Of a stretch of DNA of 64,000 nt, positions 1 to 64,000 are shown piece after piece; position 1 is the first letter of the stretch; every line of letters begins with the position of its first letter. Below the pieces are notes generated by a model. It made no database searches and was not told the origin of the DNA. It saw only the letters and a program-made list of their open reading frames with translations. The DNA is from Streptomyces sp. NBC_01439 (GTDB taxonomy: Bacteria; Actinomycetota; Actinomycetes; Streptomycetales; Streptomycetaceae): NCBI RefSeq assembly GCF_036227605.1, contig NZ_CP109487.1, forward strand, positions 1,984,001 through 2,048,000, read 5' to 3'. The translations under genes were made by a program, and so were the position numbers.

Positions 1-127
1 CTAGGCGGTGCTCATATGCTAACCCGCCGCCATTTTGGTCACTTAAGCGGTACCCACCGTGTCGGGAACGGGCACTATGTGACATGAATTTGTACGTTTT
101 TTCAATGGTTTGCCGAGAGAGCGTGCT

Positions 128-1726
128 TCAGAACCTGCGGCGGAGCCGCATCCCGAGCGGGCGGCCGTCCGGGTCGACGAGCACGTGGTGCAACGGGGCG
201 ACGAGGAGCCGCTGCGTCACGGCGAGCTCCGGGGGCACGTACCGGCGCAGCCGGCCGGGCGGCCGGGGGCCGGGGCGGCCGCTCTCGTGCCAGGCGTCCA
301 GGGCCCGCGCGCTCGCGGCGAAGGCGTCGAAGGCGGACACCGGGTCGCACAGCTCGTCCGCCGCCCCGGCCCCGGTGTGCTCGCGCATGAGTTCCAGGCG
401 CAGCTCCCGGGCGAAGGCGCGGGCGCCGTCTCCGAGACCGCCCGGGTCGGCCGGCCGCCTCGGGTCCGGGCGCTCGTCGTACACGGCGCAGCCGAGCTCC
501 GAATCGTGCGTCCACGAACGGAGGTTGACGTTGTCGGAGCCGACCGAGGCCCACACGTCGTCGATCACGCACACCTTGGCGTGGACGTAGACCGGTGTTC
601 CCGCCCGGTTCTCCAGCCCGTACACCGCGACCCGGTCGCCGCCGGCCCGGCGCAGTTCCTCCAGGGCGTTGATCCGTCCGATCAGGTTCATGGGCAGTGT
701 GAGCCGGCCGGCCTGCTCCGGGACGGTGGGGACGACCCCGATCAGCCGGAGCCCCGGGTGCCCGGCCAGCGCCCGGGCGAAGCAGTCCACCACCCGGGGG
801 GACCAGAGGTACTGGTCCTCCAGGTAGACCAGTACCCGGGCCCGGCGCAGCGCCTTGGTGTACCCGCGGGCGATGCTGCGCTCTCCGTCGGGGGCGAAGG
901 GATAGCCGTACAGGAGACGGTTCGGATAGGTCCGCAGCAGTTGGACGGTGTGCGTGCCACAGGACTGCGGGTCGGGTGTCTGCGGTGGCAGCCGGTCCGC
1001 ACTGACGTCCTCGCGGTGCATCAGCTGCCGCAGCCGGGTGAGCGGGCTCCGGCTGAGCGGAGCCGGGTCCTCCCACCGCTCGCGGAAGACGGCCTCGACG
1101 TCACCGACCACCGGCCCGCGCAGGGCGAGCTGGACGTCGTGCCAGGGCGGGTGCGGCCCGTAGGCGGCGGCCAGGGGCAGCGACTGGCGGTCACCGCGGT
1201 GCGAGGAGTCGTCGTTGCGGTTGCGACAGAGGTCTATCCCTCCGACGTAGGCGACGTCCAGCTCCGGGCGGTCGCGGTGGCGTAGCACCACCAGTTTCTG
1301 GTGGTGGGAGCCTCCGGGCCGCACCCTCATGTCGAGCAGGCACTCACCGCCGGCCCGTGCGATCTCCTGGCCGAAGCGGAGGTTCTCTTCTTGGCTGAAG
1401 TGAAGACCGTCCAGGTGCGAACGCCACAGCAGGCCCTTGACGAGGACGCCGCGCTCGGCCGCCCGGCACAGCACGGAGCCGACCTCCGTGCCGGGTCCGT
1501 CGAGCCGCTCTTCGGGATCGCCGCGCCAGTCGGTGAACAACAGCAGATCGCCCGGACCCGTCGCGCGGACGGCCGCGAGGAGCTCCGCGAAGTAGACGGC
1601 GCCGTGGACCAGGGGCCGTACGTGGTTGCCCGTGGACCAGGCCGCGCCGTCGTGGCGGCGCCGGTCCAGGCGCGTCGCCCGGTTGCCGCGCTCAGCGGGG
1701 AGCAGGAGCCAGTCGGCGTGTGTCAC
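128..1726 (-). CDS. phospholipase D-like (HKD) domain protein
   Basis: A 532-residue protein of the phospholipase D superfamily, likely hydrolysing or transferring phosphodiester head groups. Two HKD modules are visible. The first, near residues 141-160, keeps His and Lys (HQK) but has Arg where the motif Asp is expected, followed by a conserved-looking VGGID. The second, in the C-terminal half, is intact (HAKVCVID, then GSDNVN). No signal peptide or membrane segment is seen, so a cytosolic location is inferred. The start is GTG at 1726, opening MTHADWLL. It stands alone; the next leftward gene upstream is a broken membrane-protein gene. The substrate cannot be told from sequence. Confidence 0.85.
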   Translation of the reverse strand: MTHADWLLLPAERGNRATRLDRRRHDGAAWSTGNHVRPLVHGAVYFAELLAAVRATGPGDLLLFTDWRGDPEERLDGPGTEVGSVLCRAAERGVLVKGLLWRSHLDGLHFSQEENLRFGQEIARAGGECLLDMRVRPGGSHHQKLVVLRHRDRPELDVAYVGGIDLCRNRNDDSSHRGDRQSLPLAAAYGPHPPWHDVQLALRGPVVGDVEAVFRERWEDPAPLSRSPLTRLRQLMHREDVSADRLPPQTPDPQSCGTHTVQLLRTYPNRLLYGYPFAPDGERSIARGYTKALRRARVLVYLEDQYLWSPRVVDCFARALAGHPGLRLIGVVPTVPEQAGRLTLPMNLIGRINALEELRRAGGDRVAVYGLENRAGTPVYVHAKVCVIDDVWASVGSDNVNLRSWTHDSELGCAVYDERPDPRRPADPGGLGDGARAFARELRLELMREHTGAGAADELCDPVSAFDAFAASARALDAWHESGRPGPRPPGRLRRYVPPELAVTQRLLVAPLHHVLVDPDGRPLGMRLRRRF

Positions 1727-1838
1727 GGTACCGGCTCCCCGGCCGCGCGCTACCAGGAGTGACGGCGGTCATCTGGTCCTCCGATCACGCCGGTGCACCG
1801 CAGTTCCAGGCTAGCCGCCGCCGGACGGCGCGGCGCCC

Positions 1839-2766
1839 TCACGTCACGGGTTCGACGGGGGCACCGCGGCCGGCCGGGGCTTGCGGGACGGCTCCCCCGC
1901 GCACGCCGCGCGTCCCCCGGAAGACGACGTCGGCCATCCGCCGCTCCGGGCCGCTCCGGCGCAGGTAGCGGTAGCCGAGGAAGGCCGCCGGGCCGAAGAA
2001 CACCTGGGCCGGGACGAGCGTCGGCGCCTGATCGGTGGCCGCGGCGAGGACCTGCAGCGTCGCGACCGGGGCCACCGCACCGAAGAGGGTGACCAGCGCG
2101 ATCCCGGTCCGCAGTCCCCGTTTCCCGTACGCCTTGTAGGCGGTGGTGGTGAACAGGGCGTACGCCAGCAGGTCGCCCATGCCGACCACCGCCCCCAGTT
2201 CCTCGCCGATGCGCAGGCCCGCGGCGGGGGCGTACGGATACCCCTGGACGGCTTCGGACAGCTGCTGGGTCAGTGGTACGACCCAGGCGAAGAAGGCGTC
2301 GTACGCGGTGAGCGCGAGCAGGAACCACGCGACGTTCTTCAGCCGCATGCCCCCCCTGCACGTTGAGGTTCGTGGCGGAGACGACGATCAGCGCGACGAC
2401 GGCGCTGTTCGCCACCCAGTACGGCGGCGCGGTCTCGCCGAAGGCCCGGTGCGCGACGAGGACGCTCGCGATCAGTACGGCGATCAGCGCCCGGCGCAGC
2501 CGGCCGTTCCCGATCAGTGGCTGGTAGCCGACGGACAGCCCGCCCGCGAAGACGAGGGCGAGCACCACCGGGAGGACCGCTCCGGGCAACGTCAGGTAGA
2601 TGTAGGGCAGTGCCAGGACGAAGCCCATCATCAGGAAGATGTCGCTGCCGTTGAAGACGCCGACGGGCGGCCTCGGGGTGCGGACGACGCGGAAGTAGGC
2701 GATCGCCCCGGCGCACACGCCGACCGCCCGGGCGATGGTGACCGCGAGCTGGAAGAAGACGCTCAC
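1839..2766 (-). pseudogene. frameshifted GxGD-type (presenilin/SPP-like) membrane protease candidate
   Basis: Two reading frames that join into one polytopic membrane protein of about 308 residues if one G is removed from a run of seven Gs (complement of 2346-2352). The first half starts with GTG at 2766, overlapping the preceding stop as GTGA, and has about five hydrophobic segments. The second half continues at MRLKNV. In the joined protein a TM segment has a Tyr-Asp pair (about 155-156) and 42 residues later Gly-Met-Gly-Asp (about 195-198), then GPAAF near the end. YD plus GxGD at this spacing, with a late Pro-Ala motif, is the active-site signature of presenilin and signal peptide peptidase (family A22). 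As written the gene is broken between those halves; a sequencing error in the homopolymer is possible. Assignment rests on motifs only. Confidence 0.55.
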
Positions 2767-3660
2767 GCGTGGCTCCGGGTGAAGGTGTGCTCCGACAGGT
2801 CGCAGCGCAGGGGGAAGAGGCGCGCGGCCTCCTCCTCGTCCACCGGCAGGACCGTGACGCGGGCGTCGACGCCCTGGGCCCGCAGCCGCTCGGCCACCGC
2901 CACTTCGGTGACCTCCTTGGAGGCGACCTCCACGTGGAGCCGGCCGTCGGCCCCGACCTCCGCCCGGTGGCTGGCGCAGCGGGAACGGCAGGCCGGGCGT
3001 GCCGTCCAGCGCCTCCAGGACGTCGCGCGGGGTGACGATGCCGTCGATGGTGCGGTGCAGGGTGCCCGCCTTGCCGAGGACGTGGGAGACGGCGGGCACG
3101 GCCGCCAACTCGCAGTCCGGCGGGCCCTCCAGGGTGCGGACCACGTCGCCGGTGTTGTAGCGCAGGACCGGCATGCACTCCCGGTAGGGGAAGTAGGGGG
3201 TGACCGTCAGTTCGCCCAGTCGGCCGGGGGCGGCGGGCTCGCCGGTCGCCAGGTCGAGGACCTCGGTGTAGCCCGTGTTGGGGTCGATGTGGAGGTGCCG
3301 CTCGCTACAGGTGCGTCCGCCGACCGGCAGCAGTTCGGTCATGCCGAAGGCGTCGCCGACGGTCGGGGCCCCGAAGGTCTCGCGCAGGACCTCCGACAGG
3401 CGTCGCGACAGCATCTCCCCGCCGACGTAGATCGCGCGCAGCGCGAAGTCGTCGGGTCCGTAGCCGCGCCGCCGGGCGGCGGTGACCATCTGACCGAGGT
3501 AGCTGGGGTTGCCGGTGAGGATGGTGGGCCGGGCGCCGCCTCCCGGGCCCAGCAGGTGCTCGACGGACTCGTCCGGCGGGATCTGTCCCACGACGTGGCA
3601 CGAGGCGTTGGCGAGCCGGCAGACCTCGACGTCCTCCTGCACGGCGGTCCCCACTAGGGG
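2763..3660 (-). pseudogene. truncated and frameshifted phenylacetate-CoA-ligase-like adenylating enzyme
   Basis: Remnant of an AMP-forming ligase of the PaaK/LuxE-like family. From about 3660 down to 2980 one frame reads typical mid-protein motifs: ILTGNPSYL, YVGGEML, DAFGMTE (adenine-binding region), then PVLRYNTGDVV and GKAGTLHRTIDG. Near 2975 the coding frame shifts by one, and the C-terminal subdomain continues (RAEVGADGRLHVEV to FTRSHA) to a TGA at 2763-2765. The N-terminal third, which should carry the Ser/Gly/Thr-rich phosphate-binding loop, is missing; sequence upstream of 3660 runs into the promoter region of the divergent gene. Two lesions make function unlikely. Its stop overlaps the start of the membrane-protease candidate, so the two were probably once one operon. 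Confidence 0.7.
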
Positions 3661-3812
3661 CGTCTTGTCGGTCGGGCCGGGCACGCCGAGCCCGGCAGGC
3701 CACGCGGCAGGACCCGCGGCCGGAGTGCCGACGGAGGGTGACCGTGCCACGCTGAATCGGGGGAACGCCGACTCCGGCACGCCGGACCGGCTCTGCCATC
3801 GAGGAGATCGAC

Positions 3813-4259
3813 ATGGCCAGTGACGCCAGCAGTTCCCGGACCAGTCAATCGCAGCCCAGCTCCTGGACTGCACCCACATCGGGTACGACCATCACGGCGG
3901 GCGCCCTGATGGTCTTCGCGGGCGCGATGGCGATCTTCGAAGGGATCGCGGCACTCGCCAGGGACGACCTGTTCGTCGTGACGCGGCACTACGTGTTCGA
4001 GTGGAGCGTGACCGGCTGGGGCTGGGTCCACCTGATCCTGGGCATCGTCCTCGTCCTCGCCGGCTGCGCCGTGTTCACCGGAGCCCTGTGGGCGCGCTTC
4101 TTCGGCGTGGCCATAGCCGGCCTCGGCGCGATCGCCAACTTCCTGTGGCTGCCGTACTACCCGTGGTGGGCCGTGATCCTGATCGCCGTCAACCTGTTCG
4201 TGGTCTGGGCGCTGTGTGCGGGCATGCAACGGGAGGCCGATGCGGGCATGACCGCCTGA
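3813..4259 (+). CDS. DUF7144 family membrane protein
   Basis: A 148-residue integral membrane protein with a Ser/Thr-rich polar N-terminus (about 25 residues) followed by four hydrophobic segments (roughly 27-48, 68-90, 92-112 and 117-138). The aromatic-rich motifs VTGWGWVHL and LWLPYYPWW match the actinobacterial DUF7144 family. The function of that family is not known to me. The ATG at 3813 has GAGGAG seven bases upstream. The gene stands alone, and a perfect 17-bp hairpin follows it. Small four-helix proteins of this type are common in Streptomyces and often occur as several paralogues. Confidence 0.8.
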   Translation: MASDASSSRTSQSQPSSWTAPTSGTTITAGALMVFAGAMAIFEGIAALARDDLFVVTRHYVFEWSVTGWGWVHLILGIVLVLAGCAVFTGALWARFFGVAIAGLGAIANFLWLPYYPWWAVILIAVNLFVVWALCAGMQREADAGMTA

Positions 4260-4296
4260 CCTCGGCCGGAGCACCCGGGGAAGGACCGAAAACGAT

Positions 4297-4334
4297 CGAA
4301 GGGCCGCTTCGGATTCCTCCGAAGCGGCCCTTCG
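4297..4334. terminator. strong bidirectional hairpin terminator
   Basis: A perfect 17-bp inverted repeat (arms 4297-4313 and 4318-4334) with a TTCC loop. It lies between the rightward DUF7144 gene and the leftward tRNA-Pro, so it can end transcription from both sides. Confidence 0.85.
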
Positions 4335-4352
4335 ACCTACGACTCTCACGAG

Positions 4353-4426
<74 letters not shown>

Positions 4427-4542
4427 ATGCGCGCTGACCTGGGGTTTCCCCTGGTTGAACGCGCAGGAGAACGATACCGCACTTCGTGGGGTGGTTGCGC
4501 GCACCTTTTCCACGTCCGGTCCGTGCGGCCGTGTCGCCGGCT

Positions 4543-4905
4543 TCAGCCCGGGTCCACGGTCAGCTCCGGATGGGCGGCGATCAGGCGCTTGGGAGCGGCC
4601 TGGAGCCAGGAGTCGGTCAGGATGGTGCGCAGCTCGGCCGCGTTCCGCACGGCCGCGAGCCGGACCCGGATCCAGGCGTAGCGGTCGTCGTGGCCCGCCC
4701 GCAAGAAGAACTTCTCCGGCTCCGCCGCGATCAGCTCGGCCCGGTCCTCCTTGGGGCACTTCACCCCGATCGAGGTGTCGTCGTCGGCGAGCGAGACGAA
4801 GATCTTCCCGCCCACCCGGAAGGTCGGCATGCCCCAGGCGGGCTTCTCGCTGCTGTCCGGAAGCGACAGTGCGATCAGGCGGACGTCCCGTGCGGTCACG
4901 GCCAT
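4543..4905 (-). CDS. MmcQ/YjbR family protein
   Basis: A 120-residue protein of the MmcQ/YjbR fold (double-wing DNA-binding-like). Recognisable features are the early LxxPDSSEKPAWGMPTFRV segment, KIFVSLADDD, GVKCPKEDRAELIA and the terminal DSWLQAAPKRL. The family is small, cytosolic and biochemically poorly defined. ATG at 4905 is chosen because GAGAGGAGAA lies just upstream; the frame stays open 60 bases further but has no ribosome binding site there. It is read towards the tRNA. No operon partner is evident: the next upstream gene on this strand ends 72 bases away. Confidence 0.85.
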   Translation of the reverse strand: MAVTARDVRLIALSLPDSSEKPAWGMPTFRVGGKIFVSLADDDTSIGVKCPKEDRAELIAAEPEKFFLRAGHDDRYAWIRVRLAAVRNAAELRTILTDSWLQAAPKRLIAAHPELTVDPG

Positions 4906-4977
4906 CCCGGTTCTCCTCTCCAACCACCGGTGAACCCTTGTCCGAACGACCGTAGCCCCCGGCACCGACAGACCCGC

Positions 4978-5523
4978 TCACCCCCGCCGGTCCTCCCGCT
5001 CGTGCACCAGCGCCACCAGGTCCGCGGCGAGCTCCTTCACCGCGGCGAGTCCCTCCGTGCCCCACTTGCGGGGCACCACGTCCACCGCGCACACCGTGCC
5101 CAGGACGATCCCGCGCCGGTCCGTCAGCGGCGCGCCCGCGTACGACCGCACTCCGCTCTCGTCCACCACCGCGTTGCCCGCGAAGCGTGCGAAGTCCCGC
5201 ACGTCCTCCAGTACCAGTGCCCGCCGGCGCACCACCACGTGCGGGCAGTAGCCGTGGTCGCGGGCCAGCACCCGCGCCGGGTACCCGCTCGCCGGGGCCC
5301 CGGCGGCGTGGTGCAGCCCGGCGAAGAACTGGCGTTCCTCGCCGATGAAGTTCACCCCCGCGTACGGTGCGCCGAGCGCGTCGGCGACGCGCCTCGCGAA
5401 GGCGTCCAGTTCGGCGTCCGTACGCTCCCCCAGGCCCAGCTCGCGCAGCCGGACCGCACGTGCGGGTGCCTCCCGGTCGACCGGCGTGAGCAGCAGGTGT
5501 CCGTTCGATTCGTAGTACGTCAT
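4978..5523 (-). CDS. GAF domain sensor protein (fifth conservon gene)
   Basis: A 181-residue single GAF-domain protein. The segments ALGAPYAGVNFIGEERQFF, CPHVVV, FAGNAVV and YAGAPLTD-GIVLGTVCAVD follow the phytochrome-like GAF pattern. No output domain is present, so it probably binds a ligand and acts on partners. Its ATG overlaps the stop of the upstream GTPase gene as ATGA, which puts it in the same operon as the conservon. A role in signalling with the CvnA-D complex is inferred only from that coupling. Confidence 0.82.
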   Translation of the reverse strand: MTYYESNGHLLLTPVDREAPARAVRLRELGLGERTDAELDAFARRVADALGAPYAGVNFIGEERQFFAGLHHAAGAPASGYPARVLARDHGYCPHVVVRRRALVLEDVRDFARFAGNAVVDESGVRSYAGAPLTDRRGIVLGTVCAVDVVPRKWGTEGLAAVKELAADLVALVHEREDRRG

Positions 5524-6164
5524 GGCGGTTCCCCCGACTCCGAAGACGAAGAGCTGACCGTGGACATGCAGATCAGGTGCCGGACGAGGGCGGCCAGCGT
5601 CCCCGTCCCGGAGCTCGCCAGGCGCGCGTCGCACCGTACGACGGGCACCTCGGGCCCGAGCCCCACCGCTTCGCGGACCTCGTCGGGCCCGTAGCGGTGA
5701 CCGTCGTCGAACTCGTTGACGGCGACGATGAAGCCGATCCCGCGCCGCTCGAAGAAGTCCACGGCGGGGAAGCAGTCCTCCAGTCGGCGGGTGTCGGCGA
5801 GCACCACCGCCCCGAGCGCGCCCGCGCACAGCTCCTCCCAGAGGAACCAGAAGCGGTGCTGTCCCGGAGTGCCGAAGAGGTAGAGCACGTGGCGCTCGTC
5901 CAGGGTGATCCGGCCGAAGTCGAGCGCGACGGTCGTCGTGGTCTTCTCCTGGACCCCGTGCAGCGGGTCGAAGCCCGCACCGAGTCCGCTGAGGAGTTCC
6001 TCCGTGCTCAGCGGTTCGATCTCGCTCACCGCGCCCACGAAGGTGGTCTTGCCCGCCCCGAAACCGCCCGCGACCAGGATCTTCAAGGTCGCGGGCGGAG
6101 CTCCGGCGGCCAGGGCTGGAGCGGGGGCCGGGGCCGGGGCGTCACAGTCGTTTACGTAGGCCAT
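5520..6164 (-). CDS. cvnD: CvnD-type conservon GTPase
   Basis: A 214-residue Ras-like GTP-binding protein of the Streptomyces conservon family. Visible motifs are the P-loop GGFGAGKTT, the switch II-like FGTPGQHRF and the guanine-specificity region AVNEFDD. An Ala/Pro-rich N-terminus of about 25 residues precedes the G domain. In conservons this GTPase forms a membrane-associated complex with the sensor kinase, roadblock and DUF742 proteins. It overlaps the DUF742 gene by 23 bases and the GAF gene by 4. Confidence 0.93.
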   Translation of the reverse strand: MAYVNDCDAPAPAPAPALAAGAPPATLKILVAGGFGAGKTTFVGAVSEIEPLSTEELLSGLGAGFDPLHGVQEKTTTTVALDFGRITLDERHVLYLFGTPGQHRFWFLWEELCAGALGAVVLADTRRLEDCFPAVDFFERRGIGFIVAVNEFDDGHRYGPDEVREAVGLGPEVPVVRCDARLASSGTGTLAALVRHLICMSTVSSSSSESGEPP

Positions 6165-6555
6165 CGAGCACCGCCAGGAGCAGGGACCGGTCGTCGGCGG
6201 CGCACGAGTTCCCGCCCGGGAACCGCGGCGCCTGCGCCATGACGGCCCCGTGTTCCATCAGATCGGACAGCAACACCTTCACCACGACGGCGGGCAGCCG
6301 CAGCTGCCCGGCCACCTCGGCGACGGTGACGGTGGTGGCGCCCGCGCACATCCGCAGGGCGAGCGTGTGCTCCGCCCCGAGCGGAACGTGCGGCCGCACC
6401 CCGGTCGCGCTCACCAGCGAGAGCAGGTCGAGCGTGCAGCCCGGCCTGGTCCGCCCCCCGCTGGCGGTGTAGGGACGCATCACGCGGCCCGCCGAATCGT
6501 CGAGCCACGGTGTGTCCCGTCCCTTCGCGTACGCCCCCGTCCCGCGGGCCCTCAT
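6142..6555 (-). CDS. cvnC: CvnC-type DUF742 protein
   Basis: A 137-residue DUF742 protein, third gene of a conservon. The segment RMCAGATTVTVAEVAGQLRLPAVVVKVLLSDL is the winged-helix-like core of the family and the RPYTASGGRT stretch is characteristic. It is thought to link the roadblock protein to the GTPase. The start ATG overlaps the stop of the roadblock gene as ATGA; the gene's own end lies inside the GTPase gene, so translation is probably coupled along the operon. Confidence 0.92.
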   Translation of the reverse strand: MRARGTGAYAKGRDTPWLDDSAGRVMRPYTASGGRTRPGCTLDLLSLVSATGVRPHVPLGAEHTLALRMCAGATTVTVAEVAGQLRLPAVVVKVLLSDLMEHGAVMAQAPRFPGGNSCAADDRSLLLAVLDGLRKRL

Positions 6556-6986
6556 CGCTCCGTGTCGGCGACGGGCCGCCGCGGCGAGGCCGCGAGGTAC
6601 GGACGTACGCTCTTGACCAGCATCGCCATCTCGTAGCCGAGCACCCCGGCGTCGGCCTCCCGGTCGGCGAGGACGGCGAGACAGGTTCCGGATCCGGCCG
6701 CGGAGACGAAGACCAGCGCACTGTCGAGTTCGACCACGACCTGCCGCACCTCGGCGCCGTCCGCGAAGCGGGCCCCTGCGCTGCGGCCCAGGGAGTACAG
6801 CCCGGAGGCGAGCGCGGCCATGTGGTCGGCGCTGTCGGCATCCATCCCGTGGACGCAGGTCACGAGCCCGTCGGCGGTGAGGAGTACGGCGCTTCGCGTG
6901 TACGGCACGCGCTGCACCAGGCCGCTGAGCAGCCAGTCGAGGTCAGAGAGCCGGCCGCCGGTCTTCGTCGCCACTTCGCCGCCCAT
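6552..6986 (-). CDS. cvnB: CvnB-type roadblock/LC7 protein
   Basis: A 144-residue roadblock/LC7 protein: LDWLLSGLVQRVPYTRSAVLLTADGL begins the fold and LVFVSAAGSGTCLAVLAD and GYEMAMLV complete it. Roadblock proteins act as GAPs or scaffolds for small GTPases. An ATG at 7028 overlaps the kinase stop, but the ATG at 6986 is preferred because AAGGAG lies nine bases in front of it. The order kinase, roadblock, DUF742, GTPase is that of the conservons. Confidence 0.92.
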   Translation of the reverse strand: MGGEVATKTGGRLSDLDWLLSGLVQRVPYTRSAVLLTADGLVTCVHGMDADSADHMAALASGLYSLGRSAGARFADGAEVRQVVVELDSALVFVSAAGSGTCLAVLADREADAGVLGYEMAMLVKSVRPYLAASPRRPVADTER

Positions 6987-7024
6987 GGGGGTGCGCTCCT
7001 TGCTGATGGGGTGAGGGGTCGGGG

Positions 7025-8938
7025 TCATACCTGGTTCTCCGACTGGGCCAGGCCGAAGCCCCGTTGGAAGGCGGCCATCAGGCCCGGGTCGTGCACCGGC
7101 TGCTCGGGGTCCGCGGCCCGCCGGGGGGCGGGGGCCCCGCGCAGCTGGGGCGCGAGGTGCTCCTGAGCGCGGCGCCGGGGCAGCCGCGGCCGGTCGCCCG
7201 TGGCGGGCCTGCCCGGTGCGGAATCGGCCGCGGGCACCGGTCCGGGCGCCGGGGCCGGCTCCGGCGCCGACCAGGCCACCGCTCCGGTCGGCGCATCCGG
7301 CACGGAACCGACCCGGGGATCTGCCGCGGGCGCCGACCAGGACACCGCCCCGGACCCGTCCGTCGCCCCGGACCGGGGTGCGGGCAGGGACGCGGGGCGG
7401 GGCTGGGGCCGAGGCTCCGGCCGGGGGCGGGGCACGGGCCGGGACGCGGGTTCCGACGGGGTCGCCGCTCCGGGCCCGGGCCGGGTGCCGGCGCCGGCCA
7501 CGGGCACGGACACGTAGGCGTGGGCGGGGGCGGACGGGGCGTGGGACGGCGATGCGGGTGCGGGGTGCGGCTCGGGGTGGTGCGGGGCCCCGGCCCCCGG
7601 GCCCTCGGAAGCCTGCCTGGCCTCCGGCCGGGACGTCGGCAGGGGCGTCCGTACCGGCTCCAGGGCGGGCATCGCAGACCCCTGCCCGGTCCCCCACGAG
7701 GTGGCCCGCGAGCCGCCCGCCGCGTCGGCCGCGGTGGGCGCCTCCGCGCCCAGCAGCTCCTGCGGCAGCACCAGCACGGCGAGCACGCCGCCGTAGATGT
7801 TGGACTTGAGCTCGACGGCGATCCCGTGCCGGCGGGCCAGCGCCGACACCACGAACAGGCCGATCCGGCCGTCCGCCAGCAGGTGCCGGACGCTGATCTG
7901 GTCGGGGTCGCCGAGCAGGGCGTTCATCCGGTGCTGCTCCTCGGCCGGCATGCCGAGTCCACGGTCCTCCACCTCGACCGCGATCCCGGCGGTGACCCGC
8001 TCGGCGCGCAACACCACATCGGTGTCGGGGGCGGAGAAGACCGTGGCGTTCTCGACGAGTTCGGCCAGCAGGTGCACCACGTCCGCGACGGCGTGCCCGC
8101 GGACGCTGCCGCCCGCCGGGGGCACGACCTTGACCCGGGTGTACTGCTCGACCTCCGCGACCGAGGAGCGGAGGACCTCGCTCAGGTCGATGGGCCTGGT
8201 CCACTGGCGGCGGGACGCCGCGCCGCCCAGCACGGCGAGGTTCTCGGCGTGCCGGCGGATGCGGGTGGCGAGGTGGTCGACGTGGAAGAGCTCCTTGAGC
8301 AGGTCCGGGTCCTCGACCGTGTCCTCCAGGTCGTCGAGCAGCGAGATCTCGCGGTGCACGAGGGACTGGAGCCGGCGCGCGAGGTTGACGAAGACCTCGA
8401 CCTTGCGGTCGCTGTCGGTCGGGGCGGCCGGTCCGGCCAACCGCAGGAGGGTCGTGTGCGCCTGTTCACGGGCGCCCCGCAGTTCCTGGGAGAGCAGCCA
8501 GAACTCGTCCATCCCGGCCGGGTCCGCGCCGGGCAGCGGCGAACTCGGTCCACCGCGCACCGGGAGGGGCGGGTTCTCGCCCCGTTCCAGCCGGTCGGCG
8601 GCCGTGCGCAGCTCGCCCCGGCCGCGCACGCTGGAGCGGCGCAGCGCCTCGCACCGGTCCCGTACGGCTTTGGCGGCGCGCTGGGCCCCGAGCAGGGCCG
8701 CGGCGAGGGCGCCGACCACGAGGAGGGCGCAGCCGGTCAGTACCGGCCACAGCCGGGCGTCGCGGTCGCCGGCTCCCCCGCCGAGCTGGAGGGTGAAGAT
8801 CACCGCGGCGGCGCCGCTGAGCCCGGCGGCGAGCGTGGGCAGCAGGGCGGCGCGCACCAACTGGGGGCGTATCTGCCGGGCGGGACCCGAGACGGCGTGT
8901 CTCGACGGGGCATGGCGGGCGGCGCGGAGTCCGGACAT
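7025..8938 (-). CDS. cvnA: CvnA-type conservon sensor histidine kinase
   Basis: A 637-residue membrane sensor kinase. Two hydrophobic segments near residues 30-55 and 60-80 bracket a very short external loop, so the large extracellular nitrate-sensor-like domain of longer relatives is absent. A cytosolic helical region with HVDHLATRIRRHAENL (phospho-acceptor-like) and an HATPase_c domain follow: ENATVFSAPD (N box), VEDRGLGM (G1) and DGRIGLFVVS (G2). The last 200 residues are a Pro/Ala/Ser-rich tail, usual for this family. ATG 8938 has GAGGA six bases upstream. It is the first gene of the operon. Confidence 0.92.
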   Translation of the reverse strand: MSGLRAARHAPSRHAVSGPARQIRPQLVRAALLPTLAAGLSGAAAVIFTLQLGGGAGDRDARLWPVLTGCALLVVGALAAALLGAQRAAKAVRDRCEALRRSSVRGRGELRTAADRLERGENPPLPVRGGPSSPLPGADPAGMDEFWLLSQELRGAREQAHTTLLRLAGPAAPTDSDRKVEVFVNLARRLQSLVHREISLLDDLEDTVEDPDLLKELFHVDHLATRIRRHAENLAVLGGAASRRQWTRPIDLSEVLRSSVAEVEQYTRVKVVPPAGGSVRGHAVADVVHLLAELVENATVFSAPDTDVVLRAERVTAGIAVEVEDRGLGMPAEEQHRMNALLGDPDQISVRHLLADGRIGLFVVSALARRHGIAVELKSNIYGGVLAVLVLPQELLGAEAPTAADAAGGSRATSWGTGQGSAMPALEPVRTPLPTSRPEARQASEGPGAGAPHHPEPHPAPASPSHAPSAPAHAYVSVPVAGAGTRPGPGAATPSEPASRPVPRPRPEPRPQPRPASLPAPRSGATDGSGAVSWSAPAADPRVGSVPDAPTGAVAWSAPEPAPAPGPVPAADSAPGRPATGDRPRLPRRRAQEHLAPQLRGAPAPRRAADPEQPVHDPGLMAAFQRGFGLAQSENQV

Positions 8939-9238
8939 GTGCGTCCTCGGTACGTGGGGCCCGGCCCCCAGCGTTCCCGGGGCCCGGTGTTGATCACCGA
9001 ATACCCACGCTAGACCCCATCGCAGCACCCCGGAGCGCCAGTTGGCGAACTTCGCGGGGGTGCTTCCCGCTCCCGGTGGAGCGCTCGTACAGCAGCCCGA
9101 ATGCGCCGGTCGGCCCCCTGGGACCACCCCGGCGGCGCCCCTCGGCAGCCGTCACCACACCGCTGGAGAAACCGAGTTGGGCGTCCGCCGGGCGGTCCGC
9201 ACCGGTGGACGGGAGCCCGCTCGCCGCGCGCCAACGCC
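8939..9238. other. intergenic region upstream of the conservon
   Basis: A 300-base stretch between the kinase start and the end of the next leftward gene. It should hold the conservon promoter. Open frames here are shadows with no plausible ribosome binding site or family. I see no convincing hairpin or operator. Confidence 0.5.
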
Positions 9239-9805
9239 TCAGAGCATCCGCTCGGCTGTCGCCGCCCGGGTGCGCAGCGCGTCGGCCTCCTCGTGCCGGC
9301 CCCAGGCAGCCAGGATCCGCGCCCGGTATTCCATCGCGTACCCGTCGCCCAGTTCTTCGGCGCGCAGGAACGCCTGGACGGCCCGCTCCAGGTCACCGCA
9401 GTCCCGGAAGGCCACGCCCAGCGCGGTGATCGGGAACGCCTCGTCCTGCGCAAGGACGACCGGAGCCCAACGCTCGACACCAGCCGCATCGCCACGGTCG
9501 AGCGCCTGCTTGACGAGGCCCAGCATGGCGTCCGGATCGCCGAGCACCGCGGCCTTCTCCCAGATCACCTGCGCGCGGTTCGCGTCACCGGCCACCGCGT
9601 GCAACATTCCCAGGTTGAAGCCGGCAACCGCGTTCCCGGCCGCCCATGCCCGGCCCCACCAGTGCAGCGCGCCGTCCCGGTCACCCTTCGCGTGCAGGCC
9701 CGCCGCCAGGTTCCCCATCGCCACGTCGTCACCCAGCTCCGCCGCAGTAGTCAGCTCGGCCAGCTTCTCGTCCGACTCCGACCGCCGGCGGAACCACCGA
9801 GCCAT
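9239..9805 (-). CDS. TPR/Sel1-like repeat protein
   Basis: A 188-residue all-helical protein built of repeats with the pattern AxxGDxxAMxNLAxxLxxxGDxxGAxxWWxxA, repeated about five times (for example ELGDDVAMGNLA, AGNAVAGFNLGML, LGDPDAMLGLV, LGDGYAMEYRA). This is the Sel1/TPR solenoid, a protein-interaction scaffold. No catalytic domain or signal peptide is seen. The ATG at 9805 (MARWFRRR) is taken as the start; an ATG at 9826 is possible. It appears monocistronic and its partner is unknown. Confidence 0.75.
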   Translation of the reverse strand: MARWFRRRSESDEKLAELTTAAELGDDVAMGNLAAGLHAKGDRDGALHWWGRAWAAGNAVAGFNLGMLHAVAGDANRAQVIWEKAAVLGDPDAMLGLVKQALDRGDAAGVERWAPVVLAQDEAFPITALGVAFRDCGDLERAVQAFLRAEELGDGYAMEYRARILAAWGRHEEADALRTRAATAERML

Positions 9806-10131
9806 CAGCAACCACCCCCGCAGCACAACTGCACCGACCCCCGGAATTGCGGGCGGCGAACACCTCTCACCCGGCGATCATGCCAGCCCATGGCCCGGAC
9901 GGCTCGCGCGAGGGCGGCCCGCCGGGTCAACGAGGTCGACCCCGCCCTGCTCCGGGCGGACGTACTCGGCCACTCGTCCCGGGCGACCGGACCCGACGAT
10001 CGGCGCCCAGCACTCAGCTCGCCGAGTGAAGCGCTCACCCGCCAACTGAAGAGCTCGATCAGAACCGGTGTGACTGATTCCCAATCGTCGTGGTCAAGCA
10101 GTCGGAGTGGTGCGGGAAGGCGAGCTGATGG
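9806..10131. other. intergenic region, no supported gene
   Basis: A 326-base stretch between two leftward genes. Short frames exist on both strands but none has both a ribosome binding site and recognisable content. It presumably contains the promoter of the TPR gene. Confidence 0.5.
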
Positions 10132-10461
10132 TCAGGGACGCACGCCGTGGCGATCCTCTGTGCCGACGCCGAGAACGGCTCGAGCAGCCGCCAGACGCTC
10201 CCTGGACTCGGCTATCCACTCTTCGCCCATATCGAGCGGGACTGAGACGACGATCTGGGTGCTGGGCCCGTCATGGACTTCGACCACGTAGGGGTCGTCG
10301 GCAATGAATCGGAGGTAGGCCGTGCGGCCGGATCGGGGCCAGTCCGCCATGAACGGCTCGTCGAGGTCGGCCTCCTGCTCGTTCTCCTCGAGGGCGTCCA
10401 GAAGCCGACCCCAGTCCGAGAGGTCCTCGGAGTCGAACCCGAGATGGACGGTTCCGTTCAC
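10132..10461 (-). CDS. hypothetical protein, possibly 5'-truncated
   Basis: A 109-residue acidic protein that I do not recognise. It opens GTG at 10461 (MNGTVHLGFDSED) and includes LLDALEENEQEADLDEPFM and YVVEVHDGPSTQIVVSV. The same frame reads plausibly further upstream (RYYDAEAVVTSGF directly before the GTG) as far as a stop near 10591, but without ATG, GTG or TTG. The gene may therefore have lost its true 5' end, or the GTG is real and the upstream similarity is accidental. No domain or membrane segment is seen. Confidence 0.5.
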   Translation of the reverse strand: MNGTVHLGFDSEDLSDWGRLLDALEENEQEADLDEPFMADWPRSGRTAYLRFIADDPYVVEVHDGPSTQIVVSVPLDMGEEWIAESRERLAAARAVLGVGTEDRHGVRP

Positions 10462-10651
10462 GAAGCCGCTTGTGACGACGGCTTCCGCGTCGTAGTACCG
10501 GACGCCCAGGCTTTCGAGCGATGGGCTTCGCCGATCCGGGCGGCGTACTGGGACCGCTGCGGCCGGCTTGCCGAACCGCTGACCGCCGACTCAGGAGGAC
10601 GCCGGTTCGCGTACCAGCATCCAAATGATCGCCGGGCATCGGCGTGGGGGA

Positions 10652-11242
10652 TCAGGCCGGGGCGCGCAGCCCCGCCAGGAGGCGGTCGAGCGCCTGTTCC
10701 GCGGCCTGCGGGTCTCCGCCCCGTGCGATCCAGAGCGCGGCCTCGTTCATCGCTCCCGAGAGCAGCCGGGCGAGGGGCTCCACCGGCTGATCGGCGATGA
10801 TCCCGGCCGCGGCGAGCGCCGCCAGGGCCTCTGCGAGGTGCCGGGCGGAGGACTCCTCGTCCATGGTCCGCCACTCGTCCCAGCCCAGCACGATGGGCGC
10901 GTCGACCAGCAGGATCTGCCGCACCGCCGGGTCGGTCCCCGCTGCCAGGAAGGACCGGCAGCCGGCACGGAGCTGCTCCCAGAGGTCCTCGTACTGCCCG
11001 GCCTCGGCCGCGACCCGCTGTCCGAGTTCCTGCTGGACCTCGGCGACGACGGCCCGGAAGAGCCCCTCCTTGCTGTCGAAGTGGTGGTAAGCGGCCCCCT
11101 TGGTGACACCGGCGGCCCGCGCCACCTCGGCCAGCACCACGTGGTGGTAGCCGTCGGCGGCGAACCGCCGCTGCCCTTCGGCCAGCAGCGCCCGCCGCGT
11201 GGCCGCCCGCTGCTCCGCCCTGGAGACCGCCATCGCGCTCAT
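10652..11242 (-). CDS. TetR family transcriptional regulator
   Basis: A 196-residue TetR-type repressor. The N-terminal helix-turn-helix is clear: ALLAEGQRRFAADGYHHVVLAEVARAAGVTKGAAYHHFDSKEGLF. The C-terminal ligand-binding part (ILLVDAPIVLGWDEWR, MNEAALWIARGG) resembles regulators of small-molecule efflux or catabolism. ATG 11242 is chosen; ATGs at 11233 and 11254 are alternatives. It is divergent from a VOC-family gene, and two copies of a 15-bp palindrome lie between them, so it probably represses both itself and the VOC gene until a ligand binds. Confidence 0.88.
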   Translation of the reverse strand: MSAMAVSRAEQRAATRRALLAEGQRRFAADGYHHVVLAEVARAAGVTKGAAYHHFDSKEGLFRAVVAEVQQELGQRVAAEAGQYEDLWEQLRAGCRSFLAAGTDPAVRQILLVDAPIVLGWDEWRTMDEESSARHLAEALAALAAAGIIADQPVEPLARLLSGAMNEAALWIARGGDPQAAEQALDRLLAGLRAPA

Positions 11243-11258
11243 CACCCTTCCCATTTCA

Positions 11259-11304
11259 CATACCGAGGGTATGCTAACGCCAGAATTCACATACCCCGGG
11301 TATG
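11259..11304. promoter_or_regulatory. tandem palindromic operators for the TetR regulator
   Basis: Two near-identical palindromes: CATACCGAGGGTATG at 11259-11273 and CATACCCCGGGTATG at 11290-11304. Both are preceded by TTCA. Their centres are 31 bp apart, three helical turns, and each lies just in front of one of the two divergent genes. TetR binding here is inferred from position and symmetry. Confidence 0.75.
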
Positions 11305-11330
11305 CGAAATGGAGCTGAAAGGACCCTGCC

Positions 11331-11798
11331 ATGACGAACGAACCCACGGCCCCGCCCACGACCGGACTCGGCAGCTTCTACCCCGTGCTCGCCACCCGAG
11401 ACGTGGCGGCCTCCCGCGACTTCTATACCCGTCACTTCGGCTTCGAGGTGACCTTCGCGGCGGACTGGTACGTGAGTCTGCGCCGCCCCGACGCCCCGCA
11501 GTACGAACTGGCCCTCCTCGACCACGCCCACCCGACCGTCCCCGAGGGCCACCGGGCAGCGCTCCGCGGCGGCCTGCTGCTGAACTTCGAGGTGGACGAC
11601 GCGGACTCGGAGCACCAACGCCTCGTCGTCGAAGCCGGCCTGCCCGAAGTGCTCCCGCTCCGCACGGAAGATTTCGGCCAGCGCCACTTCATCGTTGCCG
11701 CCCCTGACGGCGTGCTGATCGACGTCATCACCGTCGTACCGCCCGACGAGGAGTACGCCGCCCAGTACACCGACCCGCAGTTCCGGCAAGCGAGCTGA
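11331..11798 (+). CDS. VOC family (glyoxalase/bleomycin-resistance-like) protein
   Basis: A 155-residue vicinal-oxygen-chelate protein with the paired beta-alpha-beta-beta-beta modules: [27 protein letters not shown], then [18 protein letters not shown] and a final [14 protein letters not shown]. Members bind a metal or a small ligand; roles range from glyoxalase and dioxygenase to drug binding. ATG 11331 follows AAAGGA. It is the probable target of the divergent TetR regulator, so it may deal with the compound that regulator senses. The substrate is unknown. Confidence 0.85.
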
Positions 11799-11908
11799 TC
11801 CCCAGAAGGCGCGGGCAGGAGCCGGCCGGCTCTTGCCCCTCCCCCGTGCTGCCCTGCGGCCCGTCACGGCACGCCCGCCCGCCCGCTGGTTGAGCGACGG
11901 CCGGGTGT

Positions 11909-13696
11909 TCAAGCGCCGAAGTGGGTGAGGGGACCCCAGATGTGGGCCGTGTTCCTTTCCTGGGCCAGGCGGGCTACGGCGCGGCCGGCGGCCACGGAGG
12001 GCGGGGTGTTCCGTTGCAGTTCCTCGTGCAGGTGGGTCATCAGGAGCTTCGTCTTGTCCACGTCCGGGACCGGCCACAGGGCGGCGATGACGGAGCTTGC
12101 GCCCATGGCGAGCACGGAAGCGGGCAAGTCGGCCTGTTCGGCGGATCGGGCGGTGCCCAGGCCTGCGAGGTGGCGGGCGGAGAGGACGACGGTGGCTCCC
12201 CGCCGGAGGTCGCGGGGCAGGAGTGCGGACAGCGGGGTGGGGCGGCCGAGGAGAAGGGTGGAGTTCAGCGGGGCCTCGAGGTCGAGGATGCCGTGGCCGG
12301 CCAGGTGGATCAGGTCGGCGTCCGCGATCCGCGCGACGAGCCCGCCGGGAACGGCGGCCGGGAGCGGGTCCGCTGCCCGCTGCGGAGCCTGGCCGGTTCC
12401 CGCCCCCGGGTCGGGGTCGTGCAGGATCACGGGGTCCACCCCGTGCAGTGCGGCCACCTCGCGGGCCTCGGACACCGCCATCTTGATGGGGACTCCGCCG
12501 GCCCCGTCGTGGTACCAGGGGTCGGCCACGACGAGGGTCTTGCGCCGGGTACGGGTAGAGCGCGGCCAGGTGCCGGCGAACATCAGGGCCCGGCCGGAGG
12601 GGACGACCGTGAGGTCCGTCCTGGCGCAGACCGGTACGCCGTCAACGGGGGTGGTGAACAGCGGCAGCAGCGCGCTCTCGCCCACGGGGATGATGGCGAC
12701 GCGTCCGCCTTCCAGGTCCGGCCACGCGTCGAGTACGGGCCGCCACACCGAGGCCGCAACGGCTTCGAACACCGACCGGGCCGCCAAGTCCCTGAGTCTC
12801 GGCCGTCGCTCGCCGGAGTTCAGCACGTCCCTGACGCGCTTCGCCTGCACCCGGACGGCGTCGAGGCCGAGCAGGGGCAGCGCGATGCTCTCGCACAGGG
12901 TGCGGCCGGTCTCCGTAGCCTCCAGCCGGACCGCGGTGCCGGCGCCCGCGCCGGGGACGACGTAGACGACCGAGCGGCCGGTGAGGCTGGCCGCGAGCAC
13001 GGCGGGTGCGACGGTGGCCCCTGCGTGCAGGGGCCACCTCTGTGACCCGTCGATCACATCCGTCAGATCCTGCAGGAGCATGGCGTCAGCCTGGCTGCGG
13101 AGGGCGGCGACGCCGTCGACGGACACGGCCGGCTCCCGGCTCTCCCGGGCGATCGTCTCCTGCTGGCTGCGCCGGATCGCCTGCAGTCGCCGCAGCGCGT
13201 CCTCGCCACCGAGGACGGCGGACATCTCGCGTGCGCGGGTTCGGGCGCCGAGCTGCATGGTGGCCAGGGCCTCCGCAATGATGCAGGCGGCCAGCGGGAT
13301 GCCGGCCCGGTGGGCGACGTCCAGCGACGTGTCGAGCATGACCTGCACACCCGGCAGCAAGTCTTCCGGGAAGGGCAGTGCAAGGCTCGTGCAGCGAGAT
13401 TCGACAAATGCCACTGCGGTGCAGAAGTTGAGGGCGGAGCAGGTCGCCGGGAACCACTGCCCGCACAACGCGTGCAGGCCGAAGGACGTGCGGGCGGTTT
13501 CGACGAGCAGCGGGGCGTACTCCTCGTCGCCACGGCCGAGTTCGGCGAAGCAGTGGCTCATGAGCTGCCACGATTCGGCCACGACCGCGTCCGCCCCCTG
13601 CTGCCGGCCGCGCTGGCGCAGGTCCAGGAGGGCACGGTGCACCGCTTCCCGTTCCCGTTCCCTTTTCTTGGTGCGGGCGCGGCCGAACAGAGCCAT
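11909..13696 (-). CDS. CHAT-domain-like protein lacking the catalytic cysteine
   Basis: A 595-residue protein with a C-terminal CHAT (caspase-HetF-associated with TPR) fold. The histidine motif IHLAGHG is intact (His about 468), and the region ASVLAMGASSVIAALWPVPD and the closing IWGPLTHFG are typical. Where active CHAT proteases have LSAC, this protein reads VVLSARHLAG: Arg at about 508 instead of Cys. It is therefore probably not a protease, unless another residue substitutes. The N-terminal 250 residues are helical and begin with a basic KKREREREAV segment. ATG 13696 overlaps the upstream stop by one base (TGATG), so it is translated together with the small partner gene. Confidence 0.8.
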   Translation of the reverse strand: MALFGRARTKKREREREAVHRALLDLRQRGRQQGADAVVAESWQLMSHCFAELGRGDEEYAPLLVETARTSFGLHALCGQWFPATCSALNFCTAVAFVESRCTSLALPFPEDLLPGVQVMLDTSLDVAHRAGIPLAACIIAEALATMQLGARTRAREMSAVLGGEDALRRLQAIRRSQQETIARESREPAVSVDGVAALRSQADAMLLQDLTDVIDGSQRWPLHAGATVAPAVLAASLTGRSVVYVVPGAGAGTAVRLEATETGRTLCESIALPLLGLDAVRVQAKRVRDVLNSGERRPRLRDLAARSVFEAVAASVWRPVLDAWPDLEGGRVAIIPVGESALLPLFTTPVDGVPVCARTDLTVVPSGRALMFAGTWPRSTRTRRKTLVVADPWYHDGAGGVPIKMAVSEAREVAALHGVDPVILHDPDPGAGTGQAPQRAADPLPAAVPGGLVARIADADLIHLAGHGILDLEAPLNSTLLLGRPTPLSALLPRDLRRGATVVLSARHLAGLGTARSAEQADLPASVLAMGASSVIAALWPVPDVDKTKLLMTHLHEELQRNTPPSVAAGRAVARLAQERNTAHIWGPLTHFGA

Positions 13697-14082
13697 CACC
13701 CGGCGGCGTCCGATGCGGCGGGGGCCCGGACGGCGGCCAGCACGGAGGCGATGGTGCCGGCGAAGGCCGCCGGGTCCCGCGCGGGGGTCCCGTCGTGGCC
13801 CGGCGGGCAGCTGATCTCCATGCGCACCGCAGAGCCGGGCGGACCCGCGGTGCCGGTGAACACCGGGGGTCCGGCCTCCCCGGTACGCGGTCCCGGCAAG
13901 GCCGCGGTCCGCCGGACGGAGTCGGCGATCTGTTCTCGGGCCGGGTACACGCCCACCAGGTTGGCGGAGACGTCCAGGGCCCCTTCCCCGTACGACACCC
14001 CGGCCTCCACCTCGTCGAACCCGTCCTCTTCGAGGAGGGCCCGGAGGCCGGCGGGAACGTGCACGTACATGTGCTCGCTCAT
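13696..14082 (-). CDS. small hypothetical partner of the CHAT-like protein
   Basis: A 128-residue protein I do not recognise. It begins MSEHMYVHVPAGLRALLEEDGFDEVEAGVSYGEG and has a Pro/Gly-rich second half ending in an Ala-rich helix. There is no signal peptide or obvious enzyme motif. Its stop overlaps the start of the CHAT-like gene as TGATG. In conflict systems small genes coupled this way often encode adaptor or death-like domains, but that is only inference. The start ATG at 14082 is the first after the GC-rich leader. Confidence 0.6.
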   Translation of the reverse strand: MSEHMYVHVPAGLRALLEEDGFDEVEAGVSYGEGALDVSANLVGVYPAREQIADSVRRTAALPGPRTGEAGPPVFTGTAGPPGSAVRMEISCPPGHDGTPARDPAAFAGTIASVLAAVRAPAASDAAG

Positions 14083-14280
14083 GTTCAGCACCGTAGCGAG
14101 GTACTGCCGGCGGCGCGGCCGAATCCGGACAATACGCGGGGTCCGGCTCGGGACCGCGCGCCCGCGGGGGTGCGGCAGACCGCGGACCTGCTCTCCGGGC
14201 TGAGTGTGGACGGCCGCCGGCCGAAGCAGCCGGTACGCGCATGACCCGGCCGGGCCCGAAACCACCCCGGCCGGATCCGG

Positions 14281-14355
14281 CCACGCCACGCCACGTCACG
14301 TCACGTCACGTCACGTCACGTCACGTCACGTCACGTCACGTCGTGTCGTGTCGTG
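14281..14355. repeat. pentanucleotide tandem repeat
   Basis: Fifteen consecutive 5-bp units without interruption: three CCACG, nine TCACG, then three TCGTG. The stepwise change of unit along the array suggests slippage growth from a decayed older edge. Such simple-sequence arrays are rare in Streptomyces DNA. Confidence 0.95.
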
Positions 14356-14387
14356 TCGTTCTTGGCTCTTGGAGCGCACAGCACGGC

Positions 14388-14554
14388 TAAGGGCTGTCCC
14401 GTAATCCGCGGCGGGTCAGCGCGCGGCGTCAGATGCGGTGCATCGCAAGGCGGAGGGGCGTCCTCATACTGGGCGTATTCGGGCGATCCCGACAACGCGG
14501 CGAGGTGCCGTAGCTGGCGCCGCGCGCCCGCCGGGGATTACGGGACAACCCTTA
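14388..14554 (+). repeat. long hairpin element, copy A
   Basis: A 167-bp element whose whole length folds back on itself. The outer inverted repeats are 28 bp (14388-14415 and 14527-14554) with 26 matches. Inside lie a 27-bp G:U-tolerant stem (GCGCGCGGCG side), a conserved GCATCGCAAGG / GCGGCGAGGTGC internal section, an inner stem, and the apical TACTGGGCGTA at 14467-14477. A second copy with unrelated outer repeats but the same core is at 51345-51507. No transposase is present, so it is MITE-like or an RNA-structured element. Confidence 0.85.
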
Positions 14555-14699
14555 GGTCGTCCGCCTCGGCCTGGCCCCGATCGGCACCTCATCCTCAACG
14601 ACCACTACTCGCGCAGCCTCGTGCTGCTTGCGCCGGTGTCGGCGCGCAGCCAGGGGCCAACGGGCATCTAGGGTGATCGCGCGTCAAGCGGTTGCCCCA

Positions 14700-17678
14700 T
14701 CAACCGTCCATCTGGCCGCGCCTCTTGGGTAGCCCCCTGCTCCTTATGGCCCTCTCAACGCGATCCCGGCCCTGTTCCGTGAGCATGTAGTGGCCGCGGC
14801 TCTCCCCCTGGCAGAGCAGGCCCTTGGACATCAGTGAGCGCAGGATGGCCTTCATCGTCTGGCGGTTGAAGTGCAGGTCGAACGCTGCCCTCAGGTCGGA
14901 CAACCCCAGGGGGACACCTTGTCGGCAGATGTGCGCCAGCACCGCGAACTCCCAGGGGAACAGCCGCCCACCTCGCCGCCCGTACCGCTCCTTGGACTCC
15001 GCGACCCCCTGTTCAGGCCGAGTCGGTGCCACCGGTGCCGAGTCGGCGTCGTCCCAGGGCCCAGGGTTGTCGACGGCGCTGAAGACGGCCAGCTCCCGCC
15101 CGTACCCGACGGCGAGAACACCCTCTGTCATAGACAGGGCGCCCACTGCGTCGGGCAAGGTCACGGTGGCATGCGGCTCGCCGGTGTCGGCGTCCCAGAA
15201 GCGGATGGTGTTGCCGAGCGGGGAGGCGGTGACCACTACCGGGCGGCCGGACGAATCGCCGACAGCGATGATCGGCGCATGGCCGACCGGGACGAAACAC
15301 CGCGGCCGGCCGGTCTCCGCGTCCCACACGCGAAGCCGTCCGTCGTCGTACGCGGCAGCGACCAAAGATCCGCCTACCGTGGCGCCCAGGGCGACGCTCA
15401 GCACGCCCGCGCCTGCCGCCGAGAGGTTTCTGCGCAGAGTGCCGGATACGGGGTTCCACAGTCCGACGGCGCCATCGTGGTGGCCGATGACGGCCACCGG
15501 CTTCTCCCGGATCCGGCCAGCGGCAACGGCTGAGACACCCTCCCGGCCCTGCAGGCCGCCAGGGAGCGGGCGTCCGGAAGTGAGCGAGTGGACGTGCAGC
15601 CGTGCGCCGTCGCCCGGGTCGACGGCCAGCACGACGGGGCGCCGCCTCGACCCGCCCACCACCAGGACCGAGAGTGGTGAGTTCGATGGAGCACGCTGCC
15701 ACTTCCGCTCACCCGTTTCAGGCCTACGGGCGGTCAGCCTTCCGTCGTCGGTGGCAACGACCGCGACGGGGCCTTCCCGCGTCGGGCCGAGACCCACTGC
15801 CGTCACCTTGGCCGTGCCGTTGAGATGGATCCCCTCGGACCTGCCGTCCGATGTGGTCAGCACCCGCAGTCGTTCGTCGCCGCACCCGGCGGCGACCAGG
15901 ATCCGGCCGTTCACTCTCTCGACGGTAAGGGAGTTGACCGGTAGCGGGAACGTGATGCTGCCTGCGGTCTGAGCACGACGGTCGTCGAGCGCCCACACGC
16001 GCGCCGTGGAGTCGTATCCAGAACTGACCGCCACCGGGCGACCCGCGACGTCTGCAACGCTGATCTCGCGCGGCGTGTCCGTGTGGGCGGTGAACGTCTG
16101 CCGTAGACTCCCGTCCGCCAGATTCCATTCGTGCAGGGTGTGGTCGGCGGAGGCTGACAGCAGTACGTATCCGGACAGGGAGTCGAGCAGCCGAGCCCTG
16201 CGGTCTCGCTCGGTTCCGTGTCGCATGCGCTGTCTGGTGCCCTTCGGCGGGGTGGGGACGTCCGCGTTTCGGCTGTGCGGCGGGTCGGATGCCCGGGCGG
16301 AGGGGGTGAAGTACGCAGCCAGCGCGCTGATTTCACCGAAGTGTCCGGCGAGCTGGCGCAGCGGTCGTCCGCCCCGTTCCAGTTCCCACAATCGGATCGT
16401 CCCGTCCGCTCCACCGGTGACGGCCACACAGTCGGCCCCGGTGTCGACGACCGCAAGCGTGGCCATGGAATCCGGCGAGCAGTTCAGGGTGGTGAGCAGG
16501 TCGCCGCCGAGGAGGTCGAAGACACGCCCGGTGCCGTCGGCATGGGCGACGAACACGGCTGGTCGCTGGCCTACGTGAACCGCAGCGACAGCGGTGACGG
16601 GGGAGTCGCCGATCCGTACCCGGTGCTGCCGTTCCGCTCCCGTTCTGGGGTCAAGTGACAGCAGTTGCCCCTGGCCTACGACGGCGATGACGTCGTCCGC
16701 GCCGGTGTCGGTGACGACCACGGCGCCCGGCGAGGGCACGGCGGTGAAGAGCTGATGGGCCGTCCCCGTGCCCGGGTCGCGCATGCTCACCGTGCCGTCG
16801 CTGCCGTAGGTCACGAGCGTGAACGCGCCGTCCAGGTCGCACGGTTTGATCTCGCGCACCTCGCCCTGATGAGCAACCTCCTCCCACAAGATCGCACCAC
16901 TGCGCGGATCCCAGCAGCGCAGGATTCCGTCCTCTGCGGCTGTGACCACGACGAAGGGGTGGGGGCCTCCTACGGCGACGGCCGTCAGCGGCGCAGTGTG
17001 CCCGTGCGCCTCGTGGTGCAGGGTGCCGGTGGTCAGGTCCCAGACTCTGGCCACCTTGTCGCCCACCGAGGTGGTCACCGCGAACGACCACCCGTCGACG
17101 GTTCCGGTGGCCACCGACGAGACCGCCGTGTCGTGGGCGAGGGCGGCCCGGAGCGCGAAACTGATGGTGCTCGCTGTGGACCAGCGGCACTGCCACGGCG
17201 TGGGCGGCGCGTGGCGGGGGTGGTAGAGCCGGCGGCTGATGTCCGGCCACTGGTGGCGGGCGGCGTCGACCGCCAGGATGTGGCGCCGCGCATCCGGTCC
17301 GACGGAGACGTGCTCCTTGAGTGAAGCCCGGTAGACCGGCAGCGCCTGGGTCGGCGTCTCGGCCTCCAGCAGGGCTCCGAAGCCCAGTACCGAGTGGGGG
17401 TCGGCGTGGACGAGGAACTCCCAGTCCTGGAAGAGCCGCCGCAATTGACCGGACTCTGCCGCGTGTTCGGCGGCGTGCCGCAGCAGGTACGGCGAGGCGA
17501 GGTCCCAGCGCGGGGTGTTGTCCACATCGATGGGGGCGGTGAGTCGGCCGAAAACCCGGGAGGCAATGGAGCGCAGGCGTTTCTCCTGGACCGAACGGGG
17601 ACCCGCCTGCTCCGCCCCTTGGAGTTCCTCCGACGCCTCCCCTTGGATTTCGCTCATGCCGGCTCGTGCTTCGTTCAT
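14700..17678 (-). CDS. WD40 beta-propeller protein with C-terminal winged helix
   Basis: A 992-residue protein. Residues 45-165 are helical with PYLLRHAAEHAAESGQL and WEFLVHADP, the superhelical linker usually found between a NACHT/STAND ATPase and WD40 repeats in single-chain proteins. From about 175 to 880 there are roughly fourteen WD40-like blades (VWDLTTGTLHHEA, CWDPRSGAILWEE, VWDAETGRPRCF, FWDADTGEPHATV). The last 90 residues form a winged helix (LFPWEFAVLAHICRQG, QTMKAILRSLMSKGLL). It starts with ATG overlapping the hydrolase stop (ATGA). Likely role: the sensor or assembly arm for the caspase-STAND NTPase two genes upstream. Confidence 0.85.
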   Translation of the reverse strand: MNEARAGMSEIQGEASEELQGAEQAGPRSVQEKRLRSIASRVFGRLTAPIDVDNTPRWDLASPYLLRHAAEHAAESGQLRRLFQDWEFLVHADPHSVLGFGALLEAETPTQALPVYRASLKEHVSVGPDARRHILAVDAARHQWPDISRRLYHPRHAPPTPWQCRWSTASTISFALRAALAHDTAVSSVATGTVDGWSFAVTTSVGDKVARVWDLTTGTLHHEAHGHTAPLTAVAVGGPHPFVVVTAAEDGILRCWDPRSGAILWEEVAHQGEVREIKPCDLDGAFTLVTYGSDGTVSMRDPGTGTAHQLFTAVPSPGAVVVTDTGADDVIAVVGQGQLLSLDPRTGAERQHRVRIGDSPVTAVAAVHVGQRPAVFVAHADGTGRVFDLLGGDLLTTLNCSPDSMATLAVVDTGADCVAVTGGADGTIRLWELERGGRPLRQLAGHFGEISALAAYFTPSARASDPPHSRNADVPTPPKGTRQRMRHGTERDRRARLLDSLSGYVLLSASADHTLHEWNLADGSLRQTFTAHTDTPREISVADVAGRPVAVSSGYDSTARVWALDDRRAQTAGSITFPLPVNSLTVERVNGRILVAAGCGDERLRVLTTSDGRSEGIHLNGTAKVTAVGLGPTREGPVAVVATDDGRLTARRPETGERKWQRAPSNSPLSVLVVGGSRRRPVVLAVDPGDGARLHVHSLTSGRPLPGGLQGREGVSAVAAGRIREKPVAVIGHHDGAVGLWNPVSGTLRRNLSAAGAGVLSVALGATVGGSLVAAAYDDGRLRVWDAETGRPRCFVPVGHAPIIAVGDSSGRPVVVTASPLGNTIRFWDADTGEPHATVTLPDAVGALSMTEGVLAVGYGRELAVFSAVDNPGPWDDADSAPVAPTRPEQGVAESKERYGRRGGRLFPWEFAVLAHICRQGVPLGLSDLRAAFDLHFNRQTMKAILRSLMSKGLLCQGESRGHYMLTEQGRDRVERAIRSRGLPKRRGQMDG

Positions 17679-18502
17679 GCCGCCGAGGCCAGAAGTCGGG
17701 CCACTTCGGTCGACTTCAGGTAGTACTCAGCGTGATGGAATTTGAACCCCTGGTGGATGACACCGTGTTCGTCGCTGTCGACGCCGCGGAAGCTGCGTGA
17801 GATCCCCTTGATGGGAATGGCGACCGGGTCTCCGGGGTCGGCCAGATTCGCCCAGCGACCCACCGCCCGAGGTCGCACGCCCATGCCGCCCTCGGGAGTG
17901 GGAACCAACCGATCGAAGATCACCTTGGGAACGGCGAGCGGCGAGCCCACCGTCACCCACAGCGGGACGTGCGGTGTTCCCTCCTGGTGCAGCGTCTCGT
18001 ACGCCACGACGGATCCCAGGGAATGAGCGATGAGAACGTCGGGCCGATGCTCGACGATCGTTTCGTGCAGCCGCCTCTGCACTTCCTCTCGTGCCGGGCC
18101 GGGGGTCCGGTAGGCGGTGACCTCCTTGGCCCAACGGACCATGAGCCACTCCATGAGCCACTCGGGGCACGCCCAGCTCTCCGCGATGTCGGCGATGCCG
18201 TCTCGCAGCAGGGTGGTCAGCAGTCCCTGAGCCAGGCGTCCGGACTCGGCGCCGCTGTTCGAAGACTGGGTTGCGAGGAGCCCGCGCAGCGTTTCCTCCT
18301 CCGCCTGCGTAAGGTCCTCCAGTTCCGTGTCGTCGCTCTGGCGGCCCTTTTCGCGCAGCAGATCGGCATAGTAGACGACCTGTACGTCTGCGTCGTCGAC
18401 GCCCAGGTGCTTGGCCCAGACGGCGGAAAGGTTCCGGGTGGCCGTTTCGGCCGACTCCCCCGGCCGGTGGTTGCCGATTCCGTGGATTCCGACGATCTTC
18501 AC
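17675..18502 (-). CDS. alpha/beta hydrolase (lipase/esterase-like), middle gene of STAND operon
   Basis: A 275-residue alpha/beta hydrolase. The strand-loop GIHGIGN at residues 5-11 is the oxyanion-hole region, AHSLGSVVAYE carries the nucleophile (Ser about 161), ADPGDPVAIP supplies the likely acid, and HHAEYY (about 256-260) the His. The form is that of PGAP1/lipase-like intracellular hydrolases. GTG start overlaps the STAND stop (GTGA) and its own stop overlaps the WD40 start (ATGA), so the three genes are translationally coupled. In that setting it may be an effector that attacks membrane lipid or another ester, which is inference. Confidence 0.85.
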   Translation of the reverse strand: MKIVGIHGIGNHRPGESAETATRNLSAVWAKHLGVDDADVQVVYYADLLREKGRQSDDTELEDLTQAEEETLRGLLATQSSNSGAESGRLAQGLLTTLLRDGIADIAESWACPEWLMEWLMVRWAKEVTAYRTPGPAREEVQRRLHETIVEHRPDVLIAHSLGSVVAYETLHQEGTPHVPLWVTVGSPLAVPKVIFDRLVPTPEGGMGVRPRAVGRWANLADPGDPVAIPIKGISRSFRGVDSDEHGVIHQGFKFHHAEYYLKSTEVARLLASAA

Positions 18503-20511
18503 TCCGGTCCTCCGGTGGAGTAGGGAAGGGCTTTGAGGTAGTCGGCCAATCCCTGGTGGAAGAGCCGGTAGAGCGTGGACCCGTCGCTCTCGACGCCGGT
18601 ACGCAAATAGAAGCGGCCTGCCTCCAGAAGCATCCGGACGTTGTGATCGCCGACCTCGGGGTCGAACTCGGGCGCGACGCAGACAACGGCGTCCGTGGGG
18701 AACCCCTCCCCCTTGGCCCAGGCCACTGCGGCCAACACGGCCCGCAGGCGGGGGCCTTCCGGGTGCAGGCTCAGGTCGAGTTCCAGCACGCCGGGGAGCG
18801 TGAGGGGGACGCTCGCGCCCAGTTCCTCGGCGGCTTCCACGTCTGCCGGCGCCTCAAGCGTCTCCAGCGCCCGGCCGTAGATGCGTGCCACTAGGAACGG
18901 ACCCCACTCCTGTGTGGCCCGGGGGTCCTTCGTGAGGGTGGCGGCGATCGTCTGGGCCAGCGTGGTGCGGACGGAGCGCCGGGATGCATCGCAGTAATCG
19001 GGGAGTCCGGCGAGACGCAGCACGAGGTGGTGGGCAAGGTCGGCCCGCAGCTCGTCCACCGGTACGTCGTCCAGGTCGAGCAGCGTCCCGCGCCGCGCGG
19101 CCTGCCCCAACAGCGGCTGAAAGCGCGTGCCGCGCCGCGTGCCGACGAGGAGCCGGACGATGGGCTGGCCATCCGGGCGTACGCCCTCCACCAGCGGCAG
19201 CAGCAGCCGCTGCATCAGGTCGACGGGGTCGTCGGCCTCATCCAGGGCATCGAAGATCAGCGGCGGCACGGCCGGGAGCAGAGCCAGCGCCTCGATCAGA
19301 TCGGGTACGGTCCACGGCTCGGCGCTCCCGGTGTCGCGGCCGGCAAGCCGCCACTGCAGGGCCAAGGAAGTGACTACGGCTTCGAGGTCGCGGTTGCGCG
19401 CGTGGATCGCCGCCAGCATCGGGTTCGGTGAGGGAACACCGTCGGGCTGCTGCGCGGCCAGGTGCTTGCGGATGTCGGGTGCAGCCCGGACGATCTCCTC
19501 GTGCCCGGCGCAGACCAGCGACCCCAGCAGGGCCGACTTGCCGGACCCGGGTGCGCCGGTGACGACACGCAGCCCACCGCAGGCGGGGTCGTCCACCCAA
19601 GGGGCGAGTTCGGCAAGCTGCCGGGTGCGACCCACAAAGTGATCACCAACCCGATCCATGAAGTGCTCAGCGCCCAGGTCGGCGACGAACGCCCGCACAG
19701 GGGGCTCGACCGCCTGAAGCCGTTCCAACCGGGGGTCGCTGACCCAGTTCGGGTTGGCGAAGAATGGCAACTCGAGCGGCTGCGAGGTGTCGACCTTGGT
19801 GGAGTGGACCTTCTGTCTACTGTTGATCTCGCTCAGCCGGAGCTGGATCGCCGACGTCACCCGGTCCCACCGGACGTAACGCAGCAGAGGTGACGTATCG
19901 AGGCCGTTAGCGGCGATCTCTTCCAGAACTTCGGCCACAGCGGTGCTGAACGCACCGTCGTAGGCCGCACGGTCCGGACTCGTGGCCGCGATCACCCAGG
20001 CGTGCAGCTGATCGTCGGGGATCTGAGCCAACTGCGCGATCCGGGCCGTACGTCCGGCACGGCACAGGTCGACCAGGAACAGCATCGGGTGCGGCAGACC
20101 GTTGGCCTCTTGGACCCAGAGACTCACATCAGTGCCCACCCCGGTGTCGCCGCAAGACGGCACCATGGCCAACCGCTCCGAGCCCTCGGCCGCCTTGGTC
20201 CGCCCCCTGCCCGCCGGCATCGTCGTGCCGTGCGAGATCACGTGCACAATGCGGTACTGCTCTTCGCTCGCGTCGGTCCAACTGCGCCGCACGGTCTTGC
20301 GGTCGGGCTCTCGCACCGCTGTGACGTCGTACGCGAGCTTCGAGTAGGCCTGCTCCAACCTGGACATCAGGTCCGGCACGAAGGGGAGTTCATCCCACCC
20401 GTGCACACCGGGTAGCGGTTCCTCGCCCTCAGCAACAGCCGGGGCGAACCGGCTCACGCCCATCAGCAGCGCCCGCGACGGATCAGCCCCTCCGGGCGTC
20501 GCATCCCCCAT
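18499..20511 (-). CDS. caspase-like peptidase fused to STAND/NACHT-type NTPase
   Basis: A 670-residue two-domain protein. Residues 10-240 form a caspase-like (C14) domain with the His motif HVISHGT (His94) and the Cys motif FLVDLCRAG (Cys150). A linker PNWVSDPRLERL leads to a STAND-type P-loop NTPase: HFVGRTRQLAEL, Walker A GAPGSGKS (319-326) and Walker B LIFDALDEAD (418-427). The C-terminus ends at RLFHQGLADYLKALP, the point where single-chain relatives pass into a helical linker and WD40 repeats. Those parts are in a separate gene here. AGGAG precedes the ATG by four bases. First gene of the operon; likely a ligand-triggered protease of a defence or self/non-self system. Confidence 0.88.
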   Translation of the reverse strand: MGDATPGGADPSRALLMGVSRFAPAVAEGEEPLPGVHGWDELPFVPDLMSRLEQAYSKLAYDVTAVREPDRKTVRRSWTDASEEQYRIVHVISHGTTMPAGRGRTKAAEGSERLAMVPSCGDTGVGTDVSLWVQEANGLPHPMLFLVDLCRAGRTARIAQLAQIPDDQLHAWVIAATSPDRAAYDGAFSTAVAEVLEEIAANGLDTSPLLRYVRWDRVTSAIQLRLSEINSRQKVHSTKVDTSQPLELPFFANPNWVSDPRLERLQAVEPPVRAFVADLGAEHFMDRVGDHFVGRTRQLAELAPWVDDPACGGLRVVTGAPGSGKSALLGSLVCAGHEEIVRAAPDIRKHLAAQQPDGVPSPNPMLAAIHARNRDLEAVVTSLALQWRLAGRDTGSAEPWTVPDLIEALALLPAVPPLIFDALDEADDPVDLMQRLLLPLVEGVRPDGQPIVRLLVGTRRGTRFQPLLGQAARRGTLLDLDDVPVDELRADLAHHLVLRLAGLPDYCDASRRSVRTTLAQTIAATLTKDPRATQEWGPFLVARIYGRALETLEAPADVEAAEELGASVPLTLPGVLELDLSLHPEGPRLRAVLAAVAWAKGEGFPTDAVVCVAPEFDPEVGDHNVRMLLEAGRFYLRTGVESDGSTLYRLFHQGLADYLKALPYSTGGPE

Positions 20512-20935
20512 GCCGCTCCTCCCCCACCCGGGAATGCCGACCAGCGGCCCCTTGCGGAGACCACCCGGCGATCGTACCGGCCGACCAGGTCAGCAACTGC
20601 TCGGGCTAGAGTCCAAGGCACAGGACGCAGGCCCAGGACGCAGGCCCAGGACGCAGGCCCAGGACGCAGGCCCAGGACGCAGGCCGAGCAGCCCGTTGCG
20701 GCCGCGCGGCCTGCCGTCTCTGCGAGGCTCTCGACAGCCTCACATCCGCACGATCTGCGCCTGCGCCACCACTCGGAGTGACCCGTTCGGCAACGGAAGG
20801 GGCGCGAAGAGCCCCGTCCGTCCCCCGGCCGCTCCGCGCGAGCGGACCCGTCGATGTCACGGACGGTCCGCTCGCGCTCCTCGGGGCTCAGCCTGCCCCA
20901 TCACCGCGCTGACTGCGGCAGCTCCGCGTCCGGCG
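20512..20935. other. 424-base intergenic region with tandem repeats
   Basis: Lies upstream of the STAND operon and downstream of the next leftward gene. It contains the 13-bp tandem array at 20622-20684 and should hold the STAND operon promoter close to 20530-20600. No protein-coding gene is supported. Confidence 0.6.
20622..20684. repeat. 13-bp tandem repeat, five copies
   Basis: Unit AGGACGCAGGCCC repeated at 20622, 20635, 20648 and 20661 without change, plus a fifth partial copy (12 of 13) at 20674. It lies about 110-175 bp upstream of the STAND start codon, where promoter-proximal regulation is possible. Confidence 0.95.
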
Positions 20936-22129
20936 TCACCGCTCGCCCGCCAGGTCCAGATCACCGGCCCTGGACCCACTCGCCTCCGGTTCCACCGGCT
21001 TCGGGCGACGCCACGGGTGGGCGATCGGACGGGCGATGGGGCGCCACCACGGATCCACGGGCAGCGTTCCGGCAGGCTCGAAGGGCTCGCCCGGGCGCGG
21101 GAGCGCCACCAGCTGGTCGGCCCCCTCCGCAGCGTCGACCGTCCACTCCCCCGGCTCCGCCCAGGCGTGCAGGGCCAGGTTGAAGGTGCCCCAGTGGATC
21201 GGCAGCATCGTCCCGCGCGGGACGCCGCCCTGCAGGTCGAGGTGGGCGCGCATGCCCTCCTCCGGCGTCATGTGGATGTCGGGCCAGTACTCCGAGTAGG
21301 CGCCGATCTGGATCATGGTGGCGTCGAAGGGCCCGTGCTCGGCACCGATCTCCTCGAAGCCGGGGAAGTATCCGGTGTCCCCGCTGTGGTAAATCCGGTG
21401 CTCGGCGCCCGCGACGACCCAGGACGCCCACAGGGTGTGCTGCTGGTTGCGCAGGCCGCGGCCGCAGAAGTGCCGGGCGGGGGTGGCCGTGAGCGAGAGG
21501 CCGGCGATCTCGGTGCTCTCGTTCCAGTCCAGCTCGCGCAGCCGGTCGGCCGGAACGCCCCAGCGTTCCAGGTGCGCGCCGACGCCCAGCGGGACGGCGA
21601 AGACCGTGTCCGTCCCGACCAGCGCCTTGATCGTCGGCAGGTCGAGGTGGTCGTAGTGGTCGTGCGAGATGACCACGACGTCGACCGTGCCCAGCGAGGC
21701 CAGCGGAACCGGTACGGGGTGCAGTCGCTTGGGGCCGGCGAAGGGGAAGGGGGAGCATCTCTCGCCCCACACCGGATCGAACAGCACCCGGCGCCCGTCG
21801 ATCTCCGCGAGCACGCTGGAGTGTCCCATCCAGGTCAGCCGCAGGCCGCTCGCGGGCGGCTTCGCCAGGTCCGCGAGGGTCGTCGGGTGGACCGGGATCG
21901 GTGCGGCGGGGCTGCGCCGCTCCCGCTGCTCCCGATGGAAGTAGATCTTCGCGAACTCCGCCATCGACCCCGAGGGCCGGTTCCGGGCCCCGACCGGGTT
22001 CTGGAAGACGCCGTCGGCGAAGTTCGGCGAACGGCGGATCCGCTCCAGCCGGGCACCGGACGGGTCCGCACCGAAGGCTTCGGGCCGCAGGGCACGCAGC
22101 CGCGGACGCAGGGGACGGGAGCCGGTCAA
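20936..22129 (-). CDS. metallo-beta-lactamase-fold hydrolase (NAPE-PLD/UlaG-like)
   Basis: A protein of about 397 residues with the metallo-beta-lactamase fold. The metal site is SHDHYDHLD (HxHxDH), with ATPARHF, YHSGDTGYF and LPIHWGTFNL completing the ligands. The preceding TWMGHSSVLAEIDGRRVLFDPVW is typical of the NAPE-PLD/RomA group, which cleaves phosphodiesters or lipids. The start is uncertain: a TTG at 22129 has GGAGG four bases upstream, whereas ATGs at 22177 and 22189 have weaker sites. No signal peptide is clear. Substrate unknown. Confidence 0.85.
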   Translation of the reverse strand: MTGSRPLRPRLRALRPEAFGADPSGARLERIRRSPNFADGVFQNPVGARNRPSGSMAEFAKIYFHREQRERRSPAAPIPVHPTTLADLAKPPASGLRLTWMGHSSVLAEIDGRRVLFDPVWGERCSPFPFAGPKRLHPVPVPLASLGTVDVVVISHDHYDHLDLPTIKALVGTDTVFAVPLGVGAHLERWGVPADRLRELDWNESTEIAGLSLTATPARHFCGRGLRNQQHTLWASWVVAGAEHRIYHSGDTGYFPGFEEIGAEHGPFDATMIQIGAYSEYWPDIHMTPEEGMRAHLDLQGGVPRGTMLPIHWGTFNLALHAWAEPGEWTVDAAEGADQLVALPRPGEPFEPAGTLPVDPWWRPIARPIAHPWRRPKPVEPEASGSRAGDLDLAGER

Positions 22130-22225
22130 AGCGCCTCCAGGGAGGATGGGGTCAGGATGGTCGTGCTCTACGACCATCCCAACGCACACCGGCCCCGAAG
22201 GATTCCGCTTCCGGCTCCTCGCCCG

Positions 22226-23011
22226 CTACAGCGGCAGCAGGTCCGGCCGCTTCGCCTCCACGTGGTCCCCGGAGGACTCCCCGCGCAGCCGTCGGCCGAT
22301 CCACGGCGCGAGGTGTTCGCGCGCCCACTGGATGTTGTCCCGGGTGACGTCCACCGAGCCGCGCGGCTGCTGCGGGGGCCACGGCTGGTCGGGGTCGGCC
22401 GGCACGTCCAGCCCGAGCACCTGCGCGGCGCGCAGCGCGACCCGCGTGTGCCCCTCGGGCGAGAGGTGCAGGCGGTCCGTGTCCCAGGCCCGCCGGTCCT
22501 GTACGGACTTCAGCGACCAGAGGTCGAGCACCGGGCAGTCGTAGCGGTCGGCGATGGCGCGGACGTGCGCGCTGTACGTCGCCACCTTGCCGCGCAGGTG
22601 CTTGAGCACCGGTACGCCCCGGGTGTCGAAGCCGGTGGTGATCATGACCTGGCCCACGGCCCCGGTGAGGTCGGCGACGGCCGCCTCGAACCGCTCCGCC
22701 ACGTCGTCCGGGTCGGTGCCGGGCCGGATGATGTCGTTGCCGCCCGCGCAGAAGGTCACCAGGTCCGGTGCGAGGGCCTTGGCCCTCGGAAGCTGGTCGG
22801 CCACGATCTGGTCGAGGAGCTTCCCCCGCACCGCCAGATTCGCATACCGGAAGTCGTGCTCTTCGCGCTGATCGGCCAGGAGCACGGCGAGCCGGTCCGC
22901 CCAGCCGAGAAATGAATCCCCGGGTCCCGGGTCCCCCACGCCCTCGGTGAAGCTGTCCCCGATCGCCGCGTACGAGCCGATGGTCTTGAGTTTCGTCGTC
23001 GTCGCTGCCAC
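22226..23011 (-). CDS. SGNH/GDSL family hydrolase
   Basis: A 261-residue SGNH hydrolase, an esterase or lipase fold. All four blocks are present: IGDSFTEGVGD (Ser nucleophile, block I), the Gly in VRGKLLDQ (block II), FCAGGNDII (Asn, block III) and DRLHLSPEGH (Asp-x-x-His, block V). There is no signal peptide, so the protein is probably intracellular. The ATG at 23011 opens MAATTTKLK. It is separated from the M23 peptidase gene by a strong hairpin terminator and seems to be its own unit. Confidence 0.9.
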   Translation of the reverse strand: MAATTTKLKTIGSYAAIGDSFTEGVGDPGPGDSFLGWADRLAVLLADQREEHDFRYANLAVRGKLLDQIVADQLPRAKALAPDLVTFCAGGNDIIRPGTDPDDVAERFEAAVADLTGAVGQVMITTGFDTRGVPVLKHLRGKVATYSAHVRAIADRYDCPVLDLWSLKSVQDRRAWDTDRLHLSPEGHTRVALRAAQVLGLDVPADPDQPWPPQQPRGSVDVTRDNIQWAREHLAPWIGRRLRGESSGDHVEAKRPDLLPL

Positions 23012-23112
23012 GAGAACCCATCCTTCACTCCCGTAACCAACCTACGCCAACGTAATGAGGGGTTGACGGACCGTGATCTGTACCACGTCGGGGATAAGGA
23101 ATAAGTACACAT

Positions 23113-23143
23113 GGGGCCGGGACCCCCCTCGGGTCCCGGCCCC
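23113..23143. terminator. hairpin terminator after the M23 peptidase gene
   Basis: A perfect 13-bp stem (23113-23125 with 23131-23143), all G/C apart from one A:T pair, with a five-base loop. Read leftward it is followed by a T-rich stretch. It ends the leftward peptidase transcript. Confidence 0.85.
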
Positions 23144-23178
23144 ACGCGTGTCGGTGCTCCTTCCTGCGGCGGGTGCCG

Positions 23179-24144
23179 TCAGAGGCTCGCGCCCTTGGAG
23201 CGGAGGTAGGCGATCGGGTCCATGTCCGAGCCGTAGGACGGGGTCGTACGGATCTCGAAGTGGAGGTGCGGGCCGGTCGAGTTGCCGGTGGACCCGGAGA
23301 GGCCGATGGCCTGCCCCGCGGTGACGCTCTGGCCGGAGGAGACGGAGAGCTGGGACAGGTGGGCGTACTGGGAGTACTTGCCGTCCGCGTGCCGGATGAC
23401 GACCTCGTTGCCGTACGAGCCGCTCCAACCGGCGGAGACCACGGTGCCCGCGCCGACGGCCTTGACGGTGGTGCCCATGGCGGCGATGAAGTCGACGCCG
23501 GTGTGATAGCCGGAGGACCACATGGCACCCGCGACCTTGTACTGGGTGGAGATGCCGCCGCTGACCGGCGCCACGAAGCCGGCGGTCGACTGCGGCGCGG
23601 CGGCGGGGGCCTCGGCCCGGGGCTCGGCGGCGGCTTCCGGCTGCGCCGGGGCAGCCTGCTCGGCCTGCTTGCGGGCCGGCTTCGGCGCGGCCGGCGCGGC
23701 CTGCTCCGCATCGGCTTCGGGGGCCGGGCCGGCCTCGGCCTCGGCGGGCGCCGGCGCGCCGGGACCGCCGAGGTGGAGCTTCAGGCCCGGGTGGATCAGC
23801 GACGGGTTGCCCCCGACGGCCTCGCGGTTGTCGGCGTACAGCTGCTCCCAGCCGCCGGACAGGTGGCGCTCGGCCGCGATCTTGGAGAGGTAGTCGCCCG
23901 GCACGACGGTGTAGACGGTCGGGGCGGCCTGCACGGCGGCGACGGGGGCCGCCTGCAGGGCGGCGGGGGCCTGCGGCGCCACCGCGGGGGTCACCGCGGT
24001 CGCGGTGGCCGGGGCGCCGGCCGCGTGGGCGCCGGCAGCACCGATCAGCGGCAGCGCGAGGGCCGCGCCACCGGTTCCGGCGACGGCGAAACCGCGGGAA
24101 AGGGAAAGGGACTTGGGGCGGCGGTGCTTACCCTTTGCAGGCAT
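23179..24144 (-). CDS. secreted LysM and M23 peptidase (peptidoglycan hydrolase)
   Basis: A 321-residue exported cell-wall hydrolase. A signal peptide (basic KGKHRRPKSLSLSRG, hydrophobic core, AHA-A cleavage near residue 41) is followed by a LysM domain (YTVVPGDYLSKIAAE, LIHPGLKLHLG, about 78-130), an Ala/Pro/Glu-rich spacer, and an M23 metallopeptidase domain with the zinc ligands HTGVDF and HLHFE. It should cleave peptide cross-links in peptidoglycan. ATG 24144 has GAGAGGA seven bases upstream. The leader carries a c-di-AMP riboswitch, as is known for Streptomyces resuscitation and wall-lysis genes, so expression is probably tied to c-di-AMP level. Confidence 0.93.
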   Translation of the reverse strand: MPAKGKHRRPKSLSLSRGFAVAGTGGAALALPLIGAAGAHAAGAPATATAVTPAVAPQAPAALQAAPVAAVQAAPTVYTVVPGDYLSKIAAERHLSGGWEQLYADNREAVGGNPSLIHPGLKLHLGGPGAPAPAEAEAGPAPEADAEQAAPAAPKPARKQAEQAAPAQPEAAAEPRAEAPAAAPQSTAGFVAPVSGGISTQYKVAGAMWSSGYHTGVDFIAAMGTTVKAVGAGTVVSAGWSGSYGNEVVIRHADGKYSQYAHLSQLSVSSGQSVTAGQAIGLSGSTGNSTGPHLHFEIRTTPSYGSDMDPIAYLRSKGASL

Positions 24145-24159
24145 GACGAATTCCTCTCC

Positions 24160-24310
24160 GGCGCCTGCGAGGTGAGCTGTCGGGTTCGGACTGGAGATGT
24201 CCGGACGTACATGTAGGAGACATGCACGTCTTCACCCCGAGCCGTCCCGGCGAATGGATCTCCGGGTCGGCGGCTTACCTGGTTCCCCCGCTCCTGCCGC
24301 GCGAATAGGT
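24160..24310 (-). promoter_or_regulatory. ydaO-type c-di-AMP riboswitch
   Basis: The leader RNA of the M23 peptidase gene reads, on the minus strand, GCGGGGGAACCAGGTAAGCC (complement of 24273-24292), then GGGGTGAA, then CCGAACCCGACAGCTCACCT (24171-24190) and GCAGGCGCC before the Shine-Dalgarno. These are the hallmark conserved blocks of the ydaO (c-di-AMP) riboswitch, in order. It probably turns the hydrolase gene off when c-di-AMP is high. The outer edges are approximate. Confidence 0.85.
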
Positions 24311-24637
24311 CGGATGCGGTTTCCGGGAGGCGGCAGGATTTGGCGGTCCACCCGGATCGATCGCGAAGGTAATCCCTTGCGGCCGCGGGGAACAAGCCGT
24401 GAATTCCCTGACGGAATAACAGGCATGAGGGACCGCCGGAATTACCGTCACCCTGCGTCCATTCCCCACCGCCAACGACCGCCCCGACGGGGCCATTCGC
24501 CCTTAGCGATCAGGCACTCACGGTCACCGTATGATCTGGCTCACGGGGACGTGCCCGATCTCGCCTCCGGATATGGCAAGTTGGCGCCAAGTAGTGTAAT
24601 TCGGACAGAGGGCCCAGGACGTGGCGGAGGAGTTGCT
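24311..24637. other. divergent promoter region of the M23 and phosphatase genes
   Basis: This 327-base stretch must contain promoters for the leftward riboswitch transcript and the rightward phosphatase. A perfect palindrome TTGGCGCCAA at 24581-24590 lies 47 bases before the phosphatase start and could be an operator. No gene is supported here. Confidence 0.5.
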
Positions 24638-25429
24638 TTGACCCAGCAGATACAGGAGCCGGAGCTGTCCGGAGTGCGCAATTTCCGCGATGTGGGCGGA
24701 TTGCCGACTTCTGACGGACGAACGGTCAAGACGGGACGACTGTTCCGAAGCGGACATCTCGCACATGCCACCGAAAGCGATGCAGAGTTCCTCGCCTCGC
24801 TCGGTCTCCACACCATCTTCGACTTCCGCAACGTCGCCGACCACGCGCTGGAGGGACCGGACGTCGAGCTGCCCGGCGTCCGGAACGTCAACATCCCGCT
24901 CTCGGACCCGGCCGACGGACGGGAGTTCTGGCGGCTGGTCCGCGACGGCGACCTCGCGCAGCTGCGCGAGATCCTGGGCGACGGCAAGGCGGCCGCCCGG
25001 ATGTCGAACTCGTACCGCGAGATCATCCGGCAGCGCACCGCCGAACACGGTCGGGTCGTGCACGCCCTCGCCGGGGACAGCGTCCCCGCGCTGATGCACT
25101 GCGCGGCCGGCAAGGACCGGGCCGGCCTGTCGATCGCCGTCACCCTGCTCGCGCTGGGCGTGGAACGCGAGGCGATCGTGGCGGACTACCTGGAGTCGAA
25201 CGCCCCGCACCGCCGCTACCGCGTGCGCCGCACCGACGAGTCGGCGGCCGCCCGCTCCCCCGAGGTGATGGAGCTGCTCGCGCCGCTCTTCGACGCCCGC
25301 GCCGAGTACCTGGTGGCCGCCTTCGACACCATCGACGAGATCTGGGGCGGGGTGGACCGCTACCTGGCGGAGGGCCTCGGACTGACGCCCGAGACCCTCG
25401 ACCGACTGCGCGACCGGCTCCTGGTCTGA
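24638..25429 (+). CDS. tyrosine-protein phosphatase (DUF/Tyr_phosphatase_3 type)
   Basis: A 263-residue protein tyrosine or dual phosphatase. The opening LSGVRNFRDVGGLPTSDGRTVKTGRLFRSGHL is the family signature, and the catalytic loop is HCAAGKDRAG (Cys nucleophile, Arg). It resembles bacterial lipid/protein phosphatases related to MptpB. A TTG at 24638 is taken as start because GGAGGAG lies five bases before it, and the resulting protein begins MTQQIQEPELSGV. It is transcribed away from the M23 peptidase. The physiological substrate is unknown. Confidence 0.9.
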   Translation: MTQQIQEPELSGVRNFRDVGGLPTSDGRTVKTGRLFRSGHLAHATESDAEFLASLGLHTIFDFRNVADHALEGPDVELPGVRNVNIPLSDPADGREFWRLVRDGDLAQLREILGDGKAAARMSNSYREIIRQRTAEHGRVVHALAGDSVPALMHCAAGKDRAGLSIAVTLLALGVEREAIVADYLESNAPHRRYRVRRTDESAAARSPEVMELLAPLFDARAEYLVAAFDTIDEIWGGVDRYLAEGLGLTPETLDRLRDRLLV

Positions 25430-25469
25430 CGCGGCGGGGAACGGCTTCCCCCACGGGGTGGGCGGGCCG

Positions 25470-26888
25470 TCAGCGCGCCGCGACGGCCTGCTTCACCAGT
25501 GTCCTGCCGAAGTCCCAGATCAGCCCGGACCCACCGTGCGCCTCGTCCATGACCTCGCGGAAGGCCCCGACGAACCGGTCCACGTCCGCCTCGTCCACGA
25601 TCAGCGGCGGGATCAGTTTGATCACCTCCAAGTGGTCCCCGGAGACCTGGGTGAGGATCCGATGCTTCTGCAGCAGGGGCACCACGACCATCTGCGCGAA
25701 GAGCCCCTTGCGGGCCGCCTGCAGCATGGTCCACCGGCTGCGCAGGCCCAGCGAGGACGGCCGGCCGAACTCGATGCCGATCATCAGCCCGCGGCCCCGC
25801 ACCTCGTGCAGCAGCTCGTACTCGTCCACCAGCGCGGCGAGCCGCCCGCGCAGCAGGTCGCCCGTGGCCCGGGCGTTCGCCACGACCTCCTCGTCCTCCA
25901 TGACGGACAGGACCGCGAGACCCGCCGCCATGGCCTGGGCATTGGAACCGAAGCTCGCGGAGTGCACGAGCACCCGGTCCATGGACGAGTAGACCTTCTT
26001 GAAGATCCAGTCCTTGCCCAGGGTCGCGCCGACCGGGACGTATCCGCCCGACAGCGCCTTCGCCACGCACACCAGGTCCGGCTCCACACCCGGCTCGTGC
26101 TGGTACGCGTAGAAGTCCCCGGTACGTCCCAGCCCGGTCTGCACTTCGTCCGCGATCAGCAGCGCCCCCCGCCGGTGCAGCATCTCCTGCGCGGCGAGCA
26201 GGAACCCCGGCGGGGCGGCCAGGACCCCCTTGCCCTGGATCGGCTCGACGACGAAGGCGGCCACGTCCCCGCGCTTCAGCTCGCGCTCCAGCGCCGCGAG
26301 GTCCCCGAGCGCGATCCTCGTGTCGGGGAGCAGCGGTGCGAAGCCGTCGCGGAAGCCGCCCTCCCCGTTCACCGAGAGGGAGCCCGTGGTCAGCCCGTGG
26401 AAGGCGTGGTCGCAGTAGAGGATCCTGGGGCGCCCGGTGGCGTACCGGGCGAACTTCAGGGCCGTCTCCACCGCCTCGGTGCCGCTGTTGCCGAAGAAGA
26501 CCCGGTCCAGGTGCGGGCTGTACGAGAGCAGTTTCTCGGCCAGCAGACCGGGTAGCGGCTGGCAGTCGAACCGGGTCAGGTCGGCGAGCTGGGCGTCCAG
26601 GACGTCGTGCAGGGCCCGGCGGACGACCGGGTGGTGCCGGCCCAGGCCCATCACCCCGAACCCGGCGAGCATGTCCAGATAGTCGTTGCCCTCCGCGTCC
26701 CAGAAGTGGGCGCCCTCGGCCCGCTCGTAGACCTTGTCGAAGCCGATGGTGCGCAGCATGCGGGGCAGCTGGTGGTTGAGGTGCCGGGCGTGCAGCTCGT
26801 ACCGCTCCGCGCCGCGCTCGGCGAGCAGGGCACCGAGGTCGAAGCCCGGGGCCCGGCCGCCCCCTTCCTCCCCTGGCCGCCCGCTCAT
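25470..26888 (-). CDS. hpnO: PLP aminotransferase of the hopanoid cluster
   Basis: A 472-residue class III aminotransferase. The PLP lysine is in VAKALSGGYVPVG, preceded by IADEVQTGLGRTG and the phosphate-binding GNSGTEAVETALK. In hopanoid clusters this enzyme makes the amino group of aminobacteriohopanetriol from the ribosyl-hopane aldehyde side chain. The start ATG at 26888 overlaps the hpnH stop as ATGA. The symbol follows the usual name for this role; assignment is from family and position. It is the last gene of the operon. Confidence 0.85.
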   Translation of the reverse strand: MSGRPGEEGGGRAPGFDLGALLAERGAERYELHARHLNHQLPRMLRTIGFDKVYERAEGAHFWDAEGNDYLDMLAGFGVMGLGRHHPVVRRALHDVLDAQLADLTRFDCQPLPGLLAEKLLSYSPHLDRVFFGNSGTEAVETALKFARYATGRPRILYCDHAFHGLTTGSLSVNGEGGFRDGFAPLLPDTRIALGDLAALERELKRGDVAAFVVEPIQGKGVLAAPPGFLLAAQEMLHRRGALLIADEVQTGLGRTGDFYAYQHEPGVEPDLVCVAKALSGGYVPVGATLGKDWIFKKVYSSMDRVLVHSASFGSNAQAMAAGLAVLSVMEDEEVVANARATGDLLRGRLAALVDEYELLHEVRGRGLMIGIEFGRPSSLGLRSRWTMLQAARKGLFAQMVVVPLLQKHRILTQVSGDHLEVIKLIPPLIVDEADVDRFVGAFREVMDEAHGGSGLIWDFGRTLVKQAVAAR

Positions 26889-27916
26889 GCCGACGTGTCC
26901 CGGTTGCTGGCGATCGTTTCGCGGGCCGCGCGCAGGGACTCCTTGAGGGAGCCCATGGTGGCGAGGACGGCGGTCGGCTCGTAGCCGCAGTGCGCCATGC
27001 AGTTCGCGCAGCGCGGGTCCTTTCCGCGGCCGTACTTGTCCCAGTCGGTGTCGTTGATGAGTTCGCGGTACGTCGGTACGTAGCCGTCGCTCATCAGATA
27101 GCAAGGGCGCTGCCAGCCGAAGAGGGAGTAATTCGGAATGGCCCAGGCCGTGCAGGGGAAATCGGCTTTCCCTTCCAGGAAGTCCAGGAAGAGCGGGGAG
27201 TGGTTGAGCCGCCAGCGCCGCCGGTTGCCGCCCGCGAAGGCCTTCCTGAAGAGTTCTCGGGTCTGCTCGACGCCCAAGAAATGCTCCTGGTCGGGTGCCT
27301 TTTCGTAGGCGTAGGCCGGCGAGATCATCATTTCGTCGACCTGGAGGTCGTCATTGAGGTAGTTGAGCACCTCGATGATCGTCTGCGGGGTGTCGGTGTT
27401 GAAGAAGGTGGAGTTGGTGGTCACCCGGAACCCGCGCCTCTTCGCCTCCTTGATGGCGGCGACCGCCTCGTCGAAGACGCCTTCCTTGGCCACCGACTCG
27501 TCGTGGCGCTCGCGCAGGCCGTCGATGTGCACGGCGAAAGCGAAATACGGGGAGGGGGTGAACTTCTCGATCTTCTTGCGCAGCAGCATCGCGTTGGTGC
27601 AGAGGAACACGTACTTCCGCCTCGCCACCAACTGTCGGACGATCTCGTGGATCTGCGGGTGCATCAAGGGCTCGCCGCCCGCGATGGACACCATGGGCGC
27701 ACCGGACTCCAGTACGGCGCCGACCGCCTGGGCGACCGGCATGCGCTGCTTGAGCACCCCGGCCGGGTGCTGGATCTTCCCGCACCCCTCACAGGCCAGG
27801 TTGCAGGCGTAGAGCGGTTCCAGTTCGACGATCAGCGGGAACTTCTCGCGCTTGCGGAGCTTCTGTTCGAGAAGATACGTCCCGACCCTGATGGACTGGC
27901 GCAGCGGCATGGCCAT
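26885..27916 (-). CDS. hpnH: adenosyl-hopene transferase HpnH (radical SAM)
   Basis: A 343-residue radical SAM enzyme. The cluster-binding CNLACEGCGK (CxxxCxxC) is at about residues 38-46, and a C-terminal SPASM-like Cys-rich region contains DPRCANCMAHCGYEP. HpnH attaches the 5'-deoxyadenosyl group to hopene, the first step of side-chain elongation. The ATG at 27916 is supported by GGAGGTGA seven bases upstream. The next gene downstream overlaps by four bases. In the well-known S. coelicolor cluster, ispG and dxs copies follow hpnH; here they are absent. Confidence 0.95.
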   Translation of the reverse strand: MAMPLRQSIRVGTYLLEQKLRKREKFPLIVELEPLYACNLACEGCGKIQHPAGVLKQRMPVAQAVGAVLESGAPMVSIAGGEPLMHPQIHEIVRQLVARRKYVFLCTNAMLLRKKIEKFTPSPYFAFAVHIDGLRERHDESVAKEGVFDEAVAAIKEAKRRGFRVTTNSTFFNTDTPQTIIEVLNYLNDDLQVDEMMISPAYAYEKAPDQEHFLGVEQTRELFRKAFAGGNRRRWRLNHSPLFLDFLEGKADFPCTAWAIPNYSLFGWQRPCYLMSDGYVPTYRELINDTDWDKYGRGKDPRCANCMAHCGYEPTAVLATMGSLKESLRAARETIASNRDTSA

Positions 27917-27921
27917 CTGGC

Positions 27922-28587
27922 TCACCTCCTGGGGAGCAGCAACGAACGGTGCCATTCATGAAACGCGGGCAGTACGGCACGCAGGACACGGAAGGCCGAT
28001 ATTCCCCCGCGAACCGTGCCGATGCGGACGAGCTCGTGCTCCGGAGCGTCCACGATCACCCGGACGGCCGCAACCGGACGACCGCCGCCCCGGGTGGCGG
28101 TCCACAGGGTGGCCGCGGACTCCATGTCGACCGCGATGGCGCCGGTGGCGCGCAGGTGCGCGCGCTCCTGGCCGCGAACGACGTGGTCGGATCCGGTCAG
28201 TGCACCGCGGTGCACGGTCCGGCCCGGGACGGCCCGGGCCAGTGCCTCGGCGAGCAGGGCGCTGCCGGTGCACGTGACGGCCCCCAGCGGGTCCCGGGTC
28301 TCCTCGGCGATGACCAGGTCCCCGGGGTGCATGCCGGGGACCAGTCCGGCACAGAATCCCGTCGCGAGGACGGCGGCGAGGTCCATTCCCGGCCGCTCCA
28401 GTGCCCGGCCGACGGCCCGCTCGGCCGCGCGCGGGCCCATCCCGGTGCGCAGCAGGACGTGCCCGCCGGCCGGTCCGCGCGCGGGGCCGCGGCAGGCACT
28501 GCGCAGCGCCGCCTGCTCGATGCGCAGCGCGCAGGCCACCAGCAGCGGGTCGGGCCTGCGGGCCCGGTCCCCGCCGGCGGCGGGCAT
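27922..28587 (-). CDS. hpnG: HpnG-type nucleosidase/phosphorylase
   Basis: A 221-residue protein of the purine-nucleoside phosphorylase/MTA nucleosidase fold: LATGFCAGLVPGMHPGDLVIAEE near the centre and IAVDMESAAT, the nucleoside-binding Glu motif. HpnG removes adenine from adenosylhopane to give ribosylhopane. It starts at ATG 28587, which overlaps the cyclase stop by one base (TGATG). An Arg/Ala-rich N-terminus (about 30 residues) is a little longer than needed for the fold. Confidence 0.9.
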   Translation of the reverse strand: MPAAGGDRARRPDPLLVACALRIEQAALRSACRGPARGPAGGHVLLRTGMGPRAAERAVGRALERPGMDLAAVLATGFCAGLVPGMHPGDLVIAEETRDPLGAVTCTGSALLAEALARAVPGRTVHRGALTGSDHVVRGQERAHLRATGAIAVDMESAATLWTATRGGGRPVAAVRVIVDAPEHELVRIGTVRGGISAFRVLRAVLPAFHEWHRSLLLPRR

Positions 28588-30926
28588 CACGACTCCCCGG
28601 CCGCTGCCGGGTGCGCTCCGGCCGGGGCGAACGGTTCCCCGTACAGGTAGCGGCCGAGCGCGGTGAGCGGGAAGACCTGACGGTACAAGTGGTAGTTGAT
28701 GGAGAAGTCCCACGGGAAACCGGTACCGGTGAAGTACGGCTCGTCCCAGGTGCCGTCCTCCTGCTGGGTCTCCACCAGGTGGGCGATGCCCCGCTCCACC
28801 GCCTTGCCCTCGCGCTCACCGGCCGACAGCAGGGCCATCAGCGCCCAGGCGGTCTGCGAGGCCGTGGAGGCGCCCTTCCCGGCCCAGGACCGGTCCTTGT
28901 AGGAACGCTGGTCCTCGCCCCACCCGCCGTCCTCGTTCTGTACGGTTTCCAGCCAGCGCACGGCCCGCCGGATGGCGGGATGCCCCGGGGAGATCCCGGC
29001 GGCGGTGAGGGCCGGGACCACCGAGCCGGTGCCGTAGACGTAGTTGGTGCCCCAGCGTCCGAACCAGCCTCCGCTCGCGTCCTGTTCGTCGAGGAGCCAG
29101 GCGATGCCGCGCCGGGTCCGGGCGTCTCCCGCGCGGCCCTCGAACGCGAGCATCTCCACCACGTGGGCGGTGACGTCGGCCGAGGGCGGGTCGATGACCT
29201 CGCCGAAGTCGCAGAAGGGCAGCTTGTTGGGAAGGGGGCTGGTGTTGTCGGCGTCGAAGGCGCCCCACGCCCCGTTCCTCGACTGCATGCCGAGGGTCCA
29301 GGACACCCCGCGGGCGATGGCCGCCTCGACGCGGGCCGGGTCCGGGTGCTTGATCCGACGCAGGGCGAGGACCACCTCGGCCGTGTCGTCGATGTCGGGG
29401 TAGGTGTCGTTGTGGAACTCGAACGCCCAGCCGCCGGGGGCGAGCCCGGGCCGGCGCACGGCCCAGTCGCCCGTGCGGACGATCTCCTCGTCGAGCATCC
29501 AGTCGGCGGCCTTGACCAGCGCCGGGTGGTCGGGGCGCAGGCCCGCGTCGGCCAGGGCGATCGCGGCGAGGCAGGTGTCCCACACCGGGGACTGGCAGGC
29601 CTCGATCATCCGGGCGCCGTCCGCGCGCCACACCGCGAACCGTTCCAGGGACTCCAGTCCGGCGCGCATCACCGGATGCCCGAGGTCGTAGCCGAGCAGG
29701 TGCAGGGCGATGACCGAGTACACGGCGGGCGGCTGGATCCCGCCCCAGCAGCCGTCGTTCTCCTGTCGTTCGACGATCCAGCGGCCGGCGGTGGCCATCG
29801 CGGCCTTGCGCAGCCGGCGCGGGGCGAACCGCCGGTAGACGTGCAGGGCCTTGTCCATCCGCTGGAAGGCGCCGTCCCAGCTGGTCAGCGGGGCGAGTCT
29901 GCGGGCGGGGTGGGGGGTGCGGGCGTCGGTGTGCAGCTCGTCGAGGGCGAAGGGGGCTGGGCGGACCGGGCGCAGTGCGGAGACCACGGTGAGCGGGACG
30001 ATGGTCTGGCGGGCCCAACAGCCGAAGTCGTAGATGTTCAGGGGCACCCAGGGCGGCAGGAAGACCAGTTCGGGCGGGAGTTCGGGCAGGTGCTCCCAGT
30101 TCCACCAGCCGAAGAGGGCCAACCAGATCCGGGTGAAGACGCGGGCGGCGGCGATCCCGCCGTGGGCCCGGATCCAGGCCGAGGCACGGGTCATGTGCGG
30201 GGCGTCCGGCGCGTCCCCGGCGAGGCGCAGCGCGACGTAGGCCTCGATGGTGGCGGACAGTTCGGGCGGTCCGCCGTGGAAGGTGGCCCAGGTGCCGTCC
30301 TCGCGCTGTTCGCCGCGGATGAAGAGGGCTGCGGCCCGGGTGGTGGCCTCGTCCCGGATCCCGAGGAACTGCCGCAGCAGCAGGTCCTCGGCGTCCATGG
30401 TGACGTTGGTCTCCAGGTCGCCCTTCCACCAGCCCTCGGGGTCCTGGCGGTCCAGCAGGTTGCGGGTGGCGCGCGCGGCGGCCTCGTACGCTCCCGGCCG
30501 GGTGCCGTCCGGCGGCCGGGGCAGGTCCGCGGCGGTCCGGCCCGGCCGGTCGGGCCCCGGGCCGGTGGACGGGTCCGCGGTGAGGGCACGGCCGCCGCCC
30601 CGGACGGTGTTCGGCGCGGGCGGGCCGCCCGGCTTCGCCGCGGGCGGCATCGTGGCCACGCCGTGGCGGCCGGCGGGCGGGGCCAACGGCCCCGGTTCGG
30701 CCGTCGGCGGGGCGCAGCGGGCGCTCTGCGCGCCGGCCGTGCCCGGCGGGCCGTACTCGGCCCGCGGGCCCGGCCGGCCGGCACGGGACGGGGCGGGCGG
30801 GCCCGGTTCCGCGGCCGGACCGCGGGCGCGCCCCACGCCGGGGCCTGCCGGGAGGCCCTGGGCGCCCGGGGTGGATTCGCTGCCGGCGCCGGCGCTCTCG
30901 GCGCTGCCGTCGGTCGTCGCTGTCAT
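28587..30926 (-). CDS. shc: squalene-hopene cyclase with long N-terminal extension
   Basis: A 779-residue triterpene cyclase. The catalytic DXDD motif is seen as PDIDDTAEVV, and QW repeats (for example QRPSYKDRSWAG region, ETQQEDGTWDEPYF, NEDGGWGED) are spread through the protein. It folds squalene into hopene at the membrane surface. Only from about residue 145 (YEAAARATRNLLDRQ) does it match the normal enzyme; before that is a Gly/Pro/Ala-rich segment with no structure. Typical Streptomyces cyclases are about 100 residues shorter. ATG 30926 follows GGGGA. The hopanoid product stiffens membranes, notably in aerial hyphae. Confidence 0.95.
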   Translation of the reverse strand: MTATTDGSAESAGAGSESTPGAQGLPAGPGVGRARGPAAEPGPPAPSRAGRPGPRAEYGPPGTAGAQSARCAPPTAEPGPLAPPAGRHGVATMPPAAKPGGPPAPNTVRGGGRALTADPSTGPGPDRPGRTAADLPRPPDGTRPGAYEAAARATRNLLDRQDPEGWWKGDLETNVTMDAEDLLLRQFLGIRDEATTRAAALFIRGEQREDGTWATFHGGPPELSATIEAYVALRLAGDAPDAPHMTRASAWIRAHGGIAAARVFTRIWLALFGWWNWEHLPELPPELVFLPPWVPLNIYDFGCWARQTIVPLTVVSALRPVRPAPFALDELHTDARTPHPARRLAPLTSWDGAFQRMDKALHVYRRFAPRRLRKAAMATAGRWIVERQENDGCWGGIQPPAVYSVIALHLLGYDLGHPVMRAGLESLERFAVWRADGARMIEACQSPVWDTCLAAIALADAGLRPDHPALVKAADWMLDEEIVRTGDWAVRRPGLAPGGWAFEFHNDTYPDIDDTAEVVLALRRIKHPDPARVEAAIARGVSWTLGMQSRNGAWGAFDADNTSPLPNKLPFCDFGEVIDPPSADVTAHVVEMLAFEGRAGDARTRRGIAWLLDEQDASGGWFGRWGTNYVYGTGSVVPALTAAGISPGHPAIRRAVRWLETVQNEDGGWGEDQRSYKDRSWAGKGASTASQTAWALMALLSAGEREGKAVERGIAHLVETQQEDGTWDEPYFTGTGFPWDFSINYHLYRQVFPLTALGRYLYGEPFAPAGAHPAAAGES

Positions 30927-31046
30927 GGCTTCCCCTTAGAACAGTGTCCTCTGCTGTGCTGGGGTCTGCCGTCGGCCGGTGCGCGCCACGCTCAGGTGGC
31001 GGCGCCGGCCGGCGACTCGCGATTCATATCCGCTGTCGGGTGGCGA

Positions 31047-32222
31047 TCACCTCTTGCGCACGACGACGAAGTCCGCGAGGGCCACGAGCTGGTCGCGCAC
31101 GCGCTGCGGCATGTCGACGTCGTCCAGGGCCCGGATCGCGACGGCGTGTTGACGGCGCGCCTCGTCTGCGGTCCACCGGCGGCCGCCGGCCTCCTCGATG
31201 AGGGCCGCGCGGGCGGCGAACTCCTCCTCCGAAAAATTCTCGAAGTCGCTGCTCTTGGCGTCGGCGGCGAGCAGTTCGGCGAGCTGCTCGGAAGCCTCCC
31301 CGCCGGCGGCGAGGGCGGCGACCACCGGCAGGGACTTCTTGCGCTGGCGCAGGTCGCTCCAGGTCTGCTTGCCGGTCGACTCCGGGTCGCCCCAGATGCC
31401 GAGCAGGTCGTCGACGGCCTGGAAGGCCAGGCCCAGGTGGTAGCCGTACTCCTCCAGCTTGTCGGCGGTGCGGTCGTCCGCGCCGCCGAGCACCGCGCCG
31501 ATGGAGACCGCGCAGGCGAGGAGCGCACCGGTCTTGTTGCCCTCCATCTCCAGGCACTCCTCGACGCTGACGCGCTCGCGGTGCTCGTAGGAGATGTCCT
31601 GCGCCTGGCCGTCGATGAGCTTGCGGCTGGCGGTGGTCAGGCGGCGGGTCGCGCGGCCCGCCTCCACGGTGCCGAGCTCCAGCAGCACCTCGTTGGCCAG
31701 GGCGAACAGGGCGTCGCCGACCAGGATCGCGAGGGCCGGTCCGTGCACCTTCCACACCGTGTCGCGGTGGCGGCGCTGCTCGTCGCCGTCCATCAGGTCG
31801 TCGTGCAGCAGCGAGAAGTTGTGCACGAGCTCGACCGCGACGGCGCCCGGGATGCCGACCTCGGCCGCGGCGCCCGCGGCCTCGGCGGAGAGCAGCGCGA
31901 GCGCGGGACGCACGGCCTTGCCGCCGTCGCCGTCGGCCACGTTGCCCTGGGCGTCGATCCAGCCGAAGTGGTAGGCGGCGACGGTGTCCATGGGAGCGGC
32001 GAGCCGGTCGACGGCGGCGCGGAGCGCGGGGGTCGAGAGCGTACGGCCGCGTTCCAGGAGCGCGATCGTGTCCGCCTTCTCCACGCCCCCTCCGGCTGTG
32101 CCCGCACTGGCATCCGTGTTCTCGACAGCCGGGTTGCCCGGGTTCACTGGCTCTCCTCTTGTTCCTGTACTTGCGGTGGTGCTGGTGCTGATGGTGCCGG
32201 TGCTGCTGATGGTGCTCGTCAT
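31047..32222 (-). CDS. polyprenyl (farnesyl) diphosphate synthase
   Basis: A 391-residue all-helical prenyltransferase. The first Asp-rich motif reads LLHDDLMDGD and the second AVDDLLGIWGD; both bind the Mg-diphosphate. It supplies farnesyl diphosphate for squalene synthesis in this operon. A Ser/Thr-rich N-terminal tail of about 45 residues precedes the fold. The ATG at 32222 overlaps the stop of the desaturase gene as ATGA. 120 bases separate it from the cyclase downstream, so readthrough or a second promoter is possible there. Confidence 0.92.
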   Translation of the reverse strand: MTSTISSTGTISTSTTASTGTRGEPVNPGNPAVENTDASAGTAGGGVEKADTIALLERGRTLSTPALRAAVDRLAAPMDTVAAYHFGWIDAQGNVADGDGGKAVRPALALLSAEAAGAAAEVGIPGAVAVELVHNFSLLHDDLMDGDEQRRHRDTVWKVHGPALAILVGDALFALANEVLLELGTVEAGRATRRLTTASRKLIDGQAQDISYEHRERVSVEECLEMEGNKTGALLACAVSIGAVLGGADDRTADKLEEYGYHLGLAFQAVDDLLGIWGDPESTGKQTWSDLRQRKKSLPVVAALAAGGEASEQLAELLAADAKSSDFENFSEEEFAARAALIEEAGGRRWTADEARRQHAVAIRALDDVDMPQRVRDQLVALADFVVVRKR

Positions 32223-33598
32223 GCCGCCTCCTGCAGAGGGTGTTCGCGGTGGCGGCCGAGCGCGGCGAGTGCGGCGTGGGCCGCGCTCAGTCCGCTCCGG
32301 ACGGCGCTCTCCATGGTCGCGGGCCAGCCCGTGGCAGTCCACGCACCGGCGAGGTAGAGCCCCGGCGTGTCGGTGCGCGCCCCGGGGCGCAGCCGGCCGA
32401 CGCCGGGGGTGGGGGCGAAGGTGGCCGTCCGCTCCCGGGTGACGAAGAAGTCCCTTACCTTGGCGTCGCGCGCGGCGGGCAGCAGCCGCTCCAGCTCGGG
32501 CAGGTACTTGGCGCGCAGGACTGAGACGGGCTCGTCGATGTCGTCCTGGGCGACGGACTGGGACAGGGCCAAGTACTGCCCTCCGTCGGAGAGTCCGGAG
32601 GATTCCGTGCGGTCGAAGACCCACTGGACCGGGGAGCCGAGGGCCGCGAAGAAGGGCTGCTTGAGCACCTTGCGGTCGTAGACCACGTGGACGTTGAGGA
32701 TGGGTGCGGTGGCGATGTCCAGGAGCTTGTCGCGGTCGGGGAGGGCGTCGGCGGGGAGCAGTGCGTGCGCCTCGCGCTGCGGGACGGCGAGGACGACGGT
32801 GCCCGCCTCCAGGGACTCGTCCTCGGTGTCGATCCGCCAGGCCCCATCGGACATGCGGGAGATGTTCGCGACGCGGCTGCGCAGCTCGGTGCGCACGCCG
32901 GCCGCGTCGAGCGCCTTGCGCGCGAGGGTGTCGTGGAGTTCGCCCAGCGGTACCCGGGCCCAGCCGATGTCGGCGGCGCCCTTCTCGGAGAGCAGGCCGG
33001 TCTTGAAGACCATGGCGGCCAGGCCCAGCGAGGACTGCTCGGCGGTGGCGTTCAGGGTGGCGATGCCGACCAGGTCCCAGAGGGCCTCGATGGTACGGGC
33101 GGACTGCCCGTAGCGGCCGAGCCAGGTCGCGAAGTCCACGCCGTCGAGCGCCGGGTCGGTGGGGTCCAGGCGGCGCAGCGCGAGGGCGGCGCGGCCGACG
33201 CCCAGCCGTTCTGCGAGGGAGAGGTGCGGGTAGCGGGCGAGCGCTCCGGCCAGGTGCAGGGGCACGGGCAGGGCGCTGCGGCGCAGCCGGCCCAGGCGCG
33301 GCCCGCCGGGGCCGGCGACGTCCAGGACGGGTACGTCGAGCCGGTTCTGCAGGGGTGCGAGGGCGGCGCCGTCGATGCGGTCGAGGAACCACCGGTAGGC
33401 GGTGCAGCAGCGCAGGTAGACGTGCTGGCCGTTGTCGACTTCGAGGTCGCCGCGCTGGAAGGAGAAGGCGAGCCCGCCGAGCCGGGGGCGGCCCTCCAGC
33501 AGGGTGACCCGCAGCCCGGCGCCGGCGAGTTCGAGGGCGGTGGTGACCCCGGCGAGTCCGCCGCCCACGACGACGGCGTGCTGTTCGAAGCCGGTCAT
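32219..33598 (-). CDS. hpnE: hydroxysqualene dehydroxylase HpnE
   Basis: A 459-residue FAD-dependent amine-oxidase-like protein. The dinucleotide-binding motif VVVGGGLAGVTTALELAGAG opens the protein, followed by the RLGG-like GRPRLGGLAFSF, and the C-terminus has the FAD motif LYLAGAWTATGWPATMESAV. HpnE reduces hydroxysqualene to squalene, third step of the HpnCDE route. Start ATG 33598 has GGAGGG upstream. Roughly 290 bases separate it from hpnD. Confidence 0.93.
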   Translation of the reverse strand: MTGFEQHAVVVGGGLAGVTTALELAGAGLRVTLLEGRPRLGGLAFSFQRGDLEVDNGQHVYLRCCTAYRWFLDRIDGAALAPLQNRLDVPVLDVAGPGGPRLGRLRRSALPVPLHLAGALARYPHLSLAERLGVGRAALALRRLDPTDPALDGVDFATWLGRYGQSARTIEALWDLVGIATLNATAEQSSLGLAAMVFKTGLLSEKGAADIGWARVPLGELHDTLARKALDAAGVRTELRSRVANISRMSDGAWRIDTEDESLEAGTVVLAVPQREAHALLPADALPDRDKLLDIATAPILNVHVVYDRKVLKQPFFAALGSPVQWVFDRTESSGLSDGGQYLALSQSVAQDDIDEPVSVLRAKYLPELERLLPAARDAKVRDFFVTRERTATFAPTPGVGRLRPGARTDTPGLYLAGAWTATGWPATMESAVRSGLSAAHAALAALGRHREHPLQEAA

Positions 33599-33889
33599 GA
33601 GCCCTCCCCCGTGGTGACGTCGTGGCCGGAGCCCGCCGGAAGAGACGCGGCGTCCGCCGCGGTGGTTGCGCGGGCGCCGTCCCCGCCGGGACGGACGGCC
33701 GGGCGCGGGCGCGGCGCGTCGGCCCGACGCACCGGGTGAGCACCCGGTGCGGTCCCCGACGCGCCGTGGGGACCCGCCGCCGGGCGCGGGGGCGCGGGGT
33801 GGCGGACGCGCCGGCGCGCGCGGCCCGGTGCGCCGCGGCGAACGCGGCGGGACCGGCCGGCGCGTGCGGGGTCCGGGGGATCGTGGTCA
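33599..33889. other. non-coding gap inside the hopanoid operon
   Basis: A 291-base very GC-rich gap between hpnD and hpnE in an otherwise tight operon. An ATG at 33890 overlaps the hpnD stop (TGATG) but the frame that follows is Arg-rich and runs with no stop straight through the next two genes in another frame, so it is not a credible gene as it stands. Confidence 0.6.
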
Positions 33890-34852
33890 TCAGGCTCGCC
33901 TCCGGGCGTTCTGGCGGGAGACGGTCCGTGCGTCGAGGCCGGACAGGCCGCGCACGGCGACGTACGCCTTCTCGTGCGGCGGCAGCGACACGCGGCCCCG
34001 CAGCACCGCCTCCGGCTCCCGCTCGATGCGGTCCAGCAGACGCCGGTAGATGCCGGCCATGGCGGCCACGCAGGCGCCGCTGCGCCGGTCGAGCATCGGC
34101 AGCAGCCGGTAGCCCTCGGCGAACAGGGCGCGGGCGCGCCGGACTTCGTGGTGGACGAGTCCGGCGAAGTCGGCGCCGGCGGGCATCCGGTCCCTGTCGA
34201 AGCCTTCCGAGCAGCCGAACTTGGCGAGGTCCTCGGCGGGCAGGTAGGTCCGCCCGTTGCCGGCGTCCTCGCGAACGTCCCGGAGGATGTTGGTGAGTTG
34301 CAGGGCGAGGCCGAGGGTGTCGGCGTACTCCGCGGCGCGCGCGGCTTCGTCAGCCGCGAGGCCCGGGGCGTTCACCGTGCCGAACACGCCGAGCGAGAGC
34401 CGTCCGATGGCCCCGGCCACGCAGCGGCAGTAGGTCCTGAGGTCGTCCCAGGTCTCGTAGGTCTCGCCGCGGACGTCCATCAGGACCCCGTCGATGAGCT
34501 CGTCGAGACCGCCGAGCGGGATCGGGAACCGGCGCGCGGCGTGCGAGAGGGCGACGGCGACCGGGTCGGTGTCGTCCTCGTCGACCTCCTCGGCGAGGAT
34601 CCGCCCGAGCAGGGCGCGGGTCTCCTCCAGCCGGGCGAACTTGGCCTCGGGCGCCAGCGTGCCGTCGCCGATGTCGTCGACCCGCCGCGAGAAGGCGTAC
34701 AGCGCGGACATCGCCTGCCGCTTGTCGGTCGGCAGCAGCCGGATGCCGTAGGCGAAGTTGCGCGCCTGTGAACCGGTGACGGCCTCGCAGTAGCTGTAGG
34801 CGGCCTGGACCGGTGCGGACACGTGTGTGGGGCCCTCCACGGTCGGGCTCAC
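33890..34852 (-). CDS. hpnD: presqualene diphosphate synthase HpnD
   Basis: A 320-residue trans-isoprenyl synthase of the squalene/phytoene synthase family. Asp-rich motifs are SRRVDDIGDG and LTNILRDVREDAGNGRTYLP, with GETYETWDDL and YCRCVAGAIG between. HpnD condenses two farnesyl diphosphates to presqualene diphosphate. The GTG start at 34852 overlaps the hpnC stop as GTGA. The N-terminal SPTVEGPTHVSAPVQ segment is extra to the fold. Confidence 0.94.
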   Translation of the reverse strand: MSPTVEGPTHVSAPVQAAYSYCEAVTGSQARNFAYGIRLLPTDKRQAMSALYAFSRRVDDIGDGTLAPEAKFARLEETRALLGRILAEEVDEDDTDPVAVALSHAARRFPIPLGGLDELIDGVLMDVRGETYETWDDLRTYCRCVAGAIGRLSLGVFGTVNAPGLAADEAARAAEYADTLGLALQLTNILRDVREDAGNGRTYLPAEDLAKFGCSEGFDRDRMPAGADFAGLVHHEVRRARALFAEGYRLLPMLDRRSGACVAAMAGIYRRLLDRIEREPEAVLRGRVSLPPHEKAYVAVRGLSGLDARTVSRQNARRRA

Positions 34853-35784
34853 CCCTTTCTCGGCGCTGTGCGCAGGACGGCGGCCACCTCGCGGAGCAGG
34901 CCGCTCTTGGTGGGACCCGGCGGGCCGGGGAGTACGTCGAAACCGGCGGCGGTGACGGCTCGCAGAGCCGCGCGCCCCCCTCCCACGAAGCCCGCGAGCA
35001 ACAGCCGGAGTCTGCCGTGCACGCTCCCCACGAGCGGGGTGCCTTCGTCCAGCAACGCGCGTGCGCGCTCGGTTTCGAATGCGACCAGCGAGCGTACGGA
35101 CGCGCCGGCGGACGGGGCCGCGAGCTCCGCCTCGGTCACGTGGAAGCGGCGCAGGTCCTCGGCGGGCAGGTAGATCCGGTCGCGACCGAGGTCCTCGGCG
35201 ACGTCCTGGATGTGTTCGACGATCTGCAGGGCGGTGCAGACGGCGTCGGAGCGGCGGATCCGTTCGGGGGTGCTGGTGCCGGTGAGGGCGAGCACCAGGC
35301 GGCCGACCGGGTTCGCGGACAGCTCGCAGTAGCCGGCCAGGTCGGCGTACGTCTCGTAGCGCGAGACCCGCTGGTCCTGGCGGTTGGCCTCGATCAGGGC
35401 GAGGAACGGCTCGGGGGTCAGGTCATGGGCGCGGACGACGGGCCGCAGGGCCTGCAGCAGCGGGTGCCGCGGCGCTCCGACGGGGCCGGAGCCGTTGAAG
35501 ACGCGGTGCAGGTCGGCTTCGAGGGCGTCGAGCATGGCGGGCCGGTCGTCGACCGCGGCGGGGTCGAGACCGAGGAGCACGGCGTCGCGCCCGCCGGGGG
35601 CCAGGTCGCCGTCGCCGATGTCGTCGACGAGGCGGGCGTACCCGTAGACGGCCGTCAGCCCGTCGCGCCAGGCGCGGGGCAGGAAGACGGGAGCGACGGG
35701 GAAGTTCTCCGCCGCCGCCTTGTCGAGGGTGGCACTCACGTGGACCGTGTCGGCCGGGGGTCGGATGCCGAGCCCCGGGGTCAC
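34849..35784 (-). CDS. hpnC: hydroxysqualene synthase HpnC
   Basis: A 311-residue squalene/phytoene synthase-family protein. Motifs: YARLVDDIGDGDLA, RQDQRVSRYETYADLAGYC and the second Asp-rich EHIQDVAEDLGRDRIYLP. HpnC turns presqualene diphosphate into hydroxysqualene. It is the first enzyme gene of the operon. The only plausible start is GTG at 35784, since no ATG or GTG occurs further upstream in frame; this start overlaps the stop of a short leader frame. Confidence 0.92.
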   Translation of the reverse strand: MTPGLGIRPPADTVHVSATLDKAAAENFPVAPVFLPRAWRDGLTAVYGYARLVDDIGDGDLAPGGRDAVLLGLDPAAVDDRPAMLDALEADLHRVFNGSGPVGAPRHPLLQALRPVVRAHDLTPEPFLALIEANRQDQRVSRYETYADLAGYCELSANPVGRLVLALTGTSTPERIRRSDAVCTALQIVEHIQDVAEDLGRDRIYLPAEDLRRFHVTEAELAAPSAGASVRSLVAFETERARALLDEGTPLVGSVHGRLRLLLAGFVGGGRAALRAVTAAGFDVLPGPPGPTKSGLLREVAAVLRTAPRKG

Positions 35785-35846
35785 CGCCCGCCGCCCGGGG
35801 CGGGGACGGCCGTCATGCCTGGGGGCCGGAGAATTCCCGTAGCCAT
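35781..35846 (-). CDS. possible 21-codon leader peptide before hpnC
   Basis: A short frame, ATG at 35846, encoding MATGILRPPGMTAVPAPGGGR and stopping with TGA that overlaps the hpnC GTG as GTGA. GGGAGA lies about ten bases before the ATG, whereas hpnC itself lacks a good ribosome binding site. It may serve to load ribosomes onto hpnC by coupling. The evidence is positional only. Confidence 0.4.
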   Translation of the reverse strand: MATGILRPPGMTAVPAPGGGR

Positions 35847-36069
35847 TGCCGTCACATCTCCCGTTCTACACTGCCGACCCATTACATACTATTTCGGACA
35901 CGCCGCCGGGGGATTCCCCGGGCTGCCCCAAGGCCCTTCAACTGCGGGGAATCGTCCCCTCTTGCCGCGATTGAGGACCGCCTCAGCTTACGCTGTAGAA
36001 CGTCGCGGAGCCCTCCCGGGTATTCGCTCCGCCACCGAATGTCGCCGCGAAATGCAAGTACACGATTGA
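35847..36069. other. promoter region of the hopanoid operon
   Basis: No gene is seen. Read leftward, the AT-rich patch at 35879-35893 (complement of CCATTACATACTATT) stands out in the GC-rich background and is a likely -10/-35 area for the hopanoid transcript. Confidence 0.45.
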
Positions 36070-36098
36070 GGCCCCCGCCGCGCTGAGCGGCGGGGGCC
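36070..36098. terminator. hairpin terminator of the glycopolymer operon
   Basis: A perfect 12-bp GC stem (36070-36081 with 36087-36098) and a GCTGA loop, placed 50 bases after the leftward ABC ATPase gene. It separates that operon from the hopanoid promoter. Confidence 0.85.
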
Positions 36099-36148
36099 TT
36101 CGGGTGAAGCGGAAAAGCGCCGGAAGGGGGCGCCGCGCGACCCGGAGG

Positions 36149-36931
36149 TCAGCCGTTGGTGGCCTTCTCGTATGCCGAGACGACTTCGTCGGTGGGCCCG
36201 TCCATCAGGAGCTCGCCCTTCTCCAGCCACAACACCCGGTCACAGGTGTCACGGATGGACTTGTTGTTGTGGCTCACCAGGAAGACCGTGCCGGCCTTCT
36301 GCCGCAGTTCGCGGATCCGGTCCTCCGAACGCACCTGGAAGCTGCGGTCACCGGTGGCCAGGGCCTCGTCGATCATCAGGACGTCGTGGTCCTTGGCCGC
36401 CGCAATGGAGAAGCGCAGGCGCGCCGCCATACCGGAGGAATAGGTGCGCATCGGCAGGGAGATGAAGTCGCCCTTCTCGTTGATGCCCGAGAAGTCGACG
36501 ATGCTCTGGTAACGCTGCTTGATCTGCTCGCGGCTCATGCCCATCGCGAGACCGCCGAGAACGACGTTCCGCTCGCCGGTGAGGTCGTTCATCAGGGCCG
36601 CGTTGACGCCCAGCAGCGAGGGCTGGCCGTCGGTGTAGACCTTGCCCTCCTCACAGGGCAGCAGGCCGGCGATGGCGCGCAGCAGGGTGGACTTGCCGGA
36701 GCCGTTGGAGCCGATGAGGCCGATCGCCTCGCCGCGGTAGGCGGTGAAGGAGACGCCGCGCACGGCGTGGACCCGCCGGACGCCCGGGGCGTCGCCCTTC
36801 TTCCGGCGGACTATCTTGCTGAGCGCGGCGGTGGCCGCGCCCTTGCCGCTGCTGCCGGTGTTGACCCGGTAGACGATGTGGACGCCGTCCGCGATCACGG
36901 TGGGGACGCGCCCCTGGGTGTTGTCAGCCAC
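36149..36931 (-). CDS. polysaccharide/teichoic-acid ABC exporter, ATPase
   Basis: A 260-residue ABC ATPase of the TagH/Wzt group. Walker A is GSNGSGKSTLL, the signature motif YSSGMAARL, Walker B VLMIDEALATGD, and the H-loop VSHNNKS. The signature and IDEALATGD form are typical of glycopolymer exporters. There is no C-terminal carbohydrate-binding domain. It overlaps the permease gene by 8 bases and is the last gene of the operon. It should power export of the polymer made by the upstream enzymes. Confidence 0.92.
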   Translation of the reverse strand: MADNTQGRVPTVIADGVHIVYRVNTGSSGKGAATAALSKIVRRKKGDAPGVRRVHAVRGVSFTAYRGEAIGLIGSNGSGKSTLLRAIAGLLPCEEGKVYTDGQPSLLGVNAALMNDLTGERNVVLGGLAMGMSREQIKQRYQSIVDFSGINEKGDFISLPMRTYSSGMAARLRFSIAAAKDHDVLMIDEALATGDRSFQVRSEDRIRELRQKAGTVFLVSHNNKSIRDTCDRVLWLEKGELLMDGPTDEVVSAYEKATNG

Positions 36932-37853
36932 GGCCGTAACGCTCCTCGGACTTCCAGAAGTACACGAAGCCGCCGAGGCCGATCACCACGGCCCAGCCCA
37001 CGGCGAAGGCCCACACGTGCGGGGGCAGGTTGTCGGCGGTGTAGTCGTTGATCAGGGCGAACCGGATGAGGTCCATGTAGATCGCGATCGGGTTCCACAG
37101 CAGCAGGTCGCTGATCCACTGCGGCTGTTCCTTGAGGTAGACCCCGATGGGGAACATGACGCCGGAGGCGTACATCCAGGTCCGCATCACGAACGGCATC
37201 AGCTGCGCCAGGTCGGGGGTCTTGGAACCCGCCCGCGCGAAGATCATGGCCAGACCGGTGTTGAAGACGAACTGGAGCGCCAGCGTCGGGATCACCAGCA
37301 GCCAGGAGAGCTTCGGGTAGTTCCCGAAGCACATGGCGATGACGAAGACGACGATCATCGAGTACAGCAGCTGGCCGAGCTGCTGGAGCGAGAAGGACAC
37401 CGGCAGGGAGGCGCGCGGGAAGTGCAGCGCCCGCACCAGGCCGAGGTTGCCCGAGATCGCCCGGACGCCCGCCATCAGCGAGCTCTGGGTGAAGGTGAAG
37501 ACGAAGATGCCCACCACCAGGAACGGGATGTAGACGTCCTTGGGCATCTCCCGGCCCGCTTTGAGGATCAGGCCGAAGATCAGCCAGTAGACGACCGCGT
37601 TGAGCAGCGGGGTCGCCACCTGCCAGACCTGGCCGAGCTTCGCCTGGCTGTACTGCGAGACCAGCTTGGCCCTGGAGAAGGCCATGATGAAGTGGCGCCG
37701 GCCCCAGAGCTGCCGCACGTAATCGCCGAGGCCCGGTCGGGCGCCGCTGACCGAGAGGCCGTACTTCCTGGCGAGCTCCGCGGGGCTCAGCCCCGCGTCG
37801 TCGGACAGCGGCCTGCTCGTGGCGAGGGCGCCGTCGTGGGTTGTGTCACTCAC
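36924..37853 (-). CDS. polysaccharide/teichoic-acid ABC exporter, permease
   Basis: A 309-residue integral membrane protein of the ABC-2/TagG family with six hydrophobic segments, beginning after a cytosolic stretch with YVRQLWGRRHFIMAFSRAKL, which is a family marker. It pairs with the ATPase gene it overlaps. It would move lipid-linked glycopolymer across the membrane. The ATG at 37853 opens MSDTTHDGALATS. About 95 bases separate it from the glycosyltransferase. Confidence 0.92.
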   Translation of the reverse strand: MSDTTHDGALATSRPLSDDAGLSPAELARKYGLSVSGARPGLGDYVRQLWGRRHFIMAFSRAKLVSQYSQAKLGQVWQVATPLLNAVVYWLIFGLILKAGREMPKDVYIPFLVVGIFVFTFTQSSLMAGVRAISGNLGLVRALHFPRASLPVSFSLQQLGQLLYSMIVVFVIAMCFGNYPKLSWLLVIPTLALQFVFNTGLAMIFARAGSKTPDLAQLMPFVMRTWMYASGVMFPIGVYLKEQPQWISDLLLWNPIAIYMDLIRFALINDYTADNLPPHVWAFAVGWAVVIGLGGFVYFWKSEERYGRG

Positions 37854-37947
37854 AAGTTGAAACTTTCGTCTTCAAGATGCGGCCAGGTGGGCATCAGGCT
37901 GGTGGCTCGAGGCCCGTGATCGCGTCATGTTCCCAGACGCGGGCTGG

Positions 37948-38832
37948 TCAGATGACAGGAGGTCGGCCCAGCCGGGTCAACCGCCAGACCGTTCGCCATC
38001 TCATCGGGCGGCGGGGCCCGCAGGGAGTGGTCCATCCCTCCCGGAAACCACCGAACCAGGCCTTGAGCGCGGGTGCCGACGGCCTGCGTACGAGCGTCAG
38101 CAGGAGCCAGACGCCCAGGTAGACCGGGACCAACGGGGCGGGCAGGTTCCGGCGGGCGAGCCACACCCGGTTACGAGCCACCATACGGTGGTAGACCGCG
38201 TGCCGGGAGGGGGCGGTCGTCGGGTGCAGCAGCACCATGTCCGACCGGTAGTCGATCAGCCACCCTGCGTCGAGTGCCCGCCAGGCCAGATCGGTCTCCT
38301 CGTGCGCGTAGAAGAACTCCCCCGGCAGCGCTCCGACCTGCTCGAACACCGTCGTGCGGACGGCGTTGGCGCCGCCCAGGAAGGTCGTCACGCGGGAGGA
38401 GCGCATCGGGTCGGAGGCGCGCAACCGCGGCACGTGCCGGCGCTGGGTGACACCGGTCTCCGGATCGGCGATCCGGAAGCTGATGATCCCGAGCGCGGGG
38501 TCCTCGGCGAAGGCCTGCCGGCACAGCTCGGCGGTGTCGGTGCGCTCCAGCAGCCCGTCGTCGTCCAGGAAGAGCAGTACGTCCACGTCGCGGCCACCGG
38601 GGCCGAAGGCCTCGATGCCGACGTTGCGCCCGCCCGGGATGCCCAGGTTCTCGGGCAGGTCGATGCTGCGGACGCCCTCGGGCAGGCCGGTGACCTGCAC
38701 GCCCTGGCCCACGACGACCACGTCGACGGGGGCTCCGTCCTGGCGGGCCACCGAGTCGAGGAGCGCCTTGAGCTCGTCGGGCCGATTGCCCATGGTGATG
38801 ATCACGGCGCCCAGCCGCAGCGGGGCGCTCAC
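37948..38832 (-). CDS. GT2 family glycosyltransferase
   Basis: A 294-residue GT-A fold glycosyltransferase. The N-terminal VIITMGNRPDELKALLDSV and the metal/nucleotide motif LLFLDDDGLLE are present, followed by the acceptor part with HEETDLAWRALDAGW. A single hydrophobic segment near residues 240-257 (PVYLGVWLLLTLV) suggests membrane attachment. The start is GTG at 38832, overlapping the stop of the CDP-alcohol transferase gene (GTGA). It probably decorates or primes the exported polymer. Confidence 0.88.
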   Translation of the reverse strand: MSAPLRLGAVIITMGNRPDELKALLDSVARQDGAPVDVVVVGQGVQVTGLPEGVRSIDLPENLGIPGGRNVGIEAFGPGGRDVDVLLFLDDDGLLERTDTAELCRQAFAEDPALGIISFRIADPETGVTQRRHVPRLRASDPMRSSRVTTFLGGANAVRTTVFEQVGALPGEFFYAHEETDLAWRALDAGWLIDYRSDMVLLHPTTAPSRHAVYHRMVARNRVWLARRNLPAPLVPVYLGVWLLLTLVRRPSAPALKAWFGGFREGWTTPCGPRRPMRWRTVWRLTRLGRPPVI

Positions 38833-39608
38833 TTGAGCCTGCTGGAGGCGAGGATGGACACCAGGTGCAGCACGGTCTGGAGCATCGCGATCGCGGCCAG
38901 CACGGCGACCCCGACGCGGGACCAGTAGAGGTCGCCCTGCATCTGGTCCACGACGGCCAGCACCAGGATGAGCAGCGAGGCCTCGATGCCCAGGATCAGG
39001 CGGTGGAACTTGAGCGCAGCGGCGGCCCGGCGCGCGAGGGCCATGCCCTTGGCGCGCGGCTCGGCCGCCGCGTCCTGGACCACCGGCTTCCCGGCCTGGT
39101 GGCGGGCGACGCCGACCAGGTCGGTCTCGGCCTTGATCAGGATGGCGCCGAGCGCGGCCAGGGTGCCCAGGAAGGCCCACAGCCAGTCGGCGCCCCCGGG
39201 GCCCCACAGGTCGGCGGCGCGCAGGCCGAAGCCGACCAGGACCGCCGCGTCGCACAGGTAGGCGCCGACCCGGTCCAGGTAGACCCCGGAGAGCGAGAAC
39301 TGCTTCTTCCAGCGGGCGACCTCGCCGTCCACGCAGTCGAGCAGCAGGTACAGCTGGACCGCGATCACGCCGAGGACGGCGCCCCAGATGCCCGGCACCA
39401 GCAGCGCCGGCAGGGCGAGGACGCCGGCGAGGGTCATCAGGTAGGTCAGCTGGTTCGGCGTGACCTTGGTGGTGACCAGGAAGCGGGTGATGCGCAGCGA
39501 GATCTCACGCATGTAGAGGCGCCCGCCCCAGTGCTCGCCACTGACCCGGTCCTTCACGCCCGCCGGGTGCACGACGGGCCTCAGTTCAGCTACGGATGGT
39601 CTTGGCAT
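38829..39608 (-). CDS. CDP-alcohol phosphatidyltransferase family protein
   Basis: A 259-residue membrane protein with about six hydrophobic segments. The family motif is seen as DCVDGEVARWKKQFSLSG followed by VYLDRVGAYLCD. Three of the four Asp residues are in place; the fourth, four residues after the third, is Ala. It should transfer a phosphoalcohol from a CDP donor to an acceptor alcohol, but the missing residue makes activity uncertain. It overlaps the upstream dehydrogenase by 23 bases. Confidence 0.85.
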   Translation of the reverse strand: MPRPSVAELRPVVHPAGVKDRVSGEHWGGRLYMREISLRITRFLVTTKVTPNQLTYLMTLAGVLALPALLVPGIWGAVLGVIAVQLYLLLDCVDGEVARWKKQFSLSGVYLDRVGAYLCDAAVLVGFGLRAADLWGPGGADWLWAFLGTLAALGAILIKAETDLVGVARHQAGKPVVQDAAAEPRAKGMALARRAAAALKFHRLILGIEASLLILVLAVVDQMQGDLYWSRVGVAVLAAIAMLQTVLHLVSILASSRLK

Positions 39609-40647
39609 AGTCGGCGTAAGCGTCCCTGATCTCGGCTGCGGACAGGTTGAGGTGCTCCAGGATCGTGAAGCGTCCCGGACGGGTCTGGGGGGCGTACTCG
39701 ACGGCCGCGACGAACTCGTCGATGCTGAAGCCGATCTCCTCGGGGCCGACCGGCAGACCGTGCCGCCGCAGCACCTCGACGAAGTGGCCGGACTGCTCGG
39801 TCGCCCCGCGCAGGTGCATCGCGAAGGCGGCGCCGATGCCGACCTGCTCCCCGTGGAGCGCGGAGCGCCCCGGGTGGAGCAGGTCGAAGGCGTGGCTGAT
39901 CTCGTGGCAGGCGCCGGACGAAGGGCGGGAGTCCCCGCTGATCGACATGGCGATGCCGGAGAGCACGAGCGCCTCGGAGAGCACGGTGAGGAACTCGTCG
40001 TCGCCGCACCCGCCGGGGTGGCGCAGTACGGACTCGCCGGCGGTACGGGCCATGGCGGCGGCCAGGCCGTCGACGGGCTCACCAGTGATCTTGTGCGAGA
40101 GCTCCCAGTCGGCGATGGCCGAGATGTTGGAGATCGCGTCACCGATGCCGGCCCGGATGAACCGGACCGGGGCTTCCTTGATCACGTCGAGGTCGATCAC
40201 CATGGCGATCGGGGTGGGCACGCCGTAGGAGCCGCGGCCGTTGTCGTTGTCCAGGATGGACACCGGCGAGCAGATGCCGTCGTGCGAGAGGTTGGTGGCG
40301 ACGGCCACCATGGGCAGCCCGACCCGCGCCGCGGCGTACTTGGCCACGTCGATGATCTTGCCGCCGCCCAGGCCCACGACGGCGTCGTAGCGGCGGCCCT
40401 TTATGTCGTCGGCCAGCTTGACCGCGGAGTCGATGGTGCCGTCGACGACCGCGTACCAGTCGGCGTGCGGCAGCACGGGCTCCAGCTTGGCGCGCAGCGC
40501 CACGCCGGAGCCTCCGCTGATCGCGATGGCCAGCTTGCCGGAGGCGGAGATCCGCTGGTCGGCCAGCAGGCCGGCCAGGTCGTCCATCGCCCCGCGACCG
40601 ATGTCGACGACGACGGGCGAGGGGATGAGCCTCGTCAGTACTGGCAT
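39586..40647 (-). CDS. glycerol-1-phosphate-dehydrogenase-like enzyme
   Basis: A 353-residue member of the iron-dependent alcohol dehydrogenase/dehydroquinate-synthase fold, closest in motif content to EgsA/AraM glycerol-1-phosphate dehydrogenases: VGLGGGKIIDVAKYAA (nucleotide), NLSHDGICSPVSI, and the metal ligands in ACHEISHAFDLL and ALHGEQVGIGAAF. It would reduce dihydroxyacetone phosphate or a related ketose phosphate to a polyol phosphate. ATG 40647 lies inside the end of the cytidylyltransferase gene (13-base overlap). Together they could make a CDP-polyol. Confidence 0.82.
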   Translation of the reverse strand: MPVLTRLIPSPVVVDIGRGAMDDLAGLLADQRISASGKLAIAISGGSGVALRAKLEPVLPHADWYAVVDGTIDSAVKLADDIKGRRYDAVVGLGGGKIIDVAKYAAARVGLPMVAVATNLSHDGICSPVSILDNDNGRGSYGVPTPIAMVIDLDVIKEAPVRFIRAGIGDAISNISAIADWELSHKITGEPVDGLAAAMARTAGESVLRHPGGCGDDEFLTVLSEALVLSGIAMSISGDSRPSSGACHEISHAFDLLHPGRSALHGEQVGIGAAFAMHLRGATEQSGHFVEVLRRHGLPVGPEEIGFSIDEFVAAVEYAPQTRPGRFTILEHLNLSAAEIRDAYADYAKTIRS

Positions 40648-41387
40648 GCGATCGTCCGGCCCTTGGCGAGGTCGTCGTGGTTGTCGATCTCGACCCACTT
40701 GACGTCGCCGATGGGGGCCACGTCGATGGTGAAGCCGTCGTTGACGAGCTGCTGGTAGCCGTCCTCGTAGTAGAGGTCGGGGTCGCGCTCGAAGGTGGTC
40801 TTCAGGGCCTCGGCCAGCTGCTCGGCGGCCTCGGCCTCGATGAGGGTGACGCCGATGTACTCGCCGGTGGCGTCGGCGGGGTCCATCAGCTTGGTGATCT
40901 TCCGCACTCCCTCACCGTCGGCGGTGACGACCTTCATCTCCTCATCGGCCAGGTTCTTGACCGTGTCGAGGGCGAGGATGATCTTCTGGCCGTTGCCGCG
41001 GGCGGCGAGCAGGGTGCGCTCGACCGAGACCGGGTGGACGGTGTCGCCGTTGGCGAGGATCACGCCCTGCTTCAGGACCTCGCGCGCGCACCACAGGGAG
41101 TAGGCGTTGTTCCACTCCTCGGCCTTGTCGTTGTCGATCAGCGTGATCTTGACGCCGTACTTGGCCTCCAGGGCCTCGCGGCGGGCGTACACGGCTTCCT
41201 TGCGGTAGCCGACGACGATGGCGACCTCGGTCAGGCCGACCTCGGCGAAGTTGCCCAGCGTCAGGTCGAGGACCGTGAGGCTCTCCTCGTCGCCCTCGGG
41301 GCCGACCGGCACGAGCGCCTTGGGCAGGGTGTCGGTGTAGGGACGCAGACGGCGTCCGGCACCGGCAGCGAGTACAAGGCCGATCAT
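40635..41387 (-). CDS. nucleotidyltransferase (CTP:phosphoalcohol cytidylyltransferase-like)
   Basis: A 250-residue NTP transferase. The N-terminal LVLAAGAGRRLRPYTDTLPKALVPV is the nucleotide-binding signature, and ILANGDTVH gives the metal-binding Asp. The form resembles phosphocholine/phosphoalcohol cytidylyltransferases (LicC-like). With the dehydrogenase it likely makes a CDP-activated polyol for the two CDP-alcohol transferases. The ATG at 41387 overlaps the stop of the preceding gene as ATGA. Confidence 0.88.
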   Translation of the reverse strand: MIGLVLAAGAGRRLRPYTDTLPKALVPVGPEGDEESLTVLDLTLGNFAEVGLTEVAIVVGYRKEAVYARREALEAKYGVKITLIDNDKAEEWNNAYSLWCAREVLKQGVILANGDTVHPVSVERTLLAARGNGQKIILALDTVKNLADEEMKVVTADGEGVRKITKLMDPADATGEYIGVTLIEAEAAEQLAEALKTTFERDPDLYYEDGYQQLVNDGFTIDVAPIGDVKWVEIDNHDDLAKGRTIACQY

Positions 41388-43177
41388 GCTGGTTCTCCTT
41401 CGTCATGTACGGCGGGTGCTCCGGAGGAGACCCAGAATCGGATGCTCTCCACGAGCACCACGAGTGCCACGAACACGGCCGAGGCCGTGAGCGCGACGGG
41501 GAAGTCCGCTTCGCGCGTTACGAGGACGGCCGCGAGGACCGTGATCAGCAGGACCCGGCCTTCGTGGCCGCCGATCGTCCGCACCAGCCAGTGCGGGGGC
41601 GCGCCGGTGCCGCCGCGGATGCGGTACACCGTGTCGTAGTGATGGTAGGCGACCGCCGCGATCAGGCCGAATGCCGCCGGGAGGGCCCCGGGGACGTCGG
41701 CCTTGACGGCGAGCGCGAGGACCGTGACGTATTCGGCGGCCCGGAACAGCGGCGGGACCAGCCAGTCCAGGGCGCCCCGGAGCGGTGCGGCGACGGCGAG
41801 GCCGGCCGACATGACGTAGATCACTGCGACGGCGATCAGCCGGGGGTCCCCGAAGGGCAGGAACACGGCGCCCGCGATCATCACCAGCGTGCCGAGGGCC
41901 GCCACGTACACGGAACCGAAGGACCCGGCCCGGCCGCGCAGCAGGCGGGCCTGGAGCTCGGCGAGCGGTCCCGAGTCGGCCAGGTCGGCCAGCGCCCGGG
42001 CCGCCCGGTCGGTGCGGGTGGCCTTGCGCGTCAGGGAGCGCAGGATGCGGCCGGCGGTGGTGTAGAGCGCGCCGAAGGCGCAGCCGATCAGCAGGGCGTA
42101 GAAGACGATCCGGGGGGTGGTGAAGGCGGTCAGCACCGCGATCATCGCCCAGCGCTCACCGATCGGCAGGATGATCATCCGACGGATCCACACGGTCCAG
42201 CCGACGCTGTCGAGCCGGTCGGAGAGGGCGGCCGTGGGGCTGGTGTTGGCGGTGGCGTCGTGGTTGGCCTCGTTGAAGGAGAAGTCCACGACGTGCCGGC
42301 AGGTCATCAGGATCATGGAGCCGACGGCCAGGGCCCAGACGTCGTCGCCGTTCCGGGCCGCGCCGAGCGCGAGGCCCGCGTAGAAGGAGTACTCCTTCGC
42401 GCGGTCGAAGGTGGCGTCGAGCCAGGCGCCCATCGTCGAGTACTGGAGCGAGTAGCGGGCGAGCTGCCCGTCGGTGCAGTCCAGTACGAAGGAGACGAGG
42501 AGCAGCACTCCGGCCGCCACGTAGCCCCAGCGTTCGCCCGTGGCGGCGCAGCCGGCGGCGATGAGCGCGGTGATCAGCGAGGCGGTGGTGACCTGGTTCG
42601 GGGTCAGGCCGCGGCGCGCGCACCAGCGGGCGATGTAGCGCGAGTACGGGCTGATGCAGAAGGTGGTGAAGAAGCCGTCGCGGGACTTCACGGCGGTGCG
42701 CAGGCGTACGGCCTCGTCGTCGACGGCGGCGACGGCGGCGGTCGCCGCTTCGCGCTCCGTCGGGCCGGCGGGGACGGCGGCGACGAGCGTGCCCAGTTCC
42801 GGTCGCTGGACGGTGGTCCCGGCGGCTTCGACGGCGGCGGCGAGCCGGTCCGGGTACGGGCCGGCGGCCTCTGCGTCGGCAGCCGCGCGGGCGGCGGCCT
42901 CGTCCAGGGCGCCGCGGGCCCCGGCCTGGACGGCGAGGGCACCGGTGACGGCGCAGGCGTCGAAGCGCGGGTCGGTCAGTGCGAGGCGCAGCGCGTGCAC
43001 GTGCCCGACGAAGGCGCTGTCGACGACGGCCACCCGCTGGTCGGTGGGGACGCCCGCCAGTGCGGCGGCGGCGTCCTTCGGGCCGGCTGCCGGGCGGACG
43101 TCGAAGCCGAGGGAGCGCAGCTCGTCCGCGAGCGGTGATCCGGGGACCGGCAGGCCGGTGAGGATGACGGTCGGCAG
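41384..43177 (-). CDS. DUF5941/CDP-alcohol phosphotransferase membrane protein
   Basis: A 597-residue protein. The N-terminal 190 residues are a soluble nucleotide-sugar-transferase-like part (ILTGLPVPGSPLADELRSLGFDV, HALRLALTDPRFDACAVTG). A CDP-alcohol phosphotransferase domain follows, with the complete motif DCTDGQLARYSLQYSTMG then AWLDATFD, and a C-terminal DUF5941 membrane region with about eight more hydrophobic segments. No ATG, GTG or TTG gives the whole N-terminus. A CTG at 43177 lies nine bases after AAGGAG and is taken as start; the frame is closed by a TGA just upstream. GTG at 43033 would lose 48 conserved-looking residues. First gene of the operon. Confidence 0.8.
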   Translation of the reverse strand: MPTVILTGLPVPGSPLADELRSLGFDVRPAAGPKDAAAALAGVPTDQRVAVVDSAFVGHVHALRLALTDPRFDACAVTGALAVQAGARGALDEAAARAAADAEAAGPYPDRLAAAVEAAGTTVQRPELGTLVAAVPAGPTEREAATAAVAAVDDEAVRLRTAVKSRDGFFTTFCISPYSRYIARWCARRGLTPNQVTTASLITALIAAGCAATGERWGYVAAGVLLLVSFVLDCTDGQLARYSLQYSTMGAWLDATFDRAKEYSFYAGLALGAARNGDDVWALAVGSMILMTCRHVVDFSFNEANHDATANTSPTAALSDRLDSVGWTVWIRRMIILPIGERWAMIAVLTAFTTPRIVFYALLIGCAFGALYTTAGRILRSLTRKATRTDRAARALADLADSGPLAELQARLLRGRAGSFGSVYVAALGTLVMIAGAVFLPFGDPRLIAVAVIYVMSAGLAVAAPLRGALDWLVPPLFRAAEYVTVLALAVKADVPGALPAAFGLIAAVAYHHYDTVYRIRGGTGAPPHWLVRTIGGHEGRVLLITVLAAVLVTREADFPVALTASAVFVALVVLVESIRFWVSSGAPAVHDEGEPA

Positions 43178-43418
43178 ACGAACTCACTCCTTGTAACGGA
43201 TTCCGAACGCGCGCGCTCATGGGGCGGCTGCACGTCGGCAGAGGCTATCGGATGAATGGAAGCAGGGGTTCACCACCCGTTTACGCCCCGATAAGCCGAA
43301 TATTCGGGCCCCGGGCCGGGTTCCGATCATCATTGACGATCACAGCGCGATACCACAAACGGCTCGGATGTTACGGTGGACGCGCCCCTGAACGTGTCGA
43401 GTGGAAAGAGGTGGGTTG
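43178..43418. other. divergent promoter region
   Basis: Separates the glycopolymer operon from a rightward short ORF. It holds the Shine-Dalgarno AAGGAG of the leftward gene (43187-43192) and a perfect 12-bp palindrome CCGAATATTCGG centred near 43293, a possible operator. No gene is supported. Confidence 0.5.
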
Positions 43419-43499
43419 ATGACCGTCGTAGTGGTCGCGGCCTTGCGCAGCGAACTCCGGTGCATCTCCCATTCCTTCCGGGCATCCGGCCGGGCCTGA
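43419..43499 (+). CDS. short ORF, putative leader peptide
   Basis: A 26-codon frame, ATG at 43419, encoding MTVVVVAALRSELRCISHSF then RASGRA. AAAGAGG lies ten bases upstream and the frame ends 49 bases before the methyltransferase-GNAT gene. The position and size fit a leader peptide that could control the downstream gene. I do not recognise a specific attenuator, and the call rests on the ribosome binding site and spacing. Confidence 0.45.
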   Translation: MTVVVVAALRSELRCISHSFRASGRA

Positions 43500-43548
43500 T
43501 CACACAGCTGGGCCTCGTCGGCCGGAGCCCCCGTTCCAAGGGTTCACG

Positions 43549-44871
43549 TTGACCGACAGCAATTCCTTCGACGCCACCTCCGACCCCGACGGCGTCGACG
43601 ACTTCACGCACGCCTTCTTCGCCCTGCACCACGGCCTGCCCCGGCAGGCTCCGGGTTCCGACGCGAGCACCCGTCACCTGTTGTCCCTGTGCGGACCGCT
43701 GCCCGAGCGGCCGCGCGTCCTCGACCTGGGCTGCGGTCCGGGCCGCAGCGCGCTGCTGCTCGCCGCCGAGGCGGGCGCGGCCGGCACGGGCGCCGAGGTG
43801 ACCGCCGTCGACCTGCACGCCCCCTTCCTCGACGAGCTCCGTGCCGCCGCCGCGGCGCGCGGACTCGCCGACCGGGTCCGCACCGTGGAGGCAGACATGG
43901 GCGCGCTCCCGGGCGAGGGCTTCGAGGACGGCTCCTTCGACCTCGTCTGGGCGGAGGGCTCCGCCTACCTCCTCGGCTTCGACGCCGCGCTCGCGCGGTG
44001 GAAACGGCTGCTCGCCCCGGGCGGCACCCTCGTCCTGACCGAGTGCCAGTGGTCGGTGGCGCAGCCGTCCGCGGGCGCCCGTTCCTTCTGGGACCCGCAC
44101 TACGCCCTGCGCACCACCGCCGGCAACCTGGCGGCCGCCCAGGCCGCCGGCTACCGGGTGCTCGGCGTGCACGAGCTGCCCGACTCCGACTGGGCCGAGT
44201 ACTACGGCCCGCTCGCCGAGCGGGTCCGGGCCCTGTCCGCGGCAGGCGGCCCGGCAATGGCACGGGCTCTGGCCGCGACGCGCGAGGAGCTCGACGTACG
44301 GGCCCGCCACGGGCACGAATACGGGTACACGGGCTACGTCCTGCGCCCGGTGAACGGCGGGGACGGCAACGCCTGGCCCGCCCGGCCGGAGACCGCGGCC
44401 GACGCGGCGGCCGTCCGGGCGATCAACCTGGCGGCCTTCGGGACCCCGCTGGAGGCCGACCTCGTGGACGCGCTGCGCGCCGACGGCTCCTGGCTGCCCG
44501 GGCTGTCGTACGTGGCCGAGGCCCCGGACGGGTCGGTGGCTGCGCACGCCCTACTGACCCGGTGCGAGGTCGACGGCGCCCCGGCGCTCGCGCTCGCCCC
44601 GGTGGCGACCGATCCCGGGCTCCAGCGCTCGGGCGCGGGCAGCTCGGTCGTACGGGCCCTGCTCGCGGCGGCCCGGGAGCGCGGGGAGTCGCTGGTCATC
44701 GTCCTGGGGCACCCGGAGTACTATCCGCGCTTCGGTTTCCTGCCGGCGTCGCGCTTCGGGATCCGGGCCCCCTTCGAGGTCCCCGACGAGGCGTTGATGG
44801 CGCTGGTGCTGGACGGTTCCCGTCCGGTGCCCGCGGGAACGATCAGGTACCCGGATCCGTTCGGAGTCTGA
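43549..44871 (+). CDS. bifunctional SAM methyltransferase / GNAT acetyltransferase
   Basis: A 440-residue fusion. The N-terminal 260 residues are a class I methyltransferase: VLDLGCGPGRSALLLA (SAM-binding), VTAVDLHAPFL, DLVWAEGSAYLLGF and APGGTLVLTEC. The C-terminal 165 residues form a GNAT fold of the YhbS/Eis-related type: RSGAGSSVVRALLAAARERG (acetyl-CoA loop), VIVLGHPEYYPRFGF. The GNAT part looks whole, so both activities may be present on one substrate. A TTG at 43549 is used as start (AAGG eight bases upstream). The target molecule is unknown. Confidence 0.86.
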   Translation: MTDSNSFDATSDPDGVDDFTHAFFALHHGLPRQAPGSDASTRHLLSLCGPLPERPRVLDLGCGPGRSALLLAAEAGAAGTGAEVTAVDLHAPFLDELRAAAAARGLADRVRTVEADMGALPGEGFEDGSFDLVWAEGSAYLLGFDAALARWKRLLAPGGTLVLTECQWSVAQPSAGARSFWDPHYALRTTAGNLAAAQAAGYRVLGVHELPDSDWAEYYGPLAERVRALSAAGGPAMARALAATREELDVRARHGHEYGYTGYVLRPVNGGDGNAWPARPETAADAAAVRAINLAAFGTPLEADLVDALRADGSWLPGLSYVAEAPDGSVAAHALLTRCEVDGAPALALAPVATDPGLQRSGAGSSVVRALLAAARERGESLVIVLGHPEYYPRFGFLPASRFGIRAPFEVPDEALMALVLDGSRPVPAGTIRYPDPFGV

Positions 44872-45041
44872 CGCGCACATGCGCACACGCGCACACGAGG
44901 TCGCGTGCGCGGTGACACGTGGTGTGACCCGCCCTCGTCGCCTAGCACGCGACGGGGGCGGACATGCGTGGTTCTCCGAAGTGGGGACAAGCCTCTTTTG
45001 TACGGCAGACTGAAGGTCGAAGTCCGAAGCGAAGGATGGGT
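44872..45041. promoter_or_regulatory. intergenic region with alternating purine-pyrimidine tract
   Basis: Contains an almost uninterrupted alternating G/A-C/T tract of about 26 bases just after the preceding stop (44873-44898) and a short inverted repeat CGCGCAC/GTGCGCG next to it. Such DNA can form Z-DNA or a cruciform. The promoter of the IPP isomerase gene must lie here. Confidence 0.45.
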
Positions 45042-45641
45042 ATGCCGACCACACCAGCCACCGCCGCGAACAGCGCGTCCAACGGCACCGGTACGCAAGA
45101 ACCGATCATGCTCGAACTGGTCGACGAGGCCGGCAACACCATCGGCACGGCGGAGAAGCTCTCCGCCCACCAGGCGCCCGGGCAGTTGCACCGGGCGTTC
45201 TCCGTGTTCCTCTTCGACGCGCAGGGTCGTCTGCTGCTCCAGCAGCGGGCCCTCGGGAAGTACCACTCCCCCGGCGTCTGGTCGAACACCTGTTGCGGTC
45301 ACCCCTATCCGGGGGAGTCGCCGTTCGCGGCCGCAGCCCGGCGGACCCACGAGGAGCTGGGCCTGTCGCCCTCGCTGCTCGCGCAGGCGGGGACGGTGCG
45401 CTACAACCACCCGGACCCCGCGTCGGGTCTGGTGGAGCAGGAGTTCAATCACCTGTTCGTGGGACTCGCGCAGACCGTCGTGCGGCCGGATCCGGAGGAG
45501 GTCGAGGACACGGCCTTCGTCACCGCCGAGGAACTGGCGAAGCGGCACGCCGAAGTGCCGTTCTCGGCCTGGTTCATGACCGTGCTGGACGCGGCGCGTC
45601 CCGCGATCCGCGAGCTGACCGGCGACGCGGCGGGCTGGTAG
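45042..45641 (+). CDS. idi: isopentenyl-diphosphate delta-isomerase (type I)
   Basis: A 199-residue Nudix-fold IPP isomerase, converting isopentenyl to dimethylallyl diphosphate for isoprenoid supply. Active-site features are SNTCCGHPYPGE (catalytic Cys) and the Glu-rich AAARRTHEELGLSP, with FNHLFVG later. ATG 45042 follows AAGGA by six bases; an ATG two codons upstream is possible. The first 20 residues are Thr/Ala/Asn-rich. It could feed the hopanoid pathway about 10 kb away but is a separate unit. Confidence 0.95.
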   Translation: MPTTPATAANSASNGTGTQEPIMLELVDEAGNTIGTAEKLSAHQAPGQLHRAFSVFLFDAQGRLLLQQRALGKYHSPGVWSNTCCGHPYPGESPFAAAARRTHEELGLSPSLLAQAGTVRYNHPDPASGLVEQEFNHLFVGLAQTVVRPDPEEVEDTAFVTAEELAKRHAEVPFSAWFMTVLDAARPAIRELTGDAAGW

Positions 45642-45699
45642 CCCGTACGCCGTCCCGGTCCTGCGCCCTCCCGTTGACCGTCGCCTCACCGGCCGCCGC

Positions 45700-46209
45700 T
45701 CACCCGGCGGTCGGCGGGGCGGTGAGCGGCGGGGCGGTGAGCGGCAGGGCCGCCCAGATCACCTTGCCGCCGGTCGAGGTGTGCTCGACGTCGCAGACCC
45801 CGCCGGCCTCCAGGGTGATCTCCCGGACCAGGAGCAGGCCCCGGCCGCCGGTCTGACCGAAGTCGGCCTCGAGCGCCTTGGGGCGGTAGGGGTGGTTGTC
45901 CTCCACGGCCACCCGCACCCAGGCACGGCCGATCGCGACCTCGACCGCGACCTCCGGCGAGAGCAGAGCGGCGTGCCGGACCGAGTTCGTCACCAGCTCG
46001 GAGACGATCAGGAGCAGGGAGTACACGAGGTCCTGATGGGCCGGCACCCCCTGGCGCCCGAGCAGGTCCCGGACCGCACGACGGGCCTGCGGAACGGATT
46101 CTTCAACCGCGGGGGCGGTGAACCTCCACACCCCCTCGTACGCGAGGGGATGGGCCGGGGCCTCCACCTCACCCGCCTTGGCCGGCGGGACGCTCCCGCT
46201 GACATCCAT
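45700..46209 (-). CDS. ATP-binding anti-sigma/regulatory kinase-like protein
   Basis: A 169-residue SpoIIAB/RsbW-like HATPase protein. The N box is LLIVSELVTNSVRHA, the G1 region VAVEDNHPYRP and the G2 region GGRGLLLVREIT. Streptomyces carry dozens of these, acting as anti-sigma factors or regulators of partner antagonists. ATG 46209 is chosen over a GTG at 46245, which lacks a ribosome binding site. The C-terminus repeats PLTAPPLTAPP, encoded by a short tandem duplication at 45713-45738. Confidence 0.85.
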   Translation of the reverse strand: MDVSGSVPPAKAGEVEAPAHPLAYEGVWRFTAPAVEESVPQARRAVRDLLGRQGVPAHQDLVYSLLLIVSELVTNSVRHAALLSPEVAVEVAIGRAWVRVAVEDNHPYRPKALEADFGQTGGRGLLLVREITLEAGGVCDVEHTSTGGKVIWAALPLTAPPLTAPPTAG

Positions 46210-46351
46210 CTTCCGTCCCCCGTCTTCACGCTCGATCGTCTCCACGCGACAAGAGTGGGGAACGGGCTGGTGCGGGCCGGACTGCTGACCAGAAGTCAGC
46301 GTCTATCGGACACTTTCTGACCGCTGGCGTATGACAGAGTCAGTTGTTCGA

Positions 46352-47032
46352 CTATTCCTGATCTTCTGTCCGCCGCTTCCCGGCCGCGTCGCCCAGTCCG
46401 TCCCCCGCGGCCGCCGCCGCCGGAGCCCCGTCCTCCCTGACCAACCCCAGGATGCGGCGGGAGCCCATGCCCATGGCCACCAGGCTCAACCCGTCGAACA
46501 GCAGGGCGAGGGAGAAGAAGGTTCCGATCACGTACAGACTGTTGCCGGGCCAGTTGGAGAGGATCAGGAAGCCCAGCAGGATCCCGAAGGCGCCCTGGAC
46601 GACCGCGAGCCCGAAATGGGCGCCGCGCACCACCAGCGCCCCGACCAGCCGGAACGCCCCGCCCGTCAGGAAGAGCAGCGCGGCGAACATGGTCAGCGCC
46701 TCGGCGCTCGCCTCGGGACGGCGCAGGATCACGAAGCCCGCGGCCAGGTTGATCGCGGCGACGACGACGGCGAGCCAGAAGTAGTTGCTCCTGCGCGACT
46801 GCACGGCCTGCAGCAGGCCCAGCACACCGCCGATCAGCAGCAGCCAGCCGAAGAGGAACATCGAGGTGAGCGTGGCGACGGCGGTGTAGACGAGGCCGAC
46901 CAGCCCGGCGAGCGCCAGCAGCACCCCGAGCGCCGTCATCAGCGCGAAACTGCGGTTGAGCTTCTTCTTCTCCTGCTGCGGTTCCGGGCCCCCGGCCCTG
47001 GCCCTCGTACCGTCTGCACGGTCTGCGCCCAT
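46352..47032 (-). CDS. HdeD family membrane protein
   Basis: A 226-residue membrane protein with six hydrophobic segments in three similar pairs (LALAGLVGLVYTAVATLTSMFLFGWLLLIGGVLGLL and so on), the DUF308/HdeD pattern. HdeD proteins are linked to acid or stress resistance in other bacteria. Both termini are polar; the C-terminus is Ala/Asp-rich. ATG 47032 is supported by GAGGTGG seven bases upstream. It stands alone. Confidence 0.85.
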   Translation of the reverse strand: MGADRADGTRARAGGPEPQQEKKKLNRSFALMTALGVLLALAGLVGLVYTAVATLTSMFLFGWLLLIGGVLGLLQAVQSRRSNYFWLAVVVAAINLAAGFVILRRPEASAEALTMFAALLFLTGGAFRLVGALVVRGAHFGLAVVQGAFGILLGFLILSNWPGNSLYVIGTFFSLALLFDGLSLVAMGMGSRRILGLVREDGAPAAAAAGDGLGDAAGKRRTEDQE

Positions 47033-47068
47033 GGACGTGCCACCTCCTCGCACCCCCGACGGACTCCC

Positions 47069-47100
47069 TTGATCATAGGTATGACCGCCCGGGATAGCAT
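47069..47100 (+). promoter_or_regulatory. probable promoter of a leaderless transcript
   Basis: TTGATC (47069-47074) and GATAGC (47093-47098) spaced by 18 bases resemble a housekeeping promoter. The -10 lies only 9 bases from the ATG at 47108, so the mRNA would begin at or next to the start codon. Confidence 0.5.
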
Positions 47101-47107
47101 CCGGCGC

Positions 47108-47914
47108 ATGGACGCAGCCACGGACGCAACCCTCCTGCACACGGTCGCCGACGGGGTCGCCACGATCGTCATCTCGCACCCCGCCAAGCGCAACGCCATG
47201 ACCGCCGCCATGTGGCGGGCGCTCCCGGAGCTGGTGGCGGGCCTGGCGGACGACCCGGCGGTACGGGTGCTCGTGCTGACCGGGGCCGGACCGACCTTCT
47301 GCGCGGGCGCCGACATCTCCTCGCTGACCGGGAAGGTCACGGAGTCCGGACACGCCACGAACGCCCGGGCCGCCGGGGACGCCGGTGCCGCGGACCCGCG
47401 GGACCTGGCCGTGGCCGCCGAGGAGGCCCTGGCCGCCTTCCCCAAGCCCACGCTGGCGGCGATCCGCGGCTTCTGCGTGGGCGGCGGCAGCCAGCTCGCG
47501 GCCGCCTGCGACCTGCGCTTCGCCGAGGAGGGGGCTTCCTTCGGGGTGACCCCCGCCCGGCTCGGCATCGTCTACCGCGCCTCCTCCACCCGCCGGCTCG
47601 CTTCCCTGGTCGGCCCGGCCTGGGCGAAGTACCTCCTCTTCTCCGCGGAACTGATCGACGCGGAGACGGCCCTGCGCGCGGGGTTCCTGAACGAACTGCT
47701 GCCGGCCGGCCAACTGGACAAGCGCGTCGCCGCGTTCACCAGGATCCTGGCCTCTCGCTCGCAGCTGACGCAGGCGGCGGCCAAGGAGTTCGCGGACGGC
47801 CGGACCGATCGGGACGCGTACTGGGAGGACCAGGCCGCCGGGAGCGAGGACACCGCGGAGGGGGTCGCCGCGTTCCTGGAGCGCCGGGCTCCGCGCTTCA
47901 CCTGGACCCCCTGA
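47108..47914 (+). CDS. enoyl-CoA hydratase/isomerase family protein
   Basis: A 268-residue crotonase-fold protein. The CoA-binding and oxyanion-hole segments are clear: HPAKRNAMTAAMWRALPEL, GPTFCAGADISSL, and AAIRGFCVGGGSQLAAACDLRFAEEGASFGVTPARLG. The Glu positions of true hydratases are not obvious (GSQLAAACDLR), so the reaction (hydration, isomerisation or other) cannot be fixed. It starts at ATG 47108 with a promoter just in front, suggesting a leaderless message; ATG 47081 is an alternative. It ends ten bases before a convergent gene. Confidence 0.85.
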   Translation: MDAATDATLLHTVADGVATIVISHPAKRNAMTAAMWRALPELVAGLADDPAVRVLVLTGAGPTFCAGADISSLTGKVTESGHATNARAAGDAGAADPRDLAVAAEEALAAFPKPTLAAIRGFCVGGGSQLAAACDLRFAEEGASFGVTPARLGIVYRASSTRRLASLVGPAWAKYLLFSAELIDAETALRAGFLNELLPAGQLDKRVAAFTRILASRSQLTQAAAKEFADGRTDRDAYWEDQAAGSEDTAEGVAAFLERRAPRFTWTP

Positions 47915-47924
47915 CGGCCACCCG

Positions 47925-48554
47925 TCAGCCGGGCATGCCGTTCCCCCGCAGCATCTCCACGAGAGCGGCCGGGGCCTTGTCCGGCGAGCCGGCGTCGTAG
48001 GGCGGCTGGGGGTCGTACTCGGTCATCAGTTGCACGGCCTGTGCGAAGTCGTCGCCGGCGAGGCGGCCGAGCAGGGTGAGCCCCATGTCGATCCCGGCGG
48101 ACACCCCCGCGGCGGTGACGTACTTCCCGTCGAACACCACGCGCTCCCCGGTGGGCTCGACCCCAAACTCCGGCAGCTTGTCCAGGTACAGCCAGTGGCT
48201 GGTGGCCCGCCGGCCGTCGAGCAGCCCGGCAGCGGCCAGCAGCAGGGATCCGGTGCACACCGAGGTGGTCCAGGTGCTGGTGGCGTCGACCGCGCGCAGC
48301 CAGTTCATGACCACGGGATTGGTCATCTCCCGGCCGGGATGCGGCCCGCCGGGCACGATCACGATGTCGGGCCGGGTGACCTCGTCGAGCCCCTTGTCGG
48401 CGACGAGCGCGAGCGACCCGTTGTCGGTCCGCACCGGCCCGGGCCGCTCGGAGACGAAGACGACCTCGGCATCGGACAGCCGGCCGAGGGTGTCGAAGGG
48501 CCCGATGGCGTCCAGGGCGGTGAAGTGGTCGTAGAGAAGTACGGCGATCTGCAT
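47925..48554 (-). CDS. DJ-1/PfpI family protein
   Basis: A 209-residue DJ-1/PfpI-fold protein. The nucleophile elbow reads SVCTGSLLLAAAGLL with Cys, and PDIVIVPGGPHPG is the preceding strand-loop. Members include isocyanide hydratases and deglycases. The gene lies beside a GlxA-type regulator whose N-terminal half has the same fold (SVCTGGLLLAEAG), so the two probably arose by duplication. ATG 48554 opens MQIAVLLYDHF. Substrate not known. Confidence 0.88.
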   Translation of the reverse strand: MQIAVLLYDHFTALDAIGPFDTLGRLSDAEVVFVSERPGPVRTDNGSLALVADKGLDEVTRPDIVIVPGGPHPGREMTNPVVMNWLRAVDATSTWTTSVCTGSLLLAAAGLLDGRRATSHWLYLDKLPEFGVEPTGERVVFDGKYVTAAGVSAGIDMGLTLLGRLAGDDFAQAVQLMTEYDPQPPYDAGSPDKAPAALVEMLRGNGMPG

Positions 48555-48635
48555 GGCTCCTCCGGAGCTCTGGTCGGAACACGACGCCGCCCCGCACGGG
48601 GCGACTCCTTCTTCTGGGTGCGCCCGGGCCGGCCC

Positions 48636-49607
48636 TCAGGGGCGCGAGGTACCGAACCGGCGGCGGTACTCGGTGGGCGGCTGGCCGAAGGTCCGCACGA
48701 AGGCCCGGCGCAACGCCTCCGGGTTCCCGTACCCGCAGGCCCGGGCGATCTGTGCGATCCCTTCCCCGCTCTCCTCCAGCAGCCGCCGCGCGTGGTCCAC
48801 CCGGACCCGTTCGACGTACCGGCCGGGCGTGACCCCGGTCTCCGCCTGGAAGGCCCGTGCGAAGTGCCGCGGCGACAGCCTGGCCCGGGCGGCGAGGTGC
48901 TCTACACCGAGCTTCTCCCCCGGGTGCTCGGTGATCCACTGCTGCACGTCCCGCAGCGGATCCCGGCGGGCCGTCTGGGCGGCCAGCTGCGCGCTGAACT
49001 GCGCCTGGTTGCCGGGCCTGCGCAGGAACACCACCAGGTGCCGGGCGATCGCCAGGGCGACGTCCTGCCCGTGGTCCTCCTCCACCAGCGCCAGGGCGAG
49101 GTCGATCCCCGCCGTGACCCCCGCCGAGGTGGCCACCGGCCCGTCCCGTACGTAGATCGGGTCCGGCTCGACGGCGACCGCCGGGTAGTCCCGCGCCATC
49201 CGCTCGCAGACCTTCCAGTGGGTCGTCGCCCGCCGCCCGTCCAGGATCCCCGCCTCGGCCAACAGCAGTCCCCCCGTGCACACGGAGACCAGCCGCTGCG
49301 CGCCACTCCCGTGGCTCCGCAGCCAGTCCGTGAGCCGGGGTTCGAAGTCCCCCGTGAACCGTCCCCCGGGCACCAGGACGGTGGTCCCGGGCCCCGGCCG
49401 GGCGCTCGCCAGCTCCCCGTCCGGCACCAGCGTCAGCCCGCTGCTGGTGCGGACGGGCTCCCCCGCGGGAGAGACCGTGCGGATCGCGTACCCGGCCCGC
49501 CCCGGGAAGTGGGCGAGCGCGGCGAACACCTCCACCGGCCCGGTCACGTCCAGGCTCTGGACCCCGTCGTACAGGAGGACGAGGACGTTGCGCGGCGATG
49601 ACGACAT
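48636..49607 (-). CDS. GlxA family AraC-type transcriptional regulator
   Basis: A 323-residue regulator: an N-terminal DJ-1/PfpI domain (VLVLLYDGVQSLDVTGPVEVF, LVSVCTGGLLLAEAG) and a C-terminal AraC helix-turn-helix pair (LAARARLSPRHFARAFQAETGVTPGRYVERVRVDHARRLL and IARACGYGNPEALRRAFVRTFG). Members control amino-acid or choline catabolism genes. It sits 80 bases upstream of the DJ-1 gene on the same strand and probably regulates it. ATG 49607 is the start. Confidence 0.92.
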   Translation of the reverse strand: MSSSPRNVLVLLYDGVQSLDVTGPVEVFAALAHFPGRAGYAIRTVSPAGEPVRTSSGLTLVPDGELASARPGPGTTVLVPGGRFTGDFEPRLTDWLRSHGSGAQRLVSVCTGGLLLAEAGILDGRRATTHWKVCERMARDYPAVAVEPDPIYVRDGPVATSAGVTAGIDLALALVEEDHGQDVALAIARHLVVFLRRPGNQAQFSAQLAAQTARRDPLRDVQQWITEHPGEKLGVEHLAARARLSPRHFARAFQAETGVTPGRYVERVRVDHARRLLEESGEGIAQIARACGYGNPEALRRAFVRTFGQPPTEYRRRFGTSRP

Positions 49608-49707
49608 GGCTTCATGGTGTGCCGCCCCCGCGATGGCCGCAATGACGGGCTTCCCACCTATCCGGCCATGCCGGGTGCCGTCCGCGCGCGGATAGGATCG
49701 GCACATC

Positions 49708-51345
49708 ATGACTGCAACCCTCGTCGCCAAGAAGCTCACCGCCGCGCACGGTGAGCGCACCCTCTTCGCCGATCTCGACCTCGTCGTCGCACCCGGTGAC
49801 GTCATCGGCCTCGTCGGCGTGAACGGCGCCGGGAAGTCCACCCTGCTGCGGCTGCTCGCCGGGCTGGACACCCCCGAGACCGGGGAGCTGCGGCTCTCCC
49901 CGCCCACCGCGGCCGTCGGCCACCTCCCGCAGGAGCCGGAGCGCCGGCCCGAGGAGTCGGTCCGGGAGTTCCTGGCCCGCCGTACGGGCGTGGCGGCCGC
50001 GCAGGCCGAGCTCGACGCGGCGACGCAGGGCCTGGTGGACGGAACGCCCGGCGCGGACGACGCGTACGCGACCGCGCTCGACCGGTGGCTGGACCTCGGC
50101 GGCGCCGACCTCGACGAGCGCGCCGAGGAGGTCGCCGACGAGCTCGGCCTCACCGTCGGTCTCGACCTGCCCATGACGGCGCTCTCCGGCGGTCAGGCGG
50201 CCCGCGCGGGCCTCGCCTCGCTCCTCCTGTCGCGCTACGACGTCTTCCTGCTCGACGAGCCCACCAACGACCTGGACCTGGACGGTCTGGAGCGGCTGGA
50301 GCGGTTCGTCAAGGGGCTGCGCGCCGGCACGGTCGTGATCAGCCACGACCGCGAGTTCCTGACCCGGACGGTCACCAAGGTCCTCGAACTCGACCTCGCG
50401 CAGCAGCAGATCAACCTCTACGGCGGCGGCTACGACTCCTACCTGGAGGAGCGCGCACGGGCCCGCAGCCACGCGCGCGAGGAGTTCGAGGAGTACGCGG
50501 ACAAGAAGGCCGCCCTCGAGGGCCGGGCCCAGATGCAGCGCAACTGGATGGACAAGGGCGTGCGCAACGCCCGCCGCAAGGCTTCCGACAACGACAAGAT
50601 CGGCAAGAACCTGCGGGGCGAATCGAGCGAGAAGCAGGCCGCCAAGGCCCGCCAGACGGCGCGGGCGATCGAGCGGCTGGAGGTCGTCGACGAGCCCCGC
50701 AAGGAGTGGGAGCTGCGCATGGAGATCGCGGCGGCCCCGCGCTCCGGCTCGGTGGTGGCCACCCTGCGCGAGGCCGCGGTCAAGCGCGGGGACTTCGCCT
50801 TCGGCCCGGCGAGCCTGCAGATCGACTGGGCGGACCGGGTGGCGATCACCGGGGCGAACGGTGCGGGCAAGTCCACCCTCCTCGCCGTCCTGCTGGGCCG
50901 GCTGGCCCCGGATTCCGGCTCCGCCACCCTCGGCTCCGGCGTCCTGGTCGGCGAGGTGGACCAGGCGCGCGGCCTGTTCCTCGGCGACGAACCGCTGCTC
51001 GAAGCCTTCTGCGCGGCGGTCCCCGAGACCGAGCCGGCCGAGGTCCGCACCCTGCTGGCCAAGTTCGGCCTCAAGGCGGCCCACGTGCTGCGCCCGGCGG
51101 CGACCCTCTCTCCCGGCGAGCGCACCCGTGCCGCGCTCGCGCTGCTCCAGGGCCGCGGGGTGAACCTGCTGGTCCTTGACGAGCCGACCAACCACCTCGA
51201 CCTGCCGGCGATCGAGCAGCTGGAATCGGCCCTCGACGCCTACGAGGGCACCCTCCTGCTGGTCACCCACGACCGCCGCATGTTGGACGCGGTGCACGTG
51301 ACCCGCCGCCTGGAGGTCTCGGGCGGCAGGGTCACGGAGCTCTAG
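49708..51345 (+). CDS. ABC-F family ATPase
   Basis: A 545-residue protein with two ABC ATPase domains and no membrane part. Walker A motifs are GVNGAGKSTLL and GANGAGKSTLL; signature motifs LSGGQAARAG and LSPGERTRAAL; Walker B VFLLDEPTND and LLVLDEPTNH. The linker between the domains is helical and charged (EYADKKAALEGRAQMQRNWMDKG). ABC-F proteins act on ribosomes, either as translation factors or as protectors against antibiotics. Its TAG stop is formed using the first base of the hairpin element that follows. Confidence 0.93.
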   Translation: MTATLVAKKLTAAHGERTLFADLDLVVAPGDVIGLVGVNGAGKSTLLRLLAGLDTPETGELRLSPPTAAVGHLPQEPERRPEESVREFLARRTGVAAAQAELDAATQGLVDGTPGADDAYATALDRWLDLGGADLDERAEEVADELGLTVGLDLPMTALSGGQAARAGLASLLLSRYDVFLLDEPTNDLDLDGLERLERFVKGLRAGTVVISHDREFLTRTVTKVLELDLAQQQINLYGGGYDSYLEERARARSHAREEFEEYADKKAALEGRAQMQRNWMDKGVRNARRKASDNDKIGKNLRGESSEKQAAKARQTARAIERLEVVDEPRKEWELRMEIAAAPRSGSVVATLREAAVKRGDFAFGPASLQIDWADRVAITGANGAGKSTLLAVLLGRLAPDSGSATLGSGVLVGEVDQARGLFLGDEPLLEAFCAAVPETEPAEVRTLLAKFGLKAAHVLRPAATLSPGERTRAALALLQGRGVNLLVLDEPTNHLDLPAIEQLESALDAYEGTLLLVTHDRRMLDAVHVTRRLEVSGGRVTEL

Positions 51346-51507
51346 GCCGTCTCTTCCGGATCTTGCCGGTCAAGCCCGCGGCGTCTGGCGCCGTGCATCG
51401 CAAGGCGCCGGGAAGCCAGGACTACTGGGCGTAATCCGGCTTTCCGGCAACGCGGCGAGGTGCGGTGCCAGGCGTCGCGGGCGAGGCAAGATCCGGAAGA
51501 GACGGCC
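51345..51507 (+). repeat. long hairpin element, copy B
   Basis: A 163-bp element with perfect 23-bp terminal inverted repeats (51345-51367 and 51485-51507) unrelated to those of copy A. The inner core matches copy A: GTGCATCGCAAGGCG, the apical TACTGGGCGTA (51423-51433), and CAACGCGGCGAGGTGC. The arms pair over nearly the full length, with several G:U pairs only in the plus-strand reading. Its first base is the G of the ABC-F stop codon, and its right half is read as the end of the next gene. Confidence 0.9.
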
Positions 51508-52075
51508 CAGGGCGGCCGTCCCCGGTGGTGTCCCGCCGGGCGCAGCGTTCGAGCGCCTCGCGCACCCGCCCGGCGGCCTCGTGGTCGTCGGGCGGCAGCC
51601 ACGCGGCGAGCAGCTCGCCGGCCGCGATCAGCTCCGTCCGGTAGCGGGCCGGCTCCCCGCGCGTGCGGACCGGTAGGCCGACCAGTACGGCGTACGCCTC
51701 GGTCAGGCGGCCGGTGGCCAGCTTCCGGCGGATGCCGAACGCCATCCCGCTGCCGAAACCGCCCGCTGTTCCCATGGCCCTGCCCAGCAGGCCGCGGATG
51801 CGCTCGCCGGTCCCGTCCAGCGTCACGTGGACGTCGAACACTGCCACGACCTCGAGGAGTTCCCCGAGGAGCGCCTCCTCGCCGGGGGCGAAGTCCCAGA
51901 GCTCCCCGGCGCTGCCCAGCCGCTGCTCCGCGTCCGCGCGCGGGATGCCCAGCGCGTCGCACACCGCGAGTGCGGTGTCCCGGAAGTCGGCGCCGACCGC
52001 GAGTTCCGCGTACACCGCGGCGGGTGGCAGACCCGATGCCAGGGCAGCGCGGGCCCGCGCCACGGTCCCGGTCAC
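51422..52075 (-). CDS. hypothetical protein with C-terminus from a hairpin element
   Basis: A 217-residue protein I do not recognise. It is largely helical (RARAALASGLPPAAVYAELAVGADFRDTALAVCDALG, GEEALLGELLEVVAVFDVHV) with GTAGGFGSGMAFGIRRKL and RLTEAYAVLVGL in the middle. About the last 27 residues (from PSLPDLA to the ending KPDYAQ) are encoded inside hairpin element B, and the stop codon falls in the element's apex. The original end of the gene has probably been replaced. The ATG at 52075 overlaps the stop of the upstream SDR gene as ATGA. Confidence 0.7.
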   Translation of the reverse strand: MTGTVARARAALASGLPPAAVYAELAVGADFRDTALAVCDALGIPRADAEQRLGSAGELWDFAPGEEALLGELLEVVAVFDVHVTLDGTGERIRGLLGRAMGTAGGFGSGMAFGIRRKLATGRLTEAYAVLVGLPVRTRGEPARYRTELIAAGELLAAWLPPDDHEAAGRVREALERCARRDTTGDGRPGPSLPDLASPATPGTAPRRVAGKPDYAQ

Positions 52076-52854
52076 GTGGCCGGGCCGGCCGCCGGGGCCC
52101 GGCGCTTGCGGGCCATCCTTCCGGCGACGAAGGTGCGCGGGAGGTGGCGGGCGGCGAGGGCGTAGGCGCGGTAGCGGCGGCCGGTGATGCTGACCGGGCG
52201 GCGCAGGGCGAGGTCCTTCAGGGCCCGCGCGACCACGGCCTCCGGCTCCAGCCAGACCGCGTCGCGCAGCGCGCTGACGTCCATGCCGGCCCGCTCCTGG
52301 AACTCAGTACGAGTGAAGCCGGGGACCACGGCCAGCACCCGGACCCCGTACGGAGCCATGTCCACCCGGAGGGACTCACTGAAGGCGGTGATCCAGGCCT
52401 TGGCGGCCCCGTAGGTCCCGGTCGGCAGGAGTCCCGCCACCGAGGAGACGTTGAGGACCGCGCCCCGGCGGCGGGCGCGCAGACCCGGCAGCACGGCGTG
52501 GGTGAGCCGGAGCGGGACCTTGACCAGCAGGTCGAGCATCCGCTCCTCGTCCTCGACCGGGCTGTACGGGAAGGGCGCGGGCAGCCCGAAGCCCGCGTTG
52601 TTGACCAGGATGTCCACGGGCCGAACCGGGTCGGCGAGCCGCTCGGCGACGGCCGCGCAGTCCGCGGGGTCCAGCAGGTCGGCGGGCAGCACCTCGGACG
52701 CGGCGGCGTACTCCCGAGCCAATTCGGCGGCGACGGCGTCGAGCCGGTCCTTGTCGCGGGCCACGAGGACCAGGTCGCAGCCCTTGGCGGCGAAGCCGCG
52801 GGCGAAGGCCGCGCCCAGTCCGGCGCTGGCCCCGGTGATCAGTACGGTGGTCAA
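52072..52854 (-). CDS. short-chain dehydrogenase/reductase
   Basis: A 260-residue classical SDR. The NAD(P)-binding LITGASAGLGAAFA opens the protein, NNAGFGLP is the NAG motif, and the catalytic residues are in VSSVAGLLPTGTYGAAKA (Ser, Tyr-x-x-x-Lys). It oxidises or reduces an unidentified alcohol or ketone. The start is TTG at 52854, with GGGAAG ten bases upstream. It sits eight bases after the stop of the membrane protein gene upstream, so the two may be cotranscribed. Confidence 0.9.
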   Translation of the reverse strand: MTTVLITGASAGLGAAFARGFAAKGCDLVLVARDKDRLDAVAAELAREYAAASEVLPADLLDPADCAAVAERLADPVRPVDILVNNAGFGLPAPFPYSPVEDEERMLDLLVKVPLRLTHAVLPGLRARRRGAVLNVSSVAGLLPTGTYGAAKAWITAFSESLRVDMAPYGVRVLAVVPGFTRTEFQERAGMDVSALRDAVWLEPEAVVARALKDLALRRPVSITGRRYRAYALAARHLPRTFVAGRMARKRRAPAAGPAT

Positions 52855-52861
52855 GAGCGTT

Positions 52862-54037
52862 TCACTTCCCGGTGGTGGCGGGCGCGGCGTAGGCCTGGGC
52901 GACGTCGACGAGGAACCGGGCCTCGTCCGCCAGGTCCCCGTCCTCCTGCGAGGTGTGGATCGCGGCGGGCAGTTCCAGCGCCGCCGCCTCGCCCGGCTGT
53001 CCGGGCGCCCCGTCGAGCTTGGCCCGCCGGGCCTCCTTCAGTACGCGGGCCAGCGCGGCGGCGGTGGCCCGCTGCTCGGGGACCCCGTCTCCGGTGACCT
53101 GGCCGCGGGCCCGTTCCAGGGCGCCCGGGGCCACGTACTCGCCCAGGATCAATATCGCGTCGCGCGTCTCGATGACCTTGCGGTACACGAGCAGGTTGCG
53201 CGGGACCGGCGGCCACACCAGCTCCATCACGCGCCAGGCCCGCGGCTTGTTGAGCGCCACGTGCGGCACCGCTTCGACCAGGTCGCGCCACAGCGGCCAC
53301 AGCCGCCAGGTGGTGGCGATGTCGGCGCAGGTCCGCCGGAGGGTGAACACGGTGGGCACGAGGATCGCGGCGGCGCGCAGCAGGCCGTGCAGGTTCATGA
53401 GCAGGGGAAGGGCGGGCATCGCCCAGGTGCTGCCGAACAGGGCCTTGAGCAGGTACGCCAGCCAGAACAGTCCGGCGAGCGCGGTGCCGAGGCCGAACAG
53501 TCGCAGCCCCGCGGCCAGGCCCCGGCTCTCGGTACGGCGGCTGTAGCGCGAGCACAGGGCCACGCAGACGATGTTGGCGGTCACGTGCGCGGAGATCAGG
53601 ACCAGCCAGTACGCGAGGGAGGGCACCGGGTCGCCGACCGGCGGCATGGTGTGCGTGCCGTGGTCGGGCGCGGCCGTGTCCAGGGCCAGGAGCGCGCCGA
53701 GCCAGGCCACGGTGGCGACGCAGGCGGTGAGTTGGAGCCGGCGGCCGCGGGTGGTGGCGGCGACGAAGTAGAGGACGGCGCCGGCCGACAGTACCCCGAT
53801 GAAGTTGCGGACGAGGCCGATGGTGTGGGCGTAGCCCGGGCCGCGGCCCATCGCGTACGAGACGACGTCCGGGAGGTTGAGGGTCATCGCGGCGGCGGCG
53901 GTGGCGACGGCCAGCCACAGGCCGCGCTGCTGGGGGGAGCGCAGGGCTCCGGGGGCGCGGAGCAGGACGGCGATCCACAGGCACACCACGCTGGGGACGG
54001 CGAGCCAGTTGCCGAAGTCGGTCAGGTCAGTTGCCAT
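52862..54037 (-). CDS. MAB_1171c-like membrane protein
   Basis: A 391-residue protein with about seven hydrophobic segments in the first 230 residues (LAVPSVVCLWIAVLL through LHGLLRAAAILVPTV) and a soluble C-terminal 160 residues with ATTWRLWPLWRDLVEAVPHVAL, a marker of the DUF6545/MAB_1171c group. The function is unproven; the name putative transporter is used. It overlaps by 11 bases the ImmA/IrrE-type peptidase gene upstream. This pair recurs in Streptomyces, so they probably act together. Confidence 0.8.
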   Translation of the reverse strand: MATDLTDFGNWLAVPSVVCLWIAVLLRAPGALRSPQQRGLWLAVATAAAAMTLNLPDVVSYAMGRGPGYAHTIGLVRNFIGVLSAGAVLYFVAATTRGRRLQLTACVATVAWLGALLALDTAAPDHGTHTMPPVGDPVPSLAYWLVLISAHVTANIVCVALCSRYSRRTESRGLAAGLRLFGLGTALAGLFWLAYLLKALFGSTWAMPALPLLMNLHGLLRAAAILVPTVFTLRRTCADIATTWRLWPLWRDLVEAVPHVALNKPRAWRVMELVWPPVPRNLLVYRKVIETRDAILILGEYVAPGALERARGQVTGDGVPEQRATAAALARVLKEARRAKLDGAPGQPGEAAALELPAAIHTSQEDGDLADEARFLVDVAQAYAAPATTGK

Positions 54038-54527
54038 CGGTGCCCCGCTCGTACCCCATGGCGGACTCCAGTCGGGCCAGCGTGCCGTGCGCGCCGGTCG
54101 CGGACCGCGGACCGGTGTTCGCCGTGCGGATGCGGATCATGCTGGCGAGCATCTCCGCCTCCTGCTCCTGCCGGGTGGTGTAGTTGGTGCGGCCGAGCAC
54201 CACGGGGGCGTTCCCGTCGCTCTCCTCCCCTTCCAGGGAGTGGTGCCCGAAGAGGATGTGGCCCAGCTCGTGGAGGACGATGTGCTCCCGGTGCAGCGGG
54301 GTGGTCTGCGCCTCGTAGAAGACGTAGTCGACGCTGGCCGTGCCCACCCACAGTCCGCAGACCCCTGACTCGGCCGCTTCCTTGGGGAGCGGATGGAGCC
54401 GGATGGGACGGCCGCGCCGCTCGGCTATCCGTCGACACAGGTCGTCGAGGGAGAAGGGGTGGGTCAGATCCAGATGGCCGAGAATCTGCTCGCACCTTTT
54501 GCGGATGCTGAGTTGCCGGTGGGGCAT
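54027..54527 (-). CDS. ImmA/IrrE-type metallopeptidase-like protein
   Basis: A 166-residue protein with the zinc-binding HELGHILFGHHSL (HExxH) and a preceding DYVFYEAQTTPLHREHIVL, the COG2856 pattern. ImmA-type proteases cleave repressors; many family members are uncharacterised. An N-terminal RKRCEQILGHLDLTHPFSLDDLCRRIAERRGRPI matches the usual start. ATG 54527. It is coupled to a MAB_1171c membrane protein; the XRE regulator often found beside such pairs is not seen here. Confidence 0.8.
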   Translation of the reverse strand: MPHRQLSIRKRCEQILGHLDLTHPFSLDDLCRRIAERRGRPIRLHPLPKEAAESGVCGLWVGTASVDYVFYEAQTTPLHREHIVLHELGHILFGHHSLEGEESDGNAPVVLGRTNYTTRQEQEAEMLASMIRIRTANTGPRSATGAHGTLARLESAMGYERGTDGN

Positions 54528-54798
54528 GTGATCCCTCTTCGGACCCTTTCCGGGGCAACGGCGGTAGGCGTGTATGGGCATGGGCATGACGTCCTGTGCC
54601 TTCAAGGCGGCCTCGGGGAATGTGGTCCTGAGGGGAAAACGCGGAAGCCCGTCCGCCGAGTGACGAACGGGCGTTCCACCATGCCTACAGATCTTGTACG
54701 CGAATTGGCAAGGCAAGTCCCCAGGTGGGGAAGCTATTCGGCCACTCGCTACGAAGGCCGACACGCGCCGGGTGGCTGCAAGACACCCTTGACGGCTC

Positions 54799-57249
54799 CT
54801 ACTTCTTGCGGCGCTCCTCGGGGGCGGTGAGGCCCGCACGGCGCAGGGCGTCGGCCATCGCGCTGTTGGCGGGGGCGGGGGCGCTGCCGCCGCCCTGTCG
54901 ACGGCCCTGGCCGCCCCGCTCGCCCTGGCCGCCGCGCTCGCCCTGGCCCCGGCCGCCCTCGCGGCCACCGGACCCGCCGCGCTGCTGCGGCGGACGGCCA
55001 CCGCCGCCACCGCCGCCACCGCCGCCGCGCCGGTCCTCGCGCTGGCGCGGAGCGCCCGCGCCGCGCTCCGCCCCGGCCTCGTCCTCCAGCCGCAGGGTCA
55101 GCGAGATCCGCTTGCGCGGGATATCCACGTCCATGACCTTCACACGGACGATGTCGCCCGGCTTGACCACGTCCCGGGGGTCCTTGACGAAGGTCTTCGA
55201 CAGCGCCGAGACGTGGGCCAGCCCGTCCTGGTGGACGCCGATGTCGATGAAGGCACCGAAGGCGGCCACGTTGGTGACCACGCCCTCCAGGATCATCCCG
55301 GGGGCCAGGTCGCCGATCTTCTCGACGCCCTCCTTGAAGGTGGCCGTCTTGAAGGCGGGACGCGGGTCGCGGCCCGGCTTCTCCAGCTCGCGCAGGATGT
55401 CCGTGACGGTGGGCAGGCCGAAGGCCTCGGTGACGAACTGCTCGGGCCGCAGCGAGCGCAGCACGCCCGAGTTGCCGATCAGGGCCGCCACCTCGCTGCC
55501 CGCCGTCTTGGCCATGCCCCGGACCACCGGATAGGCCTCGGGGTGCACGCTGGAGAAGTCCAGCGGGTCGTCCCCGCCGCGGATCCGCAGGAAGCCCGCG
55601 CACTGCTCGTACGCCTTCGGGCCGAGCCGGGCCACGTCCTTGAGCCCCTTGCGGCTGCGGAAGGGTCCGTTGGCGTCGCGGTGGGCCACGATGTTCTCGG
55701 CGAGGCCGCCGCTGATGCCCGAGACCCGCGAAAGCAGCGGCGCGGAGGCGGTGTTGACGTCCACTCCGACGCCGTTCACACAGTCCTCGACGACCGCGTC
55801 GAGCGAGCGCGAGAGCTTCACCTCGGACAGGTCGTGCTGGTACTGGCCGACGCCGATCGACTTCGGGTCGATCTTGACGAGCTCGGCGAGCGGGTCCTGC
55901 AGGCGGCGGGCGATGGAGACCGCGCCGCGCAGCGACACGTCCATGTCCGGCAGTTCCTGCGAGGCGAAGGCGGAGGCCGAGTACACGGAGGCGCCCGCCT
56001 CCGAGACCATCACCTTGGTGAGCTTCAGCTCCGGATGGCGCGTGATGAGGTCCCCGGCCAGCTTGTCGGTCTCGCGGGAGGCCGTGCCGTTGCCGATGGC
56101 GACCAGCTCGACGGAGTGTTCCTTCGCGAGGCGGGCGAGCTTGGCGAGGGACTCGTCCCACTTGTTGGCGGGCACGTGCGGGTAGATGACGTCCGTGGCC
56201 ACGACCTTGCCGGTCGCGTCCACGACGGCGACCTTCACGCCGGTGCGGAAGCCCGGGTCCAGGCCGAGCGTCGCCCGGGTGCCGGCGGGCGCCGCGAGGA
56301 GCAGGTCGCGCAGGTTCGACGCGAAGACCCGTACCGCCTCGTCCTCGGCGGCCTGGCGCAGCCGCATCCGCAGGTCGATGCCGAGGTGCACCTGGATCTT
56401 CGTGCGCCAGGCCCAGCGGACCGTGTCGCCGAGCCACTTGTCGCCCGGGCGGCCCCGGTCGCCGACACCGAAGCGGCGGGCGATCATGCCTTCGTACGTG
56501 GACGGGCCGGGGACCTCGCTCGGCTCCTCCGGCTCCAGGACGAGGTCGAGGACGTCCTCCTTCTCGCCGCGCAGCATGGCGAGGACGCGGTGGGAGGGCA
56601 GCGCGGTGAACGGCTCGGTGAAGTCGAAGTAGTCGGCGAACTTGGCGCCCGCCTCCTCCTTGCCCTCACGGACCTTCGCCGCGAGGCGGCCGCGGCCCCA
56701 CATGCGCTCGCGCAGTTCGCCGATCAGGTCGGCGTCCTCGCCGAACCGCTCGGTGAGGATGGCGCGGGCGCCCTCCAGGGCGGCGGCCGGGTCGGCGACG
56801 CCCTTGTCGGCGTCGACGAACGCGGCGGCGGCCGCGGCCGGTTCCACCGACGGGTCGGTCAGCAGGCCCTCGGCGAGCGGCTCCAGACCGGCCTCGCGGG
56901 CGATCTGCGCCTTGGTCCGCCGCTTGGGCTTGAAGGGCAGGTAGATGTCCTCCAGCCGGGCCTTGGTGTCGGCCGCGGCGATCCGCGCCGCCAGTTCGTC
57001 GGTGAGCTTGCCCTGCTCCCGTACGGAGTCCAGGACCGCCGCACGGCGGTCCTCCAGCTCCCGCAGGTACCGCAGCCGCTCCTCGAGGGTGCGCAGCTGG
57101 GCGTCGTCGAGCATCTCGGTCGCTTCCTTGCGGTAGCGCGCGATGAACGGCACGGTGGAGCCGCCGTCGAGCAGCTCGACGGCGGCCTTGACCTGCCGCT
57201 CCCGTACGCCGAGCTCCTCGGCGATCCTGCCTTCGATGGACGTCGTCAC
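54799..57249 (-). CDS. tex: Tex family RNA-binding transcription accessory protein
   Basis: An 816-residue Tex protein. The order is: helical N-terminus (VPFIARYRKEATEMLDDAQL), YqgF/RuvC-like nuclease fold (TLGLDPGFRTGVKVAVVD), helix-hairpin-helix region (SRVSGISGGLAENIVAHRDANG), and an S1 RNA-binding domain (GMILEGVVTNVAAFGAFIDIGVHQDGLAHVS). The last 70 residues are Gly/Arg-rich with repeated GERGGQ units, longer than in most Tex proteins. It is a general RNA-associated factor. Single-gene unit. Confidence 0.95.
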   Translation of the reverse strand: MTTSIEGRIAEELGVRERQVKAAVELLDGGSTVPFIARYRKEATEMLDDAQLRTLEERLRYLRELEDRRAAVLDSVREQGKLTDELAARIAAADTKARLEDIYLPFKPKRRTKAQIAREAGLEPLAEGLLTDPSVEPAAAAAAFVDADKGVADPAAALEGARAILTERFGEDADLIGELRERMWGRGRLAAKVREGKEEAGAKFADYFDFTEPFTALPSHRVLAMLRGEKEDVLDLVLEPEEPSEVPGPSTYEGMIARRFGVGDRGRPGDKWLGDTVRWAWRTKIQVHLGIDLRMRLRQAAEDEAVRVFASNLRDLLLAAPAGTRATLGLDPGFRTGVKVAVVDATGKVVATDVIYPHVPANKWDESLAKLARLAKEHSVELVAIGNGTASRETDKLAGDLITRHPELKLTKVMVSEAGASVYSASAFASQELPDMDVSLRGAVSIARRLQDPLAELVKIDPKSIGVGQYQHDLSEVKLSRSLDAVVEDCVNGVGVDVNTASAPLLSRVSGISGGLAENIVAHRDANGPFRSRKGLKDVARLGPKAYEQCAGFLRIRGGDDPLDFSSVHPEAYPVVRGMAKTAGSEVAALIGNSGVLRSLRPEQFVTEAFGLPTVTDILRELEKPGRDPRPAFKTATFKEGVEKIGDLAPGMILEGVVTNVAAFGAFIDIGVHQDGLAHVSALSKTFVKDPRDVVKPGDIVRVKVMDVDIPRKRISLTLRLEDEAGAERGAGAPRQREDRRGGGGGGGGGGRPPQQRGGSGGREGGRGQGERGGQGERGGQGRRQGGGSAPAPANSAMADALRRAGLTAPEERRKK

Positions 57250-57342
57250 GATCGGGTCCCGCCTGCCTTCGTTTGCACTGGAAGGCTGCCAATTGTGGCA
57301 GGTGGCGGCGTCGGACGGTGGGAGCCCTGCCCGCCCCGCCGG

Positions 57343-58206
57343 TCAGGCCCGGCTGCGGAGGTCGCGCGGGAAGGCTCCGGCGCCGGTCGCCTGCGCGACG
57401 AAGGCGCCGCCGAGTTCGGCGAGGCGGGCCAGCCGCTCCTCGCCCAGGTGCTCGTACGGGGCCGCGTCGAGGCGGTCGGTGTCCGCCTCCAGGCGCTCGC
57501 GCACGGCCTGCCCCTCGTCGGTGAGCTCTCCGTCGACGTCGAGGATGCCGCGCGCACGCAGCCGCTCGGTCGCGGCGTCCAGGTCGGACTGCTCCCAGCC
57601 GCGGGTGGCCTTTATCCACTTCGCACTCATGCCGCGGCCGGTGGCGGTGTGGCTGACCAGGGCCTCCACCGGGTCCAGGCCGGCGAGGAGCAGGGCGGCG
57701 AGGTGGCCGTCGCCGCGGTGCTCGCGCAGCAGGGTGGTGGCGTGCCACAGCCGCAGGTGCGCGGCCTCGGGTACGGGGAGGTCGGCGTGGGCGGCGTAGA
57801 GGGTGCGGGCGTGCCGGGTGCAGCCCTCGGTGGCGAGCACGGCCAGGTCGGCGGCCTCGGCCATCTCGGCCGACTCCACGGTCTCGGTGCCCAGGAGCCG
57901 GTGCAGGGTGCTGTCGGCGGCACGCAGCCGGGCGGCGAGGACCTGCTCGGGCGTGGCGGTGTCCCAGACGGCGGGCAGGTGCCGGGTGAGGAGGTCGTGA
58001 CGGTAGTTGTAGAAGGTGGCGGTCACCGTGCCGGGGCCGACGGCGCCCATGGCGGCGGACCGGCTCGCGAGGTTGACGGCGACCGGGTCCTCGATCCCGA
58101 GGGGGGCGAGCTCCTTGGCGAGATCCGGCGAGAAGTAGATCGTCGCGTGCAGCGGGTTGATCGCAGTATGCCAACAGCGACGGGCGGCGAGCGGGTGAAG
58201 GGTCAT
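57343..58206 (-). CDS. SCO6745-like protein
   Basis: A 287-residue helical protein matching the widespread actinobacterial SCO6745 family: CWHTAINPLHATIYFSPDLAKEL near the start, then AVNLASRSAAMGAVGPGTVTATFYNYR and a C-terminal GWEQSDLDAATERLRARGILD that resembles a winged helix. The biochemical role is not established. ATG 58206. It lies 93 bases upstream of tex on the same strand, so the two could be cotranscribed. Confidence 0.8.
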   Translation of the reverse strand: MTLHPLAARRCWHTAINPLHATIYFSPDLAKELAPLGIEDPVAVNLASRSAAMGAVGPGTVTATFYNYRHDLLTRHLPAVWDTATPEQVLAARLRAADSTLHRLLGTETVESAEMAEAADLAVLATEGCTRHARTLYAAHADLPVPEAAHLRLWHATTLLREHRGDGHLAALLLAGLDPVEALVSHTATGRGMSAKWIKATRGWEQSDLDAATERLRARGILDVDGELTDEGQAVRERLEADTDRLDAAPYEHLGEERLARLAELGGAFVAQATGAGAFPRDLRSRA

Positions 58207-58276
58207 GCCGCGGAGGATACCGACTGTTCGGTACGTCGGACAGGGCGGCCCCCGAGGTCATCGGGCCGGGGCTGTT

Positions 58277-58792
58277 TCAGCGGCTGGGCAACCGCCAGGA
58301 CCGGCTCTCCGCGCGCGCCTGCTCGGCGGGCACCTCCCGGACGAGGTGGTAGAGGTTCTCGAAGTACTCCTGCCACCGGTTGGGGTCCGGCAGGGAGTTC
58401 TGTGCGCGCCGGGCGCGTTCCACCGCCACCAACGGCTCCATCTTCTCCCACACCGTGATCACCGATCCGCCCAGGTAGCCGGAGACGGGCTCGATGTCCA
58501 CCACGCCGTGCGTCACGAGAGCGCCGAGGTTGTCGTAGTACCAAGCCAGCTCGCGGACGAGTTCCTGCCCTTCGGCCGGTAGGCCCGCCAGCCCCAGCGA
58601 CAGGTCGCAGGCGGGCAGTTCCTCGTGGACGAAGCTGCGCGCCCGTGCCAGCCGTACGCTGCGGTGTTCCCTGAACAGGTCCACCACCACGGGCAGCGTG
58701 TTGGCATGCTCCGTGAGCCGCAGCTGTCGCCACGACACCGCGCCCGAGATTCCGAGCGCCACCAACGACACCGCCAACGCCGCGATCTCCAT
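58277..58792 (-). CDS. DUF4760 family membrane-anchored protein
   Basis: A 171-residue protein with a single N-terminal hydrophobic segment (MEIAALAVSLVALGISGAVS) and a soluble remainder with LPVVVDLFREHRSVRLARAR and ELAWYYDNLGALV, the DUF4760 pattern. Its role is unknown. ATG 58792 is preceded by GGAGGGGGAGAA. It is 70 bases upstream of the SCO6745-like gene on the same strand. Confidence 0.78.
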   Translation of the reverse strand: MEIAALAVSLVALGISGAVSWRQLRLTEHANTLPVVVDLFREHRSVRLARARSFVHEELPACDLSLGLAGLPAEGQELVRELAWYYDNLGALVTHGVVDIEPVSGYLGGSVITVWEKMEPLVAVERARRAQNSLPDPNRWQEYFENLYHLVREVPAEQARAESRSWRLPSR

Positions 58793-59203
58793 TTCTCCCC
58801 CTCCGGCCAACACTCACGATCCCCCGTTCCCCGCCCGGGGCCGCCCCACACCGCCGACCGGGCGCGAGGGCGACCAGGCACCCCACAGGGGCGGGTGTGC
58901 GGCACGGGGGCGTCGTGTCGATTCGGACGTTCCCGCAGGCGGGACCGGGTGGTCGGGGGCGGCGTCGGATCCGGGTCGCCGGGCGGTCGGACCGCAGGCC
59001 GAGGCGGGTGTGCCGGGGCGCCCGGTACGCCCGCGGGCGGCCTCGGCACCGTCCCGTGCGCGTACGCGTGACGGCCGAATGGCGATCGTGTGACAGCAGG
59101 GGCCATGGACATGACCTGAGCGGTCACGGGTGAATACGGTCGAGCGACAAGGCCTTGGCCACTCTGTGAACCGATCTGTCTCCCCTACCACTTGGAGCCA
59201 TTC
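58793..59203. other. divergent promoter region, 411 bases
   Basis: No gene is supported. An inverted repeat TGACC-tgagc-GGTCA at 59112-59126 lies about 80 bases before the aminopeptidase start and may be an operator. The remainder is very GC-rich with no clear structure. Confidence 0.5.
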
Positions 59204-60751
59204 GTGCACCGCAAAGTCATCGCCCCGAGCGTGCTCGCCGCTTCCCTCCTGCTGGTGATCCCGGCGTCGGCGGCGGGTTCGGGTTCGGGCGCCCCGGGTA
59301 TCGGCGATCCCTACTACCCGGCCAGCGGCAACGGCGGATACGACGTGTCGCACTACGACCTGCGCCTGCAGTACCAGCCGAAGACGGACCTGCTGGAAGG
59401 CACGGCCACCCTGCTGGCCACCGCCAAGCAGGACCTGTCCCGCTTCAACCTGGACTTCGGCCTCCAGGTCAGCGAGATCCGGGTCAACGGGCTCAAGGCG
59501 AAGTTCGCCGCGTCCGGCTCCCACGAGCTGGAGGTCACCCCGGCGAAGCCGCTGGCGCGCAACACCCCGCTGTCCGTCGTCGTCAAGTACGCCGGGAAGC
59601 CCTCCGAGCTGAAGGTGGACGGCTGGACGGCCTGGCAGCGCACGCCCGACGGCGCGGTCGCGGCGCAGGAGCCCGACTCGGCGGTCTGGTGGTTCCCGAG
59701 CAACGACCACCCGCTGGACAAGGCCACCTTCGACATCTCGGTCAACGTGCCCGACGGCACCCAGGCGATCAGCAACGGCGTGCTGCAGTCCCAGACCTCA
59801 CGGCTCGGCTGGACCCGGTACAACTGGCGTTCCAACAAGCCGCAGGCGACCTACCTGGCCACCCTCGCCGTCGGCAAGTTCGACATCACCACCGACAAGA
59901 CGGCGAGCGGGCTGCCGATCCTCAACGCGTACAGCAAGGACCTCGGCGACAACGCCGGCGCGGCGCGCGCGAGCGTGGAGCGGACCGGCGAGGTCACCGA
60001 GTGGCTGGAGGGGGTCTTCGGACCGTACCCCTTCAACGCGCTCGGCGGCTACGTGCCGAACGTGACCGCCGGCTTCGCGCTGGAGACCCAGACGCGGCCG
60101 TTCTACGGACCGGGGCAGTTCCGCAACGGGGCCAACGTCTCGGTGGTCGTGCACGAGCTGGCCCACCAGTGGTACGGCGACAGCGTGTCCGTCGAGGGCT
60201 GGAAGGACATCTGGATCAACGAGGGCTTCGCCCGCTACAGCCAGTGGCTGTGGTCGGAGAAGGAGGGCGAGGGCACGGCGCAGGAGCTGGCCGACTGGGC
60301 CTATGCCCTGCGCCCGGCCGAGGACGCGTTCTGGCAGGTCAAGCCGGGTGACCCGGGTCCGGAGAACCAGTTCCACGGGGCCGTCTACGACCGTGGTGGC
60401 ATCGCCCTGCAGGCGCTGCGCAACGAGATCGGCGACGAGAAGTTCTTCGAGATCCTGAAGGGCTGGCCGACCGAGCGGGCCTACGGGAACGCCAAGGTCG
60501 GGGACTTCGTCCGGTACGCCGAGAAGGTCTCGAAGAAGCCCCTCGCGCAGCTCTTCGAGACCTGGCTCTACACCCCGGGCAAGCCGGCCGCCTCGGCCCT
60601 GAACCCGTCGGCGGCGGGGCCCTCGGCCCGCTCGTCGCAGCAGTCCGCCCCGGCGAAGCCCGCCGCGGAGCCCAAGTCCTGGAAGAAGATCGCGGAGACC
60701 AACACGATCCACGACACCGAGCACGGTTCCGGGCCCGGCCACCGGCACTGA
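59204..60751 (+). CDS. secreted M1 family aminopeptidase
   Basis: A 515-residue zinc aminopeptidase. A signal peptide (HRKVIAPSVLAASLLLVIPASAAG) is followed by the M1 N-terminal beta domain (DPYYPASGNGGYDVSHYDL) and the catalytic domain with VVHELAHQWYGD and the downstream third ligand in DIWINEGFARYSQ. The exopeptidase motif GFALETQT takes the place of GAMEN. The C-terminal 50 residues are Ser/Ala/Pro-rich. GTG at 59204 is preferred over the TTG four codons upstream because GGAG lies seven bases before it. A strong terminator follows. Confidence 0.93.
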   Translation: MHRKVIAPSVLAASLLLVIPASAAGSGSGAPGIGDPYYPASGNGGYDVSHYDLRLQYQPKTDLLEGTATLLATAKQDLSRFNLDFGLQVSEIRVNGLKAKFAASGSHELEVTPAKPLARNTPLSVVVKYAGKPSELKVDGWTAWQRTPDGAVAAQEPDSAVWWFPSNDHPLDKATFDISVNVPDGTQAISNGVLQSQTSRLGWTRYNWRSNKPQATYLATLAVGKFDITTDKTASGLPILNAYSKDLGDNAGAARASVERTGEVTEWLEGVFGPYPFNALGGYVPNVTAGFALETQTRPFYGPGQFRNGANVSVVVHELAHQWYGDSVSVEGWKDIWINEGFARYSQWLWSEKEGEGTAQELADWAYALRPAEDAFWQVKPGDPGPENQFHGAVYDRGGIALQALRNEIGDEKFFEILKGWPTERAYGNAKVGDFVRYAEKVSKKPLAQLFETWLYTPGKPAASALNPSAAGPSARSSQQSAPAKPAAEPKSWKKIAETNTIHDTEHGSGPGHRH

Positions 60752-60755
60752 GCCG

Positions 60756-60800
60756 GCACCGCACGCGGCCCCCGCATCCGGCGGGGGCCGCGTGCGGTGC
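60756..60800. terminator. very strong hairpin terminator
   Basis: A perfect 20-bp stem (60756-60775 with 60781-60800) and a five-base ATCCG loop, five bases after the aminopeptidase stop. It also ends the convergent MpaB-like gene. Confidence 0.92.
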
Positions 60801-60808
60801 GGGGGCCG

Positions 60809-61705
60809 TCAGCGGCGGCCCGCGTGCCAGGCGGCCCGCGCCCGGTGGGCGATCGGCAGGTACCGCAGTCGCTCCGGCAGCAGCGGTACGAGGATCCGTA
60901 CGACCGTGCTGAACCGCCGGAGCGTGCGCTCCTGGGCCGGGCTCCACTCCAGGCCGATCGCGGCGCGGGCCTCGGGCGGCATGTAGCCGACGGTGACGAA
61001 GGCCCGCAGGCGCAGGAACGCAGCACGCAGCACCGGCCAGGTGAGCCGCAGCAGCAGCCGTACGGGGAGCGGTCCGCCCTCGGGCCGGGGCAGCCGCACT
61101 TCGGTGGAGATCAGCTCGCGGGCGACCGCGGTGGGCTCGATCTCCTCGGCCAGCATCCGGCCCCAGTACGTCCAGTACTCCTCGATACTCTGCGGCATGT
61201 CCCGGTCGTGCAGGCCGAGGATCCGGCCCACCTGGAGCCACTCCTGGTAGAGCTGCCGCTCCTGGGCCGGGGTGAAGCGGCGCAGCAGGTAGCGCCCCGC
61301 GTAGACGTAGACCGGGAAGCCGGTGGCGTGCACCCAGGCGTAGCAGGCGGGGTCGAGGGAGTGGTAGCGGCGGCCCCGGGTGTCGGTGCCCTGGATGTCC
61401 TTGTGCAGGCGGCGCACCCGGCGGCCCTCCGCCGCCGCCTCCTTCCCGCCGTACACCCACAGCTGGACCGAGCGCAGGGAGCGCTCGCCGCGGCCCCAGG
61501 GGTCGGTGCGGAAGACGGAGTACTCGTCGACACCGGCCGCGATCGCGGGGTGGGCGACCTGCATGGTGAAGGCGGCGGGCAGCATCAGCAGGGCGCGGAC
61601 GTCACCGGCGATGGTCCACAGCACCCCGCCGGGCGGGGGCGGCTCGGGGTCGGTGCGGCGCGTGGCCGCAGGTCCGGCGGGGGGTGCTGAGTCCGTCTTC
61701 GTCAT
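60809..61705 (-). CDS. MpaB-like (DUF2236) oxygenase family protein
   Basis: A 298-residue DUF2236 protein. Family features are LPAAFTMQVAHPAIAAGVDEYSVFRTDPWGRGERSL, HKDIQGTDTRGRRYHSLDP and WVHATGFPVYV, with His residues placed as in the heme- or iron-binding rubber oxygenase/MpaB group. The reaction is unknown. An N-terminal Pro-rich tail precedes the fold. ATG 61705. It shares a divergent region with the sphingomyelinase-like gene. Confidence 0.85.
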   Translation of the reverse strand: MTKTDSAPPAGPAATRRTDPEPPPPGGVLWTIAGDVRALLMLPAAFTMQVAHPAIAAGVDEYSVFRTDPWGRGERSLRSVQLWVYGGKEAAAEGRRVRRLHKDIQGTDTRGRRYHSLDPACYAWVHATGFPVYVYAGRYLLRRFTPAQERQLYQEWLQVGRILGLHDRDMPQSIEEYWTYWGRMLAEEIEPTAVARELISTEVRLPRPEGGPLPVRLLLRLTWPVLRAAFLRLRAFVTVGYMPPEARAAIGLEWSPAQERTLRRFSTVVRILVPLLPERLRYLPIAHRARAAWHAGRR

Positions 61706-61836
61706 ACGACAAGTATGCGAGCACCGGACGGCCGTCTCACGGACAGAAAGTCTCTGCACGGGTGTTACCCAGAGGTAACTGCTGCTGCTTGTATGACGGG
61801 CGTCGATCTTCCCCCGCAGGAATGACGGAGACCTTC

Positions 61837-62826
61837 ATGCTGCTTTCCACGACCCGCTCGCGCCGCGCCGCCGCCACGGCCGTCGCCGCGGTCGCCGCAG
61901 GCGCACTGGCCACCACCACCGCGCCCGCCGCTTCGGCCGCGGAGACCGCCGCCGCCCCCCGGCTCAGCGTCCTGTCGTACAACGTGTTCCTGATGAGCAA
62001 GAACCTGTACCCGAACTGGGGCCAGGACCACCGGGCCGCCGAGATCCCCAAGACCTCCTTCTACAAGGGCCACGACGTGGTCGTGCTCCAGGAGGCCTTC
62101 GACAACAGCTCCTCGGACGCGCTGAAGGCCAACTCCGCCGTGCAGTACCCGTACCAGACCCCCGTCGTCGGCCGCAGCAAGAGCGGCTGGGACGCCACGG
62201 GCGGCGCGTACTCCGCCACCACCCCGGAGGACGGCGGGGTCACGATCCTCAGCAAGTGGCCGATCGTCCGCAAGGAGCAGGTCGTCTACAAGGACGCGTG
62301 CGGCGCCGACTGGTGGTCCAACAAGGGCTTCGCCTACGTCGTCCTGAACGTGAACGGCACCAAGGTGCACGTGGTCGGCACGCACGCGCAGTCCACCGAC
62401 CCCGGCTGCGGCGCGGGCGAGGCCGCGGAGATGCGCGCCCGTCAGTTCCGTGCCGTGGACGCCTTCCTGGACGGGAAGAACATTCCGGCGAGCGAGCAGG
62501 TCATCGTGGCGGGCGACCTCAACGTCGACTCGCGCACGCCCGAGTACGCGAGCCTGCTCGCCAACGCCGACCTGGCGGACTCCGACACCCGTACGGGGCA
62601 CCCGTACTCCTTCGACACCGCGCTGAACTCGATAGCCAACTACCGCTACCCGACCGACCCGCGCGAGGACCTGGACTACGTCCTCTACCGCAAGGGCAAC
62701 GCCCGCCCGGCGGGCTGGGAGAACAACGTGGTCAAGGAGCAGTCGGCACCCTGGACGGTCTCCAGCTGGGGCACCTCCTACACCTACACCAACCTCTCCG
62801 ACCACTACCCGCTGATCGGCCGCTAG
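61837..62826 (+). CDS. secreted sphingomyelinase C-like phosphodiesterase
   Basis: A 329-residue exported enzyme of the endonuclease/exonuclease/phosphatase fold. The signal peptide spans TTRSRRAAATAVAAVAAGAL to about residue 35. Catalytic features are LSYNVFLMS, VVLQEAFDN (metal Glu), VVGTHAQSTD, VAGDLNVDS (Asp-x-Asn) and the final LSDHYPLIG (Asp-His), matching bacterial neutral sphingomyelinases. It should cleave phosphocholine from sphingomyelin or a related lipid outside the cell. ATG 61837 has GGAG six bases upstream; ATG 61822 is an alternative. Confidence 0.92.
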   Translation: MLLSTTRSRRAAATAVAAVAAGALATTTAPAASAAETAAAPRLSVLSYNVFLMSKNLYPNWGQDHRAAEIPKTSFYKGHDVVVLQEAFDNSSSDALKANSAVQYPYQTPVVGRSKSGWDATGGAYSATTPEDGGVTILSKWPIVRKEQVVYKDACGADWWSNKGFAYVVLNVNGTKVHVVGTHAQSTDPGCGAGEAAEMRARQFRAVDAFLDGKNIPASEQVIVAGDLNVDSRTPEYASLLANADLADSDTRTGHPYSFDTALNSIANYRYPTDPREDLDYVLYRKGNARPAGWENNVVKEQSAPWTVSSWGTSYTYTNLSDHYPLIGR

Positions 62827-62932
62827 CCCTGTCGTCCTTGCGCGCCTCACTCGACCTCACCCGGCAGTCAACGAGCGTCATCGACACCGGCTGGGCCAGC
62901 CAGTGGTACGGCGTCTCCTGAACAGCACAACA

Positions 62933-62964
62933 CCCCCTTCCGGCCCTTCGGGGTCGGGAGGGGG
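62933..62964. terminator. hairpin terminator between convergent genes
   Basis: Arms CCCCCTTCCG (62933-62942) and CGGGAGGGGG (62955-62964) pair with one G:T, enclosing a GC-rich loop. It lies between the rightward phosphodiesterase and the leftward pterin dehydratase. Confidence 0.75.
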
Positions 62965-62983
62965 CGCTTTCGTACGTCCGGGC

Positions 62984-63298
62984 TCAGTCCAGCGGGAGGG
63001 CCTGGTGTGCAGCCACGATCACGTCGATGCGGTGCGCAAGGTCGAAGTCAGCCCGCGTCAGTCGGTTGCCCGCGTCGTGCGTCGTGATCGAGGCACGCAG
63101 GTGGTCGATACGGAGGTCGAGGTCGGCGTGATGCTGGATGCGCCGGGACCGGTCTGCGATGGTGACGATCGCGGCCACCGCGGCGTGGTAGCGGATCTCG
63201 TACGTCCGGGTGATCGCATCGCCCTCCTGTACCCAGCCCGGCAGCTTCTCCAGGCCTTCGGCGATCTCCTCGTGCGTCAACGGCTTCGGTACACCCAT
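62984..63298 (-). CDS. 4a-hydroxytetrahydrobiopterin dehydratase (PCD/DCoH)
   Basis: A 104-residue pterin-4a-carbinolamine dehydratase. The active-site segment is QHHADLDLRIDHLRASITTHD, with the catalytic His residues in place, and the start PLTHEEIAEGLEKLPGW is typical. It recycles the pterin cofactor after aromatic amino-acid hydroxylation. ATG 63298 is one base after the stop of the TPR gene, so the two are translated together. Confidence 0.92.
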   Translation of the reverse strand: MGVPKPLTHEEIAEGLEKLPGWVQEGDAITRTYEIRYHAAVAAIVTIADRSRRIQHHADLDLRIDHLRASITTHDAGNRLTRADFDLAHRIDVIVAAHQALPLD

Positions 63299-63299
63299 G

Positions 63300-64000
63300 T
63301 CAGCTCCCCTCGTTCACGGGCGCCAGAACCTCCGCGAGGTCCCGGCCTACCGGGGCATCGTGCCACGGCCGCATGGCCCGCTCCAGGCCCCGCAGTTCAC
63401 GCAGCATGCGGGCCGACCGGGTCTCGGCCGCGATCTCGGCGGCCGCGCGGGCGATCTCGACGGCTTGTTCCGGCTGGCGGGCGCCGGCCGCCGCGGTGGC
63501 GTGCCGGGCGAGGTACACGCCGCGGTCCCGGCGGGCCGTCGCGGGTACCTCATCGAGGACCTGCGACCACAGATGCCCGGCCTCCCGGCCGAGGCCGAGC
63601 CGCCCGTAGCAGGTGGCCCGTTGCACCTCGAGGTAGCCGGGGGTGCGGCGGCAGGCGTTGCCCCAGGGCAGGTCGTCGTCGACGCGGCAGAGGAGCTCTC
63701 CGGCGTCGTCGATGAGCCGGTCGACGGCCGTACGGTCGCCTGTGAGGCTGGCGCCGTGGGCCTGCTGCTGCATCGCCATGATCCGCACCTTCGGGAACAG
63801 GCGGTCGTCGTCGAGGGCGGCTTCGCACAGGTCGATGACACCGTGGCCGTCGCCGAGGTCGGTCCGCACGTGGGCGAGGTTGACGAGGCTGTAGCCGATG
63901 AGGTGCGGGTCCTGGGACCTGGCCGCTATTTCCTGCGTGATGCCCCGCCAGAACGCGGCCGCGCCGAGGTCGCCGGCGTCTTGGTAGAGCCAGCCGACGA
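63300..64000 (-). CDS. TPR-rich protein, N-terminus beyond window
   Basis: Only the C-terminal about 233 residues are inside the window; the frame remains open to the edge at 64000. The visible part is a helical TPR-like repeat region (QDAGDLGAAAFWRGITQEIAARSQDPHLIGYSLVNLAHV, RLGLGREAGHLWSQVLDEVP, ARQPEQAVEIARAAAEIA). This arrangement is common in Streptomyces XRE-family regulators, where an N-terminal helix-turn-helix would lie outside the window. It is coupled to the pterin dehydratase gene. Confidence 0.75.
   Translation of the reverse strand, partial: VGWLYQDAGDLGAAAFWRGITQEIAARSQDPHLIGYSLVNLAHVRTDLGDGHGVIDLCEAALDDDRLFPKVRIMAMQQQAHGASLTGDRTAVDRLIDDAGELLCRVDDDLPWGNACRRTPGYLEVQRATCYGRLGLGREAGHLWSQVLDEVPATARRDRGVYLARHATAAAGARQPEQAVEIARAAAEIAAETRSARMLRELRGLERAMRPWHDAPVGRDLAEVLAPVNEGS

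What the first reader, a model, noticed from the sequence alone, without database searches (positions are those of the whole stretch)
14700..20511. Split caspase-STAND signalling system with an alpha/beta hydrolase inserted between its halves
Seen: three leftward genes overlap by four bases each (GTGA, ATGA). The first has a caspase-like domain (His94, Cys150) and a P-loop NTPase and stops at LFHQGLADYLKALP. The third begins with the helical linker (PYLLRHAAEHA, WEFLVHADP) and WD40 repeats that in single-chain actinobacterial STAND proteins follow directly. Between them is an intact serine hydrolase gene. Known: caspase and hydrolase effectors coupled to STAND ATPases with WD40 sensors act in bacterial conflict and anti-phage systems. 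Inferred: a two-chain STAND receptor with two possible effectors (protease and lipase), plus a winged helix on the sensor. I do not know of this exact arrangement as a described system.
Basis: partly seen in the sequence, partly recalled or inferred. Interest (0 to 1): 0.87.

Follow-up and report, generated by a model that had tools for sequence, protein, structure and literature searches.

The report
Two-chain caspase sensor with lipase partner
A Streptomyces operon encodes a bacterial relative of the animal apoptosome, a WD40 sensor plus an ATPase carrying a caspase, cut into two genes with a lipase-like enzyme gene between them; the caspase-hydrolase pairing turns out to be a common module in this genus rather than a one-off.

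Summary
In detail: three leftward ORFs (670, 275, 992 aa) with 4-base overlaps, an intact caspase dyad (H94/C150), Walker motifs and a serine-hydrolase triad (S161/D225/H256).
The reading needs reframing: the hydrolase is not an odd insert but the regular partner of caspase-STAND-WD40 chains. Of 83 distinct Streptomyces loci, 71 of 75 caspase-bearing, unbroken ones have an alpha/beta hydrolase beside the chain (66 of the window's family, 5 LCAT family); none of 3 trypsin-bearing ones has, and 2 of those carry Trypco1. Most chains are fused; the split lies in a variable linker and recurs on the tree. Hydrolase-in-the-middle plus a winged-helix-like sensor tail marks one clade (4 loci). STAND and hydrolase trees agree (r = 0.92).
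The hydrolase is homologous to one paired with VMAP proteins (caspase-hydrolase pairing: Kaur 2020), so this is a new variant of a known kind: that pair on another sensor chassis.
Most likely it is a cell-death-type defence in which the WD40/STAND sensor activates the caspase, which activates or acts with a phospholipase-like enzyme. Function is inferred, not shown.

The parts
18499..20511 (-). ORF1: caspase domain + STAND-type P-loop NTPase, 670 aa
   Evidence: ORF; AAA_16 8.8e-7, below gathering; AF2 model, pLDDT 89.5; fold matches
19726..20511 (-). caspase (C14-like, paracaspase-like) domain, residues about 1-262
19534..19557 (-). Walker A (GAPGSGKS, residues 319-326)
   Evidence: G319, G322, G324, K325, S326 invariant in 79 sequences
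19237..19251 (-). Walker B region (residues 421-425, DALDE)
   Evidence: D421, D424, E425 invariant in 79 sequences
18499..18502 (-). GTGA overlap of ORF1 stop and ORF2 start
17675..18502 (-). ORF2: alpha/beta hydrolase, 275 aa; triad S161 (18020-18022), D225 (17828-17830), H256 (17735-17737)
   Evidence: invariant in 106; AF2 model pLDDT 90.7, pTM 0.90; lipase / DDHD / LCAT-type folds
17675..17678 (-). ATGA overlap of ORF2 stop and ORF3 start
14700..17678 (-). ORF3: helical linker + WD40 repeats + winged-helix-like tail, 992 aa
17175..17567 (-). linker that follows the NTPase directly in fused homologues (residues about 38-168)
14979..17168 (-). WD40 repeat region (residues about 171-900)
   Evidence: (PF00400 1.9e-19 and other propeller models)
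14703..14978 (-). winged-helix-like C-terminal tail (residues about 901-992), seen only in the window's clade
   Evidence: by eye from the sequence and from the tails of L031-L033; PADLOC LmuC only 0.011; no fold was predicted

Best explanation
This is a three-gene caspase-lipase STAND/WD40 system. ORF3 (WD40 propellers) is the sensor and ORF1 (STAND NTPase with an N-terminal caspase) the signalling ATPase; together they rebuild the single chain found in most relatives. A trigger bound by the WD40 part lets the NTPase exchange nucleotide and oligomerise, which brings the caspase domains together (apoptosome-like; inferred). The caspase then acts with, and most likely on, its dedicated partner, the alpha/beta hydrolase of ORF2, a lipase/phospholipase-like enzyme, so that membrane lipid hydrolysis kills or arrests the cell before an invader spreads (inferred). 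Shown here: anatomy, intact active sites, two-halves-of-one-chain relationship, near-obligate pairing of caspase-STAND chains with a hydrolase, co-inheritance, replacement of the hydrolase by an LCAT-family one, homology to hydrolases beside VMAP genes, carriage on some plasmids. Not shown: trigger, oligomerisation, proteolysis of the hydrolase, lipase activity, phage defence.
Against: No experimental data. No PADLOC model matches as a system component, and the flanking genes scanned are ordinary apart from a CHAT protein. No complex of ORF1 and ORF3 was modelled. No convincing autoinhibitory insertion was found in the hydrolase: pLDDT drops to 63-66 over residues 81-100 and below 50 at 90-92, just before invariant G93, but residues 81-85 are gaps in most relatives; pro-lipase activation thus has only this weak hint. 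4 of 75 unbroken caspase-bearing loci have no hydrolase (one of them, L097, has no STAND NTPase hit either). The converse is weaker: only 45 of the 60 best and 66 of 122 typed hydrolase rows lie within 8 kb of a listed STAND hit, and 5 of 40 hydrolase-centred loci (L034, L054, L067, L068, L069) show no caspase or NTPase, L034 and L068 being near contig ends. Pfam saw a caspase in only 1 (L088) of the 3 VMAP proteins with such a hydrolase, and my STAND-caspase profile hit no VMAP protein.
Confidence: 0.5

Rival explanations
1. Two parallel effectors: the activated STAND platform recruits both caspase and hydrolase, and the hydrolase is switched on by assembly or proximity, not by proteolysis.
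For: The hydrolase has no clear gating insertion; in other STAND systems effectors are activated by oligomerisation (recalled); fungal NLRs carry a SesB-type hydrolase directly on NACHT-WD40 chains (PMC4986451, passages).
Against: The hydrolase seems to track the protease type and not merely the STAND chassis: 0 of 3 trypsin-STAND loci have it, which suggests a link to the caspase; n is small, and L100 and L103 look like close relatives of each other.
Confidence: 0.27
2. Developmental or stress signalling rather than defence: a programmed-cell-death or regulatory module of Streptomyces differentiation; the winged helix of ORF3 would give a transcriptional output.
For: The window's clade has a winged-helix-like tail; the host is a multicellular actinomycete; the flanking genes scanned are mostly ordinary.
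Against: Patchy distribution (117 of 392 genus genomes for the caspase-STAND; 17 of 396 phylum genomes for the hydrolase, 7 of them of the window's genus) and carriage on plasmids next to transposases fit a mobile conflict system better; the tail was not seen in L039, L043, L046.
Confidence: 0.13
3. The hydrolase is a counter-regulator (for example removing a lipid signal or lipid anchor from the complex) and the caspase is the only killer.
For: A dedicated co-inherited enzyme could equally be an off-switch; nothing here tests the sign of its effect.
Against: A different hydrolase family (LCAT) occupies the partner place in 5 loci, easier to explain if lipid hydrolysis is the output.
Confidence: 0.07
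4. The split is decay or a sequencing error of a normal fused chain with a stray hydrolase gene.
For: Fused chains are the rule: only 10 of 83 loci have NTPase and linker in different frames, and one of those 10 (L116) comes from a genome listed as 55% complete and has its caspase in a further frame.
Against: Same order in 3 other genomes, with 4-base overlaps at both junctions in L031 and L033 and at the first in L032; all active-site residues intact; 27 database homologues at 56-83% identity with lengths of 626-785 aa, too short to hold the WD40 part, 18 of them on a contig whose length equals that of a close hydrolase homologue.
Confidence: 0.02

Closest known systems
Caspase-bearing VMAP (vWA-MoxR-associated protein) ternary systems, Kaur et al. 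2020 (PMC7159879, passages read)
   Same: A caspase fused to the core protein and a neighbouring alpha/beta-hydrolase gene, stated there to be always present when the caspase is. Hydrolases found here beside 3 of 20 VMAP genes are homologous to ORF2; in L088 the hydrolase gene overlaps a VMAP gene with a Peptidase_C14 domain by 4 bases. The trypsin-Trypco1 alternative is seen on the STAND chassis too.
   Different: No VMAP-C found here; the chassis is a STAND NTPase with WD40 repeats, and in the window it is split into two genes.
Metacaspase-NACHT-WD40 chains (Asplund-Samuelsson et al. 2012, PMC3501461, passages read)
   Same: Same domain order caspase-NTPase-WD40; described there as widely distributed.
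   Different: The passages read name no dedicated alpha/beta-hydrolase partner and no split form; in the window the chain is two polypeptides with a winged-helix-like tail.
Canu caspase-nuclease systems and nuclease-protease pairs (PMC12799240, passages read)
   Same: A protease paired with a separate enzyme gene, the pair recurring in unrelated immune systems; there the protease was shown to activate the enzyme.
   Different: Partner is an alpha/beta hydrolase, not an MBL-fold nuclease; activation by cleavage is untested here.
Fungal NLRs with SesB-like hydrolase-NACHT-WD40 (PMC4986451, passages read)
   Same: Lipase-type alpha/beta hydrolase coupled to a NACHT-WD40 receptor.
   Different: There the hydrolase is the N-terminal domain of the receptor itself and no caspase is named in the passages read; homology of the hydrolases was not tested.

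Membership tests
Caspase-STAND-WD40 (metacaspase-NACHT-WD40) chains | caspase fold with His/Cys dyad | tested here: met
Caspase-STAND-WD40 (metacaspase-NACHT-WD40) chains | STAND-type NTPase following the caspase | tested here: met
   Walker A and B invariant; Foldseek's first match is the plant NLR Sr35, 7xc2, E 6.9e-8 though TM-score 0.24 over the whole chain, with ORC/Cdc6 ATPases next; Pfam AAA_16, NPHP3_N and nSTAND1 below gathering
Caspase-STAND-WD40 (metacaspase-NACHT-WD40) chains | WD40 repeats on the same polypeptide | tested here: not met
   repeats are on a separate gene, ORF3; most relatives are fused. Related by descent, not by architecture
VMAP ternary systems | VMAP-C domain protein | tested here: not met
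   no VMAP model among the hits for ORF1 and ORF2; for ORF3 the best 25 of 33 families were shown, none of them VMAP
VMAP ternary systems | MoxR and vWA genes in the operon | tested here: inconclusive
   no such domain in the 10 neighbouring genes scanned; not every flanking gene was scanned
Caspase + alpha/beta-hydrolase pair of Kaur 2020 | neighbouring alpha/beta-hydrolase homologous to the VMAP partner | tested here: met
   profile without VMAP sequences: E 2.4e-10, 3.8e-6, 5.5e-4 for three VMAP-linked hydrolases among 809 proteins; a caspase was seen by Pfam in only one of the three VMAP proteins, L088
Canu | caspase-activated MBL-fold nuclease | tested here: not met
   partner ORF2 is an alpha/beta hydrolase. 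An MBL-fold gene lies upstream (20936-22189); whether one lies beside L031-L033 was not tested
Avs / other PADLOC STAND systems | match to a defence-system model | tested here: inconclusive
   PADLOC gives only partial hits: mad8 0.0033 and PtuA 0.0088 on ORF1, HEAT-ARM_XIII 4.4e-9 and LmuC 0.011 on ORF3
[quoted passage not shown]
   Pfam hits PGAP1 0.0016 and Abhydrolase_6 0.01 are below gathering
[quoted passage not shown]
   needs an assay

The most novel reading that the evidence does not exclude
Caspase and lipase form a portable protease/pro-enzyme pair, the lipid counterpart of the nuclease-protease pairs: one caspase-lipase unit has been moved between at least two sensor chassis (VMAP ternary and STAND-WD40), can swap its lipase (ORF2 family for LCAT family), and alternates with trypsin-Trypco1 on the same chassis. 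The caspase cleaves and activates the lipase, giving a bacterial caspase-triggered membrane-lysis pathway without a gasdermin. The conserved D148 two residues before C150, as in MALT1 (recalled), would make it Arg-specific.
Probability: 0.35. Interest if true: 0.85.

Novelty: new variant of a known kind. Interest (0 to 1): 0.62.

Why it matters
It links two separate descriptions, the caspase-NACHT-WD40 chains and the caspase/alpha-beta-hydrolase pair of VMAP systems, by showing that related hydrolases accompany both chassis. It suggests a simple rule (caspase with a lipase-type hydrolase, trypsin with Trypco1) that predicts partners across chassis, and it offers naturally split two-chain forms that can be expressed and reconstituted piece by piece, so that caspase-to-lipase signalling in a bacterial apoptosome-like system becomes directly testable.

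Tried and rejected
Hydrolase as a random insert: rejected, it is the regular partner. Hydrolase loop as a caspase site: residues 81-100 are of low confidence (below 50 at 90-92), residues 81-85 are gaps in 81 to 100 of 106 relatives, G93 and R100 are invariant in 106, and R100 starts or lies in a predicted helix; no cleavage can be argued from this. CHAT gene downstream (11909-13702) as part of the system: no CHAT hit among the neighbours printed for L031-L033. MBL gene upstream as a canu-type nuclease: a Lactamase_B_2 protein by Pfam, its conservation beside the relatives not tested. Plant EDS1-family link: SAG101 appears at E 0.55 in a profile search of solved structures, not significant. 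The search for related loci with ORF2 in genome contigs gave no locus. PDB sequence searches with ORF1 and with its alignment gave nothing of use. Phage records: no hydrolase match. Literature: eight searches that ran listed no paper that I could see to treat a caspase-STAND-WD40 + alpha/beta-hydrolase pair in bacteria; only open-licence PMC papers are covered, listings are capped, and only passages of six papers were read (PMC7159879; PMC8195603; PMC3501461; PMC12799240; PMC10907252; PMC4986451).

Counts and drops: the STAND list was typed down to E 5.9e-15 (84 rows); two rows that are second pieces of chains already listed (G235:C89, G283:C1) were left out, and G279 (6.8e-15) falls just outside the cut. 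The hydrolase list holds 122 of the rows listed, weaker ones partly left out, which can only lower the co-location count. G179:C2 (same scores as G179:C1, taken as a copy) was not fetched, hence 83 loci. The query is itself a caspase-STAND, so the sample is enriched for caspases. Each scored only a few candidates a genome, so genome counts are lower bounds. The gene caller is home-made; starts are approximate. In one search it lost the hydrolase in 4 of 40 loci (found by profile). For the overlap count 20 loci with the hydrolase directly downstream were used and L037, L042, L051, L054, L056, L059 left out as truncated or broken calls. The trees left out L056 and the 5 loci without all four domains: 36 of 42; they are quick trees with SH-aLRT support only. 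The profile h1 had VMAP hydrolases in its own building set, so those E-values are inflated; one search is the clean test.
Full report

Two halves of one chain. In fused relatives the linker of ORF3 follows the end of the ORF1 NTPase within a few tens of residues. L041 (fused) and L043 (split) are sister loci with similar flanking genes; the fused chain reads LFHEGLAQWL, then a variable Gly/Pro-rich stretch, then ALYARLLESVPRD, and the split lies in that stretch. In a tree of 36 loci the split state needs four changes; well-supported branches force four on the STAND tree and three on the hydrolase tree. Some of these could be re-fusions, so at least two independent fissions is the safer statement (inference). 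In the wider set 10 of 83 loci have NTPase and linker in different frames, including L104 and L108; L116 is doubtful (genome listed as 55% complete; caspase in a further frame). Fission at one boundary with fused homologues as 'Rosetta stones' supports a non-covalent two-chain receptor; contact itself was not modelled.

The hydrolase is the regular partner. The hydrolase query matched in 189 of 392 genomes of the genus and the caspase-STAND in 117 of 392. Of the strongest STAND hits, 33 of 35 (E at most 1e-40) and 49 of 55 (1e-20) have a hydrolase hit within 8 kb on the same contig; the two misses at 1e-40 (G318:C38, G264:C125) lie at contig ends. The 83 distinct loci down to E 5.9e-15 divide as follows: caspase with ORF2-type hydrolase 66; caspase with an LCAT-family hydrolase 5 (PF02450 2e-8 to 1e-12); caspase without hydrolase 4 (L096, L097, L102, L105; L097 has no STAND NTPase hit); caspase at a contig end 2; trypsin without hydrolase 3 (Trypsin_2 8.6e-11 to 3.7e-14); neither protease detected 3, two of them (L101, L123) with the hydrolase and with caspase-like motifs. 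In the 68 loci with the ORF2-type hydrolase it lies on the same strand downstream of the NTPase in 38 (the window's clade included), upstream in 23, on the other strand in 7, at most 3.3 kb from the nearest recognised domain. In 14 of 20 cleanly called downstream cases the overlap is again 4 bases (values, counted).

The converse is weaker. Of 122 typed hydrolase rows 66 lie within 8 kb of a listed STAND hit, 45 of the best 60. Of 40 hydrolase-centred loci 35 show caspase, NTPase and linker; L034 and L068 lie near contig ends, L054, L067 and L069 show none.

Order and clade. The order ORF1, hydrolase, ORF3 was seen only in the window and L031-L033; of the other split loci L039, L043 and L046 have the hydrolase last, and in L104 and L108 the halves are next to each other. 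The four form one fully supported clade whose sister L037 is fused with the hydrolase downstream. All four have a winged-helix-like tail; L039, L043 and L046 do not. The database holds 27 ORF1 homologues of 626-785 aa at 56-83% identity, 18 of 27 on a contig of the same length as that of a close hydrolase homologue.

Co-inheritance. Patristic distances from the STAND and hydrolase trees correlate at r = 0.92 over 36 loci, none of 5000 permutations above 0.39; without the four most distant loci r = 0.90, again 0 of 5000. This was not corrected for the species tree.

Link to VMAP systems. Kaur et al. 2020 state that a caspase on VMAP is always accompanied by a neighbouring alpha/beta-hydrolase gene, and trypsin by Trypco1 or Trypco2 (PMC7159879, passages). 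Of 20 VMAP loci, chosen mostly for long open frames, 3 (L083, L088, L090) have a hydrolase gene directly upstream of VMAP with a 4-base overlap. In L088 the VMAP protein has Peptidase_C14 3.4e-12 and VMAP-C 2.8e-36; in L083 and L090 Pfam shows VMAP domains but no caspase, and my STAND-caspase profile hit none of the three. A profile of short STAND-type hydrolases, without any VMAP sequence, finds these three at 2.4e-10, 3.8e-6 and 5.5e-4; of 809 proteins searched only the weakest 18 rows were printed and nothing followed these. On the STAND-WD40 chassis two of three trypsin-bearing loci carry Trypco1 with a 4-base overlap; these two, L100 and L103, look like close relatives. One exception: L035 has Trypco1 beside a caspase chain with a hydrolase gene on the other strand. 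So the protease-partner rule appears on both chassis, on small numbers for trypsin.

Distribution and mobility. Over the phylum the hydrolase query matched in 17 of 396 genomes, 7 of them of the window's genus; only the window and G067 score below 1e-15. Database hits include Kitasatospora, Amycolatopsis, Kutzneria, Lentzea and Embleya. Matches occur in 35 plasmid records (18 Streptomyces), 11 of them covering at least 80% of the query; three were opened, and in L140 and L142 the caspase-STAND chain and the hydrolase stand alone between a Tn3 transposase and a tyrosine recombinase. No phage record matched.

How it most likely works. Sensing by WD40, NTPase-driven assembly and caspase proximity are inferred from STAND proteins and the apoptosome (recalled). 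That the hydrolase is a lipase-type output follows from fold, triad and its exchange for an LCAT-family protein. That the caspase switches it on by cleavage is an analogy with the nuclease-protease pairs and canu (PMC12799240, passages), where it was shown by experiment; here no gating loop could be made out with confidence. Defence is favoured over development because of patchiness and plasmid carriage, but there are no phage data and PADLOC has no model for it.

Novelty. The parts are known kinds. New, as far as eight searches of an open-licence library show, are the near-obligate pairing of caspase-STAND-WD40 chains with this hydrolase family, its replacement by LCAT-family proteins, the recurrent split, and the homology of the partner with hydrolases of VMAP loci.

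Noticed in passing
window 13696-14091(-) and 11909-13702(-): A small ORF (131 aa, no Pfam hit) precedes a CHAT-protease-like protein (PF12770 4e-23) with a slight overlap; it looks like a second peptidase-type conflict gene pair just downstream of the system.
   Followed up: partly
window 20936-22189(-): An MBL-fold (Lactamase_B_2) protein lies 424 bases upstream on the same strand; ordinary by Pfam, not shown to belong to the system.
   Followed up: partly
L065 (G041:C163) and L092 (G069:C1): A caspase-STAND-WD40 + hydrolase system lies within about 6 kb of a VMAP-C gene; the two loci are sisters in the tree.
   Followed up: partly
L096:5482-9591(-): A single 1369-aa chain reads phosphorylase (PNP) - caspase - NACHT - GT4-conflict glycosyltransferase.
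   Followed up: no
L104 and L108: Two further naturally split caspase-NTPase / WD40-side pairs, each beside an LCAT-family gene.
   Followed up: partly
L035:10072-10410(+): Trypco1 (4e-23) sits beside a caspase-bearing STAND chain, an exception to the trypsin-Trypco1 rule.
   Followed up: no
L141 (Arthrobacter plasmid pHiyo8-1): On a conjugative plasmid the hydrolase homologue is annotated as two short ORFs and caspase and NTPase hits lie in separate frames, so the system may be decayed or the sequence faulty.
   Followed up: no
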